A model generated the notes under the pieces. It searched no databases, had not been told where the DNA came from, and was given only the letters and a program-made list of their open reading frames with translations. Positions 1 through 64,000 of a stretch of 64,000 nt of DNA are shown in pieces; within the stretch, counting starts at the first letter, position 1; each line of letters starts with the position of its first letter. Made by a program: the position numbers and the translations under genes. Origin of the DNA: Picosynechococcus sp. PCC 7003 (GTDB lineage: Bacteria; Cyanobacteriota; Cyanobacteriia; Cyanobacteriales; MRBY01); the NCBI RefSeq assembly GCF_001693255.1, contig NZ_CP016474.1, positions 1,382,661 through 1,446,660 of the forward strand. The letters run 5' to 3'.

Positions 1-32
1 AAGGAAGATAAGTTCGCCTATATCTGAGCAAG

Positions 33-641
33 ATGGTAAAGAAAGAGTATTTTTTATATGGTGGTTTATTCTTGGCTGGGGCAGTTCTGACACCGGTGAC
101 AGTTGGTCTACTCAATAAAGGCGATCGCCCCGCTGAGACAGCAGAAACAGCCGCTAATGAAACCTTTGAAAATGGCGGCTCAGACCCAAGTTTCATGGTC
201 GACGAACCCAGCACCGCCACCTTTGCCGAAAACGATAGCCGCGAACAGATCCTCCAAGATTACCAAACGGTCTCTCCCGAGGCACTCCGCAACATGCCGA
301 CGGCGATTCCCCAGTACGCCACCAACCAGCCTTCTGTGCCGCCCTATCCCAACTATTGGGCGAATATCAGGATTCCGAACTTTACCAGTCAGCCCCTCAA
401 CCCTAATCTCAGTGCAGGTCAACCCAGTGGTCAAACGGCAGGCGATCGCCCCTCTGATACCGTCGCCAGCGTACCAACCCTCGGCTCACAAACGACCCCA
501 GACTCTTTTCGGCCTGACCCGGCAACATCCCCGCAGGAAAACACCGATTTTCAGGGCCAAGACACGATCCAAGCCCCAAGTTCTGTCAATCTCCGGGATT
601 TTGTAAACTCGGCCCCGGCCCGGGATCTCAAGCTGCCCTAG
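33..641 (+). CDS. Hypothetical anchored low-complexity protein
   Basis: A 202-residue protein that I do not recognise. Residues about 7-28 form one hydrophobic segment (FLYGGLFLAGAVLTPVTVGL) after a basic MVKK start, so it is probably membrane-anchored or exported. The rest is rich in Pro, Ser, Thr, Gln and Asn with no enzyme motif, like a disordered periplasmic or cell-wall-facing tail. Its 3' end overlaps the 3' end of the convergent epimerase gene by 14 bp. Two HIP1 octamers are in frame. The start is the ATG preceding the basic-hydrophobic segment. The function is unknown. Confidence 0.6.
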   Translation: MVKKEYFLYGGLFLAGAVLTPVTVGLLNKGDRPAETAETAANETFENGGSDPSFMVDEPSTATFAENDSREQILQDYQTVSPEALRNMPTAIPQYATNQPSVPPYPNYWANIRIPNFTSQPLNPNLSAGQPSGQTAGDRPSDTVASVPTLGSQTTPDSFRPDPATSPQENTDFQGQDTIQAPSSVNLRDFVNSAPARDLKLP

Positions 642-1740
642 TTTGCAGAAAATCACGCACAATTTGCAGGATTTGCGCGGAGCTAGTGCCGTCCCCAAAG
701 GGATTGACGGCATTAGCCATTTGCTCATATTTTTCTTGATCTGTGAGCAGTAGTTGAGCGGCTTGGAAAATATTATCCTGGGCAGTGCCAATCAATTGGG
801 CTGTGCCGGCGGCGATCGCCTCTGGGCGTTCGGTATTTTCCCGCAAAACCAACACTGGCTTACCCAAGCTCGGTGCCTCTTCCTGGAGCCCTCCGGAATC
901 CGTGAGTACCAGGTAACTCCGCTGCATTGCCCCGACCAACTGGGGATAGTCTAGGGGTTCTGTGAGAAAAATTTGGGGATGTTGGCCCAGGATCTGTTGA
1001 ATCGGCTCCCGGACAGTGGGATTTCGGTGCATGGGTAATAAAATCGCCACATCTGGAAATGTGGTCACAATTTTTAGCAAGCCTTGCAAAATGTCCTGGA
1101 GCGGTTCACCCCAATTTTCCCGACGGTGCACCGTAGACAGGATAACCCGTTGTTTTTCCCAATCTAAACCGGGAATCTCACAAGGAGGGTTAGCCGCCGC
1201 GACGGTTAAGAGAGCGTCAATCACCGTATTACCTGTACAATGGAGTCCCCCTAAAATGTCCGCCTTTTTCAAATTGGCGATCGCCTGGGTCGTCGGCGCA
1301 AAATGTAACTGGGCAATCTGAGAAATCAACCGTCGATTTGCTTCCTCTGGGAAAGGATTCATTAAATTATCCGTCCGCAAACCCGCTTCCACATGGCCCA
1401 CCGGAATCTGCTGATAAAAAGCCGCCAAAGCCGCCGCAAAGGCTGTCGTCGTATCCCCTTGCACCAGGACTATATCCGGAGATAGCTCTTGGTAAATCGC
1501 TTGTAAACCCACCAAGCTCCGGCAAGTAATATCCGATAACGTTTGTCCCGGTTGCATAATTTCGAGGTCATCATCCGCCCGCAGATCAAACCACTGCATC
1601 ACCTGATCCACCATTTCCCGGTGCTGCCCCGTCAAAATCACATGGGTTTTAAAATCAGACTGCTGGCGAAATTGCCGGATCACAGGCGCGAGCTTAATCG
1701 CTTCCGGGCGGGTACCAAGGGTGATACAAACTGAGGGCAT
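628..1740 (-). CDS. wecB: UDP-N-acetylglucosamine 2-epimerase (non-hydrolysing)
   Basis: A 370-residue protein of usual family length. It interconverts UDP-GlcNAc and UDP-ManNAc in the cytoplasm, supplying ManNAc-type sugars for surface polysaccharide. The N-terminus LGTRPEAIKLAPV is the family signature of the first Rossmann-like half. STVHRRENWGEPL (about residue 200) and the SGGLQEEAPSLGKPVLVLRE stretch (about 280-300) are the second-half UDP-binding motifs. It is a single gene on the minus strand. No polysaccharide cluster adjoins it, so the product it serves cannot be read from context. Confidence 0.93.
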   Translation of the reverse strand: MPSVCITLGTRPEAIKLAPVIRQFRQQSDFKTHVILTGQHREMVDQVMQWFDLRADDDLEIMQPGQTLSDITCRSLVGLQAIYQELSPDIVLVQGDTTTAFAAALAAFYQQIPVGHVEAGLRTDNLMNPFPEEANRRLISQIAQLHFAPTTQAIANLKKADILGGLHCTGNTVIDALLTVAAANPPCEIPGLDWEKQRVILSTVHRRENWGEPLQDILQGLLKIVTTFPDVAILLPMHRNPTVREPIQQILGQHPQIFLTEPLDYPQLVGAMQRSYLVLTDSGGLQEEAPSLGKPVLVLRENTERPEAIAAGTAQLIGTAQDNIFQAAQLLLTDQEKYEQMANAVNPFGDGTSSAQILQIVRDFLQTRAA

Positions 1741-1793
1741 AAAACACTCACCAAAAGGTCTTACTCATTTTACAGATTCCCTCGACGGTCACG

Positions 1794-1816
1794 AAAAAAC
1801 CCGGCAAATTACCGGG
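1794..1816 (-). terminator. Rho-independent terminator
   Basis: Read on the minus strand it is CCCGG-loop-CCGGG followed directly by six T. It lies about 85 bp past the stop of the small membrane protein gene at 1900-2307 and before the epimerase start. It would stop read-through from that gene into the epimerase gene. Confidence 0.8.
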
Positions 1817-1899
1817 CAGACACAAGCATCTTTTTTTACATCACTTATGAACTTTAGAAAACTCTAATCAACAAGGCAGTGTGCAATGCAAACGCGCCT

Positions 1900-2307
1900 C
1901 TAGCCAACTTCACAGGTTAAAGGACAGGCTGCAAAAACAGAATCCGATGCTACCTCTGCATTTCCATGGAGCCAAGTTAGCCAAGTAACTTCCTGGGGGT
2001 GTACACCTTTGGCCGTTAGCATCGCCGCCGCTACCAAAATTCCCATCAAGGTGCCGCCAATAATGGTACCAGCCACAACGAGCACGGCACTAACCGGCAA
2101 AATAGATTGGAGCACAATGGCCATGAGTGAACCAATAGTCATCATTAAAACAACAACCGGAAAACCAACAACCAAAAGGCAAACCAGTAGCGTAAAACTC
2201 CAGATCAAAAAGCTTTTTAATAGTACAGATAGGTAAGCTGAATCCCAACTGCGCGTCGATGAGTAGTCCATAATCTGTCCCCTCCCAGGGATATGTTTAG
2301 TTGTCAA
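1900..2307 (-). CDS. Hypothetical small membrane protein
   Basis: A 135-residue protein with two clear hydrophobic stretches (about residues 30-60 and 65-95) rich in Leu, Val, Ile and Gly, so it is probably a small inner- or thylakoid-membrane protein. The C-terminus is soluble and has two Cys (FAACPLTCEVG). An internal ATG at residue 13 (MDYSSTRSWDSAY) is an equally good start and would give 123 residues. Family not recognised. A hairpin at 2323-2348 (GCATCAA/TTGATGC) lies just upstream, in the presumed 5' leader. It has its own terminator. Confidence 0.55.
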   Translation of the reverse strand: MTTKHIPGRGQIMDYSSTRSWDSAYLSVLLKSFLIWSFTLLVCLLVVGFPVVVLMMTIGSLMAIVLQSILPVSAVLVVAGTIIGGTLMGILVAAAMLTAKGVHPQEVTWLTWLHGNAEVASDSVFAACPLTCEVG

Positions 2308-2954
2308 AAAACTTAAATGGCAGCATCAATATTTATGGGTGTTGATGCCCTTCGATAGTAAATAGTATAAACAGGGAAAAGACGAAAATGAGAATCTCTT
2401 TACATAAATTAATTTCCAAAGCATTTTTTTATGGTAAAAATCTAACAAAAAACAGCGAAAACATTGATTAATCAGGTCTTTCAACCCTTTTGAGTCACTA
2501 GAAATAGTTATTTATACTCAGATAATAAAAAGTCTTTTAAGAGCCGCTATTGAACACATTTTTATCGTCAAAATCCTGCCCTGGCTCCTGAGATTTCGTT
2601 ACATTAATTCATATTAGGCCATGGGTATTTATGCCAGGTTGGAAAGGGGCTATTTTCTTCTCAGGCAGTATTCGATCAAGCGTCAGGAATATTGTCGTAA
2701 AAGATCCCTGGATTCTCTGGATAATCCTTGAGATTGTGTTAGTGCTAAATTGTTAGAGATAAAGGGCGTGATCTTTGGTTTTTGGGTCAGCATAAAGGCG
2801 ATCGCCCACAGTATTTCCCCTTTAGCGGAGCGAAGATTTCAAGTTACCATAGGGAAAGTTAGCCAATAAATCTAGGCAAAATTCCCCGGTTAAACCCATA
2901 CAACACCAGGGTGTCCCCTCATTTCTCAGTCCCCTCCATTGCGGAAAGATACCT
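2308..2954. other. 647-bp intergenic region, divergent leaders
   Basis: AT-rich DNA between a minus-strand membrane protein gene and the plus-strand pilT gene, so it holds both promoters. A 7-bp perfect hairpin (2323-2329 with 2342-2348) is near the minus-strand start. One HIP1 site lies at about 2798. I see no tRNA, no conserved short reading frame and no repeat. The RBS of pilT (GGAAAG) is at the right edge. Confidence 0.5.
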
Positions 2955-4310
2955 ATGAGTGATCCCATGCCTCCTAACCGTTCTGCGGGCTCTCGTCCTC
3001 CGGTCCCCCCTGCCACCGAGGCAACCCAAATTATCTCTGCACGGCCTCAAGCTGACGTTCCAGCGGATGAAACACAAATTGTGATGCCCCAAAAACGGCG
3101 TCCTCAACCCACGGCCCAACCCCAACGTCGTCCTGCGTCTCCGCCGCCCCCACCGCCGCTGCAACGGATGCCGCCCCCACCGCCTTTACCGGCGCCACCG
3201 CGCCAATATTTAGGAGCCAATGCCGAACGAATTCCCCAACGGGGGCCAGGACAACCCAGCCTAAAGGAATTGGTCACCAGGGCTCACAAAGAAGGATTTT
3301 CCGATGTGCACCTTGGGGTAGGGGAAGTCCCCCGGTATCGTGATCGGGGGGAAATGGTGATCACGGAGTACCCTGTGACCGACCAAGATACGTTTTATTC
3401 TTGGTTGCATGAAGTGCTGAAACCCCCGGAGATCAAACGCTTCAAGGACAGTCTCGATTTTGATGGTGCGACTCAATACGAGTTCGCGCGGGTGCGGATT
3501 AATATTTTTGATTCCTTAAATGGCCCCTCTTTGGTTTTGCGTTTGATTCCGCTCAAAATCTTGACCATGGAGCAATTGCGTCTACCACCCATCTTTAAGA
3601 ATATTTCTGATGCAGAAAAAGGCCTTGTCCTTGTTACAGGGCCAACGGGTTCGGGTAAGTCCACCACCATGGCCGCGATGGTGGATTACATTAACAAAAC
3701 TCACCCGAAGAACATCATCACCATTGAAGATCCGATTGAATTTGTCCACCAAAGTCGGAAATCCTTGATCAAGCACCGGGAAGTGGGGATGCATACCCTA
3801 AAGTTTGATAATGCGCTCAAAGCGGCGCTCCGGGAAGATCCAGACATTATCCTTGTTGGGGAAATGCGGGACAAAGAAACGGTCAATACAGCCCTCAAAG
3901 CGGCGCAAACGGGGCACCTGGTTATGGGAACGCTCCACACAAACAATGCGATTAAAACCATTGAACGGATACTCAACCTCTACAGCGCCGAGGAACAAAA
4001 TGCGATGAAGGTGGCGATCGCCGAATCTTTGGTCTCAGTCATTGCCCAGGGGCTATGCCGTACCACTGATGGCAAACGGGCCGCCTACCACGATATTTTG
4101 ATCAACACCGAAACCATGAAGGACTATATTGTCCGGGGCCAATACGACAAAATGTTGGAACTGATGCAAAATGGCGACTTTGATGGCATGGTCACCATGA
4201 ACCAATCGTTGTTTAACCTTTATCAAGAAGGTCGAATCACCGAAGAAATTGCCCTAGAAAAATCGCCGACCCCCAACGAAATGGCGATGATGCTCCGGGG
4301 ACGGATCTAG
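2955..4310 (+). CDS. pilT: Type IV pilus retraction ATPase, PilT family
   Basis: A 451-residue secretion/pilus ATPase. Residues 1-95 are a Pro-rich, disordered extension not found in standard PilT (about 345-370 residues). The PilT core follows. It has Walker A GPTGSGKST (about residue 230), an Asp box (ITIEDPIEF), Walker B (DIILVGEMRD, with the GEMRD form typical of PilT rather than PilB) and a His box (GTLHTN). The protein should power pilus retraction from the cytoplasmic face, driving twitching or phototaxis. Cyanobacteria carry more than one PilT, and the extension may mean this is the second paralogue (PilT2). That assignment is inference. Confidence 0.88.
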   Translation: MSDPMPPNRSAGSRPPVPPATEATQIISARPQADVPADETQIVMPQKRRPQPTAQPQRRPASPPPPPPLQRMPPPPPLPAPPRQYLGANAERIPQRGPGQPSLKELVTRAHKEGFSDVHLGVGEVPRYRDRGEMVITEYPVTDQDTFYSWLHEVLKPPEIKRFKDSLDFDGATQYEFARVRINIFDSLNGPSLVLRLIPLKILTMEQLRLPPIFKNISDAEKGLVLVTGPTGSGKSTTMAAMVDYINKTHPKNIITIEDPIEFVHQSRKSLIKHREVGMHTLKFDNALKAALREDPDIILVGEMRDKETVNTALKAAQTGHLVMGTLHTNNAIKTIERILNLYSAEEQNAMKVAIAESLVSVIAQGLCRTTDGKRAAYHDILINTETMKDYIVRGQYDKMLELMQNGDFDGMVTMNQSLFNLYQEGRITEEIALEKSPTPNEMAMMLRGRI

Positions 4311-4363
4311 GCAGAAAGCCATTTCTTGGTAAGCTTGTAACGAATTGTAACAATCAAGCAGCT

Positions 4364-4573
4364 ATGTCCGATTCTCATTCTTTACTCTTGGCAGTCGCTG
4401 GCCAACCCTTCCCTTTGTACTTCACCCTCGTTTACGTGGTGGGCTTTGTGGCGGCGGTTTCCATTGGTCTAATCGCCTTTTTTAATTCCAAGCGGCCTTC
4501 GGGTTGGGAAGATGCCAAACGCCCGGATCTGATTCCAGATTTGCAGAAAAAAGAGTCCGAGGATGAATCCTAG
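4364..4573 (+). CDS. Small single-span membrane protein
   Basis: A 69-residue protein. One hydrophobic helix (LYFTLVYVVGFVAAVSIGLIAFF, about residues 18-40) is followed by a charged C-terminal tail (GWEDAKRPDLIPDLQKKESEDES). The shape resembles small thylakoid proteins that attach to photosystem II assembly intermediates; the Psb35 (Ssl2148) type is one candidate from memory that I cannot verify. It lies 53 bp after pilT. Its stop codon overlaps the convergent CBS-domain gene by 4 bp. Confidence 0.7.
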   Translation: MSDSHSLLLAVAGQPFPLYFTLVYVVGFVAAVSIGLIAFFNSKRPSGWEDAKRPDLIPDLQKKESEDES

Positions 4574-6009
4574 TCGGTTTCGCCGTTGGGTTTAAAGTCG
4601 GGGCCAAGGATTTCTTCCATGTCGGGATGGTTCTCTGGCTCTGGAGGGAGATCAAATTCGGCGATCGCCTCAATATCAGAAGGATCGCGGGTGATCTTAA
4701 CCTGCTGAAGACGGGGGCCATCAATGCCCATCACTTGAAACTTTAGGTCTTCAAATTGGAATATTTCGCCCGTTTCCGGGATTTTTTGCCATTGGTAGAG
4801 CAAAAAGCCGCTGAGGGTTTGGTAATCGTCGGTGTAGGGCAATTCGACATTCAGGAGATCATTTAATTCTTCGAGATCAATTTGGGCATCGACCAGGAAA
4901 GTTTGTCGATCTAAAGCTTTGAAATGGAGCGGCGCATTGGGATGACTGTCGAGTTCATCACCAATAATTTCATTAATAATATCCTTGAGGGTGACAAGTC
5001 CGGCGGTGCCGCCAAATTCGTCAACGACCATGACCATCGGTTGCTTGGTGCGCTGCATCTTCGGCAAGAGGTCGGCGATTGGGGTGCCCTCGGCGACAAA
5101 AGGAATGGGCTTCACCCAGCGGGTAATGGCCGTGGTGAGATTCATCCCGCCGGCCGCTAGGGGCTTGGCAAAATCTCGGAAGCGCACAAAACCGACAATG
5201 TCATCGATGGATTCCCCATAGACGGGATAGGCGGAGTGATTGGTCTGGCTGACTTTTTGCAATAGATTTCCAAGGGTGGCCCCATTGGCGATCGCATGGA
5301 TTTTTGTGCGGGGTGTCATAATTTCTTCGGCGACCACATCACCAAATTCAATGACATTACTGAGAAGTTCCCGTTCCTCGGCCTCTAACCCCATGGATTC
5401 TTGCTCAGTGGTGATAATCAGTTGCAGTTCCTCTGGTGTTAGTCGGTCATACCAAAGGCCCTGCTGGATCGGTGCAATGCCCCCAAGGCGCAACAAGAGA
5501 CGGTTAGATTGATTCAGGATCCAAATAAAAGGTTTGAAAATGCGGGCGATCGCCAAACTGGGAGGTGCTAACCAGCGGGCCATTTCTTCGGCATGGGAGA
5601 GGGCCAAAGATTTCGGGCAGAGTTCCCCCAGGACGATCTGCAAATAAGCAATTAAGAAAAAAGCAAAAGGGATCGAAATGGATACGGCAAAGGGTTGAAT
5701 CCAGTCGTCGGGGAGGGGCAATCCCACCAGGAACTGAGCAATAACCGTCGCCATGGTATCTTCACCAATCCAGCCCAGGGCCAAACTAGAGAGGGTAATC
5801 CCCAACTGGGTCGTCGAAAGGAGGCGTTCTAAACGAGACTGGAGGGCTTGCACCATCTTGGCCTGGAGATCCCCTTCCGCAATTAATTGACTAATGCGCG
5901 ATCGCCGCACCGAGACAATCGAGAATTCTGCGGTCACAAAAAAAGCATTAATTGCGATCAGCAACAACACAGACAATAATCGGACTAAAATTTCACCGCT
6001 CGATAACAT
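4570..6009 (-). CDS. CNNM/CorC-type CBS-pair membrane protein
   Basis: A 479-residue integral membrane protein. The N-terminal DUF21/CNNM region (about 1-200) has four hydrophobic segments, starting with LLSVLLLIAINAFFVTAEFS. Two CBS repeats follow (about 215-340; MTPRTKIHAI and MVVDEFGGTAGLVTLKDIINEIIGDE). A CorC_HlyC domain occupies about 355-440. Relatives are linked to magnesium/cobalt efflux or homeostasis and are often mis-named haemolysins. The FGG-TAGLVT motif is typical. The transported ion is inference. Confidence 0.88.
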   Translation of the reverse strand: MLSSGEILVRLLSVLLLIAINAFFVTAEFSIVSVRRSRISQLIAEGDLQAKMVQALQSRLERLLSTTQLGITLSSLALGWIGEDTMATVIAQFLVGLPLPDDWIQPFAVSISIPFAFFLIAYLQIVLGELCPKSLALSHAEEMARWLAPPSLAIARIFKPFIWILNQSNRLLLRLGGIAPIQQGLWYDRLTPEELQLIITTEQESMGLEAEERELLSNVIEFGDVVAEEIMTPRTKIHAIANGATLGNLLQKVSQTNHSAYPVYGESIDDIVGFVRFRDFAKPLAAGGMNLTTAITRWVKPIPFVAEGTPIADLLPKMQRTKQPMVMVVDEFGGTAGLVTLKDIINEIIGDELDSHPNAPLHFKALDRQTFLVDAQIDLEELNDLLNVELPYTDDYQTLSGFLLYQWQKIPETGEIFQFEDLKFQVMGIDGPRLQQVKITRDPSDIEAIAEFDLPPEPENHPDMEEILGPDFKPNGETD

Positions 6010-6048
6010 GGAATTGTGCTATGACCCTTGCAGGCGTACTATTTCTAC

Positions 6049-6747
6049 CTAACGTATCACTGGAATCTGAGAAAGTTCGAGGGAAATTTCCCGATCAGGA
6101 TAGTCCTGAAGTTGGAGCGACAGGCTTTTCGTCTCATCAAGGATCACCGCCGGAATCCGAATAGTGCCAGCGTATTTTTGCCGATTTGCAGGAATTTCGT
6201 TGGGGAGGCCGTCCATTTGGGTACTTAACAATCGTCCCGTCTCGGTTTTAATTTCGAGGAAGTTATACAAAAAATTCACCGCTTCCTGGCCATTATTTTG
6301 CAGGTTTACTTCCATGAGCCAATCGTTGCCAGACAGTTGGCCGCTCACAATTTCTAACGTGATATCGTCTGCACTGGTGGTGAGGGGGAAGGTTTTTTGA
6401 TCACCTGTTTCTGCGGGGGGCTCAGCCGCGTCAATAAATGTATTTTTTTCAGGTGTCGCTGACGCGGTGGCCTTTTGGAGTTCCTTTTCTTGGGCCTGGA
6501 TTTGATCGTAAACAGACACAATGATTGATCGCTCGGACACAAATTCTAGGTTTTCGGCGGGATCTGCTTCGCCGTTGTCGGGCTGACGACTATGAATTAG
6601 TTGCTGACTCGGATTTCCTTCGGGCTGCTTGACGCCTTTTAGGGCTTCATAACCGACGGTAAAGCCGTAGAGAGCACTCACAGTTCCAGCGCCAAACATC
6701 GCAAGCAGAAGCAAGAAAGTAAAAGCCAGGGTCGTTTGAAACTTCAT
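6049..6747 (-). CDS. Hypothetical signal-anchored protein
   Basis: A 232-residue protein with an N-terminal signal anchor (about residues 5-28, TTLAFTFLLLLAMFGAGTVSAL). A polar linker follows, then a C-terminal domain of about 100 residues (LEIVSGQLSGNDWLMEVNLQ onward) whose alternating pattern suggests a beta-sandwich, as in secreted bacterial domains of the DUF4352 kind. No catalytic motif is seen. It lies 39 bp from the start of the CNNM gene on the same strand and could be co-transcribed with it. Function unknown. Confidence 0.6.
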   Translation of the reverse strand: MKFQTTLAFTFLLLLAMFGAGTVSALYGFTVGYEALKGVKQPEGNPSQQLIHSRQPDNGEADPAENLEFVSERSIIVSVYDQIQAQEKELQKATASATPEKNTFIDAAEPPAETGDQKTFPLTTSADDITLEIVSGQLSGNDWLMEVNLQNNGQEAVNFLYNFLEIKTETGRLLSTQMDGLPNEIPANRQKYAGTIRIPAVILDETKSLSLQLQDYPDREISLELSQIPVIR

Positions 6748-6829
6748 GGGCGATCACCAGAGGAACAGTTAAGGAAAAGGAGAAATTGTACTATGATAGC
6801 CTGTGGGCAAAATCACCCCAACAAATTTC

Positions 6830-6902
6830 CCAGGGTTGGCCGAGCGGTTTAGGCAACGAACTCATAATTCGTCCCAGGCAGGTTCAACTCCTGCACCCTG
6901 GA
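6830..6902 (+). tRNA. tRNA-Ile(CAU), tilS type (tRNA-Ile2)
   Basis: A full cloverleaf can be drawn. The acceptor stem is CCAGGGT with ACCCTGG, the D stem GCC/GGC, the anticodon stem ACGAA/TTCGT with loop CTCATAA, and the T stem GCAGG/CCTGC with loop TTCAACT. The discriminator is A. The anticodon is CAU. The D-arm and the AACTCATAATT anticodon arm match the chloroplast trnI-CAU pattern better than initiator or elongator tRNA-Met. It is therefore likely the minor isoleucine tRNA whose C34 is changed to lysidine by TilS to read AUA. The CCA end is not encoded. Confidence 0.85.
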
Positions 6903-7011
6903 CTTTCAGGCGAACTTTCTATTTTTCAATTTATAAATTCAACCTTACGAAAAAATGTCCCAAAGGCGATCGCCTTCCGTTTGGGAGCATCGCCGTTTGG
7001 GTGAATGTTGT

Positions 7012-7428
7012 CTAATAACCCATGTTATGGTCGAAGGCGGCTTCCGTTTGCAGGGAAGAGTTAAACGGATTCGGCAAATCCTGGGTACGGAGCACCGGGT
7101 CACTGCCTACCTGTTGCAACAAAATATCTCGGTAGAGAATATCGATTTTTTTGATATCTCGTTTCGCCCGGTGTTCTGGATAGCCCGCACCATTCAAACC
7201 AAAGGGCACCAAACCAAAATATTCATTCAGAACTTGGCCCGTGCTAAAGCTCGCAAAGGTATCTTTCAATTCGTAGTAGAGGGCACGAGTAAACACATCA
7301 TTGGTATGTTCTGGGTAAGTCGGGTATCTTCCCTCTAGATAAGTTTGGGCGATCGCCTCCTGGCCAATTCCCTGTACCGCCGCACCTACCACAAAAACTG
7401 TGGTTAAATGATGAAACCATTTTTTCAT
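7012..7428 (-). CDS. Hypothetical secreted protein
   Basis: A 138-residue protein when started at the internal ATG giving MKKWFHHLTTVFVVGAAVQG. That start yields a normal signal peptide ending near AIAQ. A longer reading from 7482 has an unsuited N-terminus. The mature part (YPTYPEHTNDVFTRALYYEL) is soluble, aromatic-rich and has no motif I know. It is probably periplasmic. It is divergent from pyrE, so the two share a promoter region of about 90 bp. Confidence 0.6.
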   Translation of the reverse strand: MKKWFHHLTTVFVVGAAVQGIGQEAIAQTYLEGRYPTYPEHTNDVFTRALYYELKDTFASFSTGQVLNEYFGLVPFGLNGAGYPEHRAKRDIKKIDILYRDILLQQVGSDPVLRTQDLPNPFNSSLQTEAAFDHNMGY

Positions 7429-7520
7429 GGTATTACACCCATAAATCAAACCTTTACCAGCATCTTTGCTCACAAAACCCAATTGGTCAAGTTTTCTCTG
7501 TACTGAACTTCATAACAACC

Positions 7521-8117
7521 ATGCCTGCCCTTTCCGACCTCCTGACCGCTGATCAAGCCACCCTCAAACAAACACTCCTCAATCAAATCGCCACAGACGC
7601 TTACAAAGAAGGCGACTTCACCCTCTCTTCCGGACAAAAAAGTACCTACTATATCAACGGCAAATTGGTCACTCTCACCCCAATGGGCGCTCTCCTCATT
7701 GGTCGTCTCATCCTCACCCAGCTCGATCAAAATGTTGCTGCTGTCGCGGGTTTAACCCTAGGGGCTGACCCAATCGTTAGCGCCGTCAGTGTTGTCTCAG
7801 CCTACGAAAATTGTCCCATTCCCGCCCTGATCATTCGCAAAAAAGCCAAGGGCCACGGCACCCAAGCCTATATCGAAGGGCCACCCCTCGCCCCAGGCGC
7901 TAAAGTGGTTGTCCTTGAAGATGTCGTGACCACCGGACAGTCCGCCGCCCAAGCTGTTGAACGTCTCCGGGATGCCGGCTACCAAGTCGAAGAAATCATT
8001 GCCCTCGTTGACCGGCAGCAGGGAGGATCTGAATTTTACGCTAGTCAAAATCTCAAGTTCTCCAGTTTATTCACAATCACCGAAGTACAGGCTGCCTACC
8101 GCGCTCTAAATACGTAG
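7521..8117 (+). CDS. pyrE: Orotate phosphoribosyltransferase
   Basis: A 198-residue cytoplasmic enzyme of de novo pyrimidine synthesis. It transfers the phosphoribosyl group of PRPP to orotate, giving OMP. FTLSSGQKSTYYINGK is the orotate-side N-terminal motif. VVVLEDVVTTGQSA (about residue 130) is the PRPP-binding loop, and IRKKAKGHGT (about residue 105) carries the flexible-loop basic residues. Length is typical. It stands alone rather than with other pyr genes, as is usual in cyanobacteria. Confidence 0.95.
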   Translation: MPALSDLLTADQATLKQTLLNQIATDAYKEGDFTLSSGQKSTYYINGKLVTLTPMGALLIGRLILTQLDQNVAAVAGLTLGADPIVSAVSVVSAYENCPIPALIIRKKAKGHGTQAYIEGPPLAPGAKVVVLEDVVTTGQSAAQAVERLRDAGYQVEEIIALVDRQQGGSEFYASQNLKFSSLFTITEVQAAYRALNT

Positions 8118-8240
8118 GGTCAAGCAGTAAAGTTATATCCCAATCTAGTGCGGGCCTTAGAGATCAGCCCCTGCGTAATGTTTGGTAAATGCGCTCTTGG
8201 CTAGGTTGGTGCGGCAATGCTATGACTGAGGCAAGTGGCC

Positions 8241-8687
8241 ATGGTGGAGCTTAAGATAATGGCGAATCGCTACCCGACACAGATCAATGCTCTTTGGACA
8301 ACTTTCCTCTTGGGAATCTTGTTTCATACAGACCTGGGGTTAATGCCTCTGTTCCATGACCAGGCCGTGGAGCACTCCCATGCTGGGGGCAATCTAGATC
8401 TAATTTTTGGGTTTATGTTTTTGTTCTTCACCATCCCCATGGTGTTGATAATTTTGACGACCTTTACCAACAGTAAAGGGTTTCGGCGACTACATTTTCT
8501 GGTGACGTTGTTGTATTCGGTACTAAATATTGGTCATTTGATCGCAGATATTACTGTTAAAGCTCCTTGGTATCAGCTTGTTTTGATGACGCTACTTTTA
8601 GGGATTGGTATTTTATTGAATGTGGTGTCGTACCAGTGGCTCCAAAAACGTTACCATCGGATCAGAAAAACAATTCCAGCCGCCTAG
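8241..8687 (+). CDS. Hypothetical four-helix membrane protein
   Basis: About 148 residues from the ATG at 8241, which has a GAGG Shine-Dalgarno 9 nt upstream. A GTG at 8235 is also possible. Four hydrophobic helices are visible (about 18-36, 55-77, 88-107 and 117-140). The first loop is His-rich (HDQAVEHSHAGG), which could bind metal or haem, but this is speculation. No family recognised. It may be transcribed with the hydrolase gene that starts 39 bp downstream. Confidence 0.6.
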   Translation: MVELKIMANRYPTQINALWTTFLLGILFHTDLGLMPLFHDQAVEHSHAGGNLDLIFGFMFLFFTIPMVLIILTTFTNSKGFRRLHFLVTLLYSVLNIGHLIADITVKAPWYQLVLMTLLLGIGILLNVVSYQWLQKRYHRIRKTIPAA

Positions 8688-8726
8688 GGTTTTTGTGTTG
8701 AAAGGGGCGGTGATGCAGCGTAATCA

Positions 8727-9353
8727 ATGAAAGTTTTATGTGTTCACGGCCTCAGCCGGACGCCCTTTTCTCTGCTTGGGTTAGCTCAATATTTAGAGCG
8801 CCATGGTTGGACGACGGAGCAGTTTGGCTATTTTGCGGCCACAGAAAGTTTTGAGCAGATTGTGGTACGGCTTCGCCAAAAAATTCAGGCGATCGCCAAA
8901 ACCGAGAAATACAGTATTGTGGCCCATTCTTTGGGAGGAGTGTTGACGCGCGCCGCCCTTACTTGCCCGAACACGCCAGACCCAGAGCACGTGGTAATGT
9001 TGGGAACCCCGAACCAACCGCCTCGTTTAGCGGCTTGGGCGTGGCAATTGCCTCCTTTTCGCTGGTGGACGGGGCAATGCGGGTTCAATTTAACGGATCC
9101 AGCCTTTTACGAAGCTCTACCTAATTTAGATGCTCCCTACACTGTGATTGCGGGCGTAGGTGGCCCCAGGGGAAGCTTGAGTCCCTTTGGCGAAGAATTT
9201 AATGATGGCATTGTTGCTCTCGGAGAAACGCGACTTTCCTCGGCAGATTCAGTGATCCAATTACCGGTACTGCACACTTTTATGATGAATCACTTGCCCC
9301 TCCAACAGACTGTCCGCGACATTTTGCGCCCCCACTCTCCCGCGTCTTGGTGA
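8727..9353 (+). CDS. Alpha/beta hydrolase (lipase-like)
   Basis: A 208-residue soluble hydrolase. The N-terminal VHGLSRTPFSLLGL supplies the oxyanion-hole HG. VAHSLGGVLTR (about residue 64) is the nucleophile elbow with Ser, and HTFMMNHLPL near the C-terminus supplies a His. There is no signal peptide. It resembles the small PGAP1-like or triacylglycerol-lipase-like group. The substrate is unknown; membrane lipid or polyester turnover is plausible only from the family. Confidence 0.8.
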   Translation: MKVLCVHGLSRTPFSLLGLAQYLERHGWTTEQFGYFAATESFEQIVVRLRQKIQAIAKTEKYSIVAHSLGGVLTRAALTCPNTPDPEHVVMLGTPNQPPRLAAWAWQLPPFRWWTGQCGFNLTDPAFYEALPNLDAPYTVIAGVGGPRGSLSPFGEEFNDGIVALGETRLSSADSVIQLPVLHTFMMNHLPLQQTVRDILRPHSPASW

Positions 9354-9355
9354 AG

Positions 9356-9384
9356 ATAAAAAAAGACGCACTCCGGTGCGCCTC
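9356..9384 (-). terminator. Terminator of dapL
   Basis: On the minus strand, GAGGCGCACCGGAGTGCGTC is followed by seven T. The hairpin stem is CGCAC/GTGCG. It lies just past the stop of the convergent hydrolase gene and 50 bp past dapL. Confidence 0.85.
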
Positions 9385-9435
9385 AGAAAATCAACAGCAA
9401 ATTTTTTAACTCAACGTTTAGAAATTACTCAATCC

Positions 9436-10668
9436 CTATTGGAACGCCGTTGTGATCCGTTTCATTGCTTCGAGCACGTTTTCACGACTATTGAAAGCAG
9501 AAATACGGAAATAGCCTTCCCCAGCGGCCCCAAAGCCAGATCCAGGGGTGCCAACCACATTACAGTTGATCAAGAGCTTGTCAAAAAAGTCCCAACTCGA
9601 TAAACCAGCGGGGGTTTTGACCCAGACATAGGGGGCATTCACGCCGCCATAGACATCAAAACCGACGGCCTGGAGTTCTCGACGAATAATGGCCGCATTT
9701 TCTAGGTAAAAATCGATCAGTGCCTTGATTTGCGCTTGACCGGCTTCGGAATAAACGGCCTCTGCCCCCCGTTGGACGATGTAAGAAACACCGTTAAACT
9801 TGGTGGACTGACGGCGATTCCAAAGGCTCCAGAGTTGCACGGCTTGGCCATTACTCGTGGTGACAGTCAGGTTTTTCGGCACAACGGTAAAGGCACACCG
9901 GGTTCCCGTAAAGCCCGCATTTTTGGAGAAGGAACGGAATTCGATGGCGCAATCTTTTGCCCCTTCTAATTCGTAGATCGAGTGGGGTAGGCTCTCGTCG
10001 GTAATGAACGCTTCATAGGCGGCGTCAAAGAAAATAATCGAGCCATTGGCCTTGGCATAATCCACCCAAGCTTGGAGCTGTTCTTTTGTCGCCGTCGCCC
10101 CGGTGGGATTATTCGGAAAACAAAGGTAGATCAGATCGACTTTTTCTGTGGGGATTTGGGCCACAAAGTCATTGTCGGCGGTGATGGGGATGTAGGTCAG
10201 GCCACCATACTTACCTGATTCGTCGGCTTCTCCGGTGTGTCCTGCCATGACGTTGGTATCAACGTAAACGGGATAAACGGGGTCAGTTACAGCAATAGTG
10301 TTGTCTTTGCCAAAGATATCAAGGATGTTTCCGGTATCGCATTTGGCACCATCGGACACAAAAATTTCAGAGGCATCGATGTCACAACCGCGCGCTTGGA
10401 AGTCGTGGGCAGCAATTTTTTCCCGGAGCCAAGCATAGCCTTGTTCTGGGCCATAGCCTTTAAAGTTGGCGCGATCGCCCATGTCGTCAATGGCCTTTGC
10501 CATCGCTTCGCGACAGGCAGCGGGCAAGGGTTCGGTGACATCACCAATCCCTAATTTGATAATGGGCGCATTGGGGTTTTCTGCTAAAAACCCATTCACC
10601 CGCCGGGCAATTTCGGGAAAGAGATAACCTGCTTTCAGTTTGAGGTAATTTTCGTTAATTCTAACCAT
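9436..10668 (-). CDS. dapL: LL-diaminopimelate aminotransferase
   Basis: A 410-residue class I/II PLP aminotransferase. It converts tetrahydrodipicolinate directly to LL-diaminopimelate for lysine and peptidoglycan, the one-step route of plants, cyanobacteria and chlamydiae. The N-terminus [20 protein letters not shown] is diagnostic. [12 protein letters not shown] (about residue 270) carries the PLP-binding Lys. FPNNPTGA is the substrate-binding loop. It is a single-gene unit with its own terminator. Confidence 0.95.
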
Positions 10669-11712
10669 AGAAAAATCAGGGGCAAAAGACCGTAAAACAG
10701 ATTAACCTATCATCCCATGCCCCAGGGAAGCCGATGGATCTTTTTGGGGTGGCGACGCTGAAAAAATTGTCTGTCGATCCTCACCCAGGCAACCCGCAGC
10801 ACCGGGTTACAAAAATCGAAACGCCGTCCCATTGCCGCACAAATTTTGAAACCCTAGAGTATAGATCTTCTCCAGAGGCGATCGCCTCCTAGGCTTCCTC
10901 GGCCCGCAAGGAGATTCTTTCGTTTATTTCCTAGAAAATTATGAACTGCTAATTTCTAGGTGAAATCCCCGACTTCCCAAAAATATTTCTGAGTTCCGTA
11001 TCTCCGGTCTAAATTTTCCTGATTTTGCCGAGATTATATTGTCCTTAAAGGCAGACAAAGGGCTCTTTTTTGCATAAACTGGACTTATTGGTCAAAAAAA
11101 TATTCTTTTTCAATCTTTTAAACGGTAGCAAAAGTCACAAGGGAGACCACCGCTACAGGTAAAGAAGTCTATCTCTGGGTGGACTTAACCCCACCGAACT
11201 TGATTTTATTCGCGCAAAAAGATACGCTATAAGAAGTAAAAAGTCTTGGTTTTTGGGTATTCCCCACCCCCTCTAGTATGATAGAGGTTTCGTTTTTAAG
11301 GGATGTTTTCCCTAAAAGTACCAGCAGCATTACAGCGAATCGTGTATTTCAACGGCACTACGTTTTAAATTGAGTCTGGCGACATCCCAAGTTCGGTAAT
11401 CCCGCATCTTTTTCCCTTTTCAATCCCTCAGTCAATCAAGGAGAATTGAGTATAGAGCGTCTATGAATTCTCCATCCCTGAGATTTTTGTGAATCGTTGA
11501 ACCTTTTCTGATTGTTGCCCGTCTAAAGTAGTGAGTGCTCAATTAAAAGTTATAGAGCGTAAAAAAAAATAAGGGGTATGCCGTTATATTTCTTGGAAAA
11601 ATTTTTTGTGTTTTAGATTCTGACCTGCATGATGATTGTTTTGTAAAGTATTTGCCCCCTGGGCCGCACCATATAATTCTTCGTTCTTTAGATTTAAGGA
11701 GTTAAAGCATAA
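10669..11712. other. 1.04-kb leader region upstream of the sigma factor
   Basis: No convincing coding frame or tRNA was found. The region holds the dapL promoter (left) and a long leader for the sigma gene (right). Two sigma-70-like promoters can be drawn: TTGATT-17-TACGCT at 11200-11228 and TTGGGT-18-TATGAT at 11253-11282, each about 430-480 nt before the sigma start. A hairpin GGTGG/CCACC lies near 11179-11195. A long structured or regulated 5' UTR, or an unannotated small RNA, is possible. Confidence 0.45.
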
Positions 11713-12699
11713 ATGCCTAAAGTAAATCTTCAACAAGCCCCCAATAACGGCAAAAGTTCTGCGGATATGGTGCGCACCTATCTCCGGGAAATCGGTCGGG
11801 TGCCCTTGTTAACCCACGAAGAAGAAATTGTCTATGGGAAACAGGTGCAGCGCCTGATGGCCCTCCAGGAAAAACGCCAAACCCTAGAAGAATCCCTTGA
11901 CCGGGAACCAACCCGGGAGGAATGGGCTGAGGCTAATCAACTAACACCGAAGCAACTCCAACGGGATCTCCAAATTGGGGAACGGGCAAAGCGCAAGATG
12001 ATTGAAGCGAATCTCCGGCTTGTGGTGGCGATCGCCAAGAAATATCAAAAGCGCAACCTAGAATTTTTAGATTTGATCCAAGAAGGAAGCCTTGGTTTAG
12101 AGCGGGGTGTCGAGAAGTTTGACCCCACAAAAGGGTATAAGTTCTCCACCTATGCTTACTGGTGGATTCGCCAGGCGATTACCCGGGCGATCGCCCAACA
12201 GGGTCGCACGATTCGACTACCGATCCACATTACCGAAAAGCTCAACAAAATTAAGAAAACCCAGCGACAACTGGCCCAAGACCTGGGACGGGCAGCAACC
12301 ATTGCGGAGATCGCCGAAGCCCTCGAACTAGAGCCGGCCCAAATTCGCGAATATTTCCGCGTTTCCCGGCACCCCATTTCCCTTGATGTCCGGGTTGGCG
12401 ACAACCAAGATACGGAACTGATGGATCTGCTCGAAGATAGCGATGCGTCCCCCGATGATAATGTTACCTATGAACTCCTCAAGCAGGATCTACGGGATCT
12501 GATTGCGGATCTCACTCCCCAACAGCAGGAGGTGATTATTCTGCGGTTTGGGCTCAACGATGGCAAAGAGCTATCCCTCGCAAAAATTGGCAAACGCATG
12601 AACCTCAGCCGAGAACGGGTGCGCCAGCTAGAACGCCAAGCCCTAAATCATCTGCGACGGCGGCGATCGCAAATTCGTGAATATCTGGTTGCCAGCTAG
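11713..12699 (+). CDS. Group 2 sigma-70 family RNA polymerase sigma factor
   Basis: A 328-residue sigma factor. It has region 1.2 ([21 protein letters not shown], about 18-38), region 2 ([27 protein letters not shown] and [17 protein letters not shown], about 98-155), region 3, and region 4 with the helix-turn-helix [20 protein letters not shown] near 295. It lacks the long region 1.1 of the primary sigma factor. It therefore belongs to the non-essential SigB/C/D/E set that handles stress, dark and nitrogen responses. [17 protein letters not shown] fits SigB or SigD types; I cannot choose. A good RBS (AAGGAG) precedes the ATG. The very long leader suggests regulated expression. Confidence 0.9.
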
Positions 12700-12734
12700 G
12701 TTTTTCAACTTTTCACCATGACTTAGGCATTTTG

Positions 12735-12762
12735 AGATGGGGCATTCTCCCCATCTTTTTTT
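12735..12762 (+). terminator. Terminator of the sigma factor gene
   Basis: AGATGGGG, a six-base loop, then CCCCATCT followed by seven T: a classic intrinsic terminator 35 bp past the stop. Confidence 0.92.
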
Positions 12763-12801
12763 GTCGCTTCAGACAGCTAATAAAAAAGATTTTTAATATT
12801 G

Positions 12802-12831
12802 TTGACTTAATTTATCAACTAAGAGTATCCT
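12802..12831 (+). promoter_or_regulatory. Promoter of a candidate small RNA
   Basis: TTGACT at 12802-12807 and TATCCT at 12826-12831 with an 18-bp spacer. The -35 box and spacer form a partial inverted repeat (TTGA at 12802-12805, TCAA at 12815-12818), which could be an operator. No coding gene follows before the terminator at 12863-12885. Confidence 0.55.
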
Positions 12832-12837
12832 AAAGAT

Positions 12838-12885
12838 GGTGTTTTTCTCTCAAGGATGTACAGGGTGGGGGGTCCCACCTTTTTT
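12838..12885 (+). ncRNA. Candidate small RNA of about 48 nt
   Basis: A transcript starting 7 nt after the -10 box would run through a pyrimidine-rich single-stranded stretch (TTTTTCTCTCAAGG) and end in an intrinsic terminator, GGTGGG-loop-CCCACC plus six T (12863-12885). The unit is bounded by the sigma gene terminator and the convergent pmbA-like gene. Layout and size fit a trans-acting regulatory RNA. The iron-stress RNA IsaR1 is the first relative to compare, but I have not verified any match. Start site inferred. Confidence 0.5.
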
Positions 12886-12947
12886 ATTGCCAAAAATTCA
12901 AAGAGGCAACACCAATAGGCACAACATTAAAAGCGATGGGCGAGGAT

Positions 12948-14231
12948 TTAGGCAACAATGGACAAGGATTCGAGGGCAATGCAGGGGGTATAGCAAGAGC
13001 CTTGCCAGCGGCGATCGCCTCCCACTTCGATGACCTGTTTGAGGGCCTCATAAACATTCCCTGTGACCAGCGTATCCTTAATGCGTCCGGTGATTTGTCC
13101 TTGTCGCACCTGGTAGCCTAGGTCAATATTGACGGAAAAGTCCCCCGAAAGGTCTGCGTCTCCCCCCAAGATTTGATCGACGACAATTGCTGTATCTAAT
13201 TGAGAAATAATTGTGTTAAGTGTGCCCACGCCAGGGGCAACAATCAAATTAGCGAGCTCTGGGGTTGGATAGCGCCCCAAACTGGCCCGAAACCCATTGC
13301 CCGTGGGTCGAATCCCAAGGTTCCGACTTGTTTGGCGATCGCCATAGATATCTTGGGCAAAGCCTTCACGTACCAGGGACAAAGATCGCGTCGGCGTACC
13401 TTCGTCGTCAAAGTGGCAAATGTAAGGTTTGGCGGTGGGGTCTTGGTAGAGGCTGATCTGAGGCGAGATGACCCGTTGACCAAGGGCTTGGCTCCAGGGA
13501 GAAGATTTTTCGAGGATATTTTTCCCATTTAGGGCGGCGGCCACCGTTGACCACAGTAGGGGCGCGGCATTACTGGTAAAAATCACCGGCACTTTGCCCG
13601 TGGTGGCCGGACTATTTTGCTTGGCCCAGTGGAGACGCTCCAACAGCCTTTGCACTGTTGCCTCTGGGTCGAGGGAATCCTGGGTAATATCCCCATCATA
13701 AATGCCTAAAAAGTCATCTCCCCGCACCCATTCAACTTCTAGGCCATAGCTGAGGGAAATATCGGCGGCAGTGCAATAGAGGCCCTCAGAATTAACCAGG
13801 AGCGTATGGCTCGATTCACAGTCAAAAACACCGCTACAGAGAATTTCGGGATAGTGGTCGCGCAGTTGGGCGATCGCCGCTTTGCCTTTCTCCACCAGAG
13901 TTTCCACATCCATGGCGGTACCAATGGGAGGATTGATATCGCGGCGGGGTTCACAGACCTCTAGGGGAGTTGGCTCCTGGAGCTGACTGAGGGCGATCGC
14001 CTTTTCAACCAACAGTTGTGGTGACCCGTGACCATAGGCCACCGCCAGCCCAGGTCGCCCCTGGTACCAAAGTCGCAGCGCCGTACCGATGGACTCGGAC
14101 GTTTCTAGCTGTTTTAGGCGATTCGCCTCAAAGGTGACGGGGTGGGAAACGGAACTTCCCTGATAAACTTCCGCAAACTCGGCTCCTCTCTGGCGTGCCA
14201 GATCCAGGAGCTGCTGGGCAAAATCGCTCAT
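12948..14231 (-). CDS. TldD/PmbA family protein (PmbA-like)
   Basis: A 427-residue protein of the TldD/PmbA (U62) family. In E. coli TldD and PmbA form a heterodimeric protease that matures microcin B17 and degrades CcdA. The N-terminus (QQLLDLARQRGAEFAEVYQG) and LRLWYQGRPGLAVAYG are typical. No HExxxH zinc motif is visible, which fits the non-catalytic PmbA half rather than TldD. In cyanobacteria the natural substrate is unknown. The TldD partner is not in this window. Confidence 0.85.
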   Translation of the reverse strand: MSDFAQQLLDLARQRGAEFAEVYQGSSVSHPVTFEANRLKQLETSESIGTALRLWYQGRPGLAVAYGHGSPQLLVEKAIALSQLQEPTPLEVCEPRRDINPPIGTAMDVETLVEKGKAAIAQLRDHYPEILCSGVFDCESSHTLLVNSEGLYCTAADISLSYGLEVEWVRGDDFLGIYDGDITQDSLDPEATVQRLLERLHWAKQNSPATTGKVPVIFTSNAAPLLWSTVAAALNGKNILEKSSPWSQALGQRVISPQISLYQDPTAKPYICHFDDEGTPTRSLSLVREGFAQDIYGDRQTSRNLGIRPTGNGFRASLGRYPTPELANLIVAPGVGTLNTIISQLDTAIVVDQILGGDADLSGDFSVNIDLGYQVRQGQITGRIKDTLVTGNVYEALKQVIEVGGDRRWQGSCYTPCIALESLSIVA

Positions 14232-14307
14232 AAAATTTTCCTACCGGTACCCTACAAACTGTGAATAACGCCGTTTAGCTGAGACTTTAGACCTAATCCT
14301 AATTCTC

Positions 14308-15384
14308 CTAAAAGACCTTCGCCTCAGGCAAAATGAGCATCGCATCCCCAAAGGAATAGAAACGGTATTCCTGGGCGATCGCCTCCTGGTAAACGTCGAG
14401 CAATCTTTCGCGGCCGATCAACGCACTAACCAGCATCAGTAAGCTCGATTTTGGCAAATGAAAATTCGTGATCAGGCCATCCACCACCTGCCATTCATAA
14501 CCCGGATAGATAAATAAATTGGTCTGTCCCTGGAATGACTGTAACTCCCCAGGCGAGGCTGCTGCCATTCCCTCTAGCGATCGCACAACCGTTGTCCCGA
14601 CCGCAATGACTCGACCACCCTTTGCCTTCGTTTCCCGGATTTTTTTCACCGTTTCCTCCGGCACGTCAATCCATTCATAGTGCATATCATGGGCGGTGAT
14701 ATCTTCTACTTCCACCGGACGGAATGTGCCAACCCCCACATGGAGCGTCACAAAGGTTTTTTCAATACCTTTTTGCTCTAATGCTGCAAGTACCTCCGGC
14801 GTAAAATGTAGCCCCGCAGTCGGTGCCGCCACAGCCCCAGGAGTATCGGCATAGATCGTTTGATACTGGTCGGGTTTCGCCTCAGAGTCCGTAACGTAGG
14901 GCGGGAAAGGGATCTCCCCAAAATCATCTAACACAGACCAAAGGGTTTGATTTTCGCGCAACTGAAATTCGAGTAAACGTCCCCCGGTGTCTGGATCCCG
15001 GTCAACCACCGTTGCTTTCAAGGTTTGGCTCAAATCATGGGGAGCGGTGAATAAAATTTCTGATCCTAGGGTAAAACGCTTACCCGGTTTCACTAAAGCC
15101 AGCCAAGTGTGAGCTGAGCGTTCTTCCAAGAGCAGGACTTCTACAGGAGCACCCGTTGTCTTACGGCCATGGAGCCGCGCCGGGATCACCTTTGTATTGT
15201 TCATCACCAGCAGGTCATTGGGGTGTAGCCAATCAACTAGGTGGTAAAAATGTTGATGCTGAATGCTATCGACAGAATCAAGTACTAATAGGCGGGAACG
15301 ATCACGGGGAGTGACAGGGGTTTGGGCGATGCGTTCCGGCGGCAGGTCATAGTCATAACTTGAGAGGCTTTGGTCTGGGTTCAT
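14308..15384 (-). CDS. queA: tRNA preQ1(34) S-adenosylmethionine ribosyltransferase-isomerase
   Basis: A 358-residue enzyme that moves the ribosyl part of SAM onto 7-aminomethyl-7-deazaguanine at tRNA position 34, making epoxyqueuosine. [26 protein letters not shown] is the family N-terminus. [11 protein letters not shown] and [10 protein letters not shown] are conserved core motifs, and [16 protein letters not shown] lies near the C-terminus. Length is normal. It is 76 bp upstream of the start of the pmbA-like gene on the same strand, so co-transcription is possible. Confidence 0.95.
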
Positions 15385-15482
15385 AGCTCACTGAAGCGAA
15401 TAAAAATCTCCGATATAATGAACACAACTTTGAGGACGGCACAGCAAAATTTTTTTATTCCGACTATACCGACACAAGTGCA

Positions 15483-16016
15483 ATGGTTGAATCTAGCTTA
15501 CATTACCCTATTTTTGGTGCTGAAATTCCCTGTCCCCATTGTCGTCAAATGATTCCAGCTTTAACTTTGACGGATAGTTATCTCTGCGATCGCCATGGTG
15601 CTTTTGAAGCAGATCCAGAAACAGAAATCTTGGTACACCTTCAATCCAGTCGCCAATGGAAGCGCTGGGAGGAAAAATGGTACCGCCAACATACCCATCC
15701 CGATGGCATTCGCTTTGAGATCCATGAAGCCCTCGACCGCCTCTACACCCAAGGGCTACGGGCCACAAAAATCACCATCGCCCAACGCTACCAAACCCTT
15801 ATGCGGCGCACCCTGGATTTTAAATCGGCCCCTGGACGGACAGACATAACCCCAACGGACTATGCCGCCTCTTCAGTGCCTCACCTATACGGCCTTCCCG
15901 TGGTTTTCCATGAGGCAGGCGATCGCCAAGACCGCTGGCAAATTGTCAACTTCGAGCTAGAAACTGAACCCGGCTCTCCCCGTCGTTATCCCTACCATTA
16001 CCTGAGCCGGGACTAA
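15483..16016 (+). CDS. TIGR02652 family cyanobacterial protein
   Basis: A 177-residue soluble protein. It has an N-terminal zinc-ribbon-like part (CPHC at about residue 18 and a second Cys in DSYLCDRHG) and then a conserved cyanobacterial region (WKRWEEKWYRQHTHPDGIRFEIHEALD). I recognise it as the TIGR02652 set, which has no assigned function. The Cys/His pattern suggests a bound zinc. It is divergent from queA. Confidence 0.75.
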   Translation: MVESSLHYPIFGAEIPCPHCRQMIPALTLTDSYLCDRHGAFEADPETEILVHLQSSRQWKRWEEKWYRQHTHPDGIRFEIHEALDRLYTQGLRATKITIAQRYQTLMRRTLDFKSAPGRTDITPTDYAASSVPHLYGLPVVFHEAGDRQDRWQIVNFELETEPGSPRRYPYHYLSRD

Positions 16017-16034
16017 CCCGACCCAATTCGACCC

Positions 16035-17015
16035 TTATTTCTGACCCGATTCTAGGCCCTGGGGCATCAACTCACTCAGGTCAAACTTTTTCAACTGATT
16101 GGCAAATTGGGGCAAAATTTCTAGGCAAAAGGCCTCCGCTGCCTTGGAACGATAACGGTTTGGATTAACAATTACGCTTAAAATCCGCCGCACTTCCACA
16201 TCTTCAATGCGCGCCCGGTGCAGCACGCCCATCCGCAGTTCTTTCTCAATGGCGGTCACGGAGACAAAAGAAGCCCCTAGACCCGATTGCACGGCATTTT
16301 TAATCGCCTCAATGGAATTGAGTTCCATTTCAATCTTGAGCCGTTTGGTATCGATATCACAGCGCGTTAAAACTTGGTCAATGACTTTGCGGATCGTCGA
16401 TTGGGAATCAAGGGCGATGAATTTCAGTTTGTACAAATCATCTCGATAAATGGTGTCTGCCTTGGCGAGGGGGTGACTCACGGGCAAAATTAGGGACAGT
16501 TCATCTTCGGCATAGGGAACGATTTTCAACGTATCTTGCAATTCCGAAGGGACTTCGCCGCCAATGATCGCCAGATCCACTTGACCGTTGGCAACTCCCC
16601 AGGAAGTGCGTCGCGTTGAATGGACTTGCAGTTGCACCGCCACATCGGGATATTTCTGCCGGAAGCAACCAATCATCCGGGGAATGAGGTAAGTACCTGT
16701 GGTTTGGGAAGCGCCCACAATGAGGGTGCCCCCCTGGAGATTTTGTAAATCTTCAATGGCGCGGCAGGTTTCTTGGCAGAGGGTAATAATTTTTTCGCCG
16801 TAATCGAGGAGAAGATAACCGGCTTCGGTGAGTTGGGCCCGCCGTCCACCCCGGTCAAAGAGGGGGACATTGAGCTGTTTTTCGAGGTTTTGTACCTGGA
16901 GACTGACGGCAGGTTGGGAGACGTAGAGACTATCTGCTGCCCGTTTAAAGCTTCCTTCGGTGGAGATGGCCTTTAGGATACGGAGTTGATCCAGGGTAAA
17001 TGGAATGTCAGACAT
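16035..17015 (-). CDS. rbcR: LysR-type regulator RbcR (RuBisCO operon)
   Basis: A 326-residue LysR regulator. The N-terminal winged helix-turn-helix ([33 protein letters not shown], about 9-42) is followed by a LysR substrate domain from about residue 95 ([21 protein letters not shown]). The sequence matches the cyanobacterial/plastid RbcR group (Sll0998, ycf30), an essential activator of rbc and other carbon-fixation genes. The NdhR/CmpR paralogues are the alternatives. The rbc operon is not in this window. It is divergent from the NnrU gene. Confidence 0.88.
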
Positions 17016-17157
17016 ATAGCCTCGGCAAAAAGGGACGACAAAGAGGGATCACTGCTGGTTTTATGATTGACAGTACCATAATAAGGGGATCGTATCTCTT
17101 TTCATGGATAATATAGCTTGTACTAATTTTAAGCAAAATACTTCGATCGACGGAATT

Positions 17158-17874
17158 ATGACGGATTTGAGCTGGTTTTCGACAAGTCACTGGATTATGG
17201 CGGGTCTTTTGCTTGGTTTTGCGATCGCCCATAGTGGTTTGGCTGCCTTACGTCCTTGGGGCGAACAAAAAATCGGTTCTCGACTGTACCGGGTGCTGTT
17301 TGCTTTAGTCAGTATTCCCTTTGCCACCTGTTTAATTATCTATTTTTTCAATCACCGTTATGATGGCCTGGTGTTGTGGCGAGTCCAGGGAGTCGCTTGG
17401 GTGAAACCAACGGTGTGGTGGCTGTCGGCGATTTCTTTTTTCTTTTTGTATCCCTCAACCTTTAACTTGCTCGAAATTGCGGCGGTCAAGCAACCCCAGG
17501 TGCATCTCTACGAAAAGGGGATCATTCGCATCACCCGTCACCCCCAGATGGTTGGTCAGTTGATTTGGTGCGTGGCCCATACCCTCTGGATTGGAAGCTC
17601 TTTTACATTGCTCACCTCCATTGGCTTGATGGCCCACCATATTTTTGCGGTTTGGCATGGCGATCGCCGTTTGAAATCCCGTTATGGCAAGACTTTTCTC
17701 GCTGTGAAAGAACGCACCTCGATCATTCCCTTTTTGGCGATTCTCCAGGGGCGTCAACAGCTCAAGCTAGAAGAATTCCTCAAACCTGCCTATGTCGGTG
17801 TTACAGCGTTCATTGCCCTGCTCTGGTGGGGACATCCCTGGTTGATGGTAATGACGGCGAAAGTGCCCTGGTAG
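17158..17874 (+). CDS. NnrU family membrane protein (Z-ISO homologue)
   Basis: About 238 residues from the ATG at 17158 (MTDLSWFSTSHWIMAGLLLG). An upstream ATG at 17104 would add 18 poorly suited residues. Five to six membrane helices and conserved His residues (AHSGLAALRPWG, RITRHPQMVGQLIW, MAHHIFAVWHGDRR) fit the NnrU family. In plants the family member Z-ISO is a haem-dependent 15-cis-zeta-carotene isomerase of carotenoid synthesis, and cyanobacterial homologues are good candidates for the same job. The His pattern is seen; the enzyme role is inference. Confidence 0.8.
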   Translation: MTDLSWFSTSHWIMAGLLLGFAIAHSGLAALRPWGEQKIGSRLYRVLFALVSIPFATCLIIYFFNHRYDGLVLWRVQGVAWVKPTVWWLSAISFFFLYPSTFNLLEIAAVKQPQVHLYEKGIIRITRHPQMVGQLIWCVAHTLWIGSSFTLLTSIGLMAHHIFAVWHGDRRLKSRYGKTFLAVKERTSIIPFLAILQGRQQLKLEEFLKPAYVGVTAFIALLWWGHPWLMVMTAKVPW

Positions 17875-17963
17875 CGGAAAAAAAGATGATCCCCAGGACC
17901 GATACAGGTAAGATAAGAGACCACAGATAATATTGAGTATGTGAGCGAAAAGAACAGGTAATT

Positions 17964-18299
17964 ATGGTTCTATCAATCACCGAAGCGGATTTTACCCAGA
18001 CTGTTTTAGAAGCAAATCAACCTGTTTTGGTGAACTTTTGGGCACCCTGGTGTGGTTTGTGTCATTTGCTCCATCCCTTTTTGGTGAAGTTGCAAAAGGA
18101 ATGGGAAGGACAATTTCTCTTGGTCGATGTTAATGCCGACGATAACCTGAAGCTCGCCAATACCTATCGCCTCAAAACCTTACCGACTTTAATTTTGTTC
18201 AACGATGGCACGATCGTCGAGCGCATCGATAAATTCCAAAACCGCGATCGCCTCAATGCCCAACTCGAACAACTCCTCCAGGGCGTGGTGATCCCCTAA
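17964..18299 (+). CDS. Thioredoxin with atypical WCGLC active site
   Basis: A 111-residue thioredoxin fold. VLVNFWAPWCGLCHLLHPFL places the two Cys at residues 30 and 33, with Leu instead of the usual Pro between Gly and Cys. The cis-Pro loop is LKTLPTLILF. WCGLC is what I recall for the cyanobacterial TrxC class, so it may be redox-tuned differently from m- or x-type thioredoxins. miaA follows after only 7 nt, so the two are probably one operon. Substrates unknown. Confidence 0.85.
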   Translation: MVLSITEADFTQTVLEANQPVLVNFWAPWCGLCHLLHPFLVKLQKEWEGQFLLVDVNADDNLKLANTYRLKTLPTLILFNDGTIVERIDKFQNRDRLNAQLEQLLQGVVIP

Positions 18300-18306
18300 A
18301 TTTTCT

Positions 18307-19203
18307 ATGACTTCCCCCATCATCGTCATCTGTGGTGCCACCGCGACGGGTAAATCCGGCCTAGCCCTAAAAGTTGCCGAGAAACTAGACACCGTAATTC
18401 TCAGTGCTGATTCGCGACAAATTTACAAAGAATTCGACATCGGTACGGCGAAACCAACCCCTGCAGAGCAGCAAAGCATTCCCCATTACCTGATTGATAT
18501 TTGTGAACCGACGGAAACCCTGACCCTCGCGGAATACCAAACCCAAACCCAAGCACTGATCGCCCAATTTCACGCCGAAAAAAAGCCTGTTTTACTCGTC
18601 GGCGGCACTGGCCTTTACATCAAAGCAATCACCAAAGGATTAAAAATTCCCCGGGTTTCGCCCCAACCAGAGCTGCGCCAACAATTTACCGACCTGGGCC
18701 AAGCCTATAGCTATCAACTGCTCCAGCAGCTTGACCCAGAAGCTTGCCAAAAAATTCACCCCAATGACCAGGTACGTACCCTCCGCGCCCTGGAGGTGTT
18801 CTATGTCACCGGGAAACCGATTAGTCACCAACAGGGAGAAAATCCACCCAGTTATCCCATTCTTGAAATTGGTCTCGATTGCAATCCCGACCACCTCGAT
18901 CAGCGGATTCAACAACGCACCCAGCAGATGGTTGACCAGGGTTTCGTCACCGAAGTTGAACATCTCGGCAAAAAATACGGTTGGGATTTGCCCCTCCTGA
19001 ACACCCTCGGTTATGCAGAATTTCGGGAATATGTCCAGGGTCAAGGGACATTAGAGGAGGCGATCGCCAATACCGTTCTCCACACCCGCCAATTTGCCAA
19101 ACGCCAACGCACCTGGTTCCGCGCTAACCCAGATATCCACTGGCTCGACAACACAGCCTCGGATCTCCTTGAGCAAGCTCTGAATCTCATTACCCAACAA
19201 TAG
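18307..19203 (+). CDS. miaA: tRNA dimethylallyltransferase
   Basis: A 298-residue enzyme that adds a dimethylallyl group to N6 of A37 in tRNAs reading U-starting codons. GATATGKSGLAL is the P-loop (about residue 10). ILSADSRQIYKEFDIGTAKP is the substrate motif. LVGGTGLYIKAI and the C-terminal FAKRQRTWFR complete the family pattern. Length is usual. It starts 7 nt after the thioredoxin stop. Confidence 0.96.
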   Translation: MTSPIIVICGATATGKSGLALKVAEKLDTVILSADSRQIYKEFDIGTAKPTPAEQQSIPHYLIDICEPTETLTLAEYQTQTQALIAQFHAEKKPVLLVGGTGLYIKAITKGLKIPRVSPQPELRQQFTDLGQAYSYQLLQQLDPEACQKIHPNDQVRTLRALEVFYVTGKPISHQQGENPPSYPILEIGLDCNPDHLDQRIQQRTQQMVDQGFVTEVEHLGKKYGWDLPLLNTLGYAEFREYVQGQGTLEEAIANTVLHTRQFAKRQRTWFRANPDIHWLDNTASDLLEQALNLITQQ

Positions 19204-19225
19204 AAATTCAGAGATTTTTCAATCA

Positions 19226-19259
19226 GAAAAAAGCACCCTTTCGTGAGAAAGAATGCTTC
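19226..19259 (-). terminator. Terminator between miaA and clpP3
   Basis: On the minus strand, AAGCATTCTTTC and GAAAGGGTGC form an imperfect hairpin followed by six T, 33 bp past the clpP3 stop. It may also act weakly on miaA read from the other side. Confidence 0.7.
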
Positions 19260-19291
19260 AACAAATTTGAGGCTGAAAAATCAGACAAATA

Positions 19292-19891
19292 TTAAGGGCG
19301 TTCTTCAATTACCTTATCAATCAGGCCATATTCCAACGCTTCCTGGGCTGACATAAAGTAATCCCGATCCGTATCCTTCTCGATTTTTTCGATGGATTGA
19401 CCCGTATGGGCGGCCATCAATTCATTGAGTTGATGCTTAATGCGGATAATTTCCTTGGCTTCAATGTCAATATCTGTCGCTTGACGACGGCCTTGGATCC
19501 CACCGAGGGGTTGGTGAATCATAATCCGGGAGTGGGGCAGGGCCAGACGTTTACCTTTGGTGCCCGCAGACAGCAAAAACGCCCCCATAGATGCCGCTAA
19601 ACCCACACAAATGGTTACCACTTCCGACTTGATGTGTTTCATCGTGTCGTAAATCGCAAGACCCGCTGTCACTGAACCACCAGGGGAGTTGATGTAGAGA
19701 TAGATCGGCTTGCCAGGATCTTCAGAATCGAGGTAAAGCATGATGGCAATAATCTGGTTTGCCAAAGCATCATTGACACCCCGACCGAGGAAAATGATCC
19801 GTTCACGGTACAAACGGTCATAGATATTGATCCAGTCAGAATAGGGCTGACCGGGCATTTGATAGGGAACTTTGGGTACACCGATGGGCAT
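19292..19891 (-). CDS. clpP3: ATP-dependent Clp protease proteolytic subunit (ClpP3 type)
   Basis: A 199-residue serine protease subunit. The catalytic triad is visible: Ser101 in GLAASMGAF, His126 in MIHQPLGG and Asp near 175 ([15 protein letters not shown]). In cyanobacteria ClpP3 and ClpR form mixed rings that work with ClpC, and the complex is essential. It follows clpR by 64 bp on the same strand, the usual clpR-clpP3 operon. The ClpP3 name rests on this pairing. Confidence 0.92.
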
Positions 19892-19955
19892 GGATTTTGT
19901 TTACCTTGATCTGAACAACGGGAAAAAATGAGGTGATTTTAAGCAATCACAGGAG

Positions 19956-20642
19956 CTACAGCGCCGGTACGGGGGACGGCAAATCCTTCGAACTTTCGAG
20001 CACTTTATCGATAATGCCGTATTCGAGAGCCTGCTGGGGTGTCATGTAAAACATCCGGTCAGTGTCCTTTTCGAGTTTTTCGAGGGGCTGACCTGTGTAT
20101 TTGGACATCATTTGCAGGATTGTCCGTTTGTTTTCGATCACTTCCTTCGCCCGAATTTGAATATCGGAGGCTTGGCCCTGGGCCCCTTGGCGCGCTTGGT
20201 GGAGAATAATCGTCGAGTGGGGCAGGCTCGCGCGGCAGCCCTTGGTGCCAGCAGCAAGAATCATGGCCGCTGTCCCCATTGCTTGACCGAGGCAAATGGT
20301 ATGCACCGGCGGCGTGATGTAGTTGAGGGTATCGCAGATGGCGAAGGCTTCTGTTTCAAACCCAATGGAGTCGCCACCGTACCAAGAGGTGCCGGTGGAG
20401 TTGATGTACATGTAAATGGGTTTATCGGGATCATCGAACTGCAAAAATAGCAGTTGGGCAATGATCAGTTCGGTGACATCTACGCCAATTTGATCTTTAT
20501 ACTCATCGGGGGAAACGAGGGGCAGACCGAGGTAAACGATCCGCTCTTTTAAAAGCAGGGAAGGGAGATCTGGCGGTGGCGTCCTGTAGGTGGAGCCGCC
20601 ACCTCTGTAGGGTGCTTGTACAGCCTGAATCGGTGAGTTCAT
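19956..20642 (-). CDS. clpR: Clp protease inactive subunit ClpR
   Basis: A 228-residue ClpP-fold protein. Where ClpP has GLAASMGAF it has GQAMGTAAM, so the catalytic Ser is replaced by Gly (residue 123). The His-containing segment (ILHQARQG) is kept. This loss defines ClpR, the non-proteolytic partner of ClpP3 in cyanobacteria and plastids. It is the first gene of the clpR-clpP3 operon. The N-terminal 28 residues are a Gly/Pro-rich extension. Confidence 0.93.
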   Translation of the reverse strand: MNSPIQAVQAPYRGGGSTYRTPPPDLPSLLLKERIVYLGLPLVSPDEYKDQIGVDVTELIIAQLLFLQFDDPDKPIYMYINSTGTSWYGGDSIGFETEAFAICDTLNYITPPVHTICLGQAMGTAAMILAAGTKGCRASLPHSTIILHQARQGAQGQASDIQIRAKEVIENKRTILQMMSKYTGQPLEKLEKDTDRMFYMTPQQALEYGIIDKVLESSKDLPSPVPAL

Positions 20643-20762
20643 AGATCTTTATTAATGCGTTGGGTAACGTGTTGGCGTTACGGTTGCGGGGTGTTTTTGT
20701 CTGATTTTGTCTTAGCATCTAATTTTAACGCAAGGTTTGACGGTGGTTTAGGGCGATCGCAC

Positions 20763-22253
20763 ATGGGTAAGGTATTTTTGCTGGGAGCCGGTTTAGGGAC
20801 AAAAGACTATTTGACGGTACGGGGTTGGAAAATCCTCCAACAAGCGGAGGTGGTGATTTATGACGCGCTAGGTTCCCAGGAACTGTTGGATCTACTGCCC
20901 CAGGATTGTTTGCGGTTATTTGTCGGCAAGCGGGGTGGAGAAAAGAGTACGCCCCAGGGGGAAATTAATCGGTATCTGGTCGAATATGGGCAGTCGGAGA
21001 AACGGGTGGTGCGCCTCAAGGGTGGAGATCCGTATATTTTTGGGCGATCGCACCCGGAGATTCTGGCACTGAAAGAGGCAGGCTGTGATTTTGAGGTGAT
21101 TCCTGGCATTTCATCGGCTTTGGTGGCACCGTTACTAGCAGGTATTCCCCTCACCCATAAAGACTTGAGTCGCGGCTTTTTTGTGGGGACAGCCCATGAT
21201 CTAGACGCGTTTGATTGGTCTGCTCTGGCCCATTTGGAAACCCTGGTGTTTTTGATGGGGGGACGCAATTTAGGGGAAATTTGCCAGCGGTTAGTCAAAG
21301 CGGGGCGATCGCCTGATTTTTCCATTGCCATTATCCAAGCGGCGGGATTACCAGAGCAGCAGGTCTGGACGGGAACGTTACAGAGCATTACGAAGCAAAC
21401 GGCGACGGTTCAAAAACTTTCTCCCTGTGTGATCATTGTGGGTCAGGTGGTTAGTCTCCGGGAGGATTACATGGATCGGGCTCCATTGGGTGGCAAAACA
21501 ATTCTCATTACCCGTGCCGCGTCGCAATCAAGTGAATTTACCGAACTTTTGGCAGAAACCGGCGCAAAGGTCTTGGAAATGCCCGCTTTAGAGATCCGTG
21601 AACCCTCCACCTGGGAACCCCTCGACCAGGCGATCGCCACCCTAGAAACCTTTGACTGGCTGATCCTCACCTCGGCCAATGGCGTTGAATATTTTTTCCA
21701 GCGACTCGAAACCTTGGGCAAAGATGTGCGGGCCTTAGGTAAGCTCAAAATTGCCGTCGTCGGCAAAAAAACAGAAAAATTCTTGCGCCAGCACGGCCTA
21801 AAAGCGGACTATATTCCCCCCGATTTTATTGCGGATTCTTTAGTAGAAAACTTTCCAGATTCTCTGCAAAATCAAAAAATTCTTTTTCCCCGGGTCGAAA
21901 CAGGAGGGCGAAAAATCCTGGTGCAAGAGCTCGCCCAACAAGGCGCTCAGGTGATTGAAGTGCCTGCCTACGAATCGGGGTGTCCGCGACAAATTCCAGC
22001 GGCGGTGTGGCAAGCCCTCGAAGCACAAACCATTGATCTAGTAACCTTTGCGAGCTCTAAAACAGTGCGCAACTTTTGGCAGCTAATCCAGCGGCAGGGG
22101 GGAGATTTAGCACTGTTAAAACCGCTGAAAATTGCCTCCATTGGCCCCCAAACTTCCCAGACTTGTTTAGACCTTTTCCAACGGGTTGATCTCGAAGCCG
22201 AGGTCTATACCCTAGAAGGTTTACGGGATGCGATTCTAACCAATTGTGTATAA
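20763..22253 (+). CDS. cobA-hemD: Fused uroporphyrinogen-III C-methyltransferase / uroporphyrinogen-III synthase
   Basis: About 496 residues from the ATG at 20763 (MGKVFLLGAGLGTKDYLT). An upstream ATG at 20655 adds 36 residues without family likeness. Residues 1-245 are the SAM-dependent methyltransferase CobA/SUMT (KRGG near 55, VRLKGGDPYIFGR, VIPGISSAL), leading to precorrin-2 for sirohaem and cobalamin. Residues about 250-496 are HemD (LGGKTILITRAASQSSEF), which closes the uroporphyrinogen-III ring. One polypeptide thus makes uroporphyrinogen III and methylates it. The fusion is read without interruption. Confidence 0.9.
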   Translation: MGKVFLLGAGLGTKDYLTVRGWKILQQAEVVIYDALGSQELLDLLPQDCLRLFVGKRGGEKSTPQGEINRYLVEYGQSEKRVVRLKGGDPYIFGRSHPEILALKEAGCDFEVIPGISSALVAPLLAGIPLTHKDLSRGFFVGTAHDLDAFDWSALAHLETLVFLMGGRNLGEICQRLVKAGRSPDFSIAIIQAAGLPEQQVWTGTLQSITKQTATVQKLSPCVIIVGQVVSLREDYMDRAPLGGKTILITRAASQSSEFTELLAETGAKVLEMPALEIREPSTWEPLDQAIATLETFDWLILTSANGVEYFFQRLETLGKDVRALGKLKIAVVGKKTEKFLRQHGLKADYIPPDFIADSLVENFPDSLQNQKILFPRVETGGRKILVQELAQQGAQVIEVPAYESGCPRQIPAAVWQALEAQTIDLVTFASSKTVRNFWQLIQRQGGDLALLKPLKIASIGPQTSQTCLDLFQRVDLEAEVYTLEGLRDAILTNCV

Positions 22254-22301
22254 AAATAATCAGCCATCATTGGCAGTTTTAGAGGCGATCGCCTTTGACG
22301 T

Positions 22302-23369
22302 TCACAATCCCGATGAGCGGACTTGATAGGGAATTTCTTCGATGGGGAGATTATTTAAATTCCAGTCTGTGTAACGCAATTGGAGGCGTTTTTCCCCAGC
22401 ATATTCAACGATTTTGCCACCATATAAGCGGGCATCAGTACCTAGGCTTTGGATCTTGATGCTGCCGTTAAAGACCGTGGCCCGGGCGAGATAAATCACC
22501 AAATCGTCGCGGGAAGGGCGATTGACTGTGGTGCTAGCGGTGAGGTGAGCTAAACCCCGTTCGTCTAATTCCTGGGCGATCGCCATGGCTGTATTGCGAA
22601 TGCCGCGAATGGCCACAATATTGGCTGCCACCGCCATCGTAATGTCAATTTTTTTGGTATCCGTCAGGACTGCATTGTGGGCTAAAAAGTGAAAATTTTC
22701 TTCCCCTAAATCATTGCGAATACGTCGATGGATCGGATTATGGGCATTGTAATTTTTTAGAGTGCCGACAATTGCGCCACAGGCGTTGCGAGGTTCGCGC
22801 CACGGTGATTCACGGGTTTTTCCATATACCTGCTTGCCATCCTGACGCAGCCGTCCCACATGGGTTTTGAGATCAATGGCCACCAGGGAAATGGATTGGG
22901 GATTGCCTTCGTAAACGCGCCGCTTTAGAGATTCGTCTAGCTCGTGAGCCACGGTGACATGGGCCAAAGTTTCACCGTCATCGGTGCCGCCACCCGCCGG
23001 AAAGAAAGCCTCTAATTTTAATTCGCCGATTTCTGAGAGGGTCGCAAAACGGGACGCCACCACATCTCGATATCGCTTTGTGGCTTCCCCCTGGTGGATG
23101 CGATCGCCACAATTGGTATAGGCGAGGGTCGTTACCACACTGGGCAAACTCATATCCGCCCCACAGGCCTTGATATCCGTTGAATCTGAGGCGACAAACT
23201 GTAATTCATCCCGCAAAATCTGCAGTCCACTGATCAGAGCATAGCGATCGCTGACGATTTCATTGAGGTAATTATGGTAGGCATTACGCTCCATGCCGAA
23301 ACTGGCGGTGAGTTGCCAAAATTGTTTAACCCGTGCTTCGGTGGGGGCCGCATCGAAGGGTAAAGTCAT
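22302..23369 (-). CDS. Conserved hypothetical protein
   Basis: A 355-residue soluble protein that I cannot place in a family. It has no signal peptide or membrane helix. Notable conserved-looking stretches are AFFPAGGGTDDGETLAHVTVAHELDE (about 145-170), ESPWREPRNACGAIVGTLKNYNAHNP (about 205-230) and RDDLVIYLARATVFNGSIKIQSLGTD. The His/Asp/Glu content could suit an enzyme, but no catalytic set is clear. It is single on the minus strand, convergent with cobA-hemD. Confidence 0.65.
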   Translation of the reverse strand: MTLPFDAAPTEARVKQFWQLTASFGMERNAYHNYLNEIVSDRYALISGLQILRDELQFVASDSTDIKACGADMSLPSVVTTLAYTNCGDRIHQGEATKRYRDVVASRFATLSEIGELKLEAFFPAGGGTDDGETLAHVTVAHELDESLKRRVYEGNPQSISLVAIDLKTHVGRLRQDGKQVYGKTRESPWREPRNACGAIVGTLKNYNAHNPIHRRIRNDLGEENFHFLAHNAVLTDTKKIDITMAVAANIVAIRGIRNTAMAIAQELDERGLAHLTASTTVNRPSRDDLVIYLARATVFNGSIKIQSLGTDARLYGGKIVEYAGEKRLQLRYTDWNLNNLPIEEIPYQVRSSGL

Positions 23370-23533
23370 AGAATTTTATCTGAAACGTTGATGTGATTTT
23401 AAGCAGAACAGTTGTGGCGCATTGGGGGAGGTGACTACGGCAAGTCCGTTTAACAACCCATAATTTTGGTGCAGCCCATTATTGCCAGGGATATGTGACA
23501 GTTCCGATTGGCTGAAACAGGGCGATCGCCTTT

Positions 23534-26041
23534 TTATTCTAGCGAACCACGGGTCACCCCCAATTGATTTTGGAGCTTGAGGGTTTTCCAGAGCTGTGCT
23601 CCAGAAATTTTTCCCGTAATGAGCTGTTGATAAAGGGCAATGGTCTTTGTAATTTCCTGGGGGGATTCGTGCACAAATTCAACACGGAAGTGCCGCACTC
23701 CCAAATTCATAAAATGCTGCATATACTCTGCGCCAGTCTGGGCGGTGCCATTAAAAACCGTATTCCGGCAGCCTGCATCGGCAACTAAAACATGCTCGAT
23801 ACCAGTGCGATCGCCTAATTTTACTTCATGGCTTTCACAGGGACGACCACAATTTGTAAAGTCAGTGCCATCGGAGAGAAATGCACAAAAAACACAGTGC
23901 TCCATGTGAAACATCGGCATATGTTGGTGGATCGTAATTTCAAACCAGTGGGGCGGTGTATTTTTCAGGAGCGATTCTAACTGATGAATATTCAGATCGT
24001 AGGAGGCCGTAAGACGTTCTAGGGGAAAGGTTTTTTTAAAATAATTGGCAGTGATTGGATTAGAAATATTTAAAGAAAAATCAGCGGTAATCCGTTCATT
24101 TTTAAAGAATTTGAGGTGATCGTAATTGCGGATTAAATAGCCATCTGCTTGACTAGACAGCACTTGATTGAGAATGTACTGTTCCTTGGGCTTAGTGATT
24201 CTGGGCGGTGCTACCCAAATTTCTGGTTGATGTTCTGTTTCTTTCGCCAGTTTAACCGCTTCACGGTAGTTGATCGGATTTTCAAACTCACAATAAATGG
24301 TCTGGATATTTGTATCTAAGATAGCCTTAAGTTGCAGCAAATTACGCACTAAAACAATAATTTTTGCTGAGTTACTCGCCGATTTTTCTAAACAGGGTAA
24401 AAGACTTTGATAGGATGCGCTACGATTCAGTTGCCAACGCTTCGGTTGAGCGCGCAAAGTTTCTAATTGACTGACCATTTCCCGCCGCATTCGATTTAGT
24501 TCACTCACGGGAAGAATGGCCTCACCAACCAGGTTATTTTCTAAATGCTGGAGGTAAAAAGGAGTATTTCCTAAGCGCCCAAATTGTTCTGTTAAACGTT
24601 CCGTCGTTAGGGGTTTCTTGATTGCTGCGTCGAGGCTGATTTCTGATGCGACCTGGACAATATTACCCTGTTCATCACGGGCGATCACCGTCAAATTTCC
24701 GCCAATTTCCCCATGAATTTCTAAAGTAATCGGGCGTTGAAATTGAATTTTTTCACCAGTAAAGGTTTGCCGTAATTTTTTATCCAGTTCCGGATCATTC
24801 GTTTTCCAGAGGCGATCGCCAACCCGCACCCGCCGCAAATCCACATCCCGCCGTCCAAAGGTCACAAGGGTATCTTTCCCGTGGGTTTCCACTGCGTAGA
24901 CTCGTCCACCTTCCTCCCGTTCCGCTGGTTTTCCATAGTCAAAAACCACGCCATCCCCCGCTTTTAAGGGCGCTTCTAAGCGTAAAACCACTTGTTTATC
25001 CCGACCATCACGCACCTGTTTAATTTCGCCTAGATACACGCCGCGCTTTTTACCAAATCGAGCATGAACCAGACTTTGATTATCAATGCCATCGAGCCAA
25101 CCTGTATATAAGCCCCGCGAAAATGCCATTTCTAATTGATATGTTTCCCGCTCAGAAACTTCATATTCTGCTGATAGATTGGTGACTGCTTTATCAATGG
25201 CTTGGCGATAAATTTGGGTGACACTTGCCACATATTCCGGCTGTTTTAAACGCCCTTCAATTTTGAGAGAAACTACTCCCGCTTTGATCAAGTCCGGCAA
25301 CACAGGTAATCCTGCCAAATCTTGGGGACTTAATAAATAATGTCTGTCCCCTAAATCGAAGGGTTTGCCATCAACAATCATCTCGTAAGGCATCCGACAG
25401 GCTTGGGCGCATTCCCCGCGATTGGCCGACCGTCCGCCGAGGGATTCACTGGTCAGACATTGCCCCGAATAGGCGACGCACAACGCCCCATGCACAAACA
25501 CTTCCAGCGGCATCGACAGGTTTTGCTGACCCAATTCCTGCTGAATTTTTTCGATTTCCTTGATGGCACATTCCCGCGCCAACACCACCAAATTACAGCC
25601 CAAATTTTGCGCAAACTCGACCCCCGCCGCGCTGGTGACGGTCATTTGCGTGGAGCCGTGGATCGGAAAATCGGGCGACAACTGCCGAATCAGGCGACAC
25701 AAACCCACATCCTGCACGATCGCCGCATCGACCCCCGCCGCAATCATCGACCGCAAATATTGTTCAACCGCCGCCAATTCCGAGGTAAAAATCAACGTAT
25801 TCAGCGTCACATAACCCTTCACGCCGCGCCGATGCAAATAGGCCATCAACTCCGGTAAATCCGCCTCGGTAAAATTCTGCGATCGCATCCTTGCATTGAA
25901 CTGATCCAGCCCAAAATAAATCGCATCTGCCCCATTCTCCACGGCGGCGATCGCACAGTCCCAATTTCCCGCCGGAGCCAACAGTTCAGGGGTTTTTACT
26001 AAGATGGTAGATTCTACAGGGGTAACGGAGGGAGTAGACAT
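23534..26041 (-). CDS. Peptidase U32 family protein (RlhA-like)
   Basis: About 835 residues from the ATG at 26041 (MSTPSVTPVES); an upstream start would add 47 unlikely residues. The N-terminal U32 domain is clear (ELLAPAGNWDCAIAAVENGADAIYFGLDQFNAR; VFVHGALCVAYSGQCLTSESLGGRSANRGECAQACR), including the Cys cluster typical of RlhA/TrhP/UbiU-type hydroxylases. A DUF3656-like middle part and a second U32-type segment with CVFCAFLSDGTDFTNCGRPC follow. E. coli RlhA hydroxylates 23S rRNA C2501, so rRNA or tRNA hydroxylation is the best guess, not proteolysis. Confidence 0.85.
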   Translation of the reverse strand: MSTPSVTPVESTILVKTPELLAPAGNWDCAIAAVENGADAIYFGLDQFNARMRSQNFTEADLPELMAYLHRRGVKGYVTLNTLIFTSELAAVEQYLRSMIAAGVDAAIVQDVGLCRLIRQLSPDFPIHGSTQMTVTSAAGVEFAQNLGCNLVVLARECAIKEIEKIQQELGQQNLSMPLEVFVHGALCVAYSGQCLTSESLGGRSANRGECAQACRMPYEMIVDGKPFDLGDRHYLLSPQDLAGLPVLPDLIKAGVVSLKIEGRLKQPEYVASVTQIYRQAIDKAVTNLSAEYEVSERETYQLEMAFSRGLYTGWLDGIDNQSLVHARFGKKRGVYLGEIKQVRDGRDKQVVLRLEAPLKAGDGVVFDYGKPAEREEGGRVYAVETHGKDTLVTFGRRDVDLRRVRVGDRLWKTNDPELDKKLRQTFTGEKIQFQRPITLEIHGEIGGNLTVIARDEQGNIVQVASEISLDAAIKKPLTTERLTEQFGRLGNTPFYLQHLENNLVGEAILPVSELNRMRREMVSQLETLRAQPKRWQLNRSASYQSLLPCLEKSASNSAKIIVLVRNLLQLKAILDTNIQTIYCEFENPINYREAVKLAKETEHQPEIWVAPPRITKPKEQYILNQVLSSQADGYLIRNYDHLKFFKNERITADFSLNISNPITANYFKKTFPLERLTASYDLNIHQLESLLKNTPPHWFEITIHQHMPMFHMEHCVFCAFLSDGTDFTNCGRPCESHEVKLGDRTGIEHVLVADAGCRNTVFNGTAQTGAEYMQHFMNLGVRHFRVEFVHESPQEITKTIALYQQLITGKISGAQLWKTLKLQNQLGVTRGSLE

Positions 26042-26208
26042 AGGAATATCAAAATAGAGAGGCGATCGCTCCAGTAGTATAGTGGCATCCTGTCTAGGAA
26101 CGAGTGATGAGTCTGAGCATAGCGTTTTGAAGGATCCAATTACTGTGAGAAAAGATAACTTCTCTCTCAAGAAACTTTGCATTTACTAGGGAGTGGGAAC
26201 AGAGCCGC

Positions 26209-26214
26209 TATAAT
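26209..26214 (+). promoter_or_regulatory. -10 box upstream of the ParA/McdA gene
   Basis: A perfect TATAAT 44 bp before the GTG start of the ATPase gene. No strong -35 is visible at 16-18 bp. Confidence 0.5.
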
Positions 26215-26258
26215 GGCTCACCATAAATCAAGGCTAATAAGCAAAAAACGAATCTATC

Positions 26259-26894
26259 GTGGCATCCCAGCGGATTTTAGCAGTTGTGAATGGTAAAGGG
26301 GGCGTTGGTAAAACCACTACCGCCGTCAATCTTGCGGCCATTTTTGCAGAAACACAGCAGGTTCTTTTGGTGGATAGTGATCCCCAAGGATCAGCCTCTT
26401 GGTGGGTAGACCGTAACCCCGATGAATGGCAGCTAGATGTAAGCAGAGAGCATCAACCAGATTTACTCCAAAACCTCCGACAGATTAAAGGTTATGACCT
26501 GATTGTGGTGGATACGCCCCCAGCTTTGCGATCGCAGGCCCTCAAAACCGTACTCCGCATTGCGGATTATGTGGTTTTGCCGACGCCACCGGCCCCAATG
26601 GACTTGAGTGCATTAATTGAAACGGTGCAAACGGCCATTAACCCCATTGAGATTCATCACCGGGTACTCCTGACAAAAGTCGATAGTCGCAGTCTCCGGG
26701 AGAGCATCGATGCCCAAAATACCTTGATTGAGCTGGGGATTCCGGTGTGTCATGCCTTTGTGCGTAGTTATAAAGCCCACGAGCAAGCTGTTCTCGCCGG
26801 CGTTCCCATGACCCAAATGCGTGGTAAAAAGGCTAAGGATGCGGAAACGGATTATCGTCGTGTCGCGGATGAATTGCAACGAGATTGGATTTAA
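26259..26894 (+). CDS. mcdA: ParA-family ATPase, probable carboxysome positioning protein McdA (type 2)
   Basis: A 211-residue ParA/MinD ATPase starting with GTG. The deviant Walker A motif [16 protein letters not shown] (residues about 9-24) includes the signature Lys. [11 protein letters not shown] and VVDTPPAL are the A' and B motifs. It lacks an N-terminal HTH, so it is a short ParA of the protein-cargo type. The next gene, 5 nt downstream, encodes a coiled-coil protein ending in EEIGWFD. That arrangement matches type 2 McdAB, which spaces carboxysomes over the nucleoid. A plasmid-type ParA is the alternative. Confidence 0.75.
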
Positions 26895-26899
26895 CGGTT

Positions 26900-27481
26900 A
26901 TGGCTAGCAGTAAACAAAATTTATCGGATTTATTACGGCAGGAAGCAAAGCAGGATAAAACCAAGGCTTCTGCTCCCGAAACGGCAGATAACTCACCGGA
27001 GAAACCTTCGACAACGGCCCTTTCTCGGATGACGAAGGCGCAACTTCTGGCCCACATTGAAACCCTGTATGCCCAACAGGAAACGGTAACGGCCGCCCCT
27101 GTTGATCATGTTGATCAAACGCTGCTTACGGAGAAGGAAACCTTGGCGAGTGAGGTAAAAGCCCTCGAAGAAAAAATTGCGGTTCAACAACAGGCGATCG
27201 CCAACGCCGAGAAAACGATTAAGACCCTCAAAGCGGATTCTTCTGAAAAAGCGAAACTTGAACAAGCATTAGACGAACAACGGGGCCTCGTCGAAAAGTT
27301 GTACGGTCAAATCCAAAGCCTCGAAGCCCAACAGACGGAAAAAGAAGCCGCCATAGAACGCACCGTCGAAGAAGACCGCGCCCTTGTGCTTGCCCGCATT
27401 GCCAGCTACCAAGCGAATCTGCAATTTCCGGCGCAGCCCCCCTCCAGCATCCCCGATGAGGAAATCGGTTGGTTTGATTAG
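26900..27481 (+). CDS. mcdB: Coiled-coil partner of the ParA ATPase, probable McdB (type 2)
   Basis: A 193-residue protein from the ATG at 26900, 5 nt after the ATPase stop. The N-terminus is basic and polar (MASSKQNLSDLLRQEAKQDK), followed by a disordered Ser/Thr/Pro stretch. A long heptad-like coiled coil runs from about 75 to 160 (SEVKALEEKIAVQQQAIANA). The end is Pro-rich with a single Trp in EEIGWFD. From memory, McdB proteins share an invariant Trp at the C-terminus in an acidic setting and undergo condensation with carboxysomes. The sequence alone cannot prove the cargo. Confidence 0.7.
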   Translation: MASSKQNLSDLLRQEAKQDKTKASAPETADNSPEKPSTTALSRMTKAQLLAHIETLYAQQETVTAAPVDHVDQTLLTEKETLASEVKALEEKIAVQQQAIANAEKTIKTLKADSSEKAKLEQALDEQRGLVEKLYGQIQSLEAQQTEKEAAIERTVEEDRALVLARIASYQANLQFPAQPPSSIPDEEIGWFD

Positions 27482-27565
27482 GGGAAAAACCGCCAATGCT
27501 CGGAATTCTGGGGCTTGATAGAATAGATCCCAGGATTTTTACGCAGCACATTTAACAACTCAATC

Positions 27566-28507
27566 ATGATTAAACGGTTTTTTTATGGGGCGATCGCCAT
27601 TGTCTTGGCCTTTACCCTGATCTTTACCCCGGCGGATAACGCTTGGGCGGCCCGCAGTGGGGGACGCATTGGTGGCGGTTCCTTCCGCAGTGCTCCTAGT
27701 CGCAGTTTCTCCCCAGGCCCAGCGCGTCGCGCTCCCGTTGGCGGTGGCTATGGCTACGGATTCGGGGGCGGATTTGGGTTCCCCTTCCTGTTGCCCTTCT
27801 TCGGATTCGGTGGTTTTAGCGGCATCTTTGGTCTTTTCATGATGTTGGCGATCGCTGGATTCCTCGTCCGCACCTTCCAGAATGTGATGGGGGGTGGCAT
27901 GAATGAGGGCGACAGTCTCGGTTACTCTGCCCCTAGTAGCAAAATTTCTGTGGCGAAGGTACAGGTGGGTCTATTGGCCCAAGCCCGGGATCTCCAGCAG
28001 GATCTAAACCGCCTCGCGAGCACCGCTGATACCGGAACCCCTGCCGGACGCGCCAAGGTTCTACAGGAATCCACCCTTGCCCTGCTGCGTCACCCAGAAT
28101 ATTGGGTCTATGGCGCGAGCGAATCCCTCGAGGCTGGGGTTGATGCTGCCGAAACCAAGTTTAATCAATTGGCTTTGAACGAACGGAGTAAATTTACCGC
28201 CGAAACCCTCAGCAACGTTGACAACGAACGGGATGTGGCAGGGAAGAGCGCCGGTGTTGATTTGGTAAAAAGCGACGGCACACCGAACGAATACATCATG
28301 GTGACGATTATCGCTGGGGCCATGGGCAAAGTTGAGTTACCGAAAGTGACTGATTCCCAATCCCTCGAACAGGCAATCCGGCAAATTGGTGCCCTCGGTG
28401 GCGATCGCCTTTTGGCCCTCGAAGTTTTATGGACGCCCCAAGCGATTGGTGACACCCTCAGCACCGACGATATTTTGACCTATTACCCCGACATCAATCT
28501 CGTTTAA
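27566..28507 (+). CDS. DUF1517 membrane protein
   Basis: A 313-residue protein with a signal-like N-terminus (MIKRFFYGAIAIVLAFTLIF, Ala-X-Ala near 28). A Gly/Ser/Arg/Phe-rich low-complexity segment follows, then one or two hydrophobic segments (FSGIFGLFMMLAIAGFLV). The conserved DUF1517 domain occupies about 120-310 (KVQVGLLAQARDLQQDLNRLA; NEYIMVTIIAGAMGKVELP). The family is shared with plastids; its function is unclear to me. It has its own terminator. Confidence 0.8.
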   Translation: MIKRFFYGAIAIVLAFTLIFTPADNAWAARSGGRIGGGSFRSAPSRSFSPGPARRAPVGGGYGYGFGGGFGFPFLLPFFGFGGFSGIFGLFMMLAIAGFLVRTFQNVMGGGMNEGDSLGYSAPSSKISVAKVQVGLLAQARDLQQDLNRLASTADTGTPAGRAKVLQESTLALLRHPEYWVYGASESLEAGVDAAETKFNQLALNERSKFTAETLSNVDNERDVAGKSAGVDLVKSDGTPNEYIMVTIIAGAMGKVELPKVTDSQSLEQAIRQIGALGGDRLLALEVLWTPQAIGDTLSTDDILTYYPDINLV

Positions 28508-28554
28508 TCAGGTCAAACGCTAAAGTAATCCAACGTAAATGATGGCAATTTAAA

Positions 28555-28583
28555 GAATCCCCCGTATTGAGGGGATTTTTTTT
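28555..28583 (+). terminator. Terminator of the DUF1517 gene
   Basis: AATCCCC, a seven-base loop, GGGGATT and eight T, about 50 bp past the stop. Confidence 0.9.
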
Positions 28584-28634
28584 GATTTTTGTAAAAATTT
28601 GCCCTGCCAATCCCCTATTGGGTAAATGTATTTT

Positions 28635-29207
28635 CTAGGCTTTGCAGGCTTCAATGACACAAATTTCCTCGGCGGTTCTGACAATGCGCGTCAGTTTTAA
28701 GTCCGCCGCCGCCAACAGGGTTTCAAATTCCATCGCAGTGCGCTCTTTGCCACCGGGGCACATCACCAGCATATTGATGTCGAGCATCTTTGCACCGCTG
28801 GGTTCATTACCCTCTGGTACCACCGCTTCACAGATCAAGATTTTGCCGTCATCTGGTAGCACTGCTCGACAATTTTTCAAAATGGCGATCGCCGGCTCAT
28901 CGCCCCAATCGTGAATAATATGTTTGAGTAAATAGGCATCGCCCCCAGCCGGAACCGTTCGAAAGAAACTGCCGCCAATCCGTTGACAGCGATCGCCGAC
29001 TCCGTGGCGGTTTAACGTCGGTGCGGCATTGTCCACCACATAATCTTCATCGAACAAAATGCCCTGCAACTGGGGGTATTTGGCCAAAATGCTGCCGAGC
29101 AACTCCCCGTAGCCCCCACCCACATCAACGATGGTTGAGAAGGCAGAAAAATCATAATGGGCCAAAATTTTTGGCTCTTCATTTTTGGAGAAGCTGTTCA
29201 TCGCCTC
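28635..29207 (-). pseudogene. O-methyltransferase, 5' half lost
   Basis: The remaining 190 residues are the C-terminal SAM-binding domain of a COMT/hydroxyneurosporene-methyltransferase-like enzyme: VDVGGGYGELL (motif I), LLKHIIHDWGDE (the catalytic His region) and ICEAVVPEGNE. Full members have about 340 residues with an N-terminal dimerisation domain, which is absent. The frame stays homologous up to GAG-GCG-ATG (29199-29207; family pattern EAMxSFS). An in-frame TAG lies a few codons further, inside the adjacent IS-like sequence. The ATG at 29201 could still start a short product, probably inactive. Confidence 0.75.
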
Positions 29208-29208
29208 A

Positions 29209-29490
29209 TGAACTACTCCAGCCTAAGAGACATGGAGTTTCCGACGCTTCATCGCTCCTAGTTGCCTCATGCTTCCGCAATCGGTAGAGCTTGGCAGCTC
29301 TGCGTCTAAAGAGGCCAGTTCCTGACCCCTTGCCCAGGCTCAATTAACCTGAGCTGCATTGATTCTTTTTAAGTGATCAATGTGGCTACTGTTATAGCAT
29401 ATTATTTCCACACTGGTTGGCTACTTCCGTTTCTCTTCAGTAGCCGCGCTATCCTTCCCTACCCTAAAGAGGGATAGGGACTGCCGCGCC
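29209..29490 (-). mobile_element. IS200/IS605-like remnant (transposase-less, PATE/MITE-like)
   Basis: About 280 bp, read on the minus strand. A left-end-like hairpin region comes first (CCCTATCCCT with AGGGTAGGG, near 29458-29480), then a second hairpin (GGCTACT/AGTAGCC). A promoter-like TATGCTATAACAG follows. Next come hairpins CATTGAT/ATCAATG and AGAGCT/AGCTCT, and finally a terminal hairpin ACTCCA/TGGAGT (29215-29238) followed by AGTTCA. The GGAGTAGTTCA ending resembles right ends of cyanobacterial IS605-type elements. No TnpA or TnpB frame remains. Its right end abuts the broken methyltransferase. Confidence 0.55.
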
Positions 29491-29524
29491 CAAGTTCACA
29501 AAACCAGATTTAAGATTTAGCCCA

Positions 29525-29567
29525 TAAAAAAATTCGCCCCCAGCACCGTAGACCAGAGGCGAAAAAT
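29525..29567 (-). terminator. Terminator of the aminotransferase gene
   Basis: On the minus strand, TTCGCC and GGGCGAA form the stem around a loop of about 17 nt, followed by seven T. It is 36 bp past the stop of the gene at 29603-30754. Confidence 0.7.
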
Positions 29568-29602
29568 GAAAATTTGCAGTTAATTTTAGAAAGCCAAATG
29601 TT

Positions 29603-30754
29603 TTAAGCGTTTTGGAAAACTGTTGCTGCTGCTTTCACGCCAGCGCCTGCCTCAAAATCACCGTGGCCTAAGCCCTGGAGGGTTGCTTCGAGGGCGGCGA
29701 TCGCCGTAATGATATCCCGGTCATGGACAAAGCCTAGGTGACCAATCCGGAAAATTTTCCCTTTGTAATCATCCTGGCCGCCAGCGAGGGCGATATCAAA
29801 GTTTGTGCGCATCGCCTTGCGGATATCCTCGGCACCGAGAGGCGCGGGGTCAACGGCGGTCACCGCTGTACTGGCATTGCCATCGGGGGCGAAAGTCTTT
29901 AAACCTAAAGCTTTTACTGCCGCGCGAGTGGCATCGGTTAAGCGTTGGTGGCGAGCAAAAATATTCTCTAAGCCTTCCCGTTGCATCATCCCTAGGGCCG
30001 CCTGGAGGGCGAAAATTAGATTCACAGGCGGTGTAAAGGGGGTGGTATTTTTCGCTAAATTTTTCTTCGCGGCCTTGAGATCAAAGTAGAAGCGGGGAAT
30101 TTTTGCAGTTTCGTAGGCAGCCCAAGCTTTATCACTGACGGAAACAAAGCCCAAACCCGGCGGAATCATAAAGCCTTTCTGGGAACCAGAGGCGACCACA
30201 TCGAGGCCCCATTCATCAGTGGGAACATTGCAAGCGCCTAAACTGGTAACGGCATCCACAATCATTAATGCACCGTGGGCTTTGACGTAGCGGCTGATGG
30301 TTTCGAGGTCGTTGAGGACACCGGTAGAAGTTTCTGAGTGGGTGACGACGACGGCTTTAATTTCTTTGGCAGTGTCGGCTTCGAGCTTGGCGCGGAAAAC
30401 TTCAGGATCGAGGGCTTCACCCCAGGGGGCTTGCACCTTTTCGACGTCCATACCGTAGGTTTCACAGACGATCGCCCAACGTTCACCAAACTTGCCGTTA
30501 TCGCCGACGAGGACTTTATCGCCCGCATTGATGAAGTTGATCAAACCCGCTTCCATGGCGCCGGTACCGCTGGCGGCGAGGCAATACACATCGTTTTTGG
30601 TTTGGAAGAGCCATTTGAGTTGTGCCGTGACCTCGGCCATGATTTCGCTAAACTGGGCGCTCCGGTGACCGATAGGGTGTTTGGCCATTGCTAGCAAAAC
30701 CTGCTCCGGCACAGGGGTCGGGCCGGGAATCATCAGCATATGTTTGTCTTCCAT
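29603..30754 (-). CDS. Alanine/serine-glyoxylate aminotransferase family protein
   Basis: A 383-residue class V PLP aminotransferase. MLMIPGPTPVPEQVLLAM is the family N-terminus, LAASGTGAMEA binds the cofactor phosphate, and VASGSQKGFMIPPGLGF carries the PLP Lys. The family transaminates glyoxylate with alanine or serine in photorespiration. Cyanobacterial members are often mis-named the small subunit of soluble hydrogenase. The exact amino donor cannot be told from sequence. The C-terminus has an Ala-rich tail. Confidence 0.9.
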   Translation of the reverse strand: MEDKHMLMIPGPTPVPEQVLLAMAKHPIGHRSAQFSEIMAEVTAQLKWLFQTKNDVYCLAASGTGAMEAGLINFINAGDKVLVGDNGKFGERWAIVCETYGMDVEKVQAPWGEALDPEVFRAKLEADTAKEIKAVVVTHSETSTGVLNDLETISRYVKAHGALMIVDAVTSLGACNVPTDEWGLDVVASGSQKGFMIPPGLGFVSVSDKAWAAYETAKIPRFYFDLKAAKKNLAKNTTPFTPPVNLIFALQAALGMMQREGLENIFARHQRLTDATRAAVKALGLKTFAPDGNASTAVTAVDPAPLGAEDIRKAMRTNFDIALAGGQDDYKGKIFRIGHLGFVHDRDIITAIAALEATLQGLGHGDFEAGAGVKAAATVFQNA

Positions 30755-31075
30755 GTTGTGTTTATCCTCGCTTAGACAATTTTTTTGAACCTGCCACCAA
30801 TCCCCAAGAGCCGAGGGAGGTTCCGCAAAAGCTAAATCCTATCCTATGCGATCGCCCAGATCAAGCTACTGAGATGCCGTCTATTTATTCACGAAAAGCA
30901 AAAATTTCACGAGGCAGTGAAGAAAAACGTTAAGGATGATTGAGAAGCGTCACAAAGTCCAAAAAATCGGGGGCCAAGTTATATCCTAAAGGCACCTTCG
31001 ATTCACCGATCAAACGGAAGTTTTCCCTCGGTTGAAGTGGATCGAAGGGAAATGTTTTGTACGGTTCCAAAGCCA
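30755..31075. other. 321-bp divergent intergenic region
   Basis: Holds the promoters of the aminotransferase (minus) and the TMEM43 protein (plus). One HIP1-like site (GCGATCGCC) is near 30848. No tRNA, repeat or conserved short gene was seen. Confidence 0.45.
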
Positions 31076-32200
31076 ATGAGTGACCAATTTGTTGAACAAA
31101 AAACAACGGGGTATTTTCAGCGCCTCGGCAATTCCATTGTGGGGATTTTCCTGGGTATCGTTCTCTTTTTAGCGTCCTTTGGGGTGCTCTACTGGAATGA
31201 AGGCCGGGTAGACCTCTCGAAAATTGCGGCCACGGCCACAGAAATTCCCGCCACCGGCACTGCTACGGTAAAGGCCAATAGTTTTGTGTCGATCACAGGC
31301 AACCTCAGCAGCCCAGAAACCCTCGGCGATCGCCCCTACTTAGAACCCGGTGAATACATTGCCCTCAGGCGCAAAACAGAAATGTATGCCTGGGAAGAGA
31401 ATAGCCGCACCACCACCAAGAAAAATGCAGGGGGTTCAGAAACGAAAACAACGACCTATACTTACGCCAAAGAATGGGCTGAAAATCCGGATGATTCCTC
31501 ACGGTTTAAGAATCCAACCGGCCATTACAACCCCGAAAAAAGCATCGAGAGCCAAGACCTGCGGGTTTCCCAAGCCCAAGTGGGGGACTATCAACTGGAT
31601 GTCAATCAGCTAACGTTTCCCATCAACCAGCCCGTTAATTTAACGGCAGCCCAGATCCCAGCAGAATCAAAAAACAAACTCAACGGCAGTTACTTATTTT
31701 TTGGGACAGGTAGCCTCGGCAGTCCAGAAATTGGCGATCTGCGGCTCAGTTATCAAGCCCTAAATAAAAATATTCAAGCAACGGTGTTTGGGGACTTGGG
31801 CAACGGCAACCAGCTCACGCCCTACCAAGGCCCAAAAAATGTGACGTTTTATCGACTCTTTCCCGGTACCCGTGACCAGGCGATCGCCAACTTAGCAAAC
31901 CGACATAAGCTGATCACCTGGGGCCTACGGTTCGGGGGCTTTTTATTAATGTGGATTGGCTTAAATTTAGTCGTCGAACCCCTCGGTGTTGTGCTGGATA
32001 TCATTCCGTTTTTAGGGGATTTGACCCGCACCGCCACAGGTTTTGCAACGTTCATTGTGGCGGCGATTTTGTCTGGTTTAACGATTATTGTGTCGATGAT
32101 TCTTCACAGTCCGATCATGATTTTCCTGGCCCTCGGTCTCTGTGGTTTCATTGTCTACCGCTGGACGAAACGTAAAAAGACCAAGGATCAACTGGCTTAG
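31076..32200 (+). CDS. TMEM43 family membrane protein
   Basis: About 374 residues from the ATG at 31076 (MSDQFVEQKTTGYFQRLGNS); an upstream ATG at 31037 is less likely. One N-terminal helix (about 16-40, IVGIFLGIVLFLASFGVLYW, followed by NEG) is followed by a large loop of about 240 residues. Three to four C-terminal helices end it. NEGRVDLSKIAATA and GLRFGGFLLMWIGLNLV fit the TMEM43/LUMA family. Bacterial members have no settled role. Confidence 0.82.
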   Translation: MSDQFVEQKTTGYFQRLGNSIVGIFLGIVLFLASFGVLYWNEGRVDLSKIAATATEIPATGTATVKANSFVSITGNLSSPETLGDRPYLEPGEYIALRRKTEMYAWEENSRTTTKKNAGGSETKTTTYTYAKEWAENPDDSSRFKNPTGHYNPEKSIESQDLRVSQAQVGDYQLDVNQLTFPINQPVNLTAAQIPAESKNKLNGSYLFFGTGSLGSPEIGDLRLSYQALNKNIQATVFGDLGNGNQLTPYQGPKNVTFYRLFPGTRDQAIANLANRHKLITWGLRFGGFLLMWIGLNLVVEPLGVVLDIIPFLGDLTRTATGFATFIVAAILSGLTIIVSMILHSPIMIFLALGLCGFIVYRWTKRKKTKDQLA

Positions 32201-32236
32201 GTTCTCCCTGGTCAAGTAAAAGTTTTAAAAATATTT

Positions 32237-32261
32237 GGGAACGGCGATCCGTTCCTTTTTT
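32237..32261 (+). terminator. Terminator after the TMEM43 gene
   Basis: GGAACG, a six-base loop, CGTTCC, then six T. It also lies 20 bp past the stop of the convergent permease gene, whose strand shows less of a T run. Confidence 0.85.
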
Positions 32262-32280
32262 AGTGGAATTTTTGTAAAAA

Positions 32281-33162
32281 TTAGCCCAAACGACGTTTAA
32301 GGAGCGGTTGGATGGTTGCCAAGGCGATCGCCCCAAAAACCGTCAAAATTCCAAGCACTGCCCCAAAGTTTAAATCTCCCCAAGGTGCACTAAAAACCAC
32401 ACTCTGCCATGTCCAATCACTGTGCATATAGAGATAGCGAATCGGCTCAATGGCATAGGTCAAGGGGTTTAAGCTCGCGACAATCTGTAACCAGTTCGCC
32501 ATGAAATCTAAGGGCGCTAAAGCGGTACTGGCAAACAGCAGGGGTAAATTCACCACAAAAATTACCGCAATCAGTTCAATATGTCCCGGCAGCGCAAAAG
32601 CCAAACCTAAACTGAGGGCCGTTACCGCCAACACAATCAAGAACACCACCAAGGCGATCGCCCCGAGACCCAAGGCACTGGGTAAACCCGCCCCCAAGAA
32701 AGCACTGGCCCCGACAATCACCGCCGTTTGAATCAAGGTCAGACCCATAATGTAAATCGTTGAGGCCGCCACGATGGAGTAGCGCGTCGCTAAAGGAGCC
32801 ACTAGCAGTCGATTTAAAAAGCCAAATTCCCGGTCAAACATCACCGGTAAACCTGCATTCAATGCCCCGGAAAAGGCCGTAAACACAATAATCCCTGGGG
32901 CGAGGAATTGGGCATAGTTAATATCATTCCCAAACAGTCCTTGGGGCGCTTTATAAAATAGGGCACCGAATAAAATCAGCCACATAAACGGTTGGATAAT
33001 GCCAGCGATTAGGGTCGTTGGGCGTCGCTGTAATTGAATCACCAGCCGTTGGGTGAGGGCCACCGTTTCCTGAAAAAAATCCTGCCAGCCATTTCCCTCA
33101 GGAGTATTGACCTTCGCAGTGGGGGACAGAATGGAGTTGGGAGTAAACACAGATTGACTCAT
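32281..33162 (-). CDS. ABC-2 type transporter permease
   Basis: A 293-residue permease with six hydrophobic segments. It has the ABC-2/DrrB signature LVIQLQRRPTTLIAGIIQPFMWLILFGALFY and the central FLAPGIIVFTAFSGALNAGLPVMFDREFGFLNRLLVAPL motif. It should pair with an ATP-binding subunit to export a lipid, polysaccharide or drug-like compound. No ATPase gene is next to it, so the cognate subunit is encoded elsewhere. Cyanobacterial relatives are often annotated as DrrB or NodJ. Confidence 0.9.
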   Translation of the reverse strand: MSQSVFTPNSILSPTAKVNTPEGNGWQDFFQETVALTQRLVIQLQRRPTTLIAGIIQPFMWLILFGALFYKAPQGLFGNDINYAQFLAPGIIVFTAFSGALNAGLPVMFDREFGFLNRLLVAPLATRYSIVAASTIYIMGLTLIQTAVIVGASAFLGAGLPSALGLGAIALVVFLIVLAVTALSLGLAFALPGHIELIAVIFVVNLPLLFASTALAPLDFMANWLQIVASLNPLTYAIEPIRYLYMHSDWTWQSVVFSAPWGDLNFGAVLGILTVFGAIALATIQPLLKRRLG

Positions 33163-33333
33163 AACAGTTGTTTCGCGTACCCAATGGGCGCAAATGTTGG
33201 CTCTTTTCTCAGGACTAGATTAACGTATTCCACCCTAAATCATGGTCTTTGTTCCCCTGGGGATGCGCCTTGTCGGGGGAGAGAATTCCCACTAAAATCA
33301 GTGGGGCTTAGCGAGAGCTATAGTTTTACTTCT

Positions 33334-34398
33334 ATGTCGTTTCTGAAGGCGATCGCCCCTATGACCACCCTGACCGACGTTTCTGCCGCTGACCTGGCCG
33401 CCGCTTTGAATACGGACGTTGATTTTAACTTGGAGCTGCCGGATCCTGAGGATGACCAACTCCACGATGCGGAATTTGATACCCAGATTGAGCGGGTCTG
33501 GCAAATTTGCGATCGCTTTGATCTGCAAACAGACATTTGGCGGGGCCGGATTATGCGGGCCGTGCGGGATCGAGAAAAACGTGGCGGCGACGGGCGCGGG
33601 ACAGGCTTTTTAAACTGGCTCAAACAGCGAGAGATTAGCAAAAGTCAAGCCTACGGCCTCATTGAACTGGCCAACAGTGCCGATACCCTCCTCGCCGAAG
33701 GACAACTCGACCCCAACAGCATTAACAATTTCAGTAAAAATGCCTTTGTCGAAACGGCAAAATCAGCCCCAGAAATTCAAAAACTCGTTGCCGATGCCGC
33801 CCAAAAAGGCGATCGCATCACCAGACGGGAAGTAAAACAACTGGCCGACGAATGGACGAGTATGAGCTCGGAGCTGCTCCCCGATGAAGTGAAAGAACAG
33901 GCCGCCAGCGGTGCGCTCCCCAGTCGGTTTCTTTCGCCCCTGGTGAAGGAATTAGAGAAATTGCCAGAAGCCCATGTCACGGCAATCCAAGAGGAAATCC
34001 GCGAAGCCCCCAACACCGACACCGTCAAAGCCATGACCCGGGAGGCGAAAAGTCTAGCAAAATATATCGATGCCGCCGCCCAGGTGCAGACCCTCCGCAA
34101 GGCGAACATTGACCTAGAAATGGCCCTCGAAGAAGCCCTACGTTTGGATTGTCTGGGTACCGCCGCTGATCTGGTGAAACAGGCCACCCAAATGGAGCAA
34201 TGTGTGGTGAAACTCTTTACCACCTGGAAGCGCCTAGGAAAATTAGCCGATCGCCTTTATGTGGATACGGGGGCGAGCAATCCCTATCTACGGTCGATGC
34301 TGGGCACCCTAGATGCCTTGAGTGGCGAGGTTTTAGAAGTCGATTTAGATGATTCCGGCGAGAGTAGTGTGCGGATTCGCATTTTGGGAGAGGAGTAA
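33334..34398 (+). CDS. Conserved cyanobacterial protein with HTH-like segment
   Basis: About 354 residues from the ATG at 33334. A second ATG at 33361 (MTTLTDVSAADLA), with GAAGG upstream, is equally possible; a longer frame from 33034 runs over the neighbouring gene and is rejected. The protein is acidic, helical and soluble. ISKSQAYGLIELANSADTLL (about 100-120) resembles a ParB/KorB-like helix-turn-helix. The C-terminal half is coiled-coil-like. It could bind DNA, but the family is not recognised. Confidence 0.65.
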   Translation: MSFLKAIAPMTTLTDVSAADLAAALNTDVDFNLELPDPEDDQLHDAEFDTQIERVWQICDRFDLQTDIWRGRIMRAVRDREKRGGDGRGTGFLNWLKQREISKSQAYGLIELANSADTLLAEGQLDPNSINNFSKNAFVETAKSAPEIQKLVADAAQKGDRITRREVKQLADEWTSMSSELLPDEVKEQAASGALPSRFLSPLVKELEKLPEAHVTAIQEEIREAPNTDTVKAMTREAKSLAKYIDAAAQVQTLRKANIDLEMALEEALRLDCLGTAADLVKQATQMEQCVVKLFTTWKRLGKLADRLYVDTGASNPYLRSMLGTLDALSGEVLEVDLDDSGESSVRIRILGEE

Positions 34399-34437
34399 AA
34401 TAGCAGAGAACAGTTTCAATCAGGAGTAGCGGATCCG

Positions 34438-34836
34438 ATGGGTAAATGGTTCGGGGCGATCGCCTTAGTCTTCGCTTTAATTTTCGGTCTCGGACAAAAC
34501 GCAAGTCTGGCGGCACCTCTGAGCGATGCTCCCGTGGTGGAATGGTTAACCTTTGCCGTTCCCCAGGCCGACCAGGCAAAATTCATCGAAAAGGAACTGG
34601 AAATCTGGAACCCAATTGATCGGCGATCGCCTGCCTTTGTGCGCAAAGAAATCTGGCAAGCTGCTGACCACCCCGATCAGCTTACTGTCGTTGTGTCTTG
34701 GTCGAGCCAAGCCCTACGGAAAGTCGTTTCCCCAGAGGAAGTGGCAGCCGCCGAGAAAGCCTTTGATAAAGCCATGGGCAAAAGTTACCCAATCCTCGAA
34801 AAGAAAGAGTTCTACAATCTTTCTCCTACCAATTGA
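34438..34836 (+). CDS. TIGR03792 family secreted protein
   Basis: A 132-residue protein with a signal peptide (about 1-24, ending near SLAAP). The ABM-like ferredoxin-fold domain that follows (VVEWLTFAVPQADQAKFIEK; VVSWSSQALRKVV) matches the cyanobacterial TIGR03792 set of unknown function. Its conserved pattern resembles antibiotic-biosynthesis-monooxygenase-like domains. It is probably periplasmic. Confidence 0.75.
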   Translation: MGKWFGAIALVFALIFGLGQNASLAAPLSDAPVVEWLTFAVPQADQAKFIEKELEIWNPIDRRSPAFVRKEIWQAADHPDQLTVVVSWSSQALRKVVSPEEVAAAEKAFDKAMGKSYPILEKKEFYNLSPTN

Positions 34837-34876
34837 ACTCGCTAAATTTCTGTTGCACTAATACCCATAGAAAAAT

Positions 34877-35203
34877 ATGATTCTCACCACTACCAACACC
34901 ATCGAAGGGGCAACCATCACCAGTTATCAAGGTGTCGTCACCGCTGAAGTAGTCTATGGCACCAACGCCCTCCGGGATTTCTTTGCGGGCATCCGAGACA
35001 TGATTGGCGGCCGCACTGCTAGTTACGAGCGTATCTTTGAAAAAGGTCATCAGGAAGCACTGCGGGAGCTAGAAAGCAATGCCCAAAAACGCGGTGCCGA
35101 TGCGGTAATTGGCCTGAGCATGGACACGGGCACGATCAATATCGACGACAAAGGCGTTCTGCTGCTGATCACGGCCACTGGAACCGCTGTAAAACTGGGG
35201 TAA
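34877..35203 (+). CDS. YbjQ/UPF0145 family protein
   Basis: A 108-residue protein. TTNTIEGATITSYQGVVTAEVVYG and RGADAVIGLSMD are the hallmarks of UPF0145 (YbjQ), a family of small pentamer-forming proteins of uncertain function, possibly metal-linked. Start and length are normal. It lies 40 bp after the TIGR03792 gene. Confidence 0.88.
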   Translation: MILTTTNTIEGATITSYQGVVTAEVVYGTNALRDFFAGIRDMIGGRTASYERIFEKGHQEALRELESNAQKRGADAVIGLSMDTGTINIDDKGVLLLITATGTAVKLG

Positions 35204-35319
35204 GAATTTTCTTTACTGGGCGATCGCCACGATCTTCCCAACATCGTTCTCTGAAACCCTGCAGATACATAGCGCCGTGGGCAACAAGGTTCAGAGATTG
35301 TTTGAAGTTGATGATTTTA

Positions 35320-35391
35320 CTGGGGTGCCAGGATTCGAACCTGGGAATGTCGGAACCAAAATCCGATGCCTTACCGCTTGGCGACACCCCA
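35320..35391 (-). tRNA. tRNA-Gln(UUG)
   Basis: Read on the minus strand, the acceptor stem TGGGGTG pairs with CACCCCA. The anticodon arm CGGATTTTGGTTCCG carries anticodon TTG, the T arm is CCAGGTTCGAATCCTGG, and the discriminator is G. In cyanobacteria this tRNA is charged via Glu-tRNA amidotransferase. No CCA is encoded. Confidence 0.93.
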
Positions 35392-35539
35392 TTGCGTTTA
35401 AGCCTTTAGAAATATAACACCAATTTTTCGGAAGCGTCAACAGTCTCACCAAATCTTTTTCGAGTGGCCCTGGATAATTGTCAAAAACCCCAAAATCCAG
35501 TAAACCTTAACCGTTGCCCTTAATTTCATTATTTTTTTA

Positions 35540-35842
35540 ATGTCAGATCTGCTTAAACAACTCCAGTCCAATTTTGGCGACAGTGAGTGGCATGACCTCG
35601 CGCCCCATGCGGCCCGTGATGCGCTGATTGTGGTACATCCTTCCTTAGATCTGTTACAGGTGGGAGAGGCGATCGCCACGGATAATGCTGCCCTAGTGGG
35701 CAAGTGGATGAGCGGTGGCCTAGTGCGTAAGCCCACAAAAGAAGAACTAGAACGCTGGAACCAAGCAACCCAGACCCTAGTATTTGCGACATTAATTGTG
35801 CAGCCCTTTGTGCTGATCAGTGGAGACCAACCAGAAGTTTAA
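35540..35842 (+). CDS. DUF2288 family protein
   Basis: A 100-residue soluble protein. The sequence from EWHDLAPHAARDALIVVHPSL to MSGGLVRKPTKEELERWN matches the DUF2288 pattern, found in cyanobacteria and proteobacteria, with no known function. A HIP1 site is in frame. Confidence 0.82.
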   Translation: MSDLLKQLQSNFGDSEWHDLAPHAARDALIVVHPSLDLLQVGEAIATDNAALVGKWMSGGLVRKPTKEELERWNQATQTLVFATLIVQPFVLISGDQPEV

Positions 35843-35994
35843 AGGGGTGATCGCCCGGAATTTTTTCGCTGGGACGACGGGTCTTGTGGGGTAAACTGAT
35901 TGAGAACAATCCATTGCCCTGGTGTGAGACCTCTGATCATCGCGTATGATCGGGTTTGAGCCTCATTGATGGCATGGCGATAGATAGCGATCAT
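35839..35994 (-). CDS. Possible small protein (doubtful)
   Basis: A frame of about 51 residues from the ATG at 35994 (MIAIYRHAINEAQTRSYAMI). It fills the 198-bp gap between the DUF2288 and DUF3038 genes. It overlaps the DUF2288 stop by 4 bp and could be extended to 36069. The sequence is not low-complexity and could be a small helical protein, but I see no family or RBS support. Confidence 0.25.
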   Translation of the reverse strand: MIAIYRHAINEAQTRSYAMIRGLTPGQWIVLNQFTPQDPSSQRKNSGRSPL

Positions 35995-36040
35995 CTCCCG
36001 TCGTGGGTTTGCAGCGAACCAAGTTTGTTTTTCTGAGAGT

Positions 36041-36676
36041 ATGAATGATTCTGTGAGCGTAATGCCCAATCCTAGTTCCCCATCGGTATCCCCAGGACAA
36101 CCCTACCTGTTGCAAAATCTGCCGGATCTATTGCCGGAGGGAAAAGTTTTTCCGCGCCGGGCCCAACAGCAAATTGACCTGCTCCTCTTGGCCCTAGAAG
36201 CGTTGGAATTGGGCGGTTCAGAACTAATGCTGCGCTCTGCCCAAAAACTAGAATTGACGGAGATTATCCCGAATCGGGTCGTCCTCTGGCGACTGCGGCG
36301 CACCAACCCCTGGCGACGGTCTCACACCCATGGCCACCTGACCCCCACAGAAGCCAAGGCATTAGTTTTGATCATTGGCGATCGCGCGAAGAATTTACTG
36401 GCCCTGTTACGACAACTCCTACCCGCCGCCCAGCACCTCCGGGAACGGAATCTCCCCCTCGACAGTCATTTCCGTCTTTCTGAATACCTAGAAAGGTTTC
36501 GCGCCCATTTCCGGAGCCGGATGAATCCTCGACGTGTCCGTGTTACACTCTACAACCAGTCAAAACAAGATTTAAACGAACTGGCGATCGCCCTCCTCGA
36601 AAAGCTGTTGTTTTGCACAGGCACCGTTGGCACCCAACGGCTATGGGTCAGCCTCTTTGATGGAGAAGTGAGCTAA
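36041..36676 (+). CDS. DUF3038 family protein
   Basis: A 211-residue soluble protein matching DUF3038, a cyanobacterium-only family (LLLALEALELGGSELMLRSAQ; LWRLRRTNPWRRSHTHGHLT). It is helical and very basic in the second half (RAHFRSRMNPRRVRVTLYNQ). It starts a three-gene run with the DUF4335 gene 9 nt downstream. This pairing recurs in cyanobacteria as far as I remember. Function unknown. Confidence 0.8.
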   Translation: MNDSVSVMPNPSSPSVSPGQPYLLQNLPDLLPEGKVFPRRAQQQIDLLLLALEALELGGSELMLRSAQKLELTEIIPNRVVLWRLRRTNPWRRSHTHGHLTPTEAKALVLIIGDRAKNLLALLRQLLPAAQHLRERNLPLDSHFRLSEYLERFRAHFRSRMNPRRVRVTLYNQSKQDLNELAIALLEKLLFCTGTVGTQRLWVSLFDGEVS

Positions 36677-36685
36677 ACAATTACC

Positions 36686-38026
36686 ATGAATATTCATCGC
36701 CAATACAACCTCCCCAACTGCACCCTCACCCTCGAAGGATTCGACGATGGTAGTGGCAAACTCCTCGACACCCTGAGCATTCTTTCCAATGTAGAATGCC
36801 GTTTTACCACCTCCCAGAAAGTACTCAGCGGCGGGAAAATTTTCTTTGATCACCTCGTCCAAGCTGTGAGTGAATATGCCCAGGGCATTTTAAGCGGTCT
36901 CCAACGTCCCCCCGAAGTCCTCGATGCAAAGGGCCAGGTTCGCTTGGAAACAGCAACGGCAACCTATACCCACCATCTCCATTGGCAACAACCCGATGGC
37001 AGCGCCGCCGAAACCCTCGAATTAACGACGGCGGAGTTATTTGATTTGACGGAAGCCATTGATCAATTCCTGGCCGATAGTTTGACTCTACCGGATTTTG
37101 TTTTACCCCTCACGCCCCTGAGTCGCCGCCATTGCGTACCGGAGGAATCCTTTGCAGATCGGGCGGTGCCGCCCCTGGTTGGCGTCAGTGGGTTAGCCCT
37201 AACAGCTTTTGCTTTATTCTTCGTACCAGCGCCAGAAAAAACACGTACTGACAGTGAACAGATCGGTTCTGGGCAGGAGACAGAACAGCTCGCCAGCGAA
37301 GCTTTGCCGGATACGGCCCTCTGGACGGAAGCCGAGTTTGATCAACTGGGTGAAACCTTGCCCACCATTGCCACAGATCGCGATCTGCAGTTAATGCAGG
37401 CTTATCTCTATGGCACCCTGGACTCGGCTTGGACGGAGCGAAATACGACAGATAATGCCTCTTATCGCTTGGCCCTCGGCACTGATGGTCGTCTTTTGGG
37501 GGTGCAACCTTTAGATGGCGCTGAGATGACGACGGGGATAACGGCTTTAAATGAGTTGGGTTATACCCCAGAAGTGGCGGCGATCACCAACGAGCAGGCC
37601 ATGGCCCAATTTCGGGTGAATTTTACGGGGAATGTCTTGGAAGTAAGCCCCTGGGACGGTTTTCAAAGTTCTAGCGAATTGGATTTTGACTCCCGCGAAG
37701 TGGAAGGGGATGCCCTCCGCCAATTGATCCAACAGGTCAAGGACAACATCGCCACCGAATTTGATCGAGAAAATACCACCATTCCCCAAACCCTGGCCTA
37801 TACCCTAGGAGTCACCAATGATGGGGCGATCGCCCTCGTGGTCGCCGACAACAACGCCGCGAAAACAGCCCTTGATCAAACGCCCCTCCCCGCCCTAGTG
37901 GAACCAGCGGCGGCGGGCATTGTCCCTGGCGAAACAATCTTGCCCACTGAACCGCTGACCCAGGTTAATGTGGTCTTTCAAACCAATGGCGTGATCGAAG
38001 TGAGTCCCTGGGCAGGTTATCGTTAA
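36686..38026 (+). CDS. DUF4335 family protein
   Basis: A 446-residue protein. The N-terminal DUF4335 domain (MNIHRQYNLPNCTLTLEGFDD; LDTLSILSNVECRF) reaches about residue 150. A single hydrophobic helix follows (about 165-185, PPLVGVSGLALTAFALFFV) and then a C-terminal soluble region of about 250 residues with two similar segments (VLEVSPWDGFQ and VIEVSPWAGYR). It is probably membrane-anchored. It overlaps nothing and lies 9 nt after DUF3038, so it is likely in the same operon. Confidence 0.8.
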   Translation: MNIHRQYNLPNCTLTLEGFDDGSGKLLDTLSILSNVECRFTTSQKVLSGGKIFFDHLVQAVSEYAQGILSGLQRPPEVLDAKGQVRLETATATYTHHLHWQQPDGSAAETLELTTAELFDLTEAIDQFLADSLTLPDFVLPLTPLSRRHCVPEESFADRAVPPLVGVSGLALTAFALFFVPAPEKTRTDSEQIGSGQETEQLASEALPDTALWTEAEFDQLGETLPTIATDRDLQLMQAYLYGTLDSAWTERNTTDNASYRLALGTDGRLLGVQPLDGAEMTTGITALNELGYTPEVAAITNEQAMAQFRVNFTGNVLEVSPWDGFQSSSELDFDSREVEGDALRQLIQQVKDNIATEFDRENTTIPQTLAYTLGVTNDGAIALVVADNNAAKTALDQTPLPALVEPAAAGIVPGETILPTEPLTQVNVVFQTNGVIEVSPWAGYR

Positions 38027-38049
38027 AAGAAAGCGACCACCGCAAAGCC

Positions 38050-38643
38050 ATGGTCTACAGTACCCAAGATTTAATTGAAATCCTCAACCAAGAGTTAAAG
38101 GCAACCCTCCGGGGCGATCGCCTTTTGCTCTCACCAGATGCGCGGGTAGGAGTGCCGATCGTGACCATGGCCCTCGATCAAGACCAACTGGGAAAAGTGT
38201 TTGCCTGCCAGGACTTTACCCAACAGATTCATCAATACCAACGGGAAAATAATGTTTCCGGCATCGTCTGGCGGGAAATCACTGTGGGCGATCGCCAGCT
38301 GCACCTGCCGGAAATTCACCAACAACTGATTGCCATTGACAGCGATAAAGCGATTCTCCGGGCGGCAAAACCCAATGTTCTCGACTTTTGGCACCACATC
38401 ACCGCTGGCTTAAACCTCTGGCAGTTAGTCGATCATCAACTTTCTCCCCTGACTTTTGCGGAGTTAGAGCGGGCGAGTCAACTCGCAGAATGGGCTGAAT
38501 TAGACGTGGGTCATGGTGAATTTTACCTCGCCCTCTGCTGGGGTAACCCAAAGGAATGTCATTACCGCTGGGCTGCCCCCCAATCCGGCTGCGATCGCCT
38601 CATTGCCGCCGCCGAACAACCCCAGCATCTCAATATTTTCTAA
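38050..38643 (+). CDS. Hypothetical protein, third gene of the DUF3038-DUF4335 run
   Basis: A 197-residue soluble protein. No motif recognised. The region NVLDFWHHITAGLNLWQLVDHQLSPLTF is hydrophobic-aromatic but not a membrane helix. It starts 24 nt after the DUF4335 stop, suggesting shared transcription. Three HIP1 sites are in frame. Confidence 0.65.
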   Translation: MVYSTQDLIEILNQELKATLRGDRLLLSPDARVGVPIVTMALDQDQLGKVFACQDFTQQIHQYQRENNVSGIVWREITVGDRQLHLPEIHQQLIAIDSDKAILRAAKPNVLDFWHHITAGLNLWQLVDHQLSPLTFAELERASQLAEWAELDVGHGEFYLALCWGNPKECHYRWAAPQSGCDRLIAAAEQPQHLNIF

Positions 38644-38877
38644 CCCCCCAAACATTTTTTCTGATCCCCCGCCCCTGCGCTAAAATTGTGAAATAGACGT
38701 ACTAATTTTTCTCCGCTCCATTGAGTCTTTTTATGGCGATCGCCCCGAGTTCATTTTTTGCTTAGTTTGCATATATATTTTTTTGCTGCAAAACCGCCGC
38801 TCCACCCCCTTGGTAAATCCTGCCGCAGATTTAGCCTGCTCCCCCCAGAAGCCTTTTATGGTATAATTTTTGCCTGA

Positions 38878-40854
<1,977 letters not shown>

Positions 40855-40869
40855 CAGCAGCTTTAAGTA

Positions 40870-40874
40870 CAAAA
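40870..40874 (+). repeat. Left target-site duplication CAAAA
   Basis: Five bases, CAAAA, directly before the left terminal repeat. The same five bases follow the right repeat at 45741-45745, the length expected for Tn3-family insertion. Confidence 0.9.
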
Positions 40875-40913
40875 GGGGTCATGCCGAGATACGTGTAAAA
40901 AAGTGCAAGTAGA
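40875..40913 (+). repeat. Left terminal inverted repeat (39 bp)
   Basis: Starts GGGGTCATGCCGAGATACG. It is identical in reverse complement to 45702-45740. The similarity resumes further in: 40923-40962 matches the reverse complement of 45653-45692 at 38 of 40 bases. Confidence 0.95.
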
Positions 40914-40947
40914 TTCTAGAAACCTTGCTATGAGTAGGTTTCAGGCA

Positions 40948-41412
40948 CTAATCGACAATTTCCTTATAAGGCGTTCCACAAAGGGGGCAAAAACGATGTC
41001 TGAGAGAGGAGATTGGTTCTTGGCAACTGTGACAACGGGAACGAAGAGGAGAGCCACACTCGAAGCAGAAATGAGCCCGTTGATGCATCCATAGAGGTTC
41101 AGGTGGTGTCCCTGGAGTCCAGCATTGGGGACAAAAGCGGAAAGTAGTAGCATCGCTGATAGCGCCCCCCCGCTGGAGGGAGTCCAAATGCTCAACTGGA
41201 ATTTGAAGAGCATAGGCAAGACCGTTGAGTGTCTTGTCATGGAGCGTGTTGGTTTGGCCACGTTCAATCTTGCCAAGGCTTTGAACATGTATCCGAGCCT
41301 TACTCGCCACGTCCTGTTGGGAAAGACCGAGTAAACGGCGTATCCGCAAAAGATAATGAGCGATGGACTCATCGGAGAGAGGTATTTTTTCAGAATCAGA
41401 AGTAGATGTCAA
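40948..41412 (-). CDS. XRE-family regulator with C-terminal double zinc ribbon
   Basis: A 154-residue protein starting with TTG (no in-frame ATG before the HTH). Residues 17-78 are an XRE/Cro helix-turn-helix (LLGLSQQDVASKARIHVQSLGKIERG). Residues 94-145 hold four CxxC pairs (Cys 94/97, 116/119, 127/130, 142/145), enough for two zinc ribbons. It is encoded divergently from the recombinase, so it likely represses one or both promoters in the 76-bp gap. Its stop codon lies inside the extended terminal repeat. I know of no named Tn3 accessory protein with this build. Confidence 0.85.
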   Translation of the reverse strand: MTSTSDSEKIPLSDESIAHYLLRIRRLLGLSQQDVASKARIHVQSLGKIERGQTNTLHDKTLNGLAYALQIPVEHLDSLQRGGAISDATTFRFCPQCWTPGTPPEPLWMHQRAHFCFECGSPLRSRCHSCQEPISSLRHRFCPLCGTPYKEIVD

Positions 41413-41488
41413 AATATAGAAAAGAGTATGGATTAGAAATATTCTATTCGACTACTTTTTAAATGACCTAGGCCGAGAAAATAAGAGT
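41413..41488. promoter_or_regulatory. Divergent control region and possible resolution site
   Basis: The 76 bp between the XRE gene and the recombinase gene is AT-rich and has a direct repeat AAGAGTATG (near 41425 and 41483). In Tn4430 the internal recombination site sits just upstream of tnpI, so this is the first place to look. CGACTACTT here also occurs near 42388, after the recombinase gene. The crossover core itself cannot be named. Confidence 0.4.
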
Positions 41489-42370
41489 ATGTCTGTCTCC
41501 CTTGCAAAAGTAGCAACCGAGTTTTTAGATCGCCCAGGTCTAGCCCCAAGTACCGTGCGTTCCTACGAATCAACATTACTACCCGTGCTGAAACAATATG
41601 GTCGATGGCCGATAGAGCTATTAGATCGCGAAAGTATTGGTGAGTACCTGAATGACCGAAAAAACCTGAGCTACACCACCCATCATAGACATCAAGCGAT
41701 TTTACAGGCACTATTCAATTTTGCAGTGGAGCAAGGTTATATCCGTGTCAATCCATTGGCGGGTTTGCGCCGCCGTAAGCCCAATCCTGAAAAAGGAGAA
41801 CATCAATCAGATCAGACGATTCATTACTTGACGACAGAACAGCTGACAGTGCTCTACCAACAGCTCAGGTCTGACAATCGTTTGTATACTTTGGTCAAAC
41901 TCCTGCATTGTAGTGGGGCAAGAATTTCCGAAGTACTCGCTTTAGATGAGAGTGATATGGATTGGGGAAGTCAGAAGTTCCAGGTGCTTGGCAAAGGCAA
42001 CAAACAGCGATGGTGTTTTTACAATGATGAAGCCGCTCAACTCCTAGAGAAATATCGCAAGTACTATCGTTTTTCAGGTCACTCTGCTCTATTTACAGCG
42101 AAACAGCCAATGAGCGGTCATGTCACCAGGCTAAGCTATTCGACGGCCTACCACCGCTGGCGAACATTAACGAATCAAAATCCTCTATTGAGGGGGCTCC
42201 GGCTACATGACCTACGACATACCTTTGCCACTGAACGGGTTGGCTTAATGGGGATTGAAGAGTTAAGAGCACTGATGGGCCATGAAAAAATTGAGACCAC
42301 CCTACGCTATCAAAAAGTTACATCTGAGCGCGCTAAATATATAGCAAAAAAAGCATTTCAAAAACTATAG
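41489..42370 (+). CDS. Tyrosine recombinase (TnpI/XerC-like resolvase)
   Basis: A 293-residue integrase-family recombinase. A SAM-like N-terminal domain (about 1-95) precedes the catalytic domain. Catalytic residues visible are Arg145 (SGARISEVL), Lys169/172 (GKGNKQR), His240 and Arg243 (HDLRHTFA), His265 (LMGHEKIETT) and the nucleophile Tyr274 (LRYQKV). Inside a Tn3 element its job is probably to resolve cointegrates, as TnpI does. It ends 152 bp before the transposase start. Confidence 0.92.
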   Translation: MSVSLAKVATEFLDRPGLAPSTVRSYESTLLPVLKQYGRWPIELLDRESIGEYLNDRKNLSYTTHHRHQAILQALFNFAVEQGYIRVNPLAGLRRRKPNPEKGEHQSDQTIHYLTTEQLTVLYQQLRSDNRLYTLVKLLHCSGARISEVLALDESDMDWGSQKFQVLGKGNKQRWCFYNDEAAQLLEKYRKYYRFSGHSALFTAKQPMSGHVTRLSYSTAYHRWRTLTNQNPLLRGLRLHDLRHTFATERVGLMGIEELRALMGHEKIETTLRYQKVTSERAKYIAKKAFQKL

Positions 42371-42522
42371 ATTATTAAATATATGGCGACTACTTAGTAC
42401 TACAGGTTATTCAAGATTTTTATCACTTTGGACCAATTAAGCCATTTGGTTGTGAGTATGGGCTATACTCTGCGGCTGCAAATAATGACATAAAGCGGGC
42501 CAAACAGCCCAGAAGCTTGACA

Positions 42523-45500
42523 ATGACGGTTATTGAGCGAACGGCTTATCCCAAAATCTCCAGGACTCCCAGCACCAAGGAATTGGAGGAACGATACAGA
42601 CCAACGGAGGAGGAGCTCGCTTGGGCTCGCCCCCATGTTCGCACCCAGGCAGGGCTATTGAGCTGGTTGGTAACCCTCAAAATATTCCAAGCAACGCACT
42701 ATTTCCCTGCCCCCAAGGACGTCCCAAAAAGGGTCATCCGATATATTCGCAGCCATCTCAAACTCCCAGCATCCCTTTCCGGAATGCCAGCCAAGCGTTC
42801 CTGGCGGTTGTATCAAGAACAGATCCGGGGTCACCTAAATATTGTTTCTTATCGTCCCCAGGGGGAGCAATTAGCAATAACGGTAGTTGAAAAGCTTGCT
42901 CTCATTCGGGATGACCCAGCAGATTTAATCAATGGAGCTTTGGAGGAGTTGAGTGAGCGAGGCTTTGAGCTGCCGGCTTTTAGTACCCTTGACCGTTTGG
43001 TGCGTCATGTCCGTGCGGCAACGAATCAGAAGCTTTGGGAGCAGCTCGCCGATAGCCTCAGCGCTGATGATTGTGCCTATTTGGATCGCTTGATTCATAC
43101 TGAAGAGGCGACAGACGAAGCAATGGAAAATCAAGACCCTCAAGGGGATACTCCCGAGAAGTTGCCAGTCACCCTAAATCTTCTCAAAGCTTCACCCAAA
43201 CGTCCTTCCCTTTCCCATCTATGGGAACTTCAAAACACCTTGGAGCGCCTCATGGGTTTCGGGGATGCTCAGGAAAAACTCAAGGATATTGCCCCGGCCA
43301 AGGCGAAGGCGTTCGCTGCCCAAGCCAGAGCCCTCGATGCCGGGGAATTCAAGGATATGCGACTGCCGAAACGGCGCTCCTTGTTGCTATGTCTACTCCA
43401 CCGTGCTCAGGTTAAGACCCGCGACCATTTGGCTGATATGTTTGTGCAGCGTATGGGCAAAATTCATAACGCTGCCAAGCAGAGATTACTTGAGTTACGG
43501 GAACAACATCTCAGGCAAACGGAAATAATGTTGGGCATCTTTGCTGAAGTCTTGGCGGAATCAGCCGACAACGCTGAAGACGAAGCCCAATTAGGCAAAG
43601 CCGTGCAAGCTATATTAAATACCCATGGCGGCACCACCAATTTGCTGACCCAATGCAAGGAGCTCACAACTTACAACACCAATAATCATCTGCCCTTGGC
43701 CTGGCAGTTTTATTCACGGCACCGTAAAGCGATGTTTGATTTATTGCGTCTGTTAGAGCTCCGCCCAACTTCAGCAGAACAATCGCTGTTCACTGCCTTA
43801 GAATTTCTCCAAACCTATGAAGATAAGCGTGCCGCCTATCTTCCTGCTGAGTTAGAGCTGAACTTCATCAGCGAGAATTGGCGTAAATTGGTGGTTGTGG
43901 AACGGGACGAGGAAACCGTTTTAGTGCGACAGCAACTGGAGGTTTGTCTGTTCAGCTATCTGGCCACCGAGCTCAAAACCGGCGATATCTGTGTCATGGG
44001 GTCAGAATCCTATGCTGATTTCCGCGAACAGCTCCTCCCTTGGGAAGAATGCCAAAATTTGTTGGCGGAATACTCTCAAGAAACGGGTATCCCCAATACT
44101 GCTGAAGCCTTTGTCGAACAGCTCAAAAGTCAGCTCAGCCAGGTGGCAGCAGCGGTGGATACCATTTGCAAAGATGGTACCCAGGTGACGATCTCTAAAG
44201 AGGGGAAACCAGTGCTCAAGCGGCTGAAGGCGGCACCCAGCTCCCCATCAGCACTGCGGCTGGAGCATACCATCCATCAGCGTCTGCCAGAGCGCTCAGT
44301 TCTTGATATTCTCTGCAATGTGCAGCACTGGGTTAATTGGACGCGCCATTTTGGCCCCCTGTCCGGGTCAGAGCCTAAGCTAGATGAGCCAGTTGAACGC
44401 TATATTTTCACCACTTTTGGCTATGGGTGTAATCTTGGCCCCAATGAAACTGCTCGCCATACCCGAGGCTTGCTCTCGGCCCATCAGCTCTCCTACATTC
44501 ATTCGCGACATATCAGTACTGAAAAAATTGAGGATGCCATTCGCGATATCATCCAAGCTTACTCCCAGTTGAAGTTGCCCAATTGTTGGGGCACTGGCAA
44601 ACGAGCTGCGGCGGATGGCAGCAAGTTTGAGGTCTACGATAATAATCTGATGGCGGAGTATCATCTACGCTACAAAGGCTATGGGGGCATTGCCTATCAC
44701 CATGTCTGTGACAATTACATTGCCCTGTTCACTCATTTCATCAGTTGTGGCGTCTGGGAAGCGGTCTATATCCTGGATGGCTTGCTCAAAAATACTTCGG
44801 CTCTTCAACCTGATACCCTCCATGCCGATACCCAAGGGCAATCGACTCCCGTCTTTGCCCTGGCCCATTTATTAGGCATTGAACTCATGCCCCGTATTCG
44901 CTCTTGGCAAGACTACAGCTTCTTTCGACCGGATAGTGAGGTGGTTTACGACTACATTGACCCATTGTTCACCGATGTTGCTCAATGGGGGCTAATCCAA
45001 ACCCATTGGCAGGATCTCATGCGTGTTGTACTATCGATCCGTGCGGGCAAATTAATGCCTTCCACCATCCTGAGGAAGTTAGGTAGTTACAGCCGCAAAA
45101 ACCGCCTGTATCAAGCTTTTAAGGCCCTTGGGCAAGTCATTCGCACTCTGTTTCTACTGCGCTATATCTCTGAGCGTCACCTCAGACGACAGATTAATGA
45201 CTGTACTAACAAGGTGGAATCTTTTCACCGGTTTCTTGATTGGCTTTTCTTTGGCAAGGAAGGGGTCATTACAGAAAATGATGCTGATGCCCAGGAAAAA
45301 CAACTCAAATATCTCGAATTAGTCTCTGCTGCTGTCATTCTGCATAATGCCGTTGATATCTCACAGGTCATTCGGGAGCTCTGTACCCAGGGTTATACCG
45401 TCACACCCGAAGATGTGGCCATTATGAGTCCTTATCTCACCAAGAATCTACGACGCTATGGTGACTTTGTGGCTGATCTCGGGCAAACTCCACCGGCACT

Positions 45501-45552
45501 TGAAGAGGCTTTTTCTCTTCCGTTTATTATTCCTGATGACTTTGCTCTGTAA
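42523..45552 (+). CDS. tnpA: Tn3-family transposase
   Basis: 1009 residues from the ATG at 42523; a TTG two codons upstream is possible. The length is the usual 960-1010. The N-terminal DUF4158-like DNA-binding region (PTEEELAWARPHVRTQ) precedes a DDE domain with Asp698 (AAADGSKFEVY), Asp769 (HADTQGQSTPVFALAHLLG) and Glu899 (NKVESFHRFLDWLFFG). It catalyses replicative transposition by binding the 38-39 bp ends. The frame is intact. Confidence 0.96.
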   Translation: MTVIERTAYPKISRTPSTKELEERYRPTEEELAWARPHVRTQAGLLSWLVTLKIFQATHYFPAPKDVPKRVIRYIRSHLKLPASLSGMPAKRSWRLYQEQIRGHLNIVSYRPQGEQLAITVVEKLALIRDDPADLINGALEELSERGFELPAFSTLDRLVRHVRAATNQKLWEQLADSLSADDCAYLDRLIHTEEATDEAMENQDPQGDTPEKLPVTLNLLKASPKRPSLSHLWELQNTLERLMGFGDAQEKLKDIAPAKAKAFAAQARALDAGEFKDMRLPKRRSLLLCLLHRAQVKTRDHLADMFVQRMGKIHNAAKQRLLELREQHLRQTEIMLGIFAEVLAESADNAEDEAQLGKAVQAILNTHGGTTNLLTQCKELTTYNTNNHLPLAWQFYSRHRKAMFDLLRLLELRPTSAEQSLFTALEFLQTYEDKRAAYLPAELELNFISENWRKLVVVERDEETVLVRQQLEVCLFSYLATELKTGDICVMGSESYADFREQLLPWEECQNLLAEYSQETGIPNTAEAFVEQLKSQLSQVAAAVDTICKDGTQVTISKEGKPVLKRLKAAPSSPSALRLEHTIHQRLPERSVLDILCNVQHWVNWTRHFGPLSGSEPKLDEPVERYIFTTFGYGCNLGPNETARHTRGLLSAHQLSYIHSRHISTEKIEDAIRDIIQAYSQLKLPNCWGTGKRAAADGSKFEVYDNNLMAEYHLRYKGYGGIAYHHVCDNYIALFTHFISCGVWEAVYILDGLLKNTSALQPDTLHADTQGQSTPVFALAHLLGIELMPRIRSWQDYSFFRPDSEVVYDYIDPLFTDVAQWGLIQTHWQDLMRVVLSIRAGKLMPSTILRKLGSYSRKNRLYQAFKALGQVIRTLFLLRYISERHLRRQINDCTNKVESFHRFLDWLFFGKEGVITENDADAQEKQLKYLELVSAAVILHNAVDISQVIRELCTQGYTVTPEDVAIMSPYLTKNLRRYGDFVADLGQTPPALEEAFSLPFIIPDDFAL

Positions 45553-45581
45553 GCATTTCAGCATCTAGGGAAACTTTTATC

Positions 45582-45594
45582 CGTATCTCGGCAT
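45582..45594 (+). repeat. Internal fragment of the terminal repeat
   Basis: CGTATCTCGGCAT, 13 bases identical to part of the right terminal repeat and in the same orientation, but 125 bp inside it and ending in AGC instead of GACCCC. It looks like the remains of an older right end. Confidence 0.75.
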
Positions 45595-45607
45595 AGCTTG
45601 ATTCTTA

Positions 45608-45667
45608 TCTGTGAAACATCGATTTTGTCCCCTCTATAGAACACCTCATCAAGAAATTGTCGATTAG
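45608..45667 (+). pseudogene. Remnant of the 3' end of an XRE/zinc-ribbon gene
   Basis: In frame it reads SVKHRFCPLYRTPHQEIVD and stop. The intact XRE gene of this transposon ends SLRHRFCPLCGTPYKEIVD and stop: the same 19-residue tail with six changes. The last Cys of the final CxxC is lost (CPLY). A TGA lies three codons upstream. It is oriented toward the right end exactly as the intact gene points toward the left end. Confidence 0.85.
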
Positions 45668-45701
45668 TGCCTGAAACCTACTTGTAGCAAGGGTTATAAA
45701 C

Positions 45702-45740
45702 TCTACTTGCACTTTTTTACACGTATCTCGGCATGACCCC
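45702..45740 (-). repeat. Right terminal inverted repeat (39 bp)
   Basis: Perfect reverse complement of 40875-40913. It marks the outer end of the transposon and is followed by the duplicated CAAAA. Confidence 0.95.
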
Positions 45741-45745
45741 CAAAA
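45741..45745 (+). repeat. Right target-site duplication CAAAA
   Basis: Second copy of the 5-bp target sequence. It overlaps the A run that serves as the U tract of the sat terminator on the minus strand. Confidence 0.9.
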
Positions 45746-45784
45746 AAGCCTCCTAATCGCAACGAAAAGGAGGTTTTGTTTTTT
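45742..45784. terminator. Bidirectional terminator of sat (and formerly gyrB)
   Basis: The stem GCCTCCT/AGGAGGT is flanked by an A run on the left and TTTTGTTTTTT on the right, so it can work on both strands. It sits 24 bp past the sat stop. Before the transposon arrived it would have been about 25 bp past the gyrB stop. Confidence 0.8.
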
Positions 45785-45808
45785 CTTAAAAAATTAGCAA
45801 TTCAGCAA

Positions 45809-46975
45809 TTAATCGTGCATTGCTTTTGCGAGTTCAGCCGCGACGAGGGGGCGAGAGAATTGTGGCGGTGGTAATTCCCCACGACGGAGCATTTCCCGCA
45901 CTTTGGTACCAGAGAGGTGAATCCGGTCTTCGGGGCCGCTAGGACTGGTTTTGGAGGTCGCCATCTGTTCTGTTTTCTTACAGAAGAAGGCGTGCTCAAA
46001 TTTCATCGGCGTGATCCCAAGAGCCTGGGGGTCAAACTCTTCAAAGATCTTTTGGGCGTCATAGGTGCCATAGTAATCACCAACACCGGCATGATCACGA
46101 CCCACGATGAAATGGGTACAACCATAGTTTTTCCGGATCAGAGCGTGGAAGATCGCCTCACGGGGGCCAGCATAGCGCATCGCCGAAGGATTAATCGCCA
46201 AAATCACGCGCTCTTGGGGGAAGTAATTCTCCAGCATGATTTCGTAGCAGCGCATCCGCACATCAGCGGGAATATCATCACTCTTGGTCGCGCCAACGAG
46301 GGGATGGAGGAATAAACCATCAACGGTTTCGAGGGCACATTTGATGATGTATTCGTGGGCGCGGTGGATCGGGTTCCGGGTTTGGAAGCCGACGACGGTT
46401 GTCCAGCCCCGCGCTTGGAAGGCCGCCCGGGAAGCGGCAGGATCAATTTGATATTTGGGGAAAAGGGGATGGTCATCCCGTTCGAGTAACCAGACGGGGC
46501 CAGCAAGGTTTACGGCTCCCTGTTCGTAGACGACTTTGACACCGGGATGCTTTTCTTCGTCGGTGCGGTAGACGTTGATCGCTTCGTGGGCTTTGTTGTA
46601 GTGGTATTTTTCGGTGAGTTCGAGGACACCGATAAAGCGACCATTAGCATCATCGAGGCGTACCCAATTGCCTTCTTTGAGGGGATCGGCAATTTCTTCA
46701 GACACGGAAAGGGTGACGGGCACAGACCAGGGCAGGCCGTTGCTGAGGTGCATTTCTTCGACCACGAGTTCGTAGTCTTTTTGCTCCATGAAGCCCTTGA
46801 GGGGACTGAAGCCACCGATGGCGATCATTTCTAAATCGGATTGGGCGCGGGCATCGAGGGTAATGCGGGGGAGGCGATCGCCCTGGGCGAGGAATTCTTG
46901 CTTCTCGGCGTCGGAGGCGATGCGGTTAATTAATTGGCCACCGTGGGGCGCAATTAGACCGGATGGGGTACTCAT
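45809..46975 (-). CDS. sat: Sulfate adenylyltransferase (ATP sulfurylase)
   Basis: A 388-residue single-chain enzyme. It activates sulfate with ATP to form APS, the first step of assimilation. [17 protein letters not shown] carries the QxRN and HxxH-type ATP site. [14 protein letters not shown] and the C-terminal [18 protein letters not shown] complete the family. No kinase domain is fused. Cyanobacterial Sat proteins are normally this length. Confidence 0.96.
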
Positions 46976-47058
46976 AAAATTTAGGATATAAAAGCATGGC
47001 TATCTGCAAGCTCTCATGGTATCAGTTTCTGTTCTTTCCATTGTGGGAATGGGGCGAG

Positions 47059-48993
47059 TTATGTTTCGTGGTGGAGAATCTCTAGGTGGGAAAATTGCCG
47101 TTCCTGGGCGATCGCCTTCAGTTTGCGGTCGGCCTGTTCAAATTCCCGTAGGTAATAGGCAAAATCCGGGTGTTGGGGATCAAGGCCCTGCCATTTTTCC
47201 TGGCAATAGCGGCGATGTTGAGTCCAATTGACGTGTTCAAGGGTGGCGATCGCCGCATGGATATTCAAGGTGGCCCGGCGCACATCGATTTCGGTGGTTT
47301 CAGTGAGGTAGAGCAGAGAGCCAAGACTGTGCATCCGTTCGGGGTGGTGGGTCAAAATATCGAGCATCCGGCCCAACAATTGATTATGGACATGGTTTTG
47401 CTTAATTTCTAAAGGGGTTTCAAGGATTTGTTGCCAAAGCCAACGGTGGTGGGACAGGCTAAACATCACTTCCTTTTCGGCAAGGCGTGCTTCGATGGGG
47501 TGACGCTGGGCCGGACTGTGGAGATAAATCCGCAGCAGCAATTCTTCGGCCTGGGCGAGGGCAATGGTTTGGGAGGAAATGGCGATCGCCTCTGGTTGCA
47601 CGTCTGGGGTCGCCGCCGGGTTCCGGGCTTGGGCTTTGCGGAAACGGTTCACCTGGGTTAGGAGGGTTGCTTCCAATTGTTTTTTGTAGTGGGAATCTTC
47701 GTGGTTAATGAGTTCACTGGCCTTGGCGATGTAGTGGCTCCGAAAACTGGGATTATCAATTTTGGCAATCAGGCGAACGATTTGCTTGATCACCCCTTGG
47801 AATTGGTCGGCTTGGGTGACATCTTGGCCCAGCAAAATTTGATCCAGTTGCCAGTCGAGCCAGAGGGGAGCTGTTTCGAGGGCGGTTTGGTACTGTTCTG
47901 GGCCTTGGTCTGTTTGCAAAAACTCGTCCGCATCCTTCCCCCCAGGGAGATTGAGAATCCGTACCTGGGCCTGGCCGCTGTAAATGAGCGGTTCAATTTC
48001 GGTGAGGGTACGTTGGGTTGCCTTGATCCCCGCCTTGTCTGCATCAAAGTTGAAAATAATTTGCTTGGAGTCGGTGTAGCGCAGCAGTTGTTTAATTTGC
48101 CCCTGGGTAAAGGCAGTGCCAAGGGAAGCCACCGTATGGTCAAACCCGGCCCCATGGAGGGCGATCGCATCAAAATAACCTTCGACGACTACGGCAGCAT
48201 CTCGTTTGGCGATCGCCCCCTTCGCTTTGTCGAGGGCAAAAAGCGTCCGGCCCTTGTCAAATAAAGGGGTTTCCGGGGAATTGAGATACTTCGGTTCTTC
48301 GTTGCTTAGGGTACGGCTACCAAAGGCGATCGCCCGGCCCTGGACATCGTAGATCGGGATCATCAGGCGATCGCGGAATTGATCATAATGGCCGTTCCCC
48401 GACTGGCGCGGTTTAATCAAGCCTGCTTTTTCGACCAATTCGATGGGGTAGCGTTTTTGTTCCACAAGGTAGTGGTAGAGCGTATCCCAGCCCCCTGGTG
48501 CATAGCCCAGACCGAAGTTTTGAATCGTTGCTTCCGTTAATTGCCGTTGCTCGCGGACATAATCTAGCGCCGTTTTTCCTTCCGGTTGCCGCAGGGAATA
48601 TTGATAAAAATCATTGGCGATCGCCACAATTTCATAGAGCTGCTCCTTCAGAGAGAGTTCCCGCTGGATCTCTTGGTGCTGTTCCGGTTCGAGGGTTTTG
48701 ACCGGGACTTGATACCGTTGGGCCAAGTCCAGCACCACCTGGGCAAAGGGAGACTTATTAATCTCCATCAAAAACTTGATCGCATTGCCCCCCGCCCCAC
48801 AACCAAAACAGTGATAAAACTGCTTCGTCGGACTCACCGTAAAACTCGGTGTCTTCTCATCGTGGAACGGACAAAGCCCCAGTAAATCCTTGCCCCGCTT
48901 TTTGAGCACCACATAATCAGATACCACCTCAGTAATATCAACCTTGGCGCGAATTTCTTCGATGGTGTCAGGATGAATCGAGGGGTAGGCCAT
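47059..48993 (-). CDS. dnaG: DNA primase
   Basis: A 644-residue primase that makes RNA primers at replication forks. The N-terminal zinc finger CPFHDEKTPSFTVSPTKQFYHCFGCG (about 40-66, Cys/His/Cys/Cys) is followed by an RNA polymerase core and Toprim (EGYFDAIALHGAG near 265; FNFDADKAG near 315). The C-terminal helicase-binding region has normal length. Five or more HIP1 sites fall in frame. A hairpin GCACCC/GGGTGC lies just upstream in the leader. Confidence 0.95.
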   Translation of the reverse strand: MAYPSIHPDTIEEIRAKVDITEVVSDYVVLKKRGKDLLGLCPFHDEKTPSFTVSPTKQFYHCFGCGAGGNAIKFLMEINKSPFAQVVLDLAQRYQVPVKTLEPEQHQEIQRELSLKEQLYEIVAIANDFYQYSLRQPEGKTALDYVREQRQLTEATIQNFGLGYAPGGWDTLYHYLVEQKRYPIELVEKAGLIKPRQSGNGHYDQFRDRLMIPIYDVQGRAIAFGSRTLSNEEPKYLNSPETPLFDKGRTLFALDKAKGAIAKRDAAVVVEGYFDAIALHGAGFDHTVASLGTAFTQGQIKQLLRYTDSKQIIFNFDADKAGIKATQRTLTEIEPLIYSGQAQVRILNLPGGKDADEFLQTDQGPEQYQTALETAPLWLDWQLDQILLGQDVTQADQFQGVIKQIVRLIAKIDNPSFRSHYIAKASELINHEDSHYKKQLEATLLTQVNRFRKAQARNPAATPDVQPEAIAISSQTIALAQAEELLLRIYLHSPAQRHPIEARLAEKEVMFSLSHHRWLWQQILETPLEIKQNHVHNQLLGRMLDILTHHPERMHSLGSLLYLTETTEIDVRRATLNIHAAIATLEHVNWTQHRRYCQEKWQGLDPQHPDFAYYLREFEQADRKLKAIAQERQFSHLEILHHET

Positions 48994-49506
48994 GGATTAC
49001 GCCGCAAAAATCTCAAAAGAATGCACCCTTAAAGATAAAAGAAAATCTCCGGGTGCGCTGCTACAAACCATAAATTGATCTGCCCTCGGCTTTCTACCCA
49101 CAAAAAAAGCCCACAAACTGTGAGCTTAGAGAATGTGCAGTTGATAAACGAATGTGTAACAGAGAGTTCATGACAAAAACAAGAATCCAGTCCGAATACT
49201 CAAGCTTGTTTTCCGAATCTATTTCAGAAAATCTTGGAGCTGCCAAAGAACTAGCCTTGATCAAACTCCCCTGTTCAGCACTCTGGAAAATAGCGAATGT
49301 TCGTGAGGATTATTGCTTTTGGATATGGATGGACAGACGTAGTTTGGAACAGCGTTTTCACCTCTTTTTTCTATTGTTTAGATTAAGCTGTTTAATCTGC
49401 CAGGAGAAGCGCTTCGCTTCTTGTCTCTAAAGATATCACCCAAATCGGGAGATCCGGGGGAACGTGATTTTTCTTTGGGCCACTAAAAGTAAGCACTTAC
49501 AAAAGA
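48994..49506. other. 513-bp region without a convincing gene
   Basis: A plus-strand frame at 49152-49430 has Cys/Trp/Phe-rich sequence and no RBS or family, so I do not call it. The region contains the palindrome AGAAGCG-CTT-CGCTTCT-like sequence near 49405, a minus-strand terminator at 49101-49126, and the dnaG promoter at the left. The 380 nt between the membrane protein stop and that terminator could hold an unannotated minus-strand RNA or be a long 3' UTR. Confidence 0.4.
49101..49126 (-). terminator. Minus-strand terminator
   Basis: On the minus strand, GCTCACA, a short loop and TGTGGGC are followed by seven T. The nearest upstream gene on that strand ends 380 bp away at 49507. Confidence 0.8.
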
Positions 49507-50484
49507 TTAAAAAACATAAAAATTCAGCCATAGATCCAGGGCCAGGAGGGTTAACCCCAAAAGCAGACTGAGATAAACATAGGCCCGCCAGCGGACGACA
49601 TTGATTAAAAGAATCAGAGTGATGCCATTGAAGAAAGTTCCAGTCAGGAGAAAGCCAAGGGCAACACCAGGGCTACGACTCCCCAAAATCAGATCAGCGA
49701 TCGCCGCCATTTGCGTCGGTTGAATAGCGTACAAGATCCCCGCGCCAAATAGACCCGTCATGCCGTGGCTGAGTAATGTTTCTAGGGGGAACAGAACTTG
49801 ACCGCAGGCCATCATGCCACAGGCGATCAAAAGCCAGACCGACCATTCCAGCAGTTCTTGCATGAGGTTTTGGCTCGCCATGAGGGATCGAAACCGACGA
49901 GAAGTGGGCAGGATTGTCAGTTTACTCGGTGGCGAAAGGGTTTCTGGTTGGGCGTTGGGAATTCGGTGGGAACTGGGACGGGCGATCGCCGGATACAAAA
50001 AAGTTTCTAGATCCCCCTGTTGGTAACTGCGTTGCTGACGCGCCAACATAAAAATACTGGCAATCAAAAGCAAGATCCCCAGGCTCAGGCTGCCATAGAA
50101 CAACAGGAGTCCTCCCCGCCCAGATAACTGCTGCCAAAATTTAGCCAGCACAAAGGGACTCAGGGAAACGGTGCTCAACCAAAAGGCGATCGCCACCACC
50201 GAGGACCCGGATTGCCACAGTAGCCGTCGCATAAGGGGCAGTCCTCCAGCCTGACCTAGGGGCAGGATAAGACCGAGGCCAAGGCCAGCCAGTAATTGCA
50301 ACCAGGTGCTTTGGGGGAGGACTTTCTCCCACCAGGGACGGGGCGCAAAAATCAGGGCCACCGTCGAGAGACATCCCCCCACAAAAAGCCAGGGCCAAAG
50401 GATCAGCCATTGGGCGATCATCAGGGTAAACCACTGTTGCAAAGCGACCATTACCACACCTAAATTCCAGAAAAATTGCTCCAT
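49507..50484 (-). CDS. Multi-pass membrane protein, possible YraQ/DUF318 permease
   Basis: A 325-residue protein with about eight hydrophobic helices in two halves split by a polar loop (about 155-200). GLGLGLILPLGQAGGLPLMRRLLW and GSRSPGVALGFLLTGTFFNGITLILL resemble the repeated core of YraQ/DUF318 putative permeases, though the usual conserved Cys/His are not evident. The N-terminal LQQWFTLMIAQWLILWPWL is Trp-rich. Substrate unknown. Confidence 0.65.
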   Translation of the reverse strand: MEQFFWNLGVVMVALQQWFTLMIAQWLILWPWLFVGGCLSTVALIFAPRPWWEKVLPQSTWLQLLAGLGLGLILPLGQAGGLPLMRRLLWQSGSSVVAIAFWLSTVSLSPFVLAKFWQQLSGRGGLLLFYGSLSLGILLLIASIFMLARQQRSYQQGDLETFLYPAIARPSSHRIPNAQPETLSPPSKLTILPTSRRFRSLMASQNLMQELLEWSVWLLIACGMMACGQVLFPLETLLSHGMTGLFGAGILYAIQPTQMAAIADLILGSRSPGVALGFLLTGTFFNGITLILLINVVRWRAYVYLSLLLGLTLLALDLWLNFYVF

Positions 50485-50655
50485 TTACCCTAACCGATCC
50501 CTGGTCTTTTGCTCGATTTTGAGCGGCGATCGCCCCGGCCCGACACCCCCCTGGGGATCTTCTTACAAGCCTTGGAAAAAGGAGCTTAATGGGTTATTAG
50601 TATAGAATTGAAAAACTTTGTTTATCATCATTTTTTAACTGAGAGGAATCAAACC

Positions 50656-50772
50656 ATGGATTGGCGAGTTGTTGTTGTTTTAGCTCCTGTAATCATCGCT
50701 GGCTCTTGGGCAATCTTTAACATTGCTGCGGCTGCCCTGAACCAACTCCGCAACATGCAAACGAAGAAATAA
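50656..50772 (+). CDS. psbY: Photosystem II protein PsbY
   Basis: A 38-residue single-span thylakoid protein: MDWRVVVVLAPVIIAGSWAI then FNIAAAALNQLRNMQTKK. The MDWR start, the single helix and the INI/FNI-AAAA motif are those of PsbY, a peripheral subunit near cytochrome b559 that affects its redox state. The RBS GAGAGGA is 8 nt upstream. It has its own terminator. It precedes trpC by 91 bp. Confidence 0.93.
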   Translation: MDWRVVVVLAPVIIAGSWAIFNIAAAALNQLRNMQTKK

Positions 50773-50821
50773 GTCTTTATCTCTACTGCTTTTCGCGTAA
50801 ATTACCCTTTGTTTTTGACAG

Positions 50822-50846
50822 GAGCAGCCCCTAGGGGTTGCTTTTT
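50822..50846 (+). terminator. Terminator of psbY
   Basis: AGCAGCCCC and GGGGTTGCT form a near-perfect stem followed by five T, 50 bp past the psbY stop and 18 bp before the trpC start. Confidence 0.82.
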
Positions 50847-50863
50847 CATCCCCAGCAATTCCT

Positions 50864-51754
50864 ATGACTGTGCAAATCCGTCGTCTCCACCCCAGCCGTC
50901 CCGTTAACGTCAGCATCTTGCAGTACCAAGTGGCGGTGCCCGATGCCAAACCCCAGCATATCCTGGAGGAAATTGTTTGGCATAAAGAAAAAGAAGTGGA
51001 ACAGCTGCGCGATAAGGTTTCTCTCCTGGAGCTGCGCCAACGGGTGACGAAGGTGCCACCGGCAAAAGATTTTCTAGGGGCCTTAGTCCATGGGAAGACC
51101 CAACCTGCACTCATCGCCGAAGTGAAAAAAGCCTCTCCCAGTAAGGGGGTAATTCGGGAAGATTTTGACCCAGTGGCGATCGCCAAAAGTTATGCCGCCG
51201 GGGGAGCCAGTTGCCTCTCAGTCCTCACCGATAACAAGTTTTTCCAGGGGAGCTTCGAAAACCTGAGCCTCGTGCGCGATGCGGTGGATCTCCCCTTGCT
51301 CTGCAAAGAATTTATTATTTATCCTTATCAAATTTTTAAGGCCCGCAGCCACGGTGCTGACGCCGTTCTGCTGATTGCTGCGATCCTCAGTGACCAAGAC
51401 CTTGCCTATTTCGTCAAAATTATCCGCAGCTTAGGGATGACGGCCCTGGTGGAAGTGCATACCCTCGCTGAACTGGATCGCGTCCTCGCCATCGAGGGGG
51501 TCAGCCTCGTGGGGATCAATAACCGTAACCTCGAAGATTTTTCTGTCGATTTGGAAACAACCACCATGTTGCTGGAAAGTCGTCGTGCTGAACTCCAGGC
51601 TAAGGGGGTCCGCGTTGTCAGTGAATCGGGCCTACATACCCCCCTTGATCTCCGGTTTGTCAGAGAGGCCGGAGCCAAGGCCGTTCTCATTGGGGAATCC
51701 CTCGTGAAACAGCCGGATCCTCAACAGGCGATCGCCGACTTGTTTCAGTTTTAG
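50864..51754 (+). CDS. trpC: Indole-3-glycerol phosphate synthase
   Basis: A 296-residue TIM-barrel enzyme of tryptophan synthesis. It converts CdRP to indole-3-glycerol phosphate. [21 protein letters not shown] (about 85-105) holds the catalytic Lys. [45 protein letters not shown] and [10 protein letters not shown] are the other barrel-end motifs, with VSESGLHTP at the phosphate site. The first 30 residues are an extension common in cyanobacteria. It is not clustered with other trp genes. Confidence 0.95.
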
Positions 51755-51760
51755 ATCGGG

Positions 51761-53365
51761 TTAAACCTGGAGCGGCACCGCCGCCGTTTGGAAATGCTTC
51801 TCGATGGTGGCCTTGGGGATCGCAGTCTGTAGATGCTGCCAGGGGAGCACCTGGGTCGTCGGCCAATCCTGGTGGACATAAAATTCTAAGGGAGGAATTT
51901 GTCCTTTGAGGTCTTTAAAAGCCCGCTTGTAGCTACCGAGGGTATCGCCATAGTCACGGGTCAGTTCGAGTAATCGTGATAGGCGGCGATCGCCCCGGGA
52001 AAGCAACCCCTGAATCACTGACCAGTTATAGCTTTCTGGCCGGAATTCCATCCCCTGGGAACGGAGCTGTTTCTGGAGGAGTTGCAGCCGTTTCTTCGCC
52101 GCTGGGTTCACCCCAAACCACTGGAAAGGCGTGTGGGCCTTAGGCACAAAGGTGCTACAACCCAGGGTTAAGCGCAAGCCTGGGGCCGCTTTTTTGACGG
52201 CCTTCATCATCGCCACAGTTGCTTCTACATCGGCCATTTCTTCCCCAGGAATGCCCACCATCCCGTAGAATTTAATCCCCTTAAGGCCGCCTGCCTTCGC
52301 ATTTACTGCCGCTGTAATAATTTCGTCATTGGTGAGCTTTTTATTCACAATTTCCCGGAGCCGTTCAGAACCACTTTCTACGGCAATGGTGATCGAACGG
52401 GTATCCCGGGCGGCGAGGGTCCGGGCCAATTTTTCCGTGACGGTGTTTGTCCGTACCGAGGCAATACTCAGGCGCACATCGGCATATTGGGGTTGAGAAA
52501 GATAGTCTAATAGTTGCTCAAATTCCGGGTGTTGGGTCACAGAAGCCCCGAGCAAACCGAGGCGATCCGTAACTTTAAGGCCCCGCTCAATGGCTGGGAT
52601 CAATGACTGCTCTAAATTAGCCGTCCGAAAAGGCAAGGTGACATAGCTGGCGAGACAAAAGCGGCACATCTCCGGGCAACTGCGCACCACTTCTACCATG
52701 TAGATGTTTTCCCAGGCGGCTTGTTCTGTGACCACCGTCGAGGCCGAGAGGGTATTCCCCCGGTAGGTCTGTTTTTCGACGCTGGGAGGCACATCGGCAT
52801 ATTTGGGTTCAATGGTTTCAATGGCCCCCGTTGGCTCCTGGTAGGTTACTTCGTACAGACTGGGCACATAGATCCCCGGCGTTTGGGCGAGGTGGCGTAA
52901 TTTGGTTTGGCGATCGCCTTGGCGTACCCCTTGGTATTGATCGATAAATTCATCCAGGAGATTTTCCCCGTCCCCCAGGAGGATCACATCGAAAAAGTCC
53001 GCAAAGGGTTCTGGATTGGCACTCAACACCGACCCACCACCAAACACGAGGGGATGCTGCTCGCCACGCTCGGCTGCCCGTAACGGAATTTTTAGCTGCT
53101 CCAGAAGGCTAAAAAGATTTGTGTAATCCAGTTCCCAAGAAAAAGAAAAGCCCACAATTTCTGGCTGGGACGGCAGTTTTTCCTCTAAATCCGTAAACAG
53201 GCGACGCACATCCACATCGGGCCGCTGGCTAAATTTTGCCCACACCAGTTGATAGCCCAAGCTCGTAATCCCCACGGTGTAGGTATTGGGAAAGGCGAAA
53301 ACCAGGGGGATTGCGTTGGCCGTTGGTGTTACCGGATCAAAGAGGAGGCATTCTTGGTCAAACAA
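51761..53365 (-). CDS. B12-binding-domain radical SAM protein (TIGR03960-like)
   Basis: A 534-residue protein. The N-terminal half (VFAFPNTYTVGITSLGYQLV; VFGGGSVLSANPEPFADFFD; LGDGENLL) is the cobalamin-binding-like domain. The radical SAM motif CPEMCRFC (Cys 230, 234, 237) follows, with GIPGEEMADVEATVAMM and the SPASM-free C-terminus after it. Many relatives are fused to DUF2344, which is absent here. The reaction is unknown. It converges on trpC with a 6-bp gap and no clear terminator. Confidence 0.85.
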   Translation of the reverse strand: MFDQECLLFDPVTPTANAIPLVFAFPNTYTVGITSLGYQLVWAKFSQRPDVDVRRLFTDLEEKLPSQPEIVGFSFSWELDYTNLFSLLEQLKIPLRAAERGEQHPLVFGGGSVLSANPEPFADFFDVILLGDGENLLDEFIDQYQGVRQGDRQTKLRHLAQTPGIYVPSLYEVTYQEPTGAIETIEPKYADVPPSVEKQTYRGNTLSASTVVTEQAAWENIYMVEVVRSCPEMCRFCLASYVTLPFRTANLEQSLIPAIERGLKVTDRLGLLGASVTQHPEFEQLLDYLSQPQYADVRLSIASVRTNTVTEKLARTLAARDTRSITIAVESGSERLREIVNKKLTNDEIITAAVNAKAGGLKGIKFYGMVGIPGEEMADVEATVAMMKAVKKAAPGLRLTLGCSTFVPKAHTPFQWFGVNPAAKKRLQLLQKQLRSQGMEFRPESYNWSVIQGLLSRGDRRLSRLLELTRDYGDTLGSYKRAFKDLKGQIPPLEFYVHQDWPTTQVLPWQHLQTAIPKATIEKHFQTAAVPLQV

Positions 53366-53642
53366 AGTCGTCAGGGTCAGAAAAAGTTTTGTACCCTTGC
53401 CATTGTAAGGGAGTCCCTTCAGGGATTGGCGATCGCCACAGAGGGGACAGAAAAAAGCGGGTTTTTCCCCGATTTTCCCTAGCGTAAATACCCCAAATTG
53501 ACCCCAAAATTTTGTAAAAAAATTATTTGTTTTCCAAGCTTATCTAGTGTTAGTATATGCAAGCTTTCTGTTTTTCACCATAAATATGGTGCCATCTCTA
53601 AACAGAATTTTTTTAATTTAACCTCTTCATCCCGTCTGCCCT

Positions 53643-55955
53643 ATGGATCTCCGTCAAGATACTGCCCCCTCCAGAAGCACCACTAGCGCCACTGCAATCT
53701 ACTCTGCTTCCAGGGCGGCGGTAACACCGACGAAACCCCAGACCTATGTGATCAAACGGAGCGGTAAACGGGCCCCCCTCGATGTCACCAGAATTCGCAA
53801 CGTGGTGCAATGGGCCTGTCAGGATTTAGAGGCCAACACCATTGAACTTGAAGCCGGCCTGAAAACGCGCCTCAAAGATGGGGTCACCACCCGGGAAATT
53901 CAAGAAAATTTAATTCAATGTGCCCTGGAAATGTGTAGTCCTGAAGAACCGGACTGGCGTTATGTGGCTGGGCGTCTACACATCTGGAGCCTCTGGAAAG
54001 ATACCCTCGTGGCGCGCGGTTATCAGTATGGTCAATATTCCCAACTCGTGGCCGAAAAAGTCGCGGCGAAAGCCTACGACGAAAGGCTGTTGCAATACAG
54101 TGCGGCAGAGCTAGAGATTGCTAATGGTTGGATCAATCCTGATTGGGATATGGATTATGACTATGCGGGGGCGGTGCTGCTCACAAAGCGCTATCTTCTG
54201 GATGATGAACTGCCCCAGGAAGCGTTTTTAACCTGTGCTCTTCTCCTGGCTCTCCCGGAAAAACCAGAAAATCGGCTGAAGTGGGCAAAGAAATTTTACG
54301 AGGCGATCGCCCAACGGCAGATTTCTTTAGCGACGCCGATCCTCGCCAATTTACGCGTCCCCAATGGTTCCCTTTCTTCCTGTTTCATTATCGGCATGGA
54401 GGACAACCTAGAAAGTATTTTCCGGGAAATCACCAACGCGGCCCGCATTTCTAAAAATGGTGGCGGGGTGGGCTGTAATGTCAGTCGGATTCGCGCTACA
54501 GGTAGCCGCGTCATGGGTAAAGCGAATGCCTCCGGGGGCGTGATCCCTTGGATTAAACTCCTCAACGATACGGCGATCGCCGTTAATCAGGGGGGACGCA
54601 GAGCTGGGGCAATCACCGTTTCCCTCGATGTGTGGCATTTAGACGTGCCGGAATTCCTCGAAATGCAGACCGAAAACGGGGATCAGCGGCGCAAAGCCTA
54701 CGATGTGTTTCCCCAATTGGTGGTCACCGATGAATTCATGCGACGGGTACAAAACAAAGAAGCCTGGACTCTGGTCGATCCCTATGAAATCAAAGAAAAC
54801 CTCGGCATTGATCTCGCGGCCCTCTGGGGAGAAAAATTTGACGCAGCCTACCGTCAAATTGAAGCAAGCCTCGACAAAGAAATTAAGCTCTACAAAAAAG
54901 TAGATGCCCGGCACCTGTTTAAGGAAATTATGCGATCGCAGATCGAAACCGGGATGCCTTACATCGCCTTTAAGGACACCATTAACCGCGCCAACCCCAA
55001 CCAACACGAGGGCTATATTCCTGGGGTCAACTTGTGCGTCGAATCCTTCTCCAATGTCGTGCCGGGTCAGCTTGCCCACACCTGTAACCTCGACTCTTTA
55101 AACCTGGCGAATATTGAAGCCGAGGAACTAGCCGATGCCTGTGAAGTAGCGGTGCGCATCCTCGATAACACCATCGAAATTACTAACACCCCCTTTGAAG
55201 ACAGTAGCATCCATAACCAGCGTTACCGCACCATTGGCGTCGGGGCGATGGGCTTGGCGGATTGGCTCGCCAAAAATAAGCTTTCCTATAAAAATGTTGA
55301 GGCCATTGATCGCCTGTTTGAAGATATTGGCTACTATTGCACCCGCACCTCCGTGGACCTCGCCAAAGAACGGGGCGCTTACCCTGCTTTCCCGGGGAGC
55401 GAATGGAGTAAGGGTCATTTAATCGGCGCGAAACCGATTACTTGGTATCGAGAAAATGCCCACGAAGTAGACCGCTGGGAAAGCCTCAGTGAGGATGTGC
55501 AAAAGTATGGCATCCGCAACAGCCACATTACGGCGATCGCTCCCAATACTTCCTCTTCCCTAGTGCAAGGTTGTAGCGCGAGTATTTTGCCGACCTACAG
55601 TAAATTTTTCTATGACAAATGGGCAAAAGGCACCGTTCCCATCGCCCCACCGTTTATCGGTAAATCTTTCTGGTTCTACCAAGAAAACAAAAGTATGGAT
55701 CAGCGGATTGTGGTCAAAGCCGTCGCGACGATGCAGAAGTGGATTGATACAGGCATCTCGATGGAATTAATTTTCAATCTCAACCAAGGTATTTATTTCC
55801 CCAACGAACCGGAACGAGCCTTAAAAGCGAAGGATATTTTTGAAATCTTGATGTTGGCTTGGGCTGAAGGATGCAAGGCGATTTACTATATCCGCACCGT
55901 GCAAAAAGATGACTTTAAAGAAGGATCTGAAGGCTGTGTTGCCTGCGCGAATTAG
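53643..55955 (+). CDS. nrdA: Ribonucleoside-diphosphate reductase alpha subunit (class Ia)
   Basis: A 770-residue large subunit making deoxynucleotides for DNA synthesis. An ATP-cone (VIKRSGKRAPLDVTRIRNVVQWA, about 33-120) is followed by the catalytic barrel. It has GSLSSCFIIGMED, VNLCVESFSNVVPGQLAHTCNLDSLNLANI with the N-x-C-x-E motif, and the C-terminal redox pair in GCVACAN. It needs an NrdB radical subunit, which is not adjacent. The ATG at 53643 is preceded by a 277-bp AT-rich leader containing AAGCTT twice. Confidence 0.94.
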   Translation: MDLRQDTAPSRSTTSATAIYSASRAAVTPTKPQTYVIKRSGKRAPLDVTRIRNVVQWACQDLEANTIELEAGLKTRLKDGVTTREIQENLIQCALEMCSPEEPDWRYVAGRLHIWSLWKDTLVARGYQYGQYSQLVAEKVAAKAYDERLLQYSAAELEIANGWINPDWDMDYDYAGAVLLTKRYLLDDELPQEAFLTCALLLALPEKPENRLKWAKKFYEAIAQRQISLATPILANLRVPNGSLSSCFIIGMEDNLESIFREITNAARISKNGGGVGCNVSRIRATGSRVMGKANASGGVIPWIKLLNDTAIAVNQGGRRAGAITVSLDVWHLDVPEFLEMQTENGDQRRKAYDVFPQLVVTDEFMRRVQNKEAWTLVDPYEIKENLGIDLAALWGEKFDAAYRQIEASLDKEIKLYKKVDARHLFKEIMRSQIETGMPYIAFKDTINRANPNQHEGYIPGVNLCVESFSNVVPGQLAHTCNLDSLNLANIEAEELADACEVAVRILDNTIEITNTPFEDSSIHNQRYRTIGVGAMGLADWLAKNKLSYKNVEAIDRLFEDIGYYCTRTSVDLAKERGAYPAFPGSEWSKGHLIGAKPITWYRENAHEVDRWESLSEDVQKYGIRNSHITAIAPNTSSSLVQGCSASILPTYSKFFYDKWAKGTVPIAPPFIGKSFWFYQENKSMDQRIVVKAVATMQKWIDTGISMELIFNLNQGIYFPNEPERALKAKDIFEILMLAWAEGCKAIYYIRTVQKDDFKEGSEGCVACAN

Positions 55956-56104
55956 GAAACCTGCATCAAAAAATATATTGATCGAAAGCTTTTGCTGACC
56001 ATTGCGGTTCATTAAGCGCCTGGTGGGAGAGGGATCAGGGGCTTCGGGGAATTTGTTAGGATTAGAGATTACATATTTCTTGTTCCGCAGTTGTTCAAAA
56101 CCCT

Positions 56105-56572
56105 ATGGCAGACACCAAAAAACCGATCAAAATCATTAGTGATAATCGCAAAGCCCGTTTCCAGTATGAAATCCTCGAAACCTTAGAGGCCGGGATTCAG
56201 CTCCAGGGAACGGAGGTAAAATCGGTGCGGGCTGGCAAGGTGAACCTAGGGGACGGTTATGTTTTGATTCGCAATAACGAGGCGTGGCTGCTCAATGTGC
56301 ATATTTCGCCATACACTGCCAGTGGCCAGTACTTTAACCATGAACCCAAGCGCGATCGCAAATTATTGCTACACCGTAAAGAAATTCGCCGCTTGATCGG
56401 TCAACTAGAACAAAAGGGATTAACGCTGATTCCTTTAAAAATGTACCTCAAGGGCAGCTTAGTGAAAGTCAGCCTGGGGCTAGGCCGTGGGAAAAAGCTC
56501 CACGATAAGCGCGAAACGATCAAGCGCCGCCAAGATAGCCGGGAAATGGCGCGGGCCTTAAAACGTTATTAA
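56105..56572 (+). CDS. smpB: SsrA-binding protein SmpB
   Basis: A 155-residue RNA-binding protein that brings tmRNA to stalled ribosomes. [30 protein letters not shown] and [27 protein letters not shown] are the beta-barrel core. [17 protein letters not shown] is the basic C-terminal tail. The ssrA gene was not seen in this window. Confidence 0.96.
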
Positions 56573-56861
56573 ACTTATCCAATACTGGAAAGTTTCCCCA
56601 AAAAGCACCCTGGGCCAATCAAAGGTGCAAGTAAGTTGTGGGGCGATCGCCTTGGAGAATATCCATATTCTTCGGTCATCCCTTTGATAATTGGTGGAGT
56701 GAAACCCAGTGATCAGAAATCCCCAACAATAAAGGCGATCGCCAAAACTCAACAAAAGCATTCGTCAAAAGGGTGAATGTATCTTAAGATTGTCAGATAA
56801 GAGAATTAATTTTCTTGACAAAATCACGAATAAAATAAGCAAGTAAGATAGGAGGACATCT

Positions 56862-57935
56862 ATGGCTCTCGTCCCAATGCGTTTGCTCTTAGATCACGCT
56901 GCAGAAAATAGTTATGGCATTCCTGCGTTTAACGTCAACAACATGGAACAGATTCTGTCCATCATGCAGGCTGCTGATGAGACCGATAGCCCCGTAATTC
57001 TCCAAGCGTCCCGTGGTGCCCGTAGTTATGCCGGGGAAAACTTCCTCCGTCACCTCGTGCTTGCCGCCGTGGAAACCTACCCCCACATCCCCGTTGCGAT
57101 GCACCAAGACCATGGCAACAGCCCGGCCACCTGCTATTCCGCAATCCGTAACGGCTTCACCTCCGTAATGATGGACGGCTCCCTCGAAGCCGATGCCAAA
57201 ACTCCCGCGAGCTTTGACTACAACGTCAGTGTGACTGCTGAAGTTGTAAAAGTAGCCCACTCCGTTGGTGCTTCCGTCGAAGGGGAACTCGGCTGCCTTG
57301 GCTCCCTCGAAACAGGGATGGGTGAAGCAGAAGACGGCCACGGTTTTGAAGGTGCCCTCAGCAAAGAACAACTCCTAACCGATCCCGACGAAGCTGTCGA
57401 ATTTGTTGAGCGGACCCAAGTAGATGCCCTTGCTGTAGCGATCGGAACCAGCCACGGTGCTTACAAATTTACCCGGAAGCCAACTGGTGAGATCCTCGCC
57501 ATTAGCCGGATCGCTGAAATCCACGCGAAGCTTCCCAACACTCACTTGGTCATGCACGGTTCTTCCTCCGTACCCCAAGAGTGGCTCGACATGATCAACG
57601 AGTACGGTGGTGCCATTCCTGAAACCTATGGTGTACCCGTAGAAGAAATTCAAAAAGGGATCAAGAGCGGTGTTCGTAAAGTAAACATCGACACCGACAA
57701 CCGTCTGGCGATCACTGCGGCAATTCGTGAAGCAGCGATGAAGGATCCGAAGAACTTCGATCCCCGTCACTTCCTCAAGCCTTCGATCAAGTACATGAAG
57801 CAGGTTTGTAGCGATCGCTATCAGCAATTCTGGTGTGCTGGTAACGCCAGCAAGATCAAGCAAATCCCCTTGGATGAGTTTGCGAAGAAATATGCTAGCG
57901 GTGAACTTGCAGCAAAAACTGCAGTTAACGCCTAA
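56862..57935 (+). CDS. fba: Fructose-bisphosphate aldolase, class II
   Basis: A 357-residue metal-dependent aldolase (Calvin type) used in glycolysis and the Calvin cycle, where it also makes sedoheptulose bisphosphate. [18 protein letters not shown] is the N-terminus. [21 protein letters not shown] holds zinc-binding His and the catalytic Asp. [24 protein letters not shown] and [10 protein letters not shown] complete the active site. A strong RBS (AGGAGG, 56851-56856) and host-typical codon use suggest high expression. A TTGACA box lies at about 56815. Confidence 0.96.
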
Positions 57936-57984
57936 GCTTAAACTCCTTCCGGCCTTAGATGTTATTGTCTAAGCCAGTCTGACT

Positions 57985-58022
57985 TGAGTCCTATTCCAGT
58001 GAGAATAGGACTCACTTTTTTT
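57985..58022 (+). terminator. Strong terminator of fba
   Basis: TGAGTCCTATTC, a six-base loop, GAATAGGACTCA, then C and seven T: a 12-bp perfect stem. A second hairpin (GGCCTTAGA/TCTAAGCC) precedes it at about 57950-57975. Confidence 0.95.
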
Positions 58023-58080
58023 GCTTAATGAAGAGGGGGAACTAGAGGGTTATCACTGAATACCACAGTTGCGAAATAAC

Positions 58081-58134
58081 CCTCCCCTAGCCTTTCCAGT
58101 GGAAGGGAACCGGAAAGCTATTCCTTGGGGGAGG
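58081..58134. repeat. Intergenic palindromic sequence
   Basis: CCTCCCC at 58081-58087 pairs with GGGGAGG at 58128-58134. An inner AGCCTTTCC/GGAAAGCT stem makes a long cruciform. It is similar in style to CCTCCCC-rich repeats scattered in cyanobacterial genomes. No second copy is evident in this window. Confidence 0.5.
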
Positions 58135-58189
58135 TGCCGAAGACAGAGGGTATTATCTCCAGAGAAAGATTAACCCTGGAGGCAATCAT

Positions 58190-59593
58190 TTAGTTGAGGG
58201 TGCGCACATCGGTAACTTGACCTGTAACGGCGGCAGCTACGACCATCGCTGGACTCATGAGTAGGGTGCGCCCCGTCGCGGAACCTTGCCGCCCTTTAAA
58301 GTTGCGGTTTGAAGAAGAAGCGCTGATTTGGGTGCCTTCGAGCTTATCAGGGTTCATGGCCAGGCACATGGAGCAGCCGGGTTCCCGCCATTCAAAGCCT
58401 GCTTCGGTAAAAATTTGGTCAAGTCCCTCGGCCTCAGCTTGTTGTTTCACTTGCTCAGAACCGGGCACCACAAAGGCTTTTACTCCCGGCGCAACTCGAT
58501 GACCTTTGGCGTATTTAGCCGCTTCTTGGAGATCGCTCAAGCGACCATTGGTACAACTACCGATAAAACAGACATCAATTTTGGTGCCTTGGATCGGTTG
58601 GCCCGGCTGGAGCTGCATATATTTGTAAGCCTCAGCGGCGATCGCCTGTTCATCTTCGGCCATCATGTCTGGGGTCGGCACCGATTCATCGACGCCAATA
58701 CCTTGACCCGGCGTGATTCCCCAGGTGACGGTGGGGGCAATGTCTGCTGCCTCAAAGGTGATCACATCGTCATATTCAGCGTCGGCTTCACTGCGGAGGC
58801 TATCCCACCAGGCGATCGCCTTTTCCCAGTCTTCTCCCTTGGGGGCAAAGGGACGATCTTTCAAATAATCGTAGGTCACTTGGTCAGGATTGACATAACC
58901 ACAGCGGGCGCCCCCCTCGATGGACATATTACAGACGGTCATCCGCTCTTCCATGGACATTTTCTCAAAGGTTGTCCCGGCATATTCATAGGCATAGCCG
59001 ACGCCCCCTTTAACGCCCAGTTTACGGATAATGTGCAGAATTACATCCTTGGCATAGACGCCCGGTTGGAGATCGCCATTGACTTCGATCTTGCGGACTT
59101 TCAACTTCGCCAGGGCCAGGGTTTGGGAGGCGAGCACATCCCGCACTTGGGACGTGCCAATGCCAAAGGCGATCGCCCCAAAAGCTCCATGGGTAGAAGT
59201 GTGAGAATCGCCACAAGCAACCGTCATGCCCGGTTGGGTTAAGCCTTGTTCCGGGGCAATCACATGGACAATCCCTTGGCTCCCAGAGCCGACATTATAA
59301 AAACGAATCTTGTTAGCGGCAGTATTTTTCTCAAGTTCCTGCATCATTGCTTCGGCGAGGGGATCCGCAAAGGGCCGCGCTTGATTTTCTGTCGGGACAA
59401 TGTGATCCACGGTGGCGACGGTGCGTTCTGGATACATAACCTGGAGATTGCGATCTCTGAGCATGGCAAAGGCCTGGGGACTGGTCACTTCATGGATCAG
59501 GTGCAGTCCGATAAATAGTTGCGTTTGGCCAGAGGGTAAAACTTTAACGGTGTGTAAGTCCCAAACCTTATCAAAAAGAGTGCCTTTGCTCAT
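58190..59593 (-). CDS. leuC: 3-isopropylmalate dehydratase large subunit
   Basis: A 467-residue aconitase-family enzyme of leucine synthesis. It isomerises 2- to 3-isopropylmalate with a 4Fe-4S cluster. [13 protein letters not shown] is the N-terminus, [24 protein letters not shown] is the family signature, and Cys in [10 protein letters not shown] and [11 protein letters not shown] bind the cluster. It works with LeuD, not present here. leuA begins to appear at the window end, about 4 kb away on the same strand. Confidence 0.96.
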
Positions 59594-59642
59594 AGAACTG
59601 AATTGCTTAAGTACGCCAATAATATGCTGTGCAGAGCTTCAA

Positions 59643-60761
59643 TCATACAACTTTTTTTTCCTCGCTTTGGGCAGGGGTTTGGGAGAGGGGTAAGGTAATT
59701 TTAAAGGTGCTACCTTCTTGGAGGCGGGAGGTGAGACTGATCTGGCCTTGGTGGGCTTCGAGGATCAGTTTTGAAAGGTGTAGCCCCAGACCACTGCCGC
59801 CGTTGTAATGCTTGCCTTGGCGAAACCGCTCAAAGATTTCTCCTTGATCTTCAGGGCTAATGCCGCTCCCTGTGTCGCTCACTTGAATTTGCACTTGGTC
59901 TTGGTCTATCGGGGTTAATTTAACGGTGACGTGGCCTTGCTCGGTAAATTTAATGGCGTTACTTACGAGATTAACTAAAACGCGATGCACCGCCAGGCGA
60001 TCGCCTTCGAGCAATACAGGAACTTCGGGGAGTTCCCCTTGGAGTTGAAGCTGTTTTTCCTGCGCTAAAGGGCGTAGCTCCTCAAGGACATTGGTGATCA
60101 TCGTCTTGAGATCCACCCGACTAAAATAAAACGTCTTCCGCTCGGACTCGTAGCGATAAACCTCCAAAATATTGTTCACCATCTCCAACAGGTTGGCATT
60201 ACTGCGGGACATGGTTCGTAAAACTTCTTGCATTGCTTCCGACAATTCCCCCAAAGCCCCCTGCAAGAGGAGATTGAGCATCCGATCCGCCGCAATCAAG
60301 GGGGTACGCATATCGTGGGTCAACCGGGAGGCAAAGTCTTCCCGCTGCCGGACAATCATATTTTTTTCATCAACGGTATGTTTAAATCGCAGCAGCGATC
60401 GCACCCGGGCAATCAGTTCATCAATCTCAACGGGTTTACGGATAAAGTCATCGGCACCAATATCCAAACCCAAGGCAACACTTGGTTGGGCATGGGCCGT
60501 GATCAACAGGATCGGAATATAGGGAATATCAGGGTCGTTGCGAATGTGCCGCGTAATCTCAAAACCATCCATGTGGGGCATCATCACATCGAGCAAGATT
60601 AAATGGAACGGCTGCTGTGCCACAAGCTCTAGGGCCTTGCGACCATCATTAACCGTCACCAGGTCTAAATCTTCATCTTCTAAAATGCTCTGGATCAACA
60701 ATAAATTATCTGGCGAATCATCCACGACCAGAACACGATCACGGTTGCTCAGCGAAAACAT
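59643..60761 (-). CDS. Receiver-histidine kinase (two-component signalling)
   Basis: A 372-residue soluble protein. An N-terminal receiver (about 8-125, phospho-acceptor Asp58 in LILLDVMMPHMDG, Lys109 in IRKPVEID) is joined by a short linker to HisKA (His149 in SRLTHDMRTPL) and HATPase_c (NLVSNAIKF, DTGSGISPEDQG, GSGLGLHLSK). There is no membrane span or sensory domain, so the receiver probably gates the kinase as a relay component. It is divergent from the GGDEF protein across 553 bp. The output partner is unknown. Confidence 0.9.
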   Translation of the reverse strand: MFSLSNRDRVLVVDDSPDNLLLIQSILEDEDLDLVTVNDGRKALELVAQQPFHLILLDVMMPHMDGFEITRHIRNDPDIPYIPILLITAHAQPSVALGLDIGADDFIRKPVEIDELIARVRSLLRFKHTVDEKNMIVRQREDFASRLTHDMRTPLIAADRMLNLLLQGALGELSEAMQEVLRTMSRSNANLLEMVNNILEVYRYESERKTFYFSRVDLKTMITNVLEELRPLAQEKQLQLQGELPEVPVLLEGDRLAVHRVLVNLVSNAIKFTEQGHVTVKLTPIDQDQVQIQVSDTGSGISPEDQGEIFERFRQGKHYNGGSGLGLHLSKLILEAHQGQISLTSRLQEGSTFKITLPLSQTPAQSEEKKVV

Positions 60762-61314
60762 GGCACATCACCCCAGGTTAATTTCGACTCAACTGCTGGT
60801 TGAGCAGCCGAATCCCCCATTTTAAACGTTGAACCCGATGGCAGTTACGGCGCTGCTTCTCTAGCTTCATTATACCCAGGCCATTACAGGGAAATGGGAC
60901 AATTAATAAGTTTAAATACTCAACTCCTTTAATCGGGCGATCGCCCCTTTTCGCCAAATCCGATCAAGTAATTTTCAGTCGCTCTAGTCCGCATTATCTC
61001 CCCCCAAAAGAGTCTCCCAAAAAAGAAGTCAGATTAGTCCAATCAATCCTTAATTTGACAAAGAAAAGAAGAGAAATTTGGTAGGATAGAAAGGCTGACT
61101 CTGTCCCACATCAATGGTTTATTTCCAAATAAGGGCTTGAGATAACGGCTAAGGGATCAAGTTTCCCTTTTGAACAATTGTTAACAGCTAGTACGGAGAA
61201 GTCCTCTTTTTGTTACTAACTTTTAGCCCCCCTCGCACTCGCCCTAGATCAAAAACATCAGAGCAGGTTGTGTAACAAGAACAGAAGGAACGTTGGATTA
61301 GGAATAGAGACTTT
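60762..61314. other. 553-bp divergent intergenic region
   Basis: Separates the receiver-kinase (minus) and the LOV-GGDEF gene (plus). AT-rich with one HIP1 site (about 60938). TTGACA occurs at about 61056, but no well-spaced -10 is clear. No coding frame or tRNA was found. Confidence 0.45.
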
Positions 61315-63657
61315 ATGATTAATAAATTGCCAGATCAAGGGGGGCAACCACCGAGGGGAGTCGGCAGTTTTGCATGGTTAATTGAGGCCTATGGCCAGGC
61401 GATCGCCCTATTAGAAGATCAAGCGGCCCAAATCGAAACTTTAGAAAATGAAAAAAATCATATCGCCAACCAATATCGAGAGGCGCTCCAACAATACCAT
61501 CAGTTAAAGGAGCAATACGATCACCAATACAGTCAACAGTACCAAGAATATTTTTCGCTGCCCCTTCCCTGCTACCGTTGGCAAGCCATTGAGGGGGAGC
61601 TTTATCTATCGGACTTTAATCCGGCGGCGGCGCGGTTCAATAGCCAAGCACTCCAGCAGCCTGCGTTGAATCTAGGGCAACGACCCCAGAAAATTTTTGC
61701 GGCCTTACCGACTCTCTACCATCATCTAGACAATTGTCTCAAGCAGGAGGTCTCGAACAGTCAGCGGTTGCAATTTATTCGTTTAAATTTGTACCTCCGG
61801 GTGGAGTATGTGTTTATTGCTCCAGATCAGATCTTGATGTGTATTCTCGACGAGAGCGAGCAACTCCTCACGGAACAACAACTCCGTCAACAGGTGCGCC
61901 AACAGTCGGCGATCGCCAAACTAGGGAGCATCAGCCTCAACGCGTCAGATTTAGCAAAATTATTCCGTCAAGCGGTGATTTTCGTGGCCCGCACCCTGGA
62001 AGTTCCCTATAGCTGTCTCTATCTGAAACAAAAAAAGACCGCCATCTGCACCCTAGAAGCGGGCTATGGCTGGCCCGTCGATCTCATTGGTTCGATCACA
62101 GTGAGCACAACCCCCGATAGCCATGTGGGTTATACCCTGACCCAACAACAATCGATCAGCATCGAGGATCTACGCGTTGAGAGTCGTTTTCGGGGCGAAA
62201 CGTTACTGCACAATTATCAGATTATCAGTGGGGTCAGTATGCTCATTGGCCCAGCCGACAATCCCTGGGGAGTGCTGGCGGTCTATAGTACCGAGGAACG
62301 TCATTTCAGTGGGGATGAGGCTTATTTTCTCCAGGCGATCGCCCATGTTTTGTCCAGTAGTATCGAACGCGATCGCCAGGCATCGGACATGAACCTGTTA
62401 CACCGCTCGATTAACGTGATCCGTCAGGGAGTCGTGATCACCGATGCCCGAGAAGAGAATAATCCAATTATTTATGTCAACCAAGGTTTTGAAAAAATTA
62501 CCGGCTACACCGCAGACGAAATCCTGGGGCGTAACTGCAATTTTCTCCAGGGCCGCGATCGCCAACAGCCATCCCTCACAGAATTGCGAGCCGCGATCCT
62601 CAAGGGTCAAGAATGTAAGACCACTCTCCGCAACTATCGCAAAAATGGCGAACCCTTTTGGAATGCCCTCCACATTTTTCCGGTACGCGATCCCGTCGGT
62701 TATCTGACCCACTTTATTGGGATCCAAACCGATATTAGCCATGAAAAGGCCGCCGCCGCTAATCTACAAAAAACCGAAGCGCAATTTCACCAAACCTTCC
62801 AACTCGCCCCCATCGGCATGGCGATCACCAACCTAGAAGGCCACTATGAACGGGTTAACCAGGCCTGGTGCCGCATCATTGGCTACGATCAAGAGGTACT
62901 GCTACAAAAAACCTACCTAGAGTTGACCCACACCGATGACCAAGCCGAAGATGAACGCCTCAATGACATCCTGCGCCAAGGCGATCGCCAGGAATTTCAG
63001 CGGGAAAAACGCTACATTGCCCAAGATGGTCAAGACGTCCATGTTCTAGAGCAAGTCGCCCTCGTGCGTGATGCCGAAGGAAAACCCCTCCATGTGATTC
63101 GGCAAATGGTTGACATTGGCGATCGCAAACAAATTGAACAGCGCCTTGTCCAAGGAGCCTTCTATGATCACCTCACCGGCCTCCCCAATCGCTCCCTCCT
63201 AGAAGAGCGCCTAGAGCAAGTCATTAAACAACAACAACGCTATCCCCAGCACCACAACGCCCTCTTATTCCTTGACTTAGATTATTTCAAGGCGATTAAC
63301 GACAGCCTCGGCCACCTCGTTGGCGACCAGCTCCTCCAAGAATTTGCCAAACGTATTTGCCAATGTCTCCGGGATGCCGATACCTTAGCCCGTCTGGGGG
63401 GTGACGAATTTGTCGTGCTCCTCACCGAAATCGCCGAAACCCGGACTGCCTTTGAGGTGAGCCAACGGATCCACAAAGCCCTACAAACTCCATTTGAACT
63501 AGCGGGCCAGTCCCTATTTGTGAAAGTGAGCATCGGTGTTTTGCCTAACCTTGATCGATATCTCACCTCGACAGGCATTTTACGCGACGCCGACTTAGCG
63601 ATGTACCATGCCAAAGCCAAGGGCCGCGCCCGTTCAGAAGTCTTTGAACTACCGTAA
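61315..63657 (+). CDS. GAF-LOV-PAS-GGDEF protein, probable blue-light diguanylate cyclase
   Basis: 780 residues. A coiled coil (about 25-75) is followed by a PAS-like segment, a GAF domain (about 205-355), a LOV-type PAS (about 365-480), a second PAS (about 485-605) and GGDEF (about 610-780). The LOV core EILGRNCNFLQGRDR has the photoactive Cys408, and NYRKNGEPFWN and FIGIQTDIS supply the flavin-contacting Asn, Asn and Gln. The catalytic loop is GGDEF (695-699), with an RxxD inhibitory site (Arg686-Asp689). No EAL domain is present. It should make c-di-GMP, with light as likely input; the light role is inference. Confidence 0.87.
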   Translation: MINKLPDQGGQPPRGVGSFAWLIEAYGQAIALLEDQAAQIETLENEKNHIANQYREALQQYHQLKEQYDHQYSQQYQEYFSLPLPCYRWQAIEGELYLSDFNPAAARFNSQALQQPALNLGQRPQKIFAALPTLYHHLDNCLKQEVSNSQRLQFIRLNLYLRVEYVFIAPDQILMCILDESEQLLTEQQLRQQVRQQSAIAKLGSISLNASDLAKLFRQAVIFVARTLEVPYSCLYLKQKKTAICTLEAGYGWPVDLIGSITVSTTPDSHVGYTLTQQQSISIEDLRVESRFRGETLLHNYQIISGVSMLIGPADNPWGVLAVYSTEERHFSGDEAYFLQAIAHVLSSSIERDRQASDMNLLHRSINVIRQGVVITDAREENNPIIYVNQGFEKITGYTADEILGRNCNFLQGRDRQQPSLTELRAAILKGQECKTTLRNYRKNGEPFWNALHIFPVRDPVGYLTHFIGIQTDISHEKAAAANLQKTEAQFHQTFQLAPIGMAITNLEGHYERVNQAWCRIIGYDQEVLLQKTYLELTHTDDQAEDERLNDILRQGDRQEFQREKRYIAQDGQDVHVLEQVALVRDAEGKPLHVIRQMVDIGDRKQIEQRLVQGAFYDHLTGLPNRSLLEERLEQVIKQQQRYPQHHNALLFLDLDYFKAINDSLGHLVGDQLLQEFAKRICQCLRDADTLARLGGDEFVVLLTEIAETRTAFEVSQRIHKALQTPFELAGQSLFVKVSIGVLPNLDRYLTSTGILRDADLAMYHAKAKGRARSEVFELP

Positions 63658-63704
63658 ATTAGCCCACCCAAGCCAGCCGCAGACGCAGCTCCAGCCCAAC
63701 GCAT

Positions 63705-63737
63705 AAAAAAAGAGACTTTTTCCTCAATTAGAAAAAG
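63705..63737 (-). terminator. Terminator of leuA
   Basis: On the minus strand, CTTTTTC, an eight-base loop and GAAAAAG are followed, after TCTC, by seven T. It is about 50 bp past the leuA stop. Confidence 0.7.
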
Positions 63738-63787
63738 CCCCATCTACAAAAAGCTGGAAAAAGTGAGCAGATTAACTGCCGCAACAA

Positions 63788-64000
63788 CTACAGGGAAGCC
63801 TTCGCTGGATTAGCGGAAACATCTTCCTGAAGAGCTGCATACAAACGATTCAAAGCGCTGATATACGCCCGGGCCGACGCCACCACAATATCTGTATTTG
63901 CCGCATGGCCAGAATAAATTCGTCCCTCGTGCCGCAGACGAATCGTAACTTCACCAATAGCGTCAATGCCCGCCGTCACTGACTGTACAGAATATTCAAT
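63788..64000 (-). CDS. leuA: 2-isopropylmalate synthase, C-terminal part (runs off the window)
   Basis: The last 70 residues of LeuA, read from the window edge as [20 protein letters not shown] and onward through [20 protein letters not shown]. This is the end of the LeuA C-terminal allosteric domain that binds leucine. The enzyme condenses acetyl-CoA with 2-oxoisovalerate. The apparent start at 63979 is an internal GTG codon, not a true start. The rest lies beyond position 64000. Confidence 0.93.

Follow-up and report, generated by a model that had tools for sequence, protein, structure and literature searches.

Introduction

The two ends of a Tn3 transposon are nearly identical even though they lie kilobases apart, and the replacement of a damaged end is seldom seen. 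An element from the cyanobacterium Picosynechococcus sp. PCC 7003 raises the question of how such a replacement can come about. It occupies 40875-45740 of the window (the whole stretch of 64,000 nucleotides analysed here), and its right end is an inverted copy of its own type of left end, lying just outside a decayed older right end. Old end, captured end and the joint between them can all still be read in this copy, which has moved again since the capture. As a clear fossil it makes end replacement in Tn3 elements concrete and open to testing, and it draws attention to a cyanobacterial branch with the gene order xre-tnpI-tnpA and terminal repeats of about 75 bp.

Structure of the element and its insertion site

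The element is complete and autonomous, with the gene order xre/zinc-ribbon, tnpI, tnpA. At its left end a 39 bp terminal inverted repeat, GGGGTCATGCCGAGATACGTGTAAAAAAGTGCAAGTAGA (40875-40913, plus strand), is followed by a second stretch of terminal repeat that is found family-wide and here reaches as far as the xre stop codon (40914-40950, plus strand). The intact xre gene (40948-41412, minus strand) encodes a protein of 154 aa with a helix-turn-helix and a double zinc ribbon, and its 3' end represents the type of sequence from which the captured tail came. Divergent from xre lies tnpI (41489-42370, plus strand), coding for a tyrosine recombinase of 293 aa that is presumed to be the resolvase, and beside it tnpA (42517-45552, plus strand), coding for a transposase of 1011 aa. 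Beyond tnpA come the decayed original right end (45553-45600, plus strand), the captured 3' end of xre with its own stop codon at the end (45601-45667, plus strand), the inner part of the captured left-end repeat (45668-45701, plus strand) and finally the present right terminal inverted repeat of 39 bp (45702-45740, minus strand), which is identical to the left.

The 5 bp sequence CAAAA is duplicated on the two sides of the element (40870-40874 and 45741-45745) in A+T-rich DNA, and two congeners have the A-rich site without the element. The transposon therefore entered this site as a single unit, bounded by the ends that it has now, and since the captured end is one of the two that made this insertion, the capture predates it. 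Its neighbours, named from the translations of their open reading frames, are a gyrB-like gene on one side and a sulfate adenylyltransferase-like gene on the other.

The transposase matches the full length of the PF01526 model (E 3e-145), scores above the cut-off of NF033527 and resembles the TnpA of Tn4430, for which a structure has been solved (E 1.5e-66). Both the terminal repeats and the target duplication are those of the Tn3 family, in which repeats are 38-40 bp or longer (PMC7157771) and the terminal repeat with its boxes is the binding site of TnpA (PMC9579193). The tyrosine recombinase gene beside tnpA, with both genes on the plus strand, places the element in the TnpI group; among 190 curated Tn3 members, TnpI is found only in Tn4430, Tn5401 and TnBth4 (PMC7157771). 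With these three the element shares a DDE transposase of about 1000 aa, repeats of 38-40 bp that start with GGGG, a 5 bp duplication and a tyrosine recombinase as presumed resolvase. Unlike them, it belongs to a cyanobacterial branch whose members have a divergent xre/zinc-ribbon gene on the left and a longer terminal repeat made of two parts, about 75 bp in all; in this copy, moreover, a captured left end serves as the right end. The combination of a tyrosine recombinase with a small, divergently transcribed partner toward the left end is also seen in the Tn4651 group, with its TnpS and TnpT (PMC7157771), but the partner here is a helix-turn-helix/zinc-ribbon protein. The element itself is not new in kind; it is a known type of Tn3 transposon with a replaced end.

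In Tn5401 the repeats bound by TnpI precede tnpI, and further copies lie close to the ends. When the inner repeat was compared with the xre-tnpI spacer in 10 elements of the present family, no similarity emerged, and the idea that the inner repeat is a copy of a TnpI site from this spacer is unsupported. All that was found there is a 9 bp direct repeat, AAGAGTATG, at 41422-41430 and 41483-41491, a candidate for part of the resolution site.

The captured left end

The original prediction held that the right end of the transposon is a copy of its left end and that the inverted similarity continues past the 39 bp repeat. Indeed, 40875-41012 and 45603-45740 form an inverted repeat of 138 nt with 86% identity (blastn E about 1e-40) that extends about 65 bp into the 3' end of xre, and 45653-45692 agrees with 40923-40962 at 38 of 40 positions, as had been stated. 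Identity along the repeat is uneven, being complete in the outer part (39/39 at 45702-45740), lower in the inner repeat (28/34 at 45668-45701), complete again at the end of the xre frame (15/15 at 45653-45667) and lowest in the remainder of the xre part (37/52 at 45601-45652). The segment at 45608-45667, which had been read as a diverged xre tail, translates as SVKHRFCPLYRTPHQEIVD-stop where the intact gene has SLRHRFCPLCGTPYKEIVD-stop. It had been allowed that this peptide similarity might vanish in a proper alignment; it did not, since tblastn aligns the two at 68% over 19 aa, with a score reached by none of 1000 shuffles.

The last zinc ribbon contains CPxCG in all relatives but reads CPLYR in the captured copy, so that a zinc ligand has been lost and the ribbon is broken; the captured tail has thus decayed since it was captured. 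At one codon the captured copy has kept the Lys of the family (LKHR in most relatives), whereas the intact xre has Arg. Both copies have therefore changed.

Ends and spacing across the family

Relatives of the transposase at 52-62% identity are widespread in cyanobacteria, and many of them have the order xre, tnpI, tnpA. Their terminal repeats, at about 42-92 bp, go beyond the usual 39 and extend inwards as far as a stop codon at either end, that of xre on the left and that of tnpA on the right. Repeats of this length, which come right up to xre, would accord with an ancestral design in which the whole family carries an xre tail at both ends, and such a design had been named at the outset as the finding that would overturn the capture. 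However, in 28 other elements the agreement between the two ends is at background beyond 75 bp (with maxima of 0.60 for 76-110 bp and 0.55 for 111-140 bp), compared with 0.80 and 0.73 in the window's element, and in 11 further elements the repeats measure 42-84 bp and end before xre. Across 39 other family elements compared at both ends, the right end always lacks an xre tail. The tail is thus particular to the window's element, and an ancestral design is scarcely credible.

Relatives also bear on where the right end used to be. The prediction of an original right end near 45600 drew on a 13 bp piece of the terminal repeat, CGTATCTCGGCAT, at 45582-45594. This piece is exact and belongs to a match of 18/20 at 45575-45594, which is oriented like the present right end and was equalled in none of 400 shuffles of the 120 bp past the tnpA stop. 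It puts the predicted old tip at 45600, 48 bp past that stop, with the outermost six bases of the old repeat decayed from GACCCC to AGCTTG. In 12 of 19 relatives the right tip lies 59 bp beyond the tnpA stop, in 18 of them the spacing is within 50-76 bp, and elements from a further set agree (mostly 50-77 bp) with the exception of L187 (about 125 bp). The proposed location has thus held up well.

Could 45575-45594 instead be a sub-terminal site for binding, or resemble the repeat by chance, in an element whose right end has always been at 45740? A longer spacer does occur: the right end lies 121-126 bp past the stop in the nearest tnpA relatives, L161 (placed by a tree) and L187, in which there is no inner relic, and 121-138 bp past it in elements of the Acaryochloris type. 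The quality and correct orientation of the match, which shuffled sequence does not attain, nevertheless speak against this explanation, as does its position at the family's usual place with the outer six bases decayed, and we consider it very improbable. The spacing of 138 bp in L007 and L134 was considered as a second case of capture and rejected, as by alignment the spacer is not xre.

How the two ends were joined

Homology to the left end, within xre, starts at 45603 or 45601 (maximum likelihood), and the interval 45598-45604 holds 65% of the posterior. The old tip and the captured sequence would accordingly touch, with the joint at the old tip, although this coincidence is suggestive only because the boundary of the xre homology is uncertain by several bases. 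A joint at the old tip is what strand transfer into xre, within an inverted left end, would produce, and it speaks for the transposase rather than for a random deletion or a copying accident, as a deletion or a template switch might end at any point; the argument draws on a single joint, placed to within a few bases.

On balance, the locus is probably a TnpI-type Tn3 element whose original right end, at 45600, was superseded by an inverted left end just outside it, joined via the transposase. The transposase of the element would have linked it, or its right end alone, to an xre gene within an inverted left end, which may have been a sister copy's or its own, and strand transfer would have left the xre tail and the left terminal repeat directly beyond the old right tip. 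During a later transposition the outer repeat would have served as the right end, so that the composite unit moved, after which the old end, now lying inside, would have decayed together with the captured part of xre.

Further considerations count against this sequence of events. The spacing in the immediate ancestors is not certain, given the longer distance in the nearest tnpA relatives. Moreover, Tn3 target immunity should hinder insertion into a copy that carries the same repeat, and the two present terminal repeats are identical. Insertion of one family member into another is nonetheless realistic despite target immunity, at least where the repeats differ, as several arrangements attest. 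The left tip of L068 (1769) abuts exactly the reading frame of another member's tnpA (L068 219-1769) and pieces of tnpA flank L007 on both sides, these two elements being nested in or abutting the tnpA of other members without a matching target duplication, while L187 has a weak repeat-like sequence just beyond its right tip (9/2000 shuffles).

Exactly the same final structure would be produced by an illegitimate deletion between inverted copies lying side by side (right end to right end, or overlapping), in which everything from the first right tip to the second xre tail was lost, the joint was formed without transposase and the inverted left end became the new right end. Nested members and inverted repeats are common in the xre-tnpI-tnpA family, which speaks for this route. 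A deletion is not required to stop at the old tip, however, and yet the joint lies within a few bases of 45600, so this route appears unlikely, if worth keeping in mind.

The uneven identity of the two ends invites a further explanation, a copying accident within one element, whereby, in the course of replication or of break repair, the right end was extended on the element's own inverted left end as template and ran on past the terminal repeat as far as xre. Such an event would amount to a gross version of whatever process keeps both ends alike. The inner repeats of one element are often closer to each other than to those of any other element (0.95 vs 0.69 in L007 and 0.78 vs 0.63 in L067), and around the xre stop of the window's element 30/30 bases are identical between the ends compared with only 71% in the xre tail. 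Against this, in many elements the inner-repeat identity between the own ends is not above that to the nearest other element. Furthermore, had copying begun in the repeat, the old repeat would not be left on the inner side, pointing the same way and with xre at its tip; an extra joining would be needed. We find a copying accident distinctly doubtful and continue to prefer joining by the transposase.

Mosaic elements and one-ended products are known in the Tn3 family (PMC4133298). Like one-ended products and TIMEs, the element illustrates ends that recombine or occur apart from the transposase genes, and mosaics made from two ends (PMC4133298); unlike them it is an autonomous element with one end swapped for the inverted other and the decayed original inside. 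That the captured piece is itself a TIME, a Tn3-derived miniature element in which inverted repeats enclose a core lacking a transposase gene, was rejected, as the inner relic stands in direct and not inverted orientation to the present right repeat, and the element is autonomous. A search of the open-access literature turned up no report of an autonomous Tn3 element that had captured its opposite end. It is conceivable, though improbable, that end capture by transposition into an inverted copy is a regular way for Tn3 elements to keep their ends alike. If so, an inverted copy of one end would occasionally take the place of the whole of the other, and the window's element would have been caught before loss of the surplus sequence.

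The donor and a second family member

It had further been proposed that the replacement came from the inverted left end of a related element, implying that a second, diverged family member once lived in this lineage. The first proposal stands as regards the inverted left end, of which a diverged sister is a possible donor. The xre tails differ by 29%, partly through decay after capture, and because both copies have changed, their divergence cannot separate a sister from the element itself.

The second proposal receives modest independent support from plasmid contig C2 (34.7 kb) of the same genome, where a solo left-type end at 34507-34550 is identical to the left end over 44 bp, suggesting that a second family member probably lived in this genome. 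The solo end continues into sequence with weak similarity to the xre tail (3/500 DNA shuffles; 61/1000 protein shuffles, which is weak). It was rejected as the direct donor, since past the first 44-50 bp it is far less like the captured piece than is the element's own left end. At C2 34493-34550 (in L054) an inverted fragment of this repeat, ACGTATCTCGG, is found directly before the solo end, the two ends standing tip to tip with three bases between them.

A closer relative or donor was sought in the element's own genome, in the genus, in 389 genomes of the order and in about 387 each of the class and the phylum, as well as in GTDB contigs, plasmids and viral contigs. Over this range no tnpA had a full-length identity above about 62% and the captured joint had no second copy; no close relative (above 65% in tnpA) was found in either the ancestral or the captured state, which also counts against the preferred sequence of events.

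Traces of the family elsewhere

Divergent pairs of an xre/zinc-ribbon gene and a tyrosine-recombinase gene also occur without tnpA on Picosynechococcus plasmids, including pAQ7 of PCC 7002 and others (L056 5967-7455, L057 5967-7455 and L058 5994-7455), and on contig C3 of the window's genome (L096 1504-2947). Such a pair may be a free-standing plasmid resolution module. On plasmid pSYSM of Synechocystis PCC 6803, which has no transposase gene to accompany it, there is a terminal repeat standing alone, of the CGGCATGACCCC type that the window's element also has (14049-14081, corresponding to L132 6050-6082).

Inverted-repeat pairs of the xre-tnpI-tnpA family, 230-420 bp apart, are present in cyanobacteria and look like TIMEs (L141 4182-4593, L119 1493-1909, L104 1303-1532, L112 1302-1532 and L133 4661-5054). 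On pREC2 of Acaryochloris marina (L134 1531-5035), an xre gene split between two frames is followed by hydrolase, dehydrogenase and TetR genes, then by the 3' part of a tnpA gene and a right repeat; the locus is possibly a family member whose core has been swapped for passenger genes.
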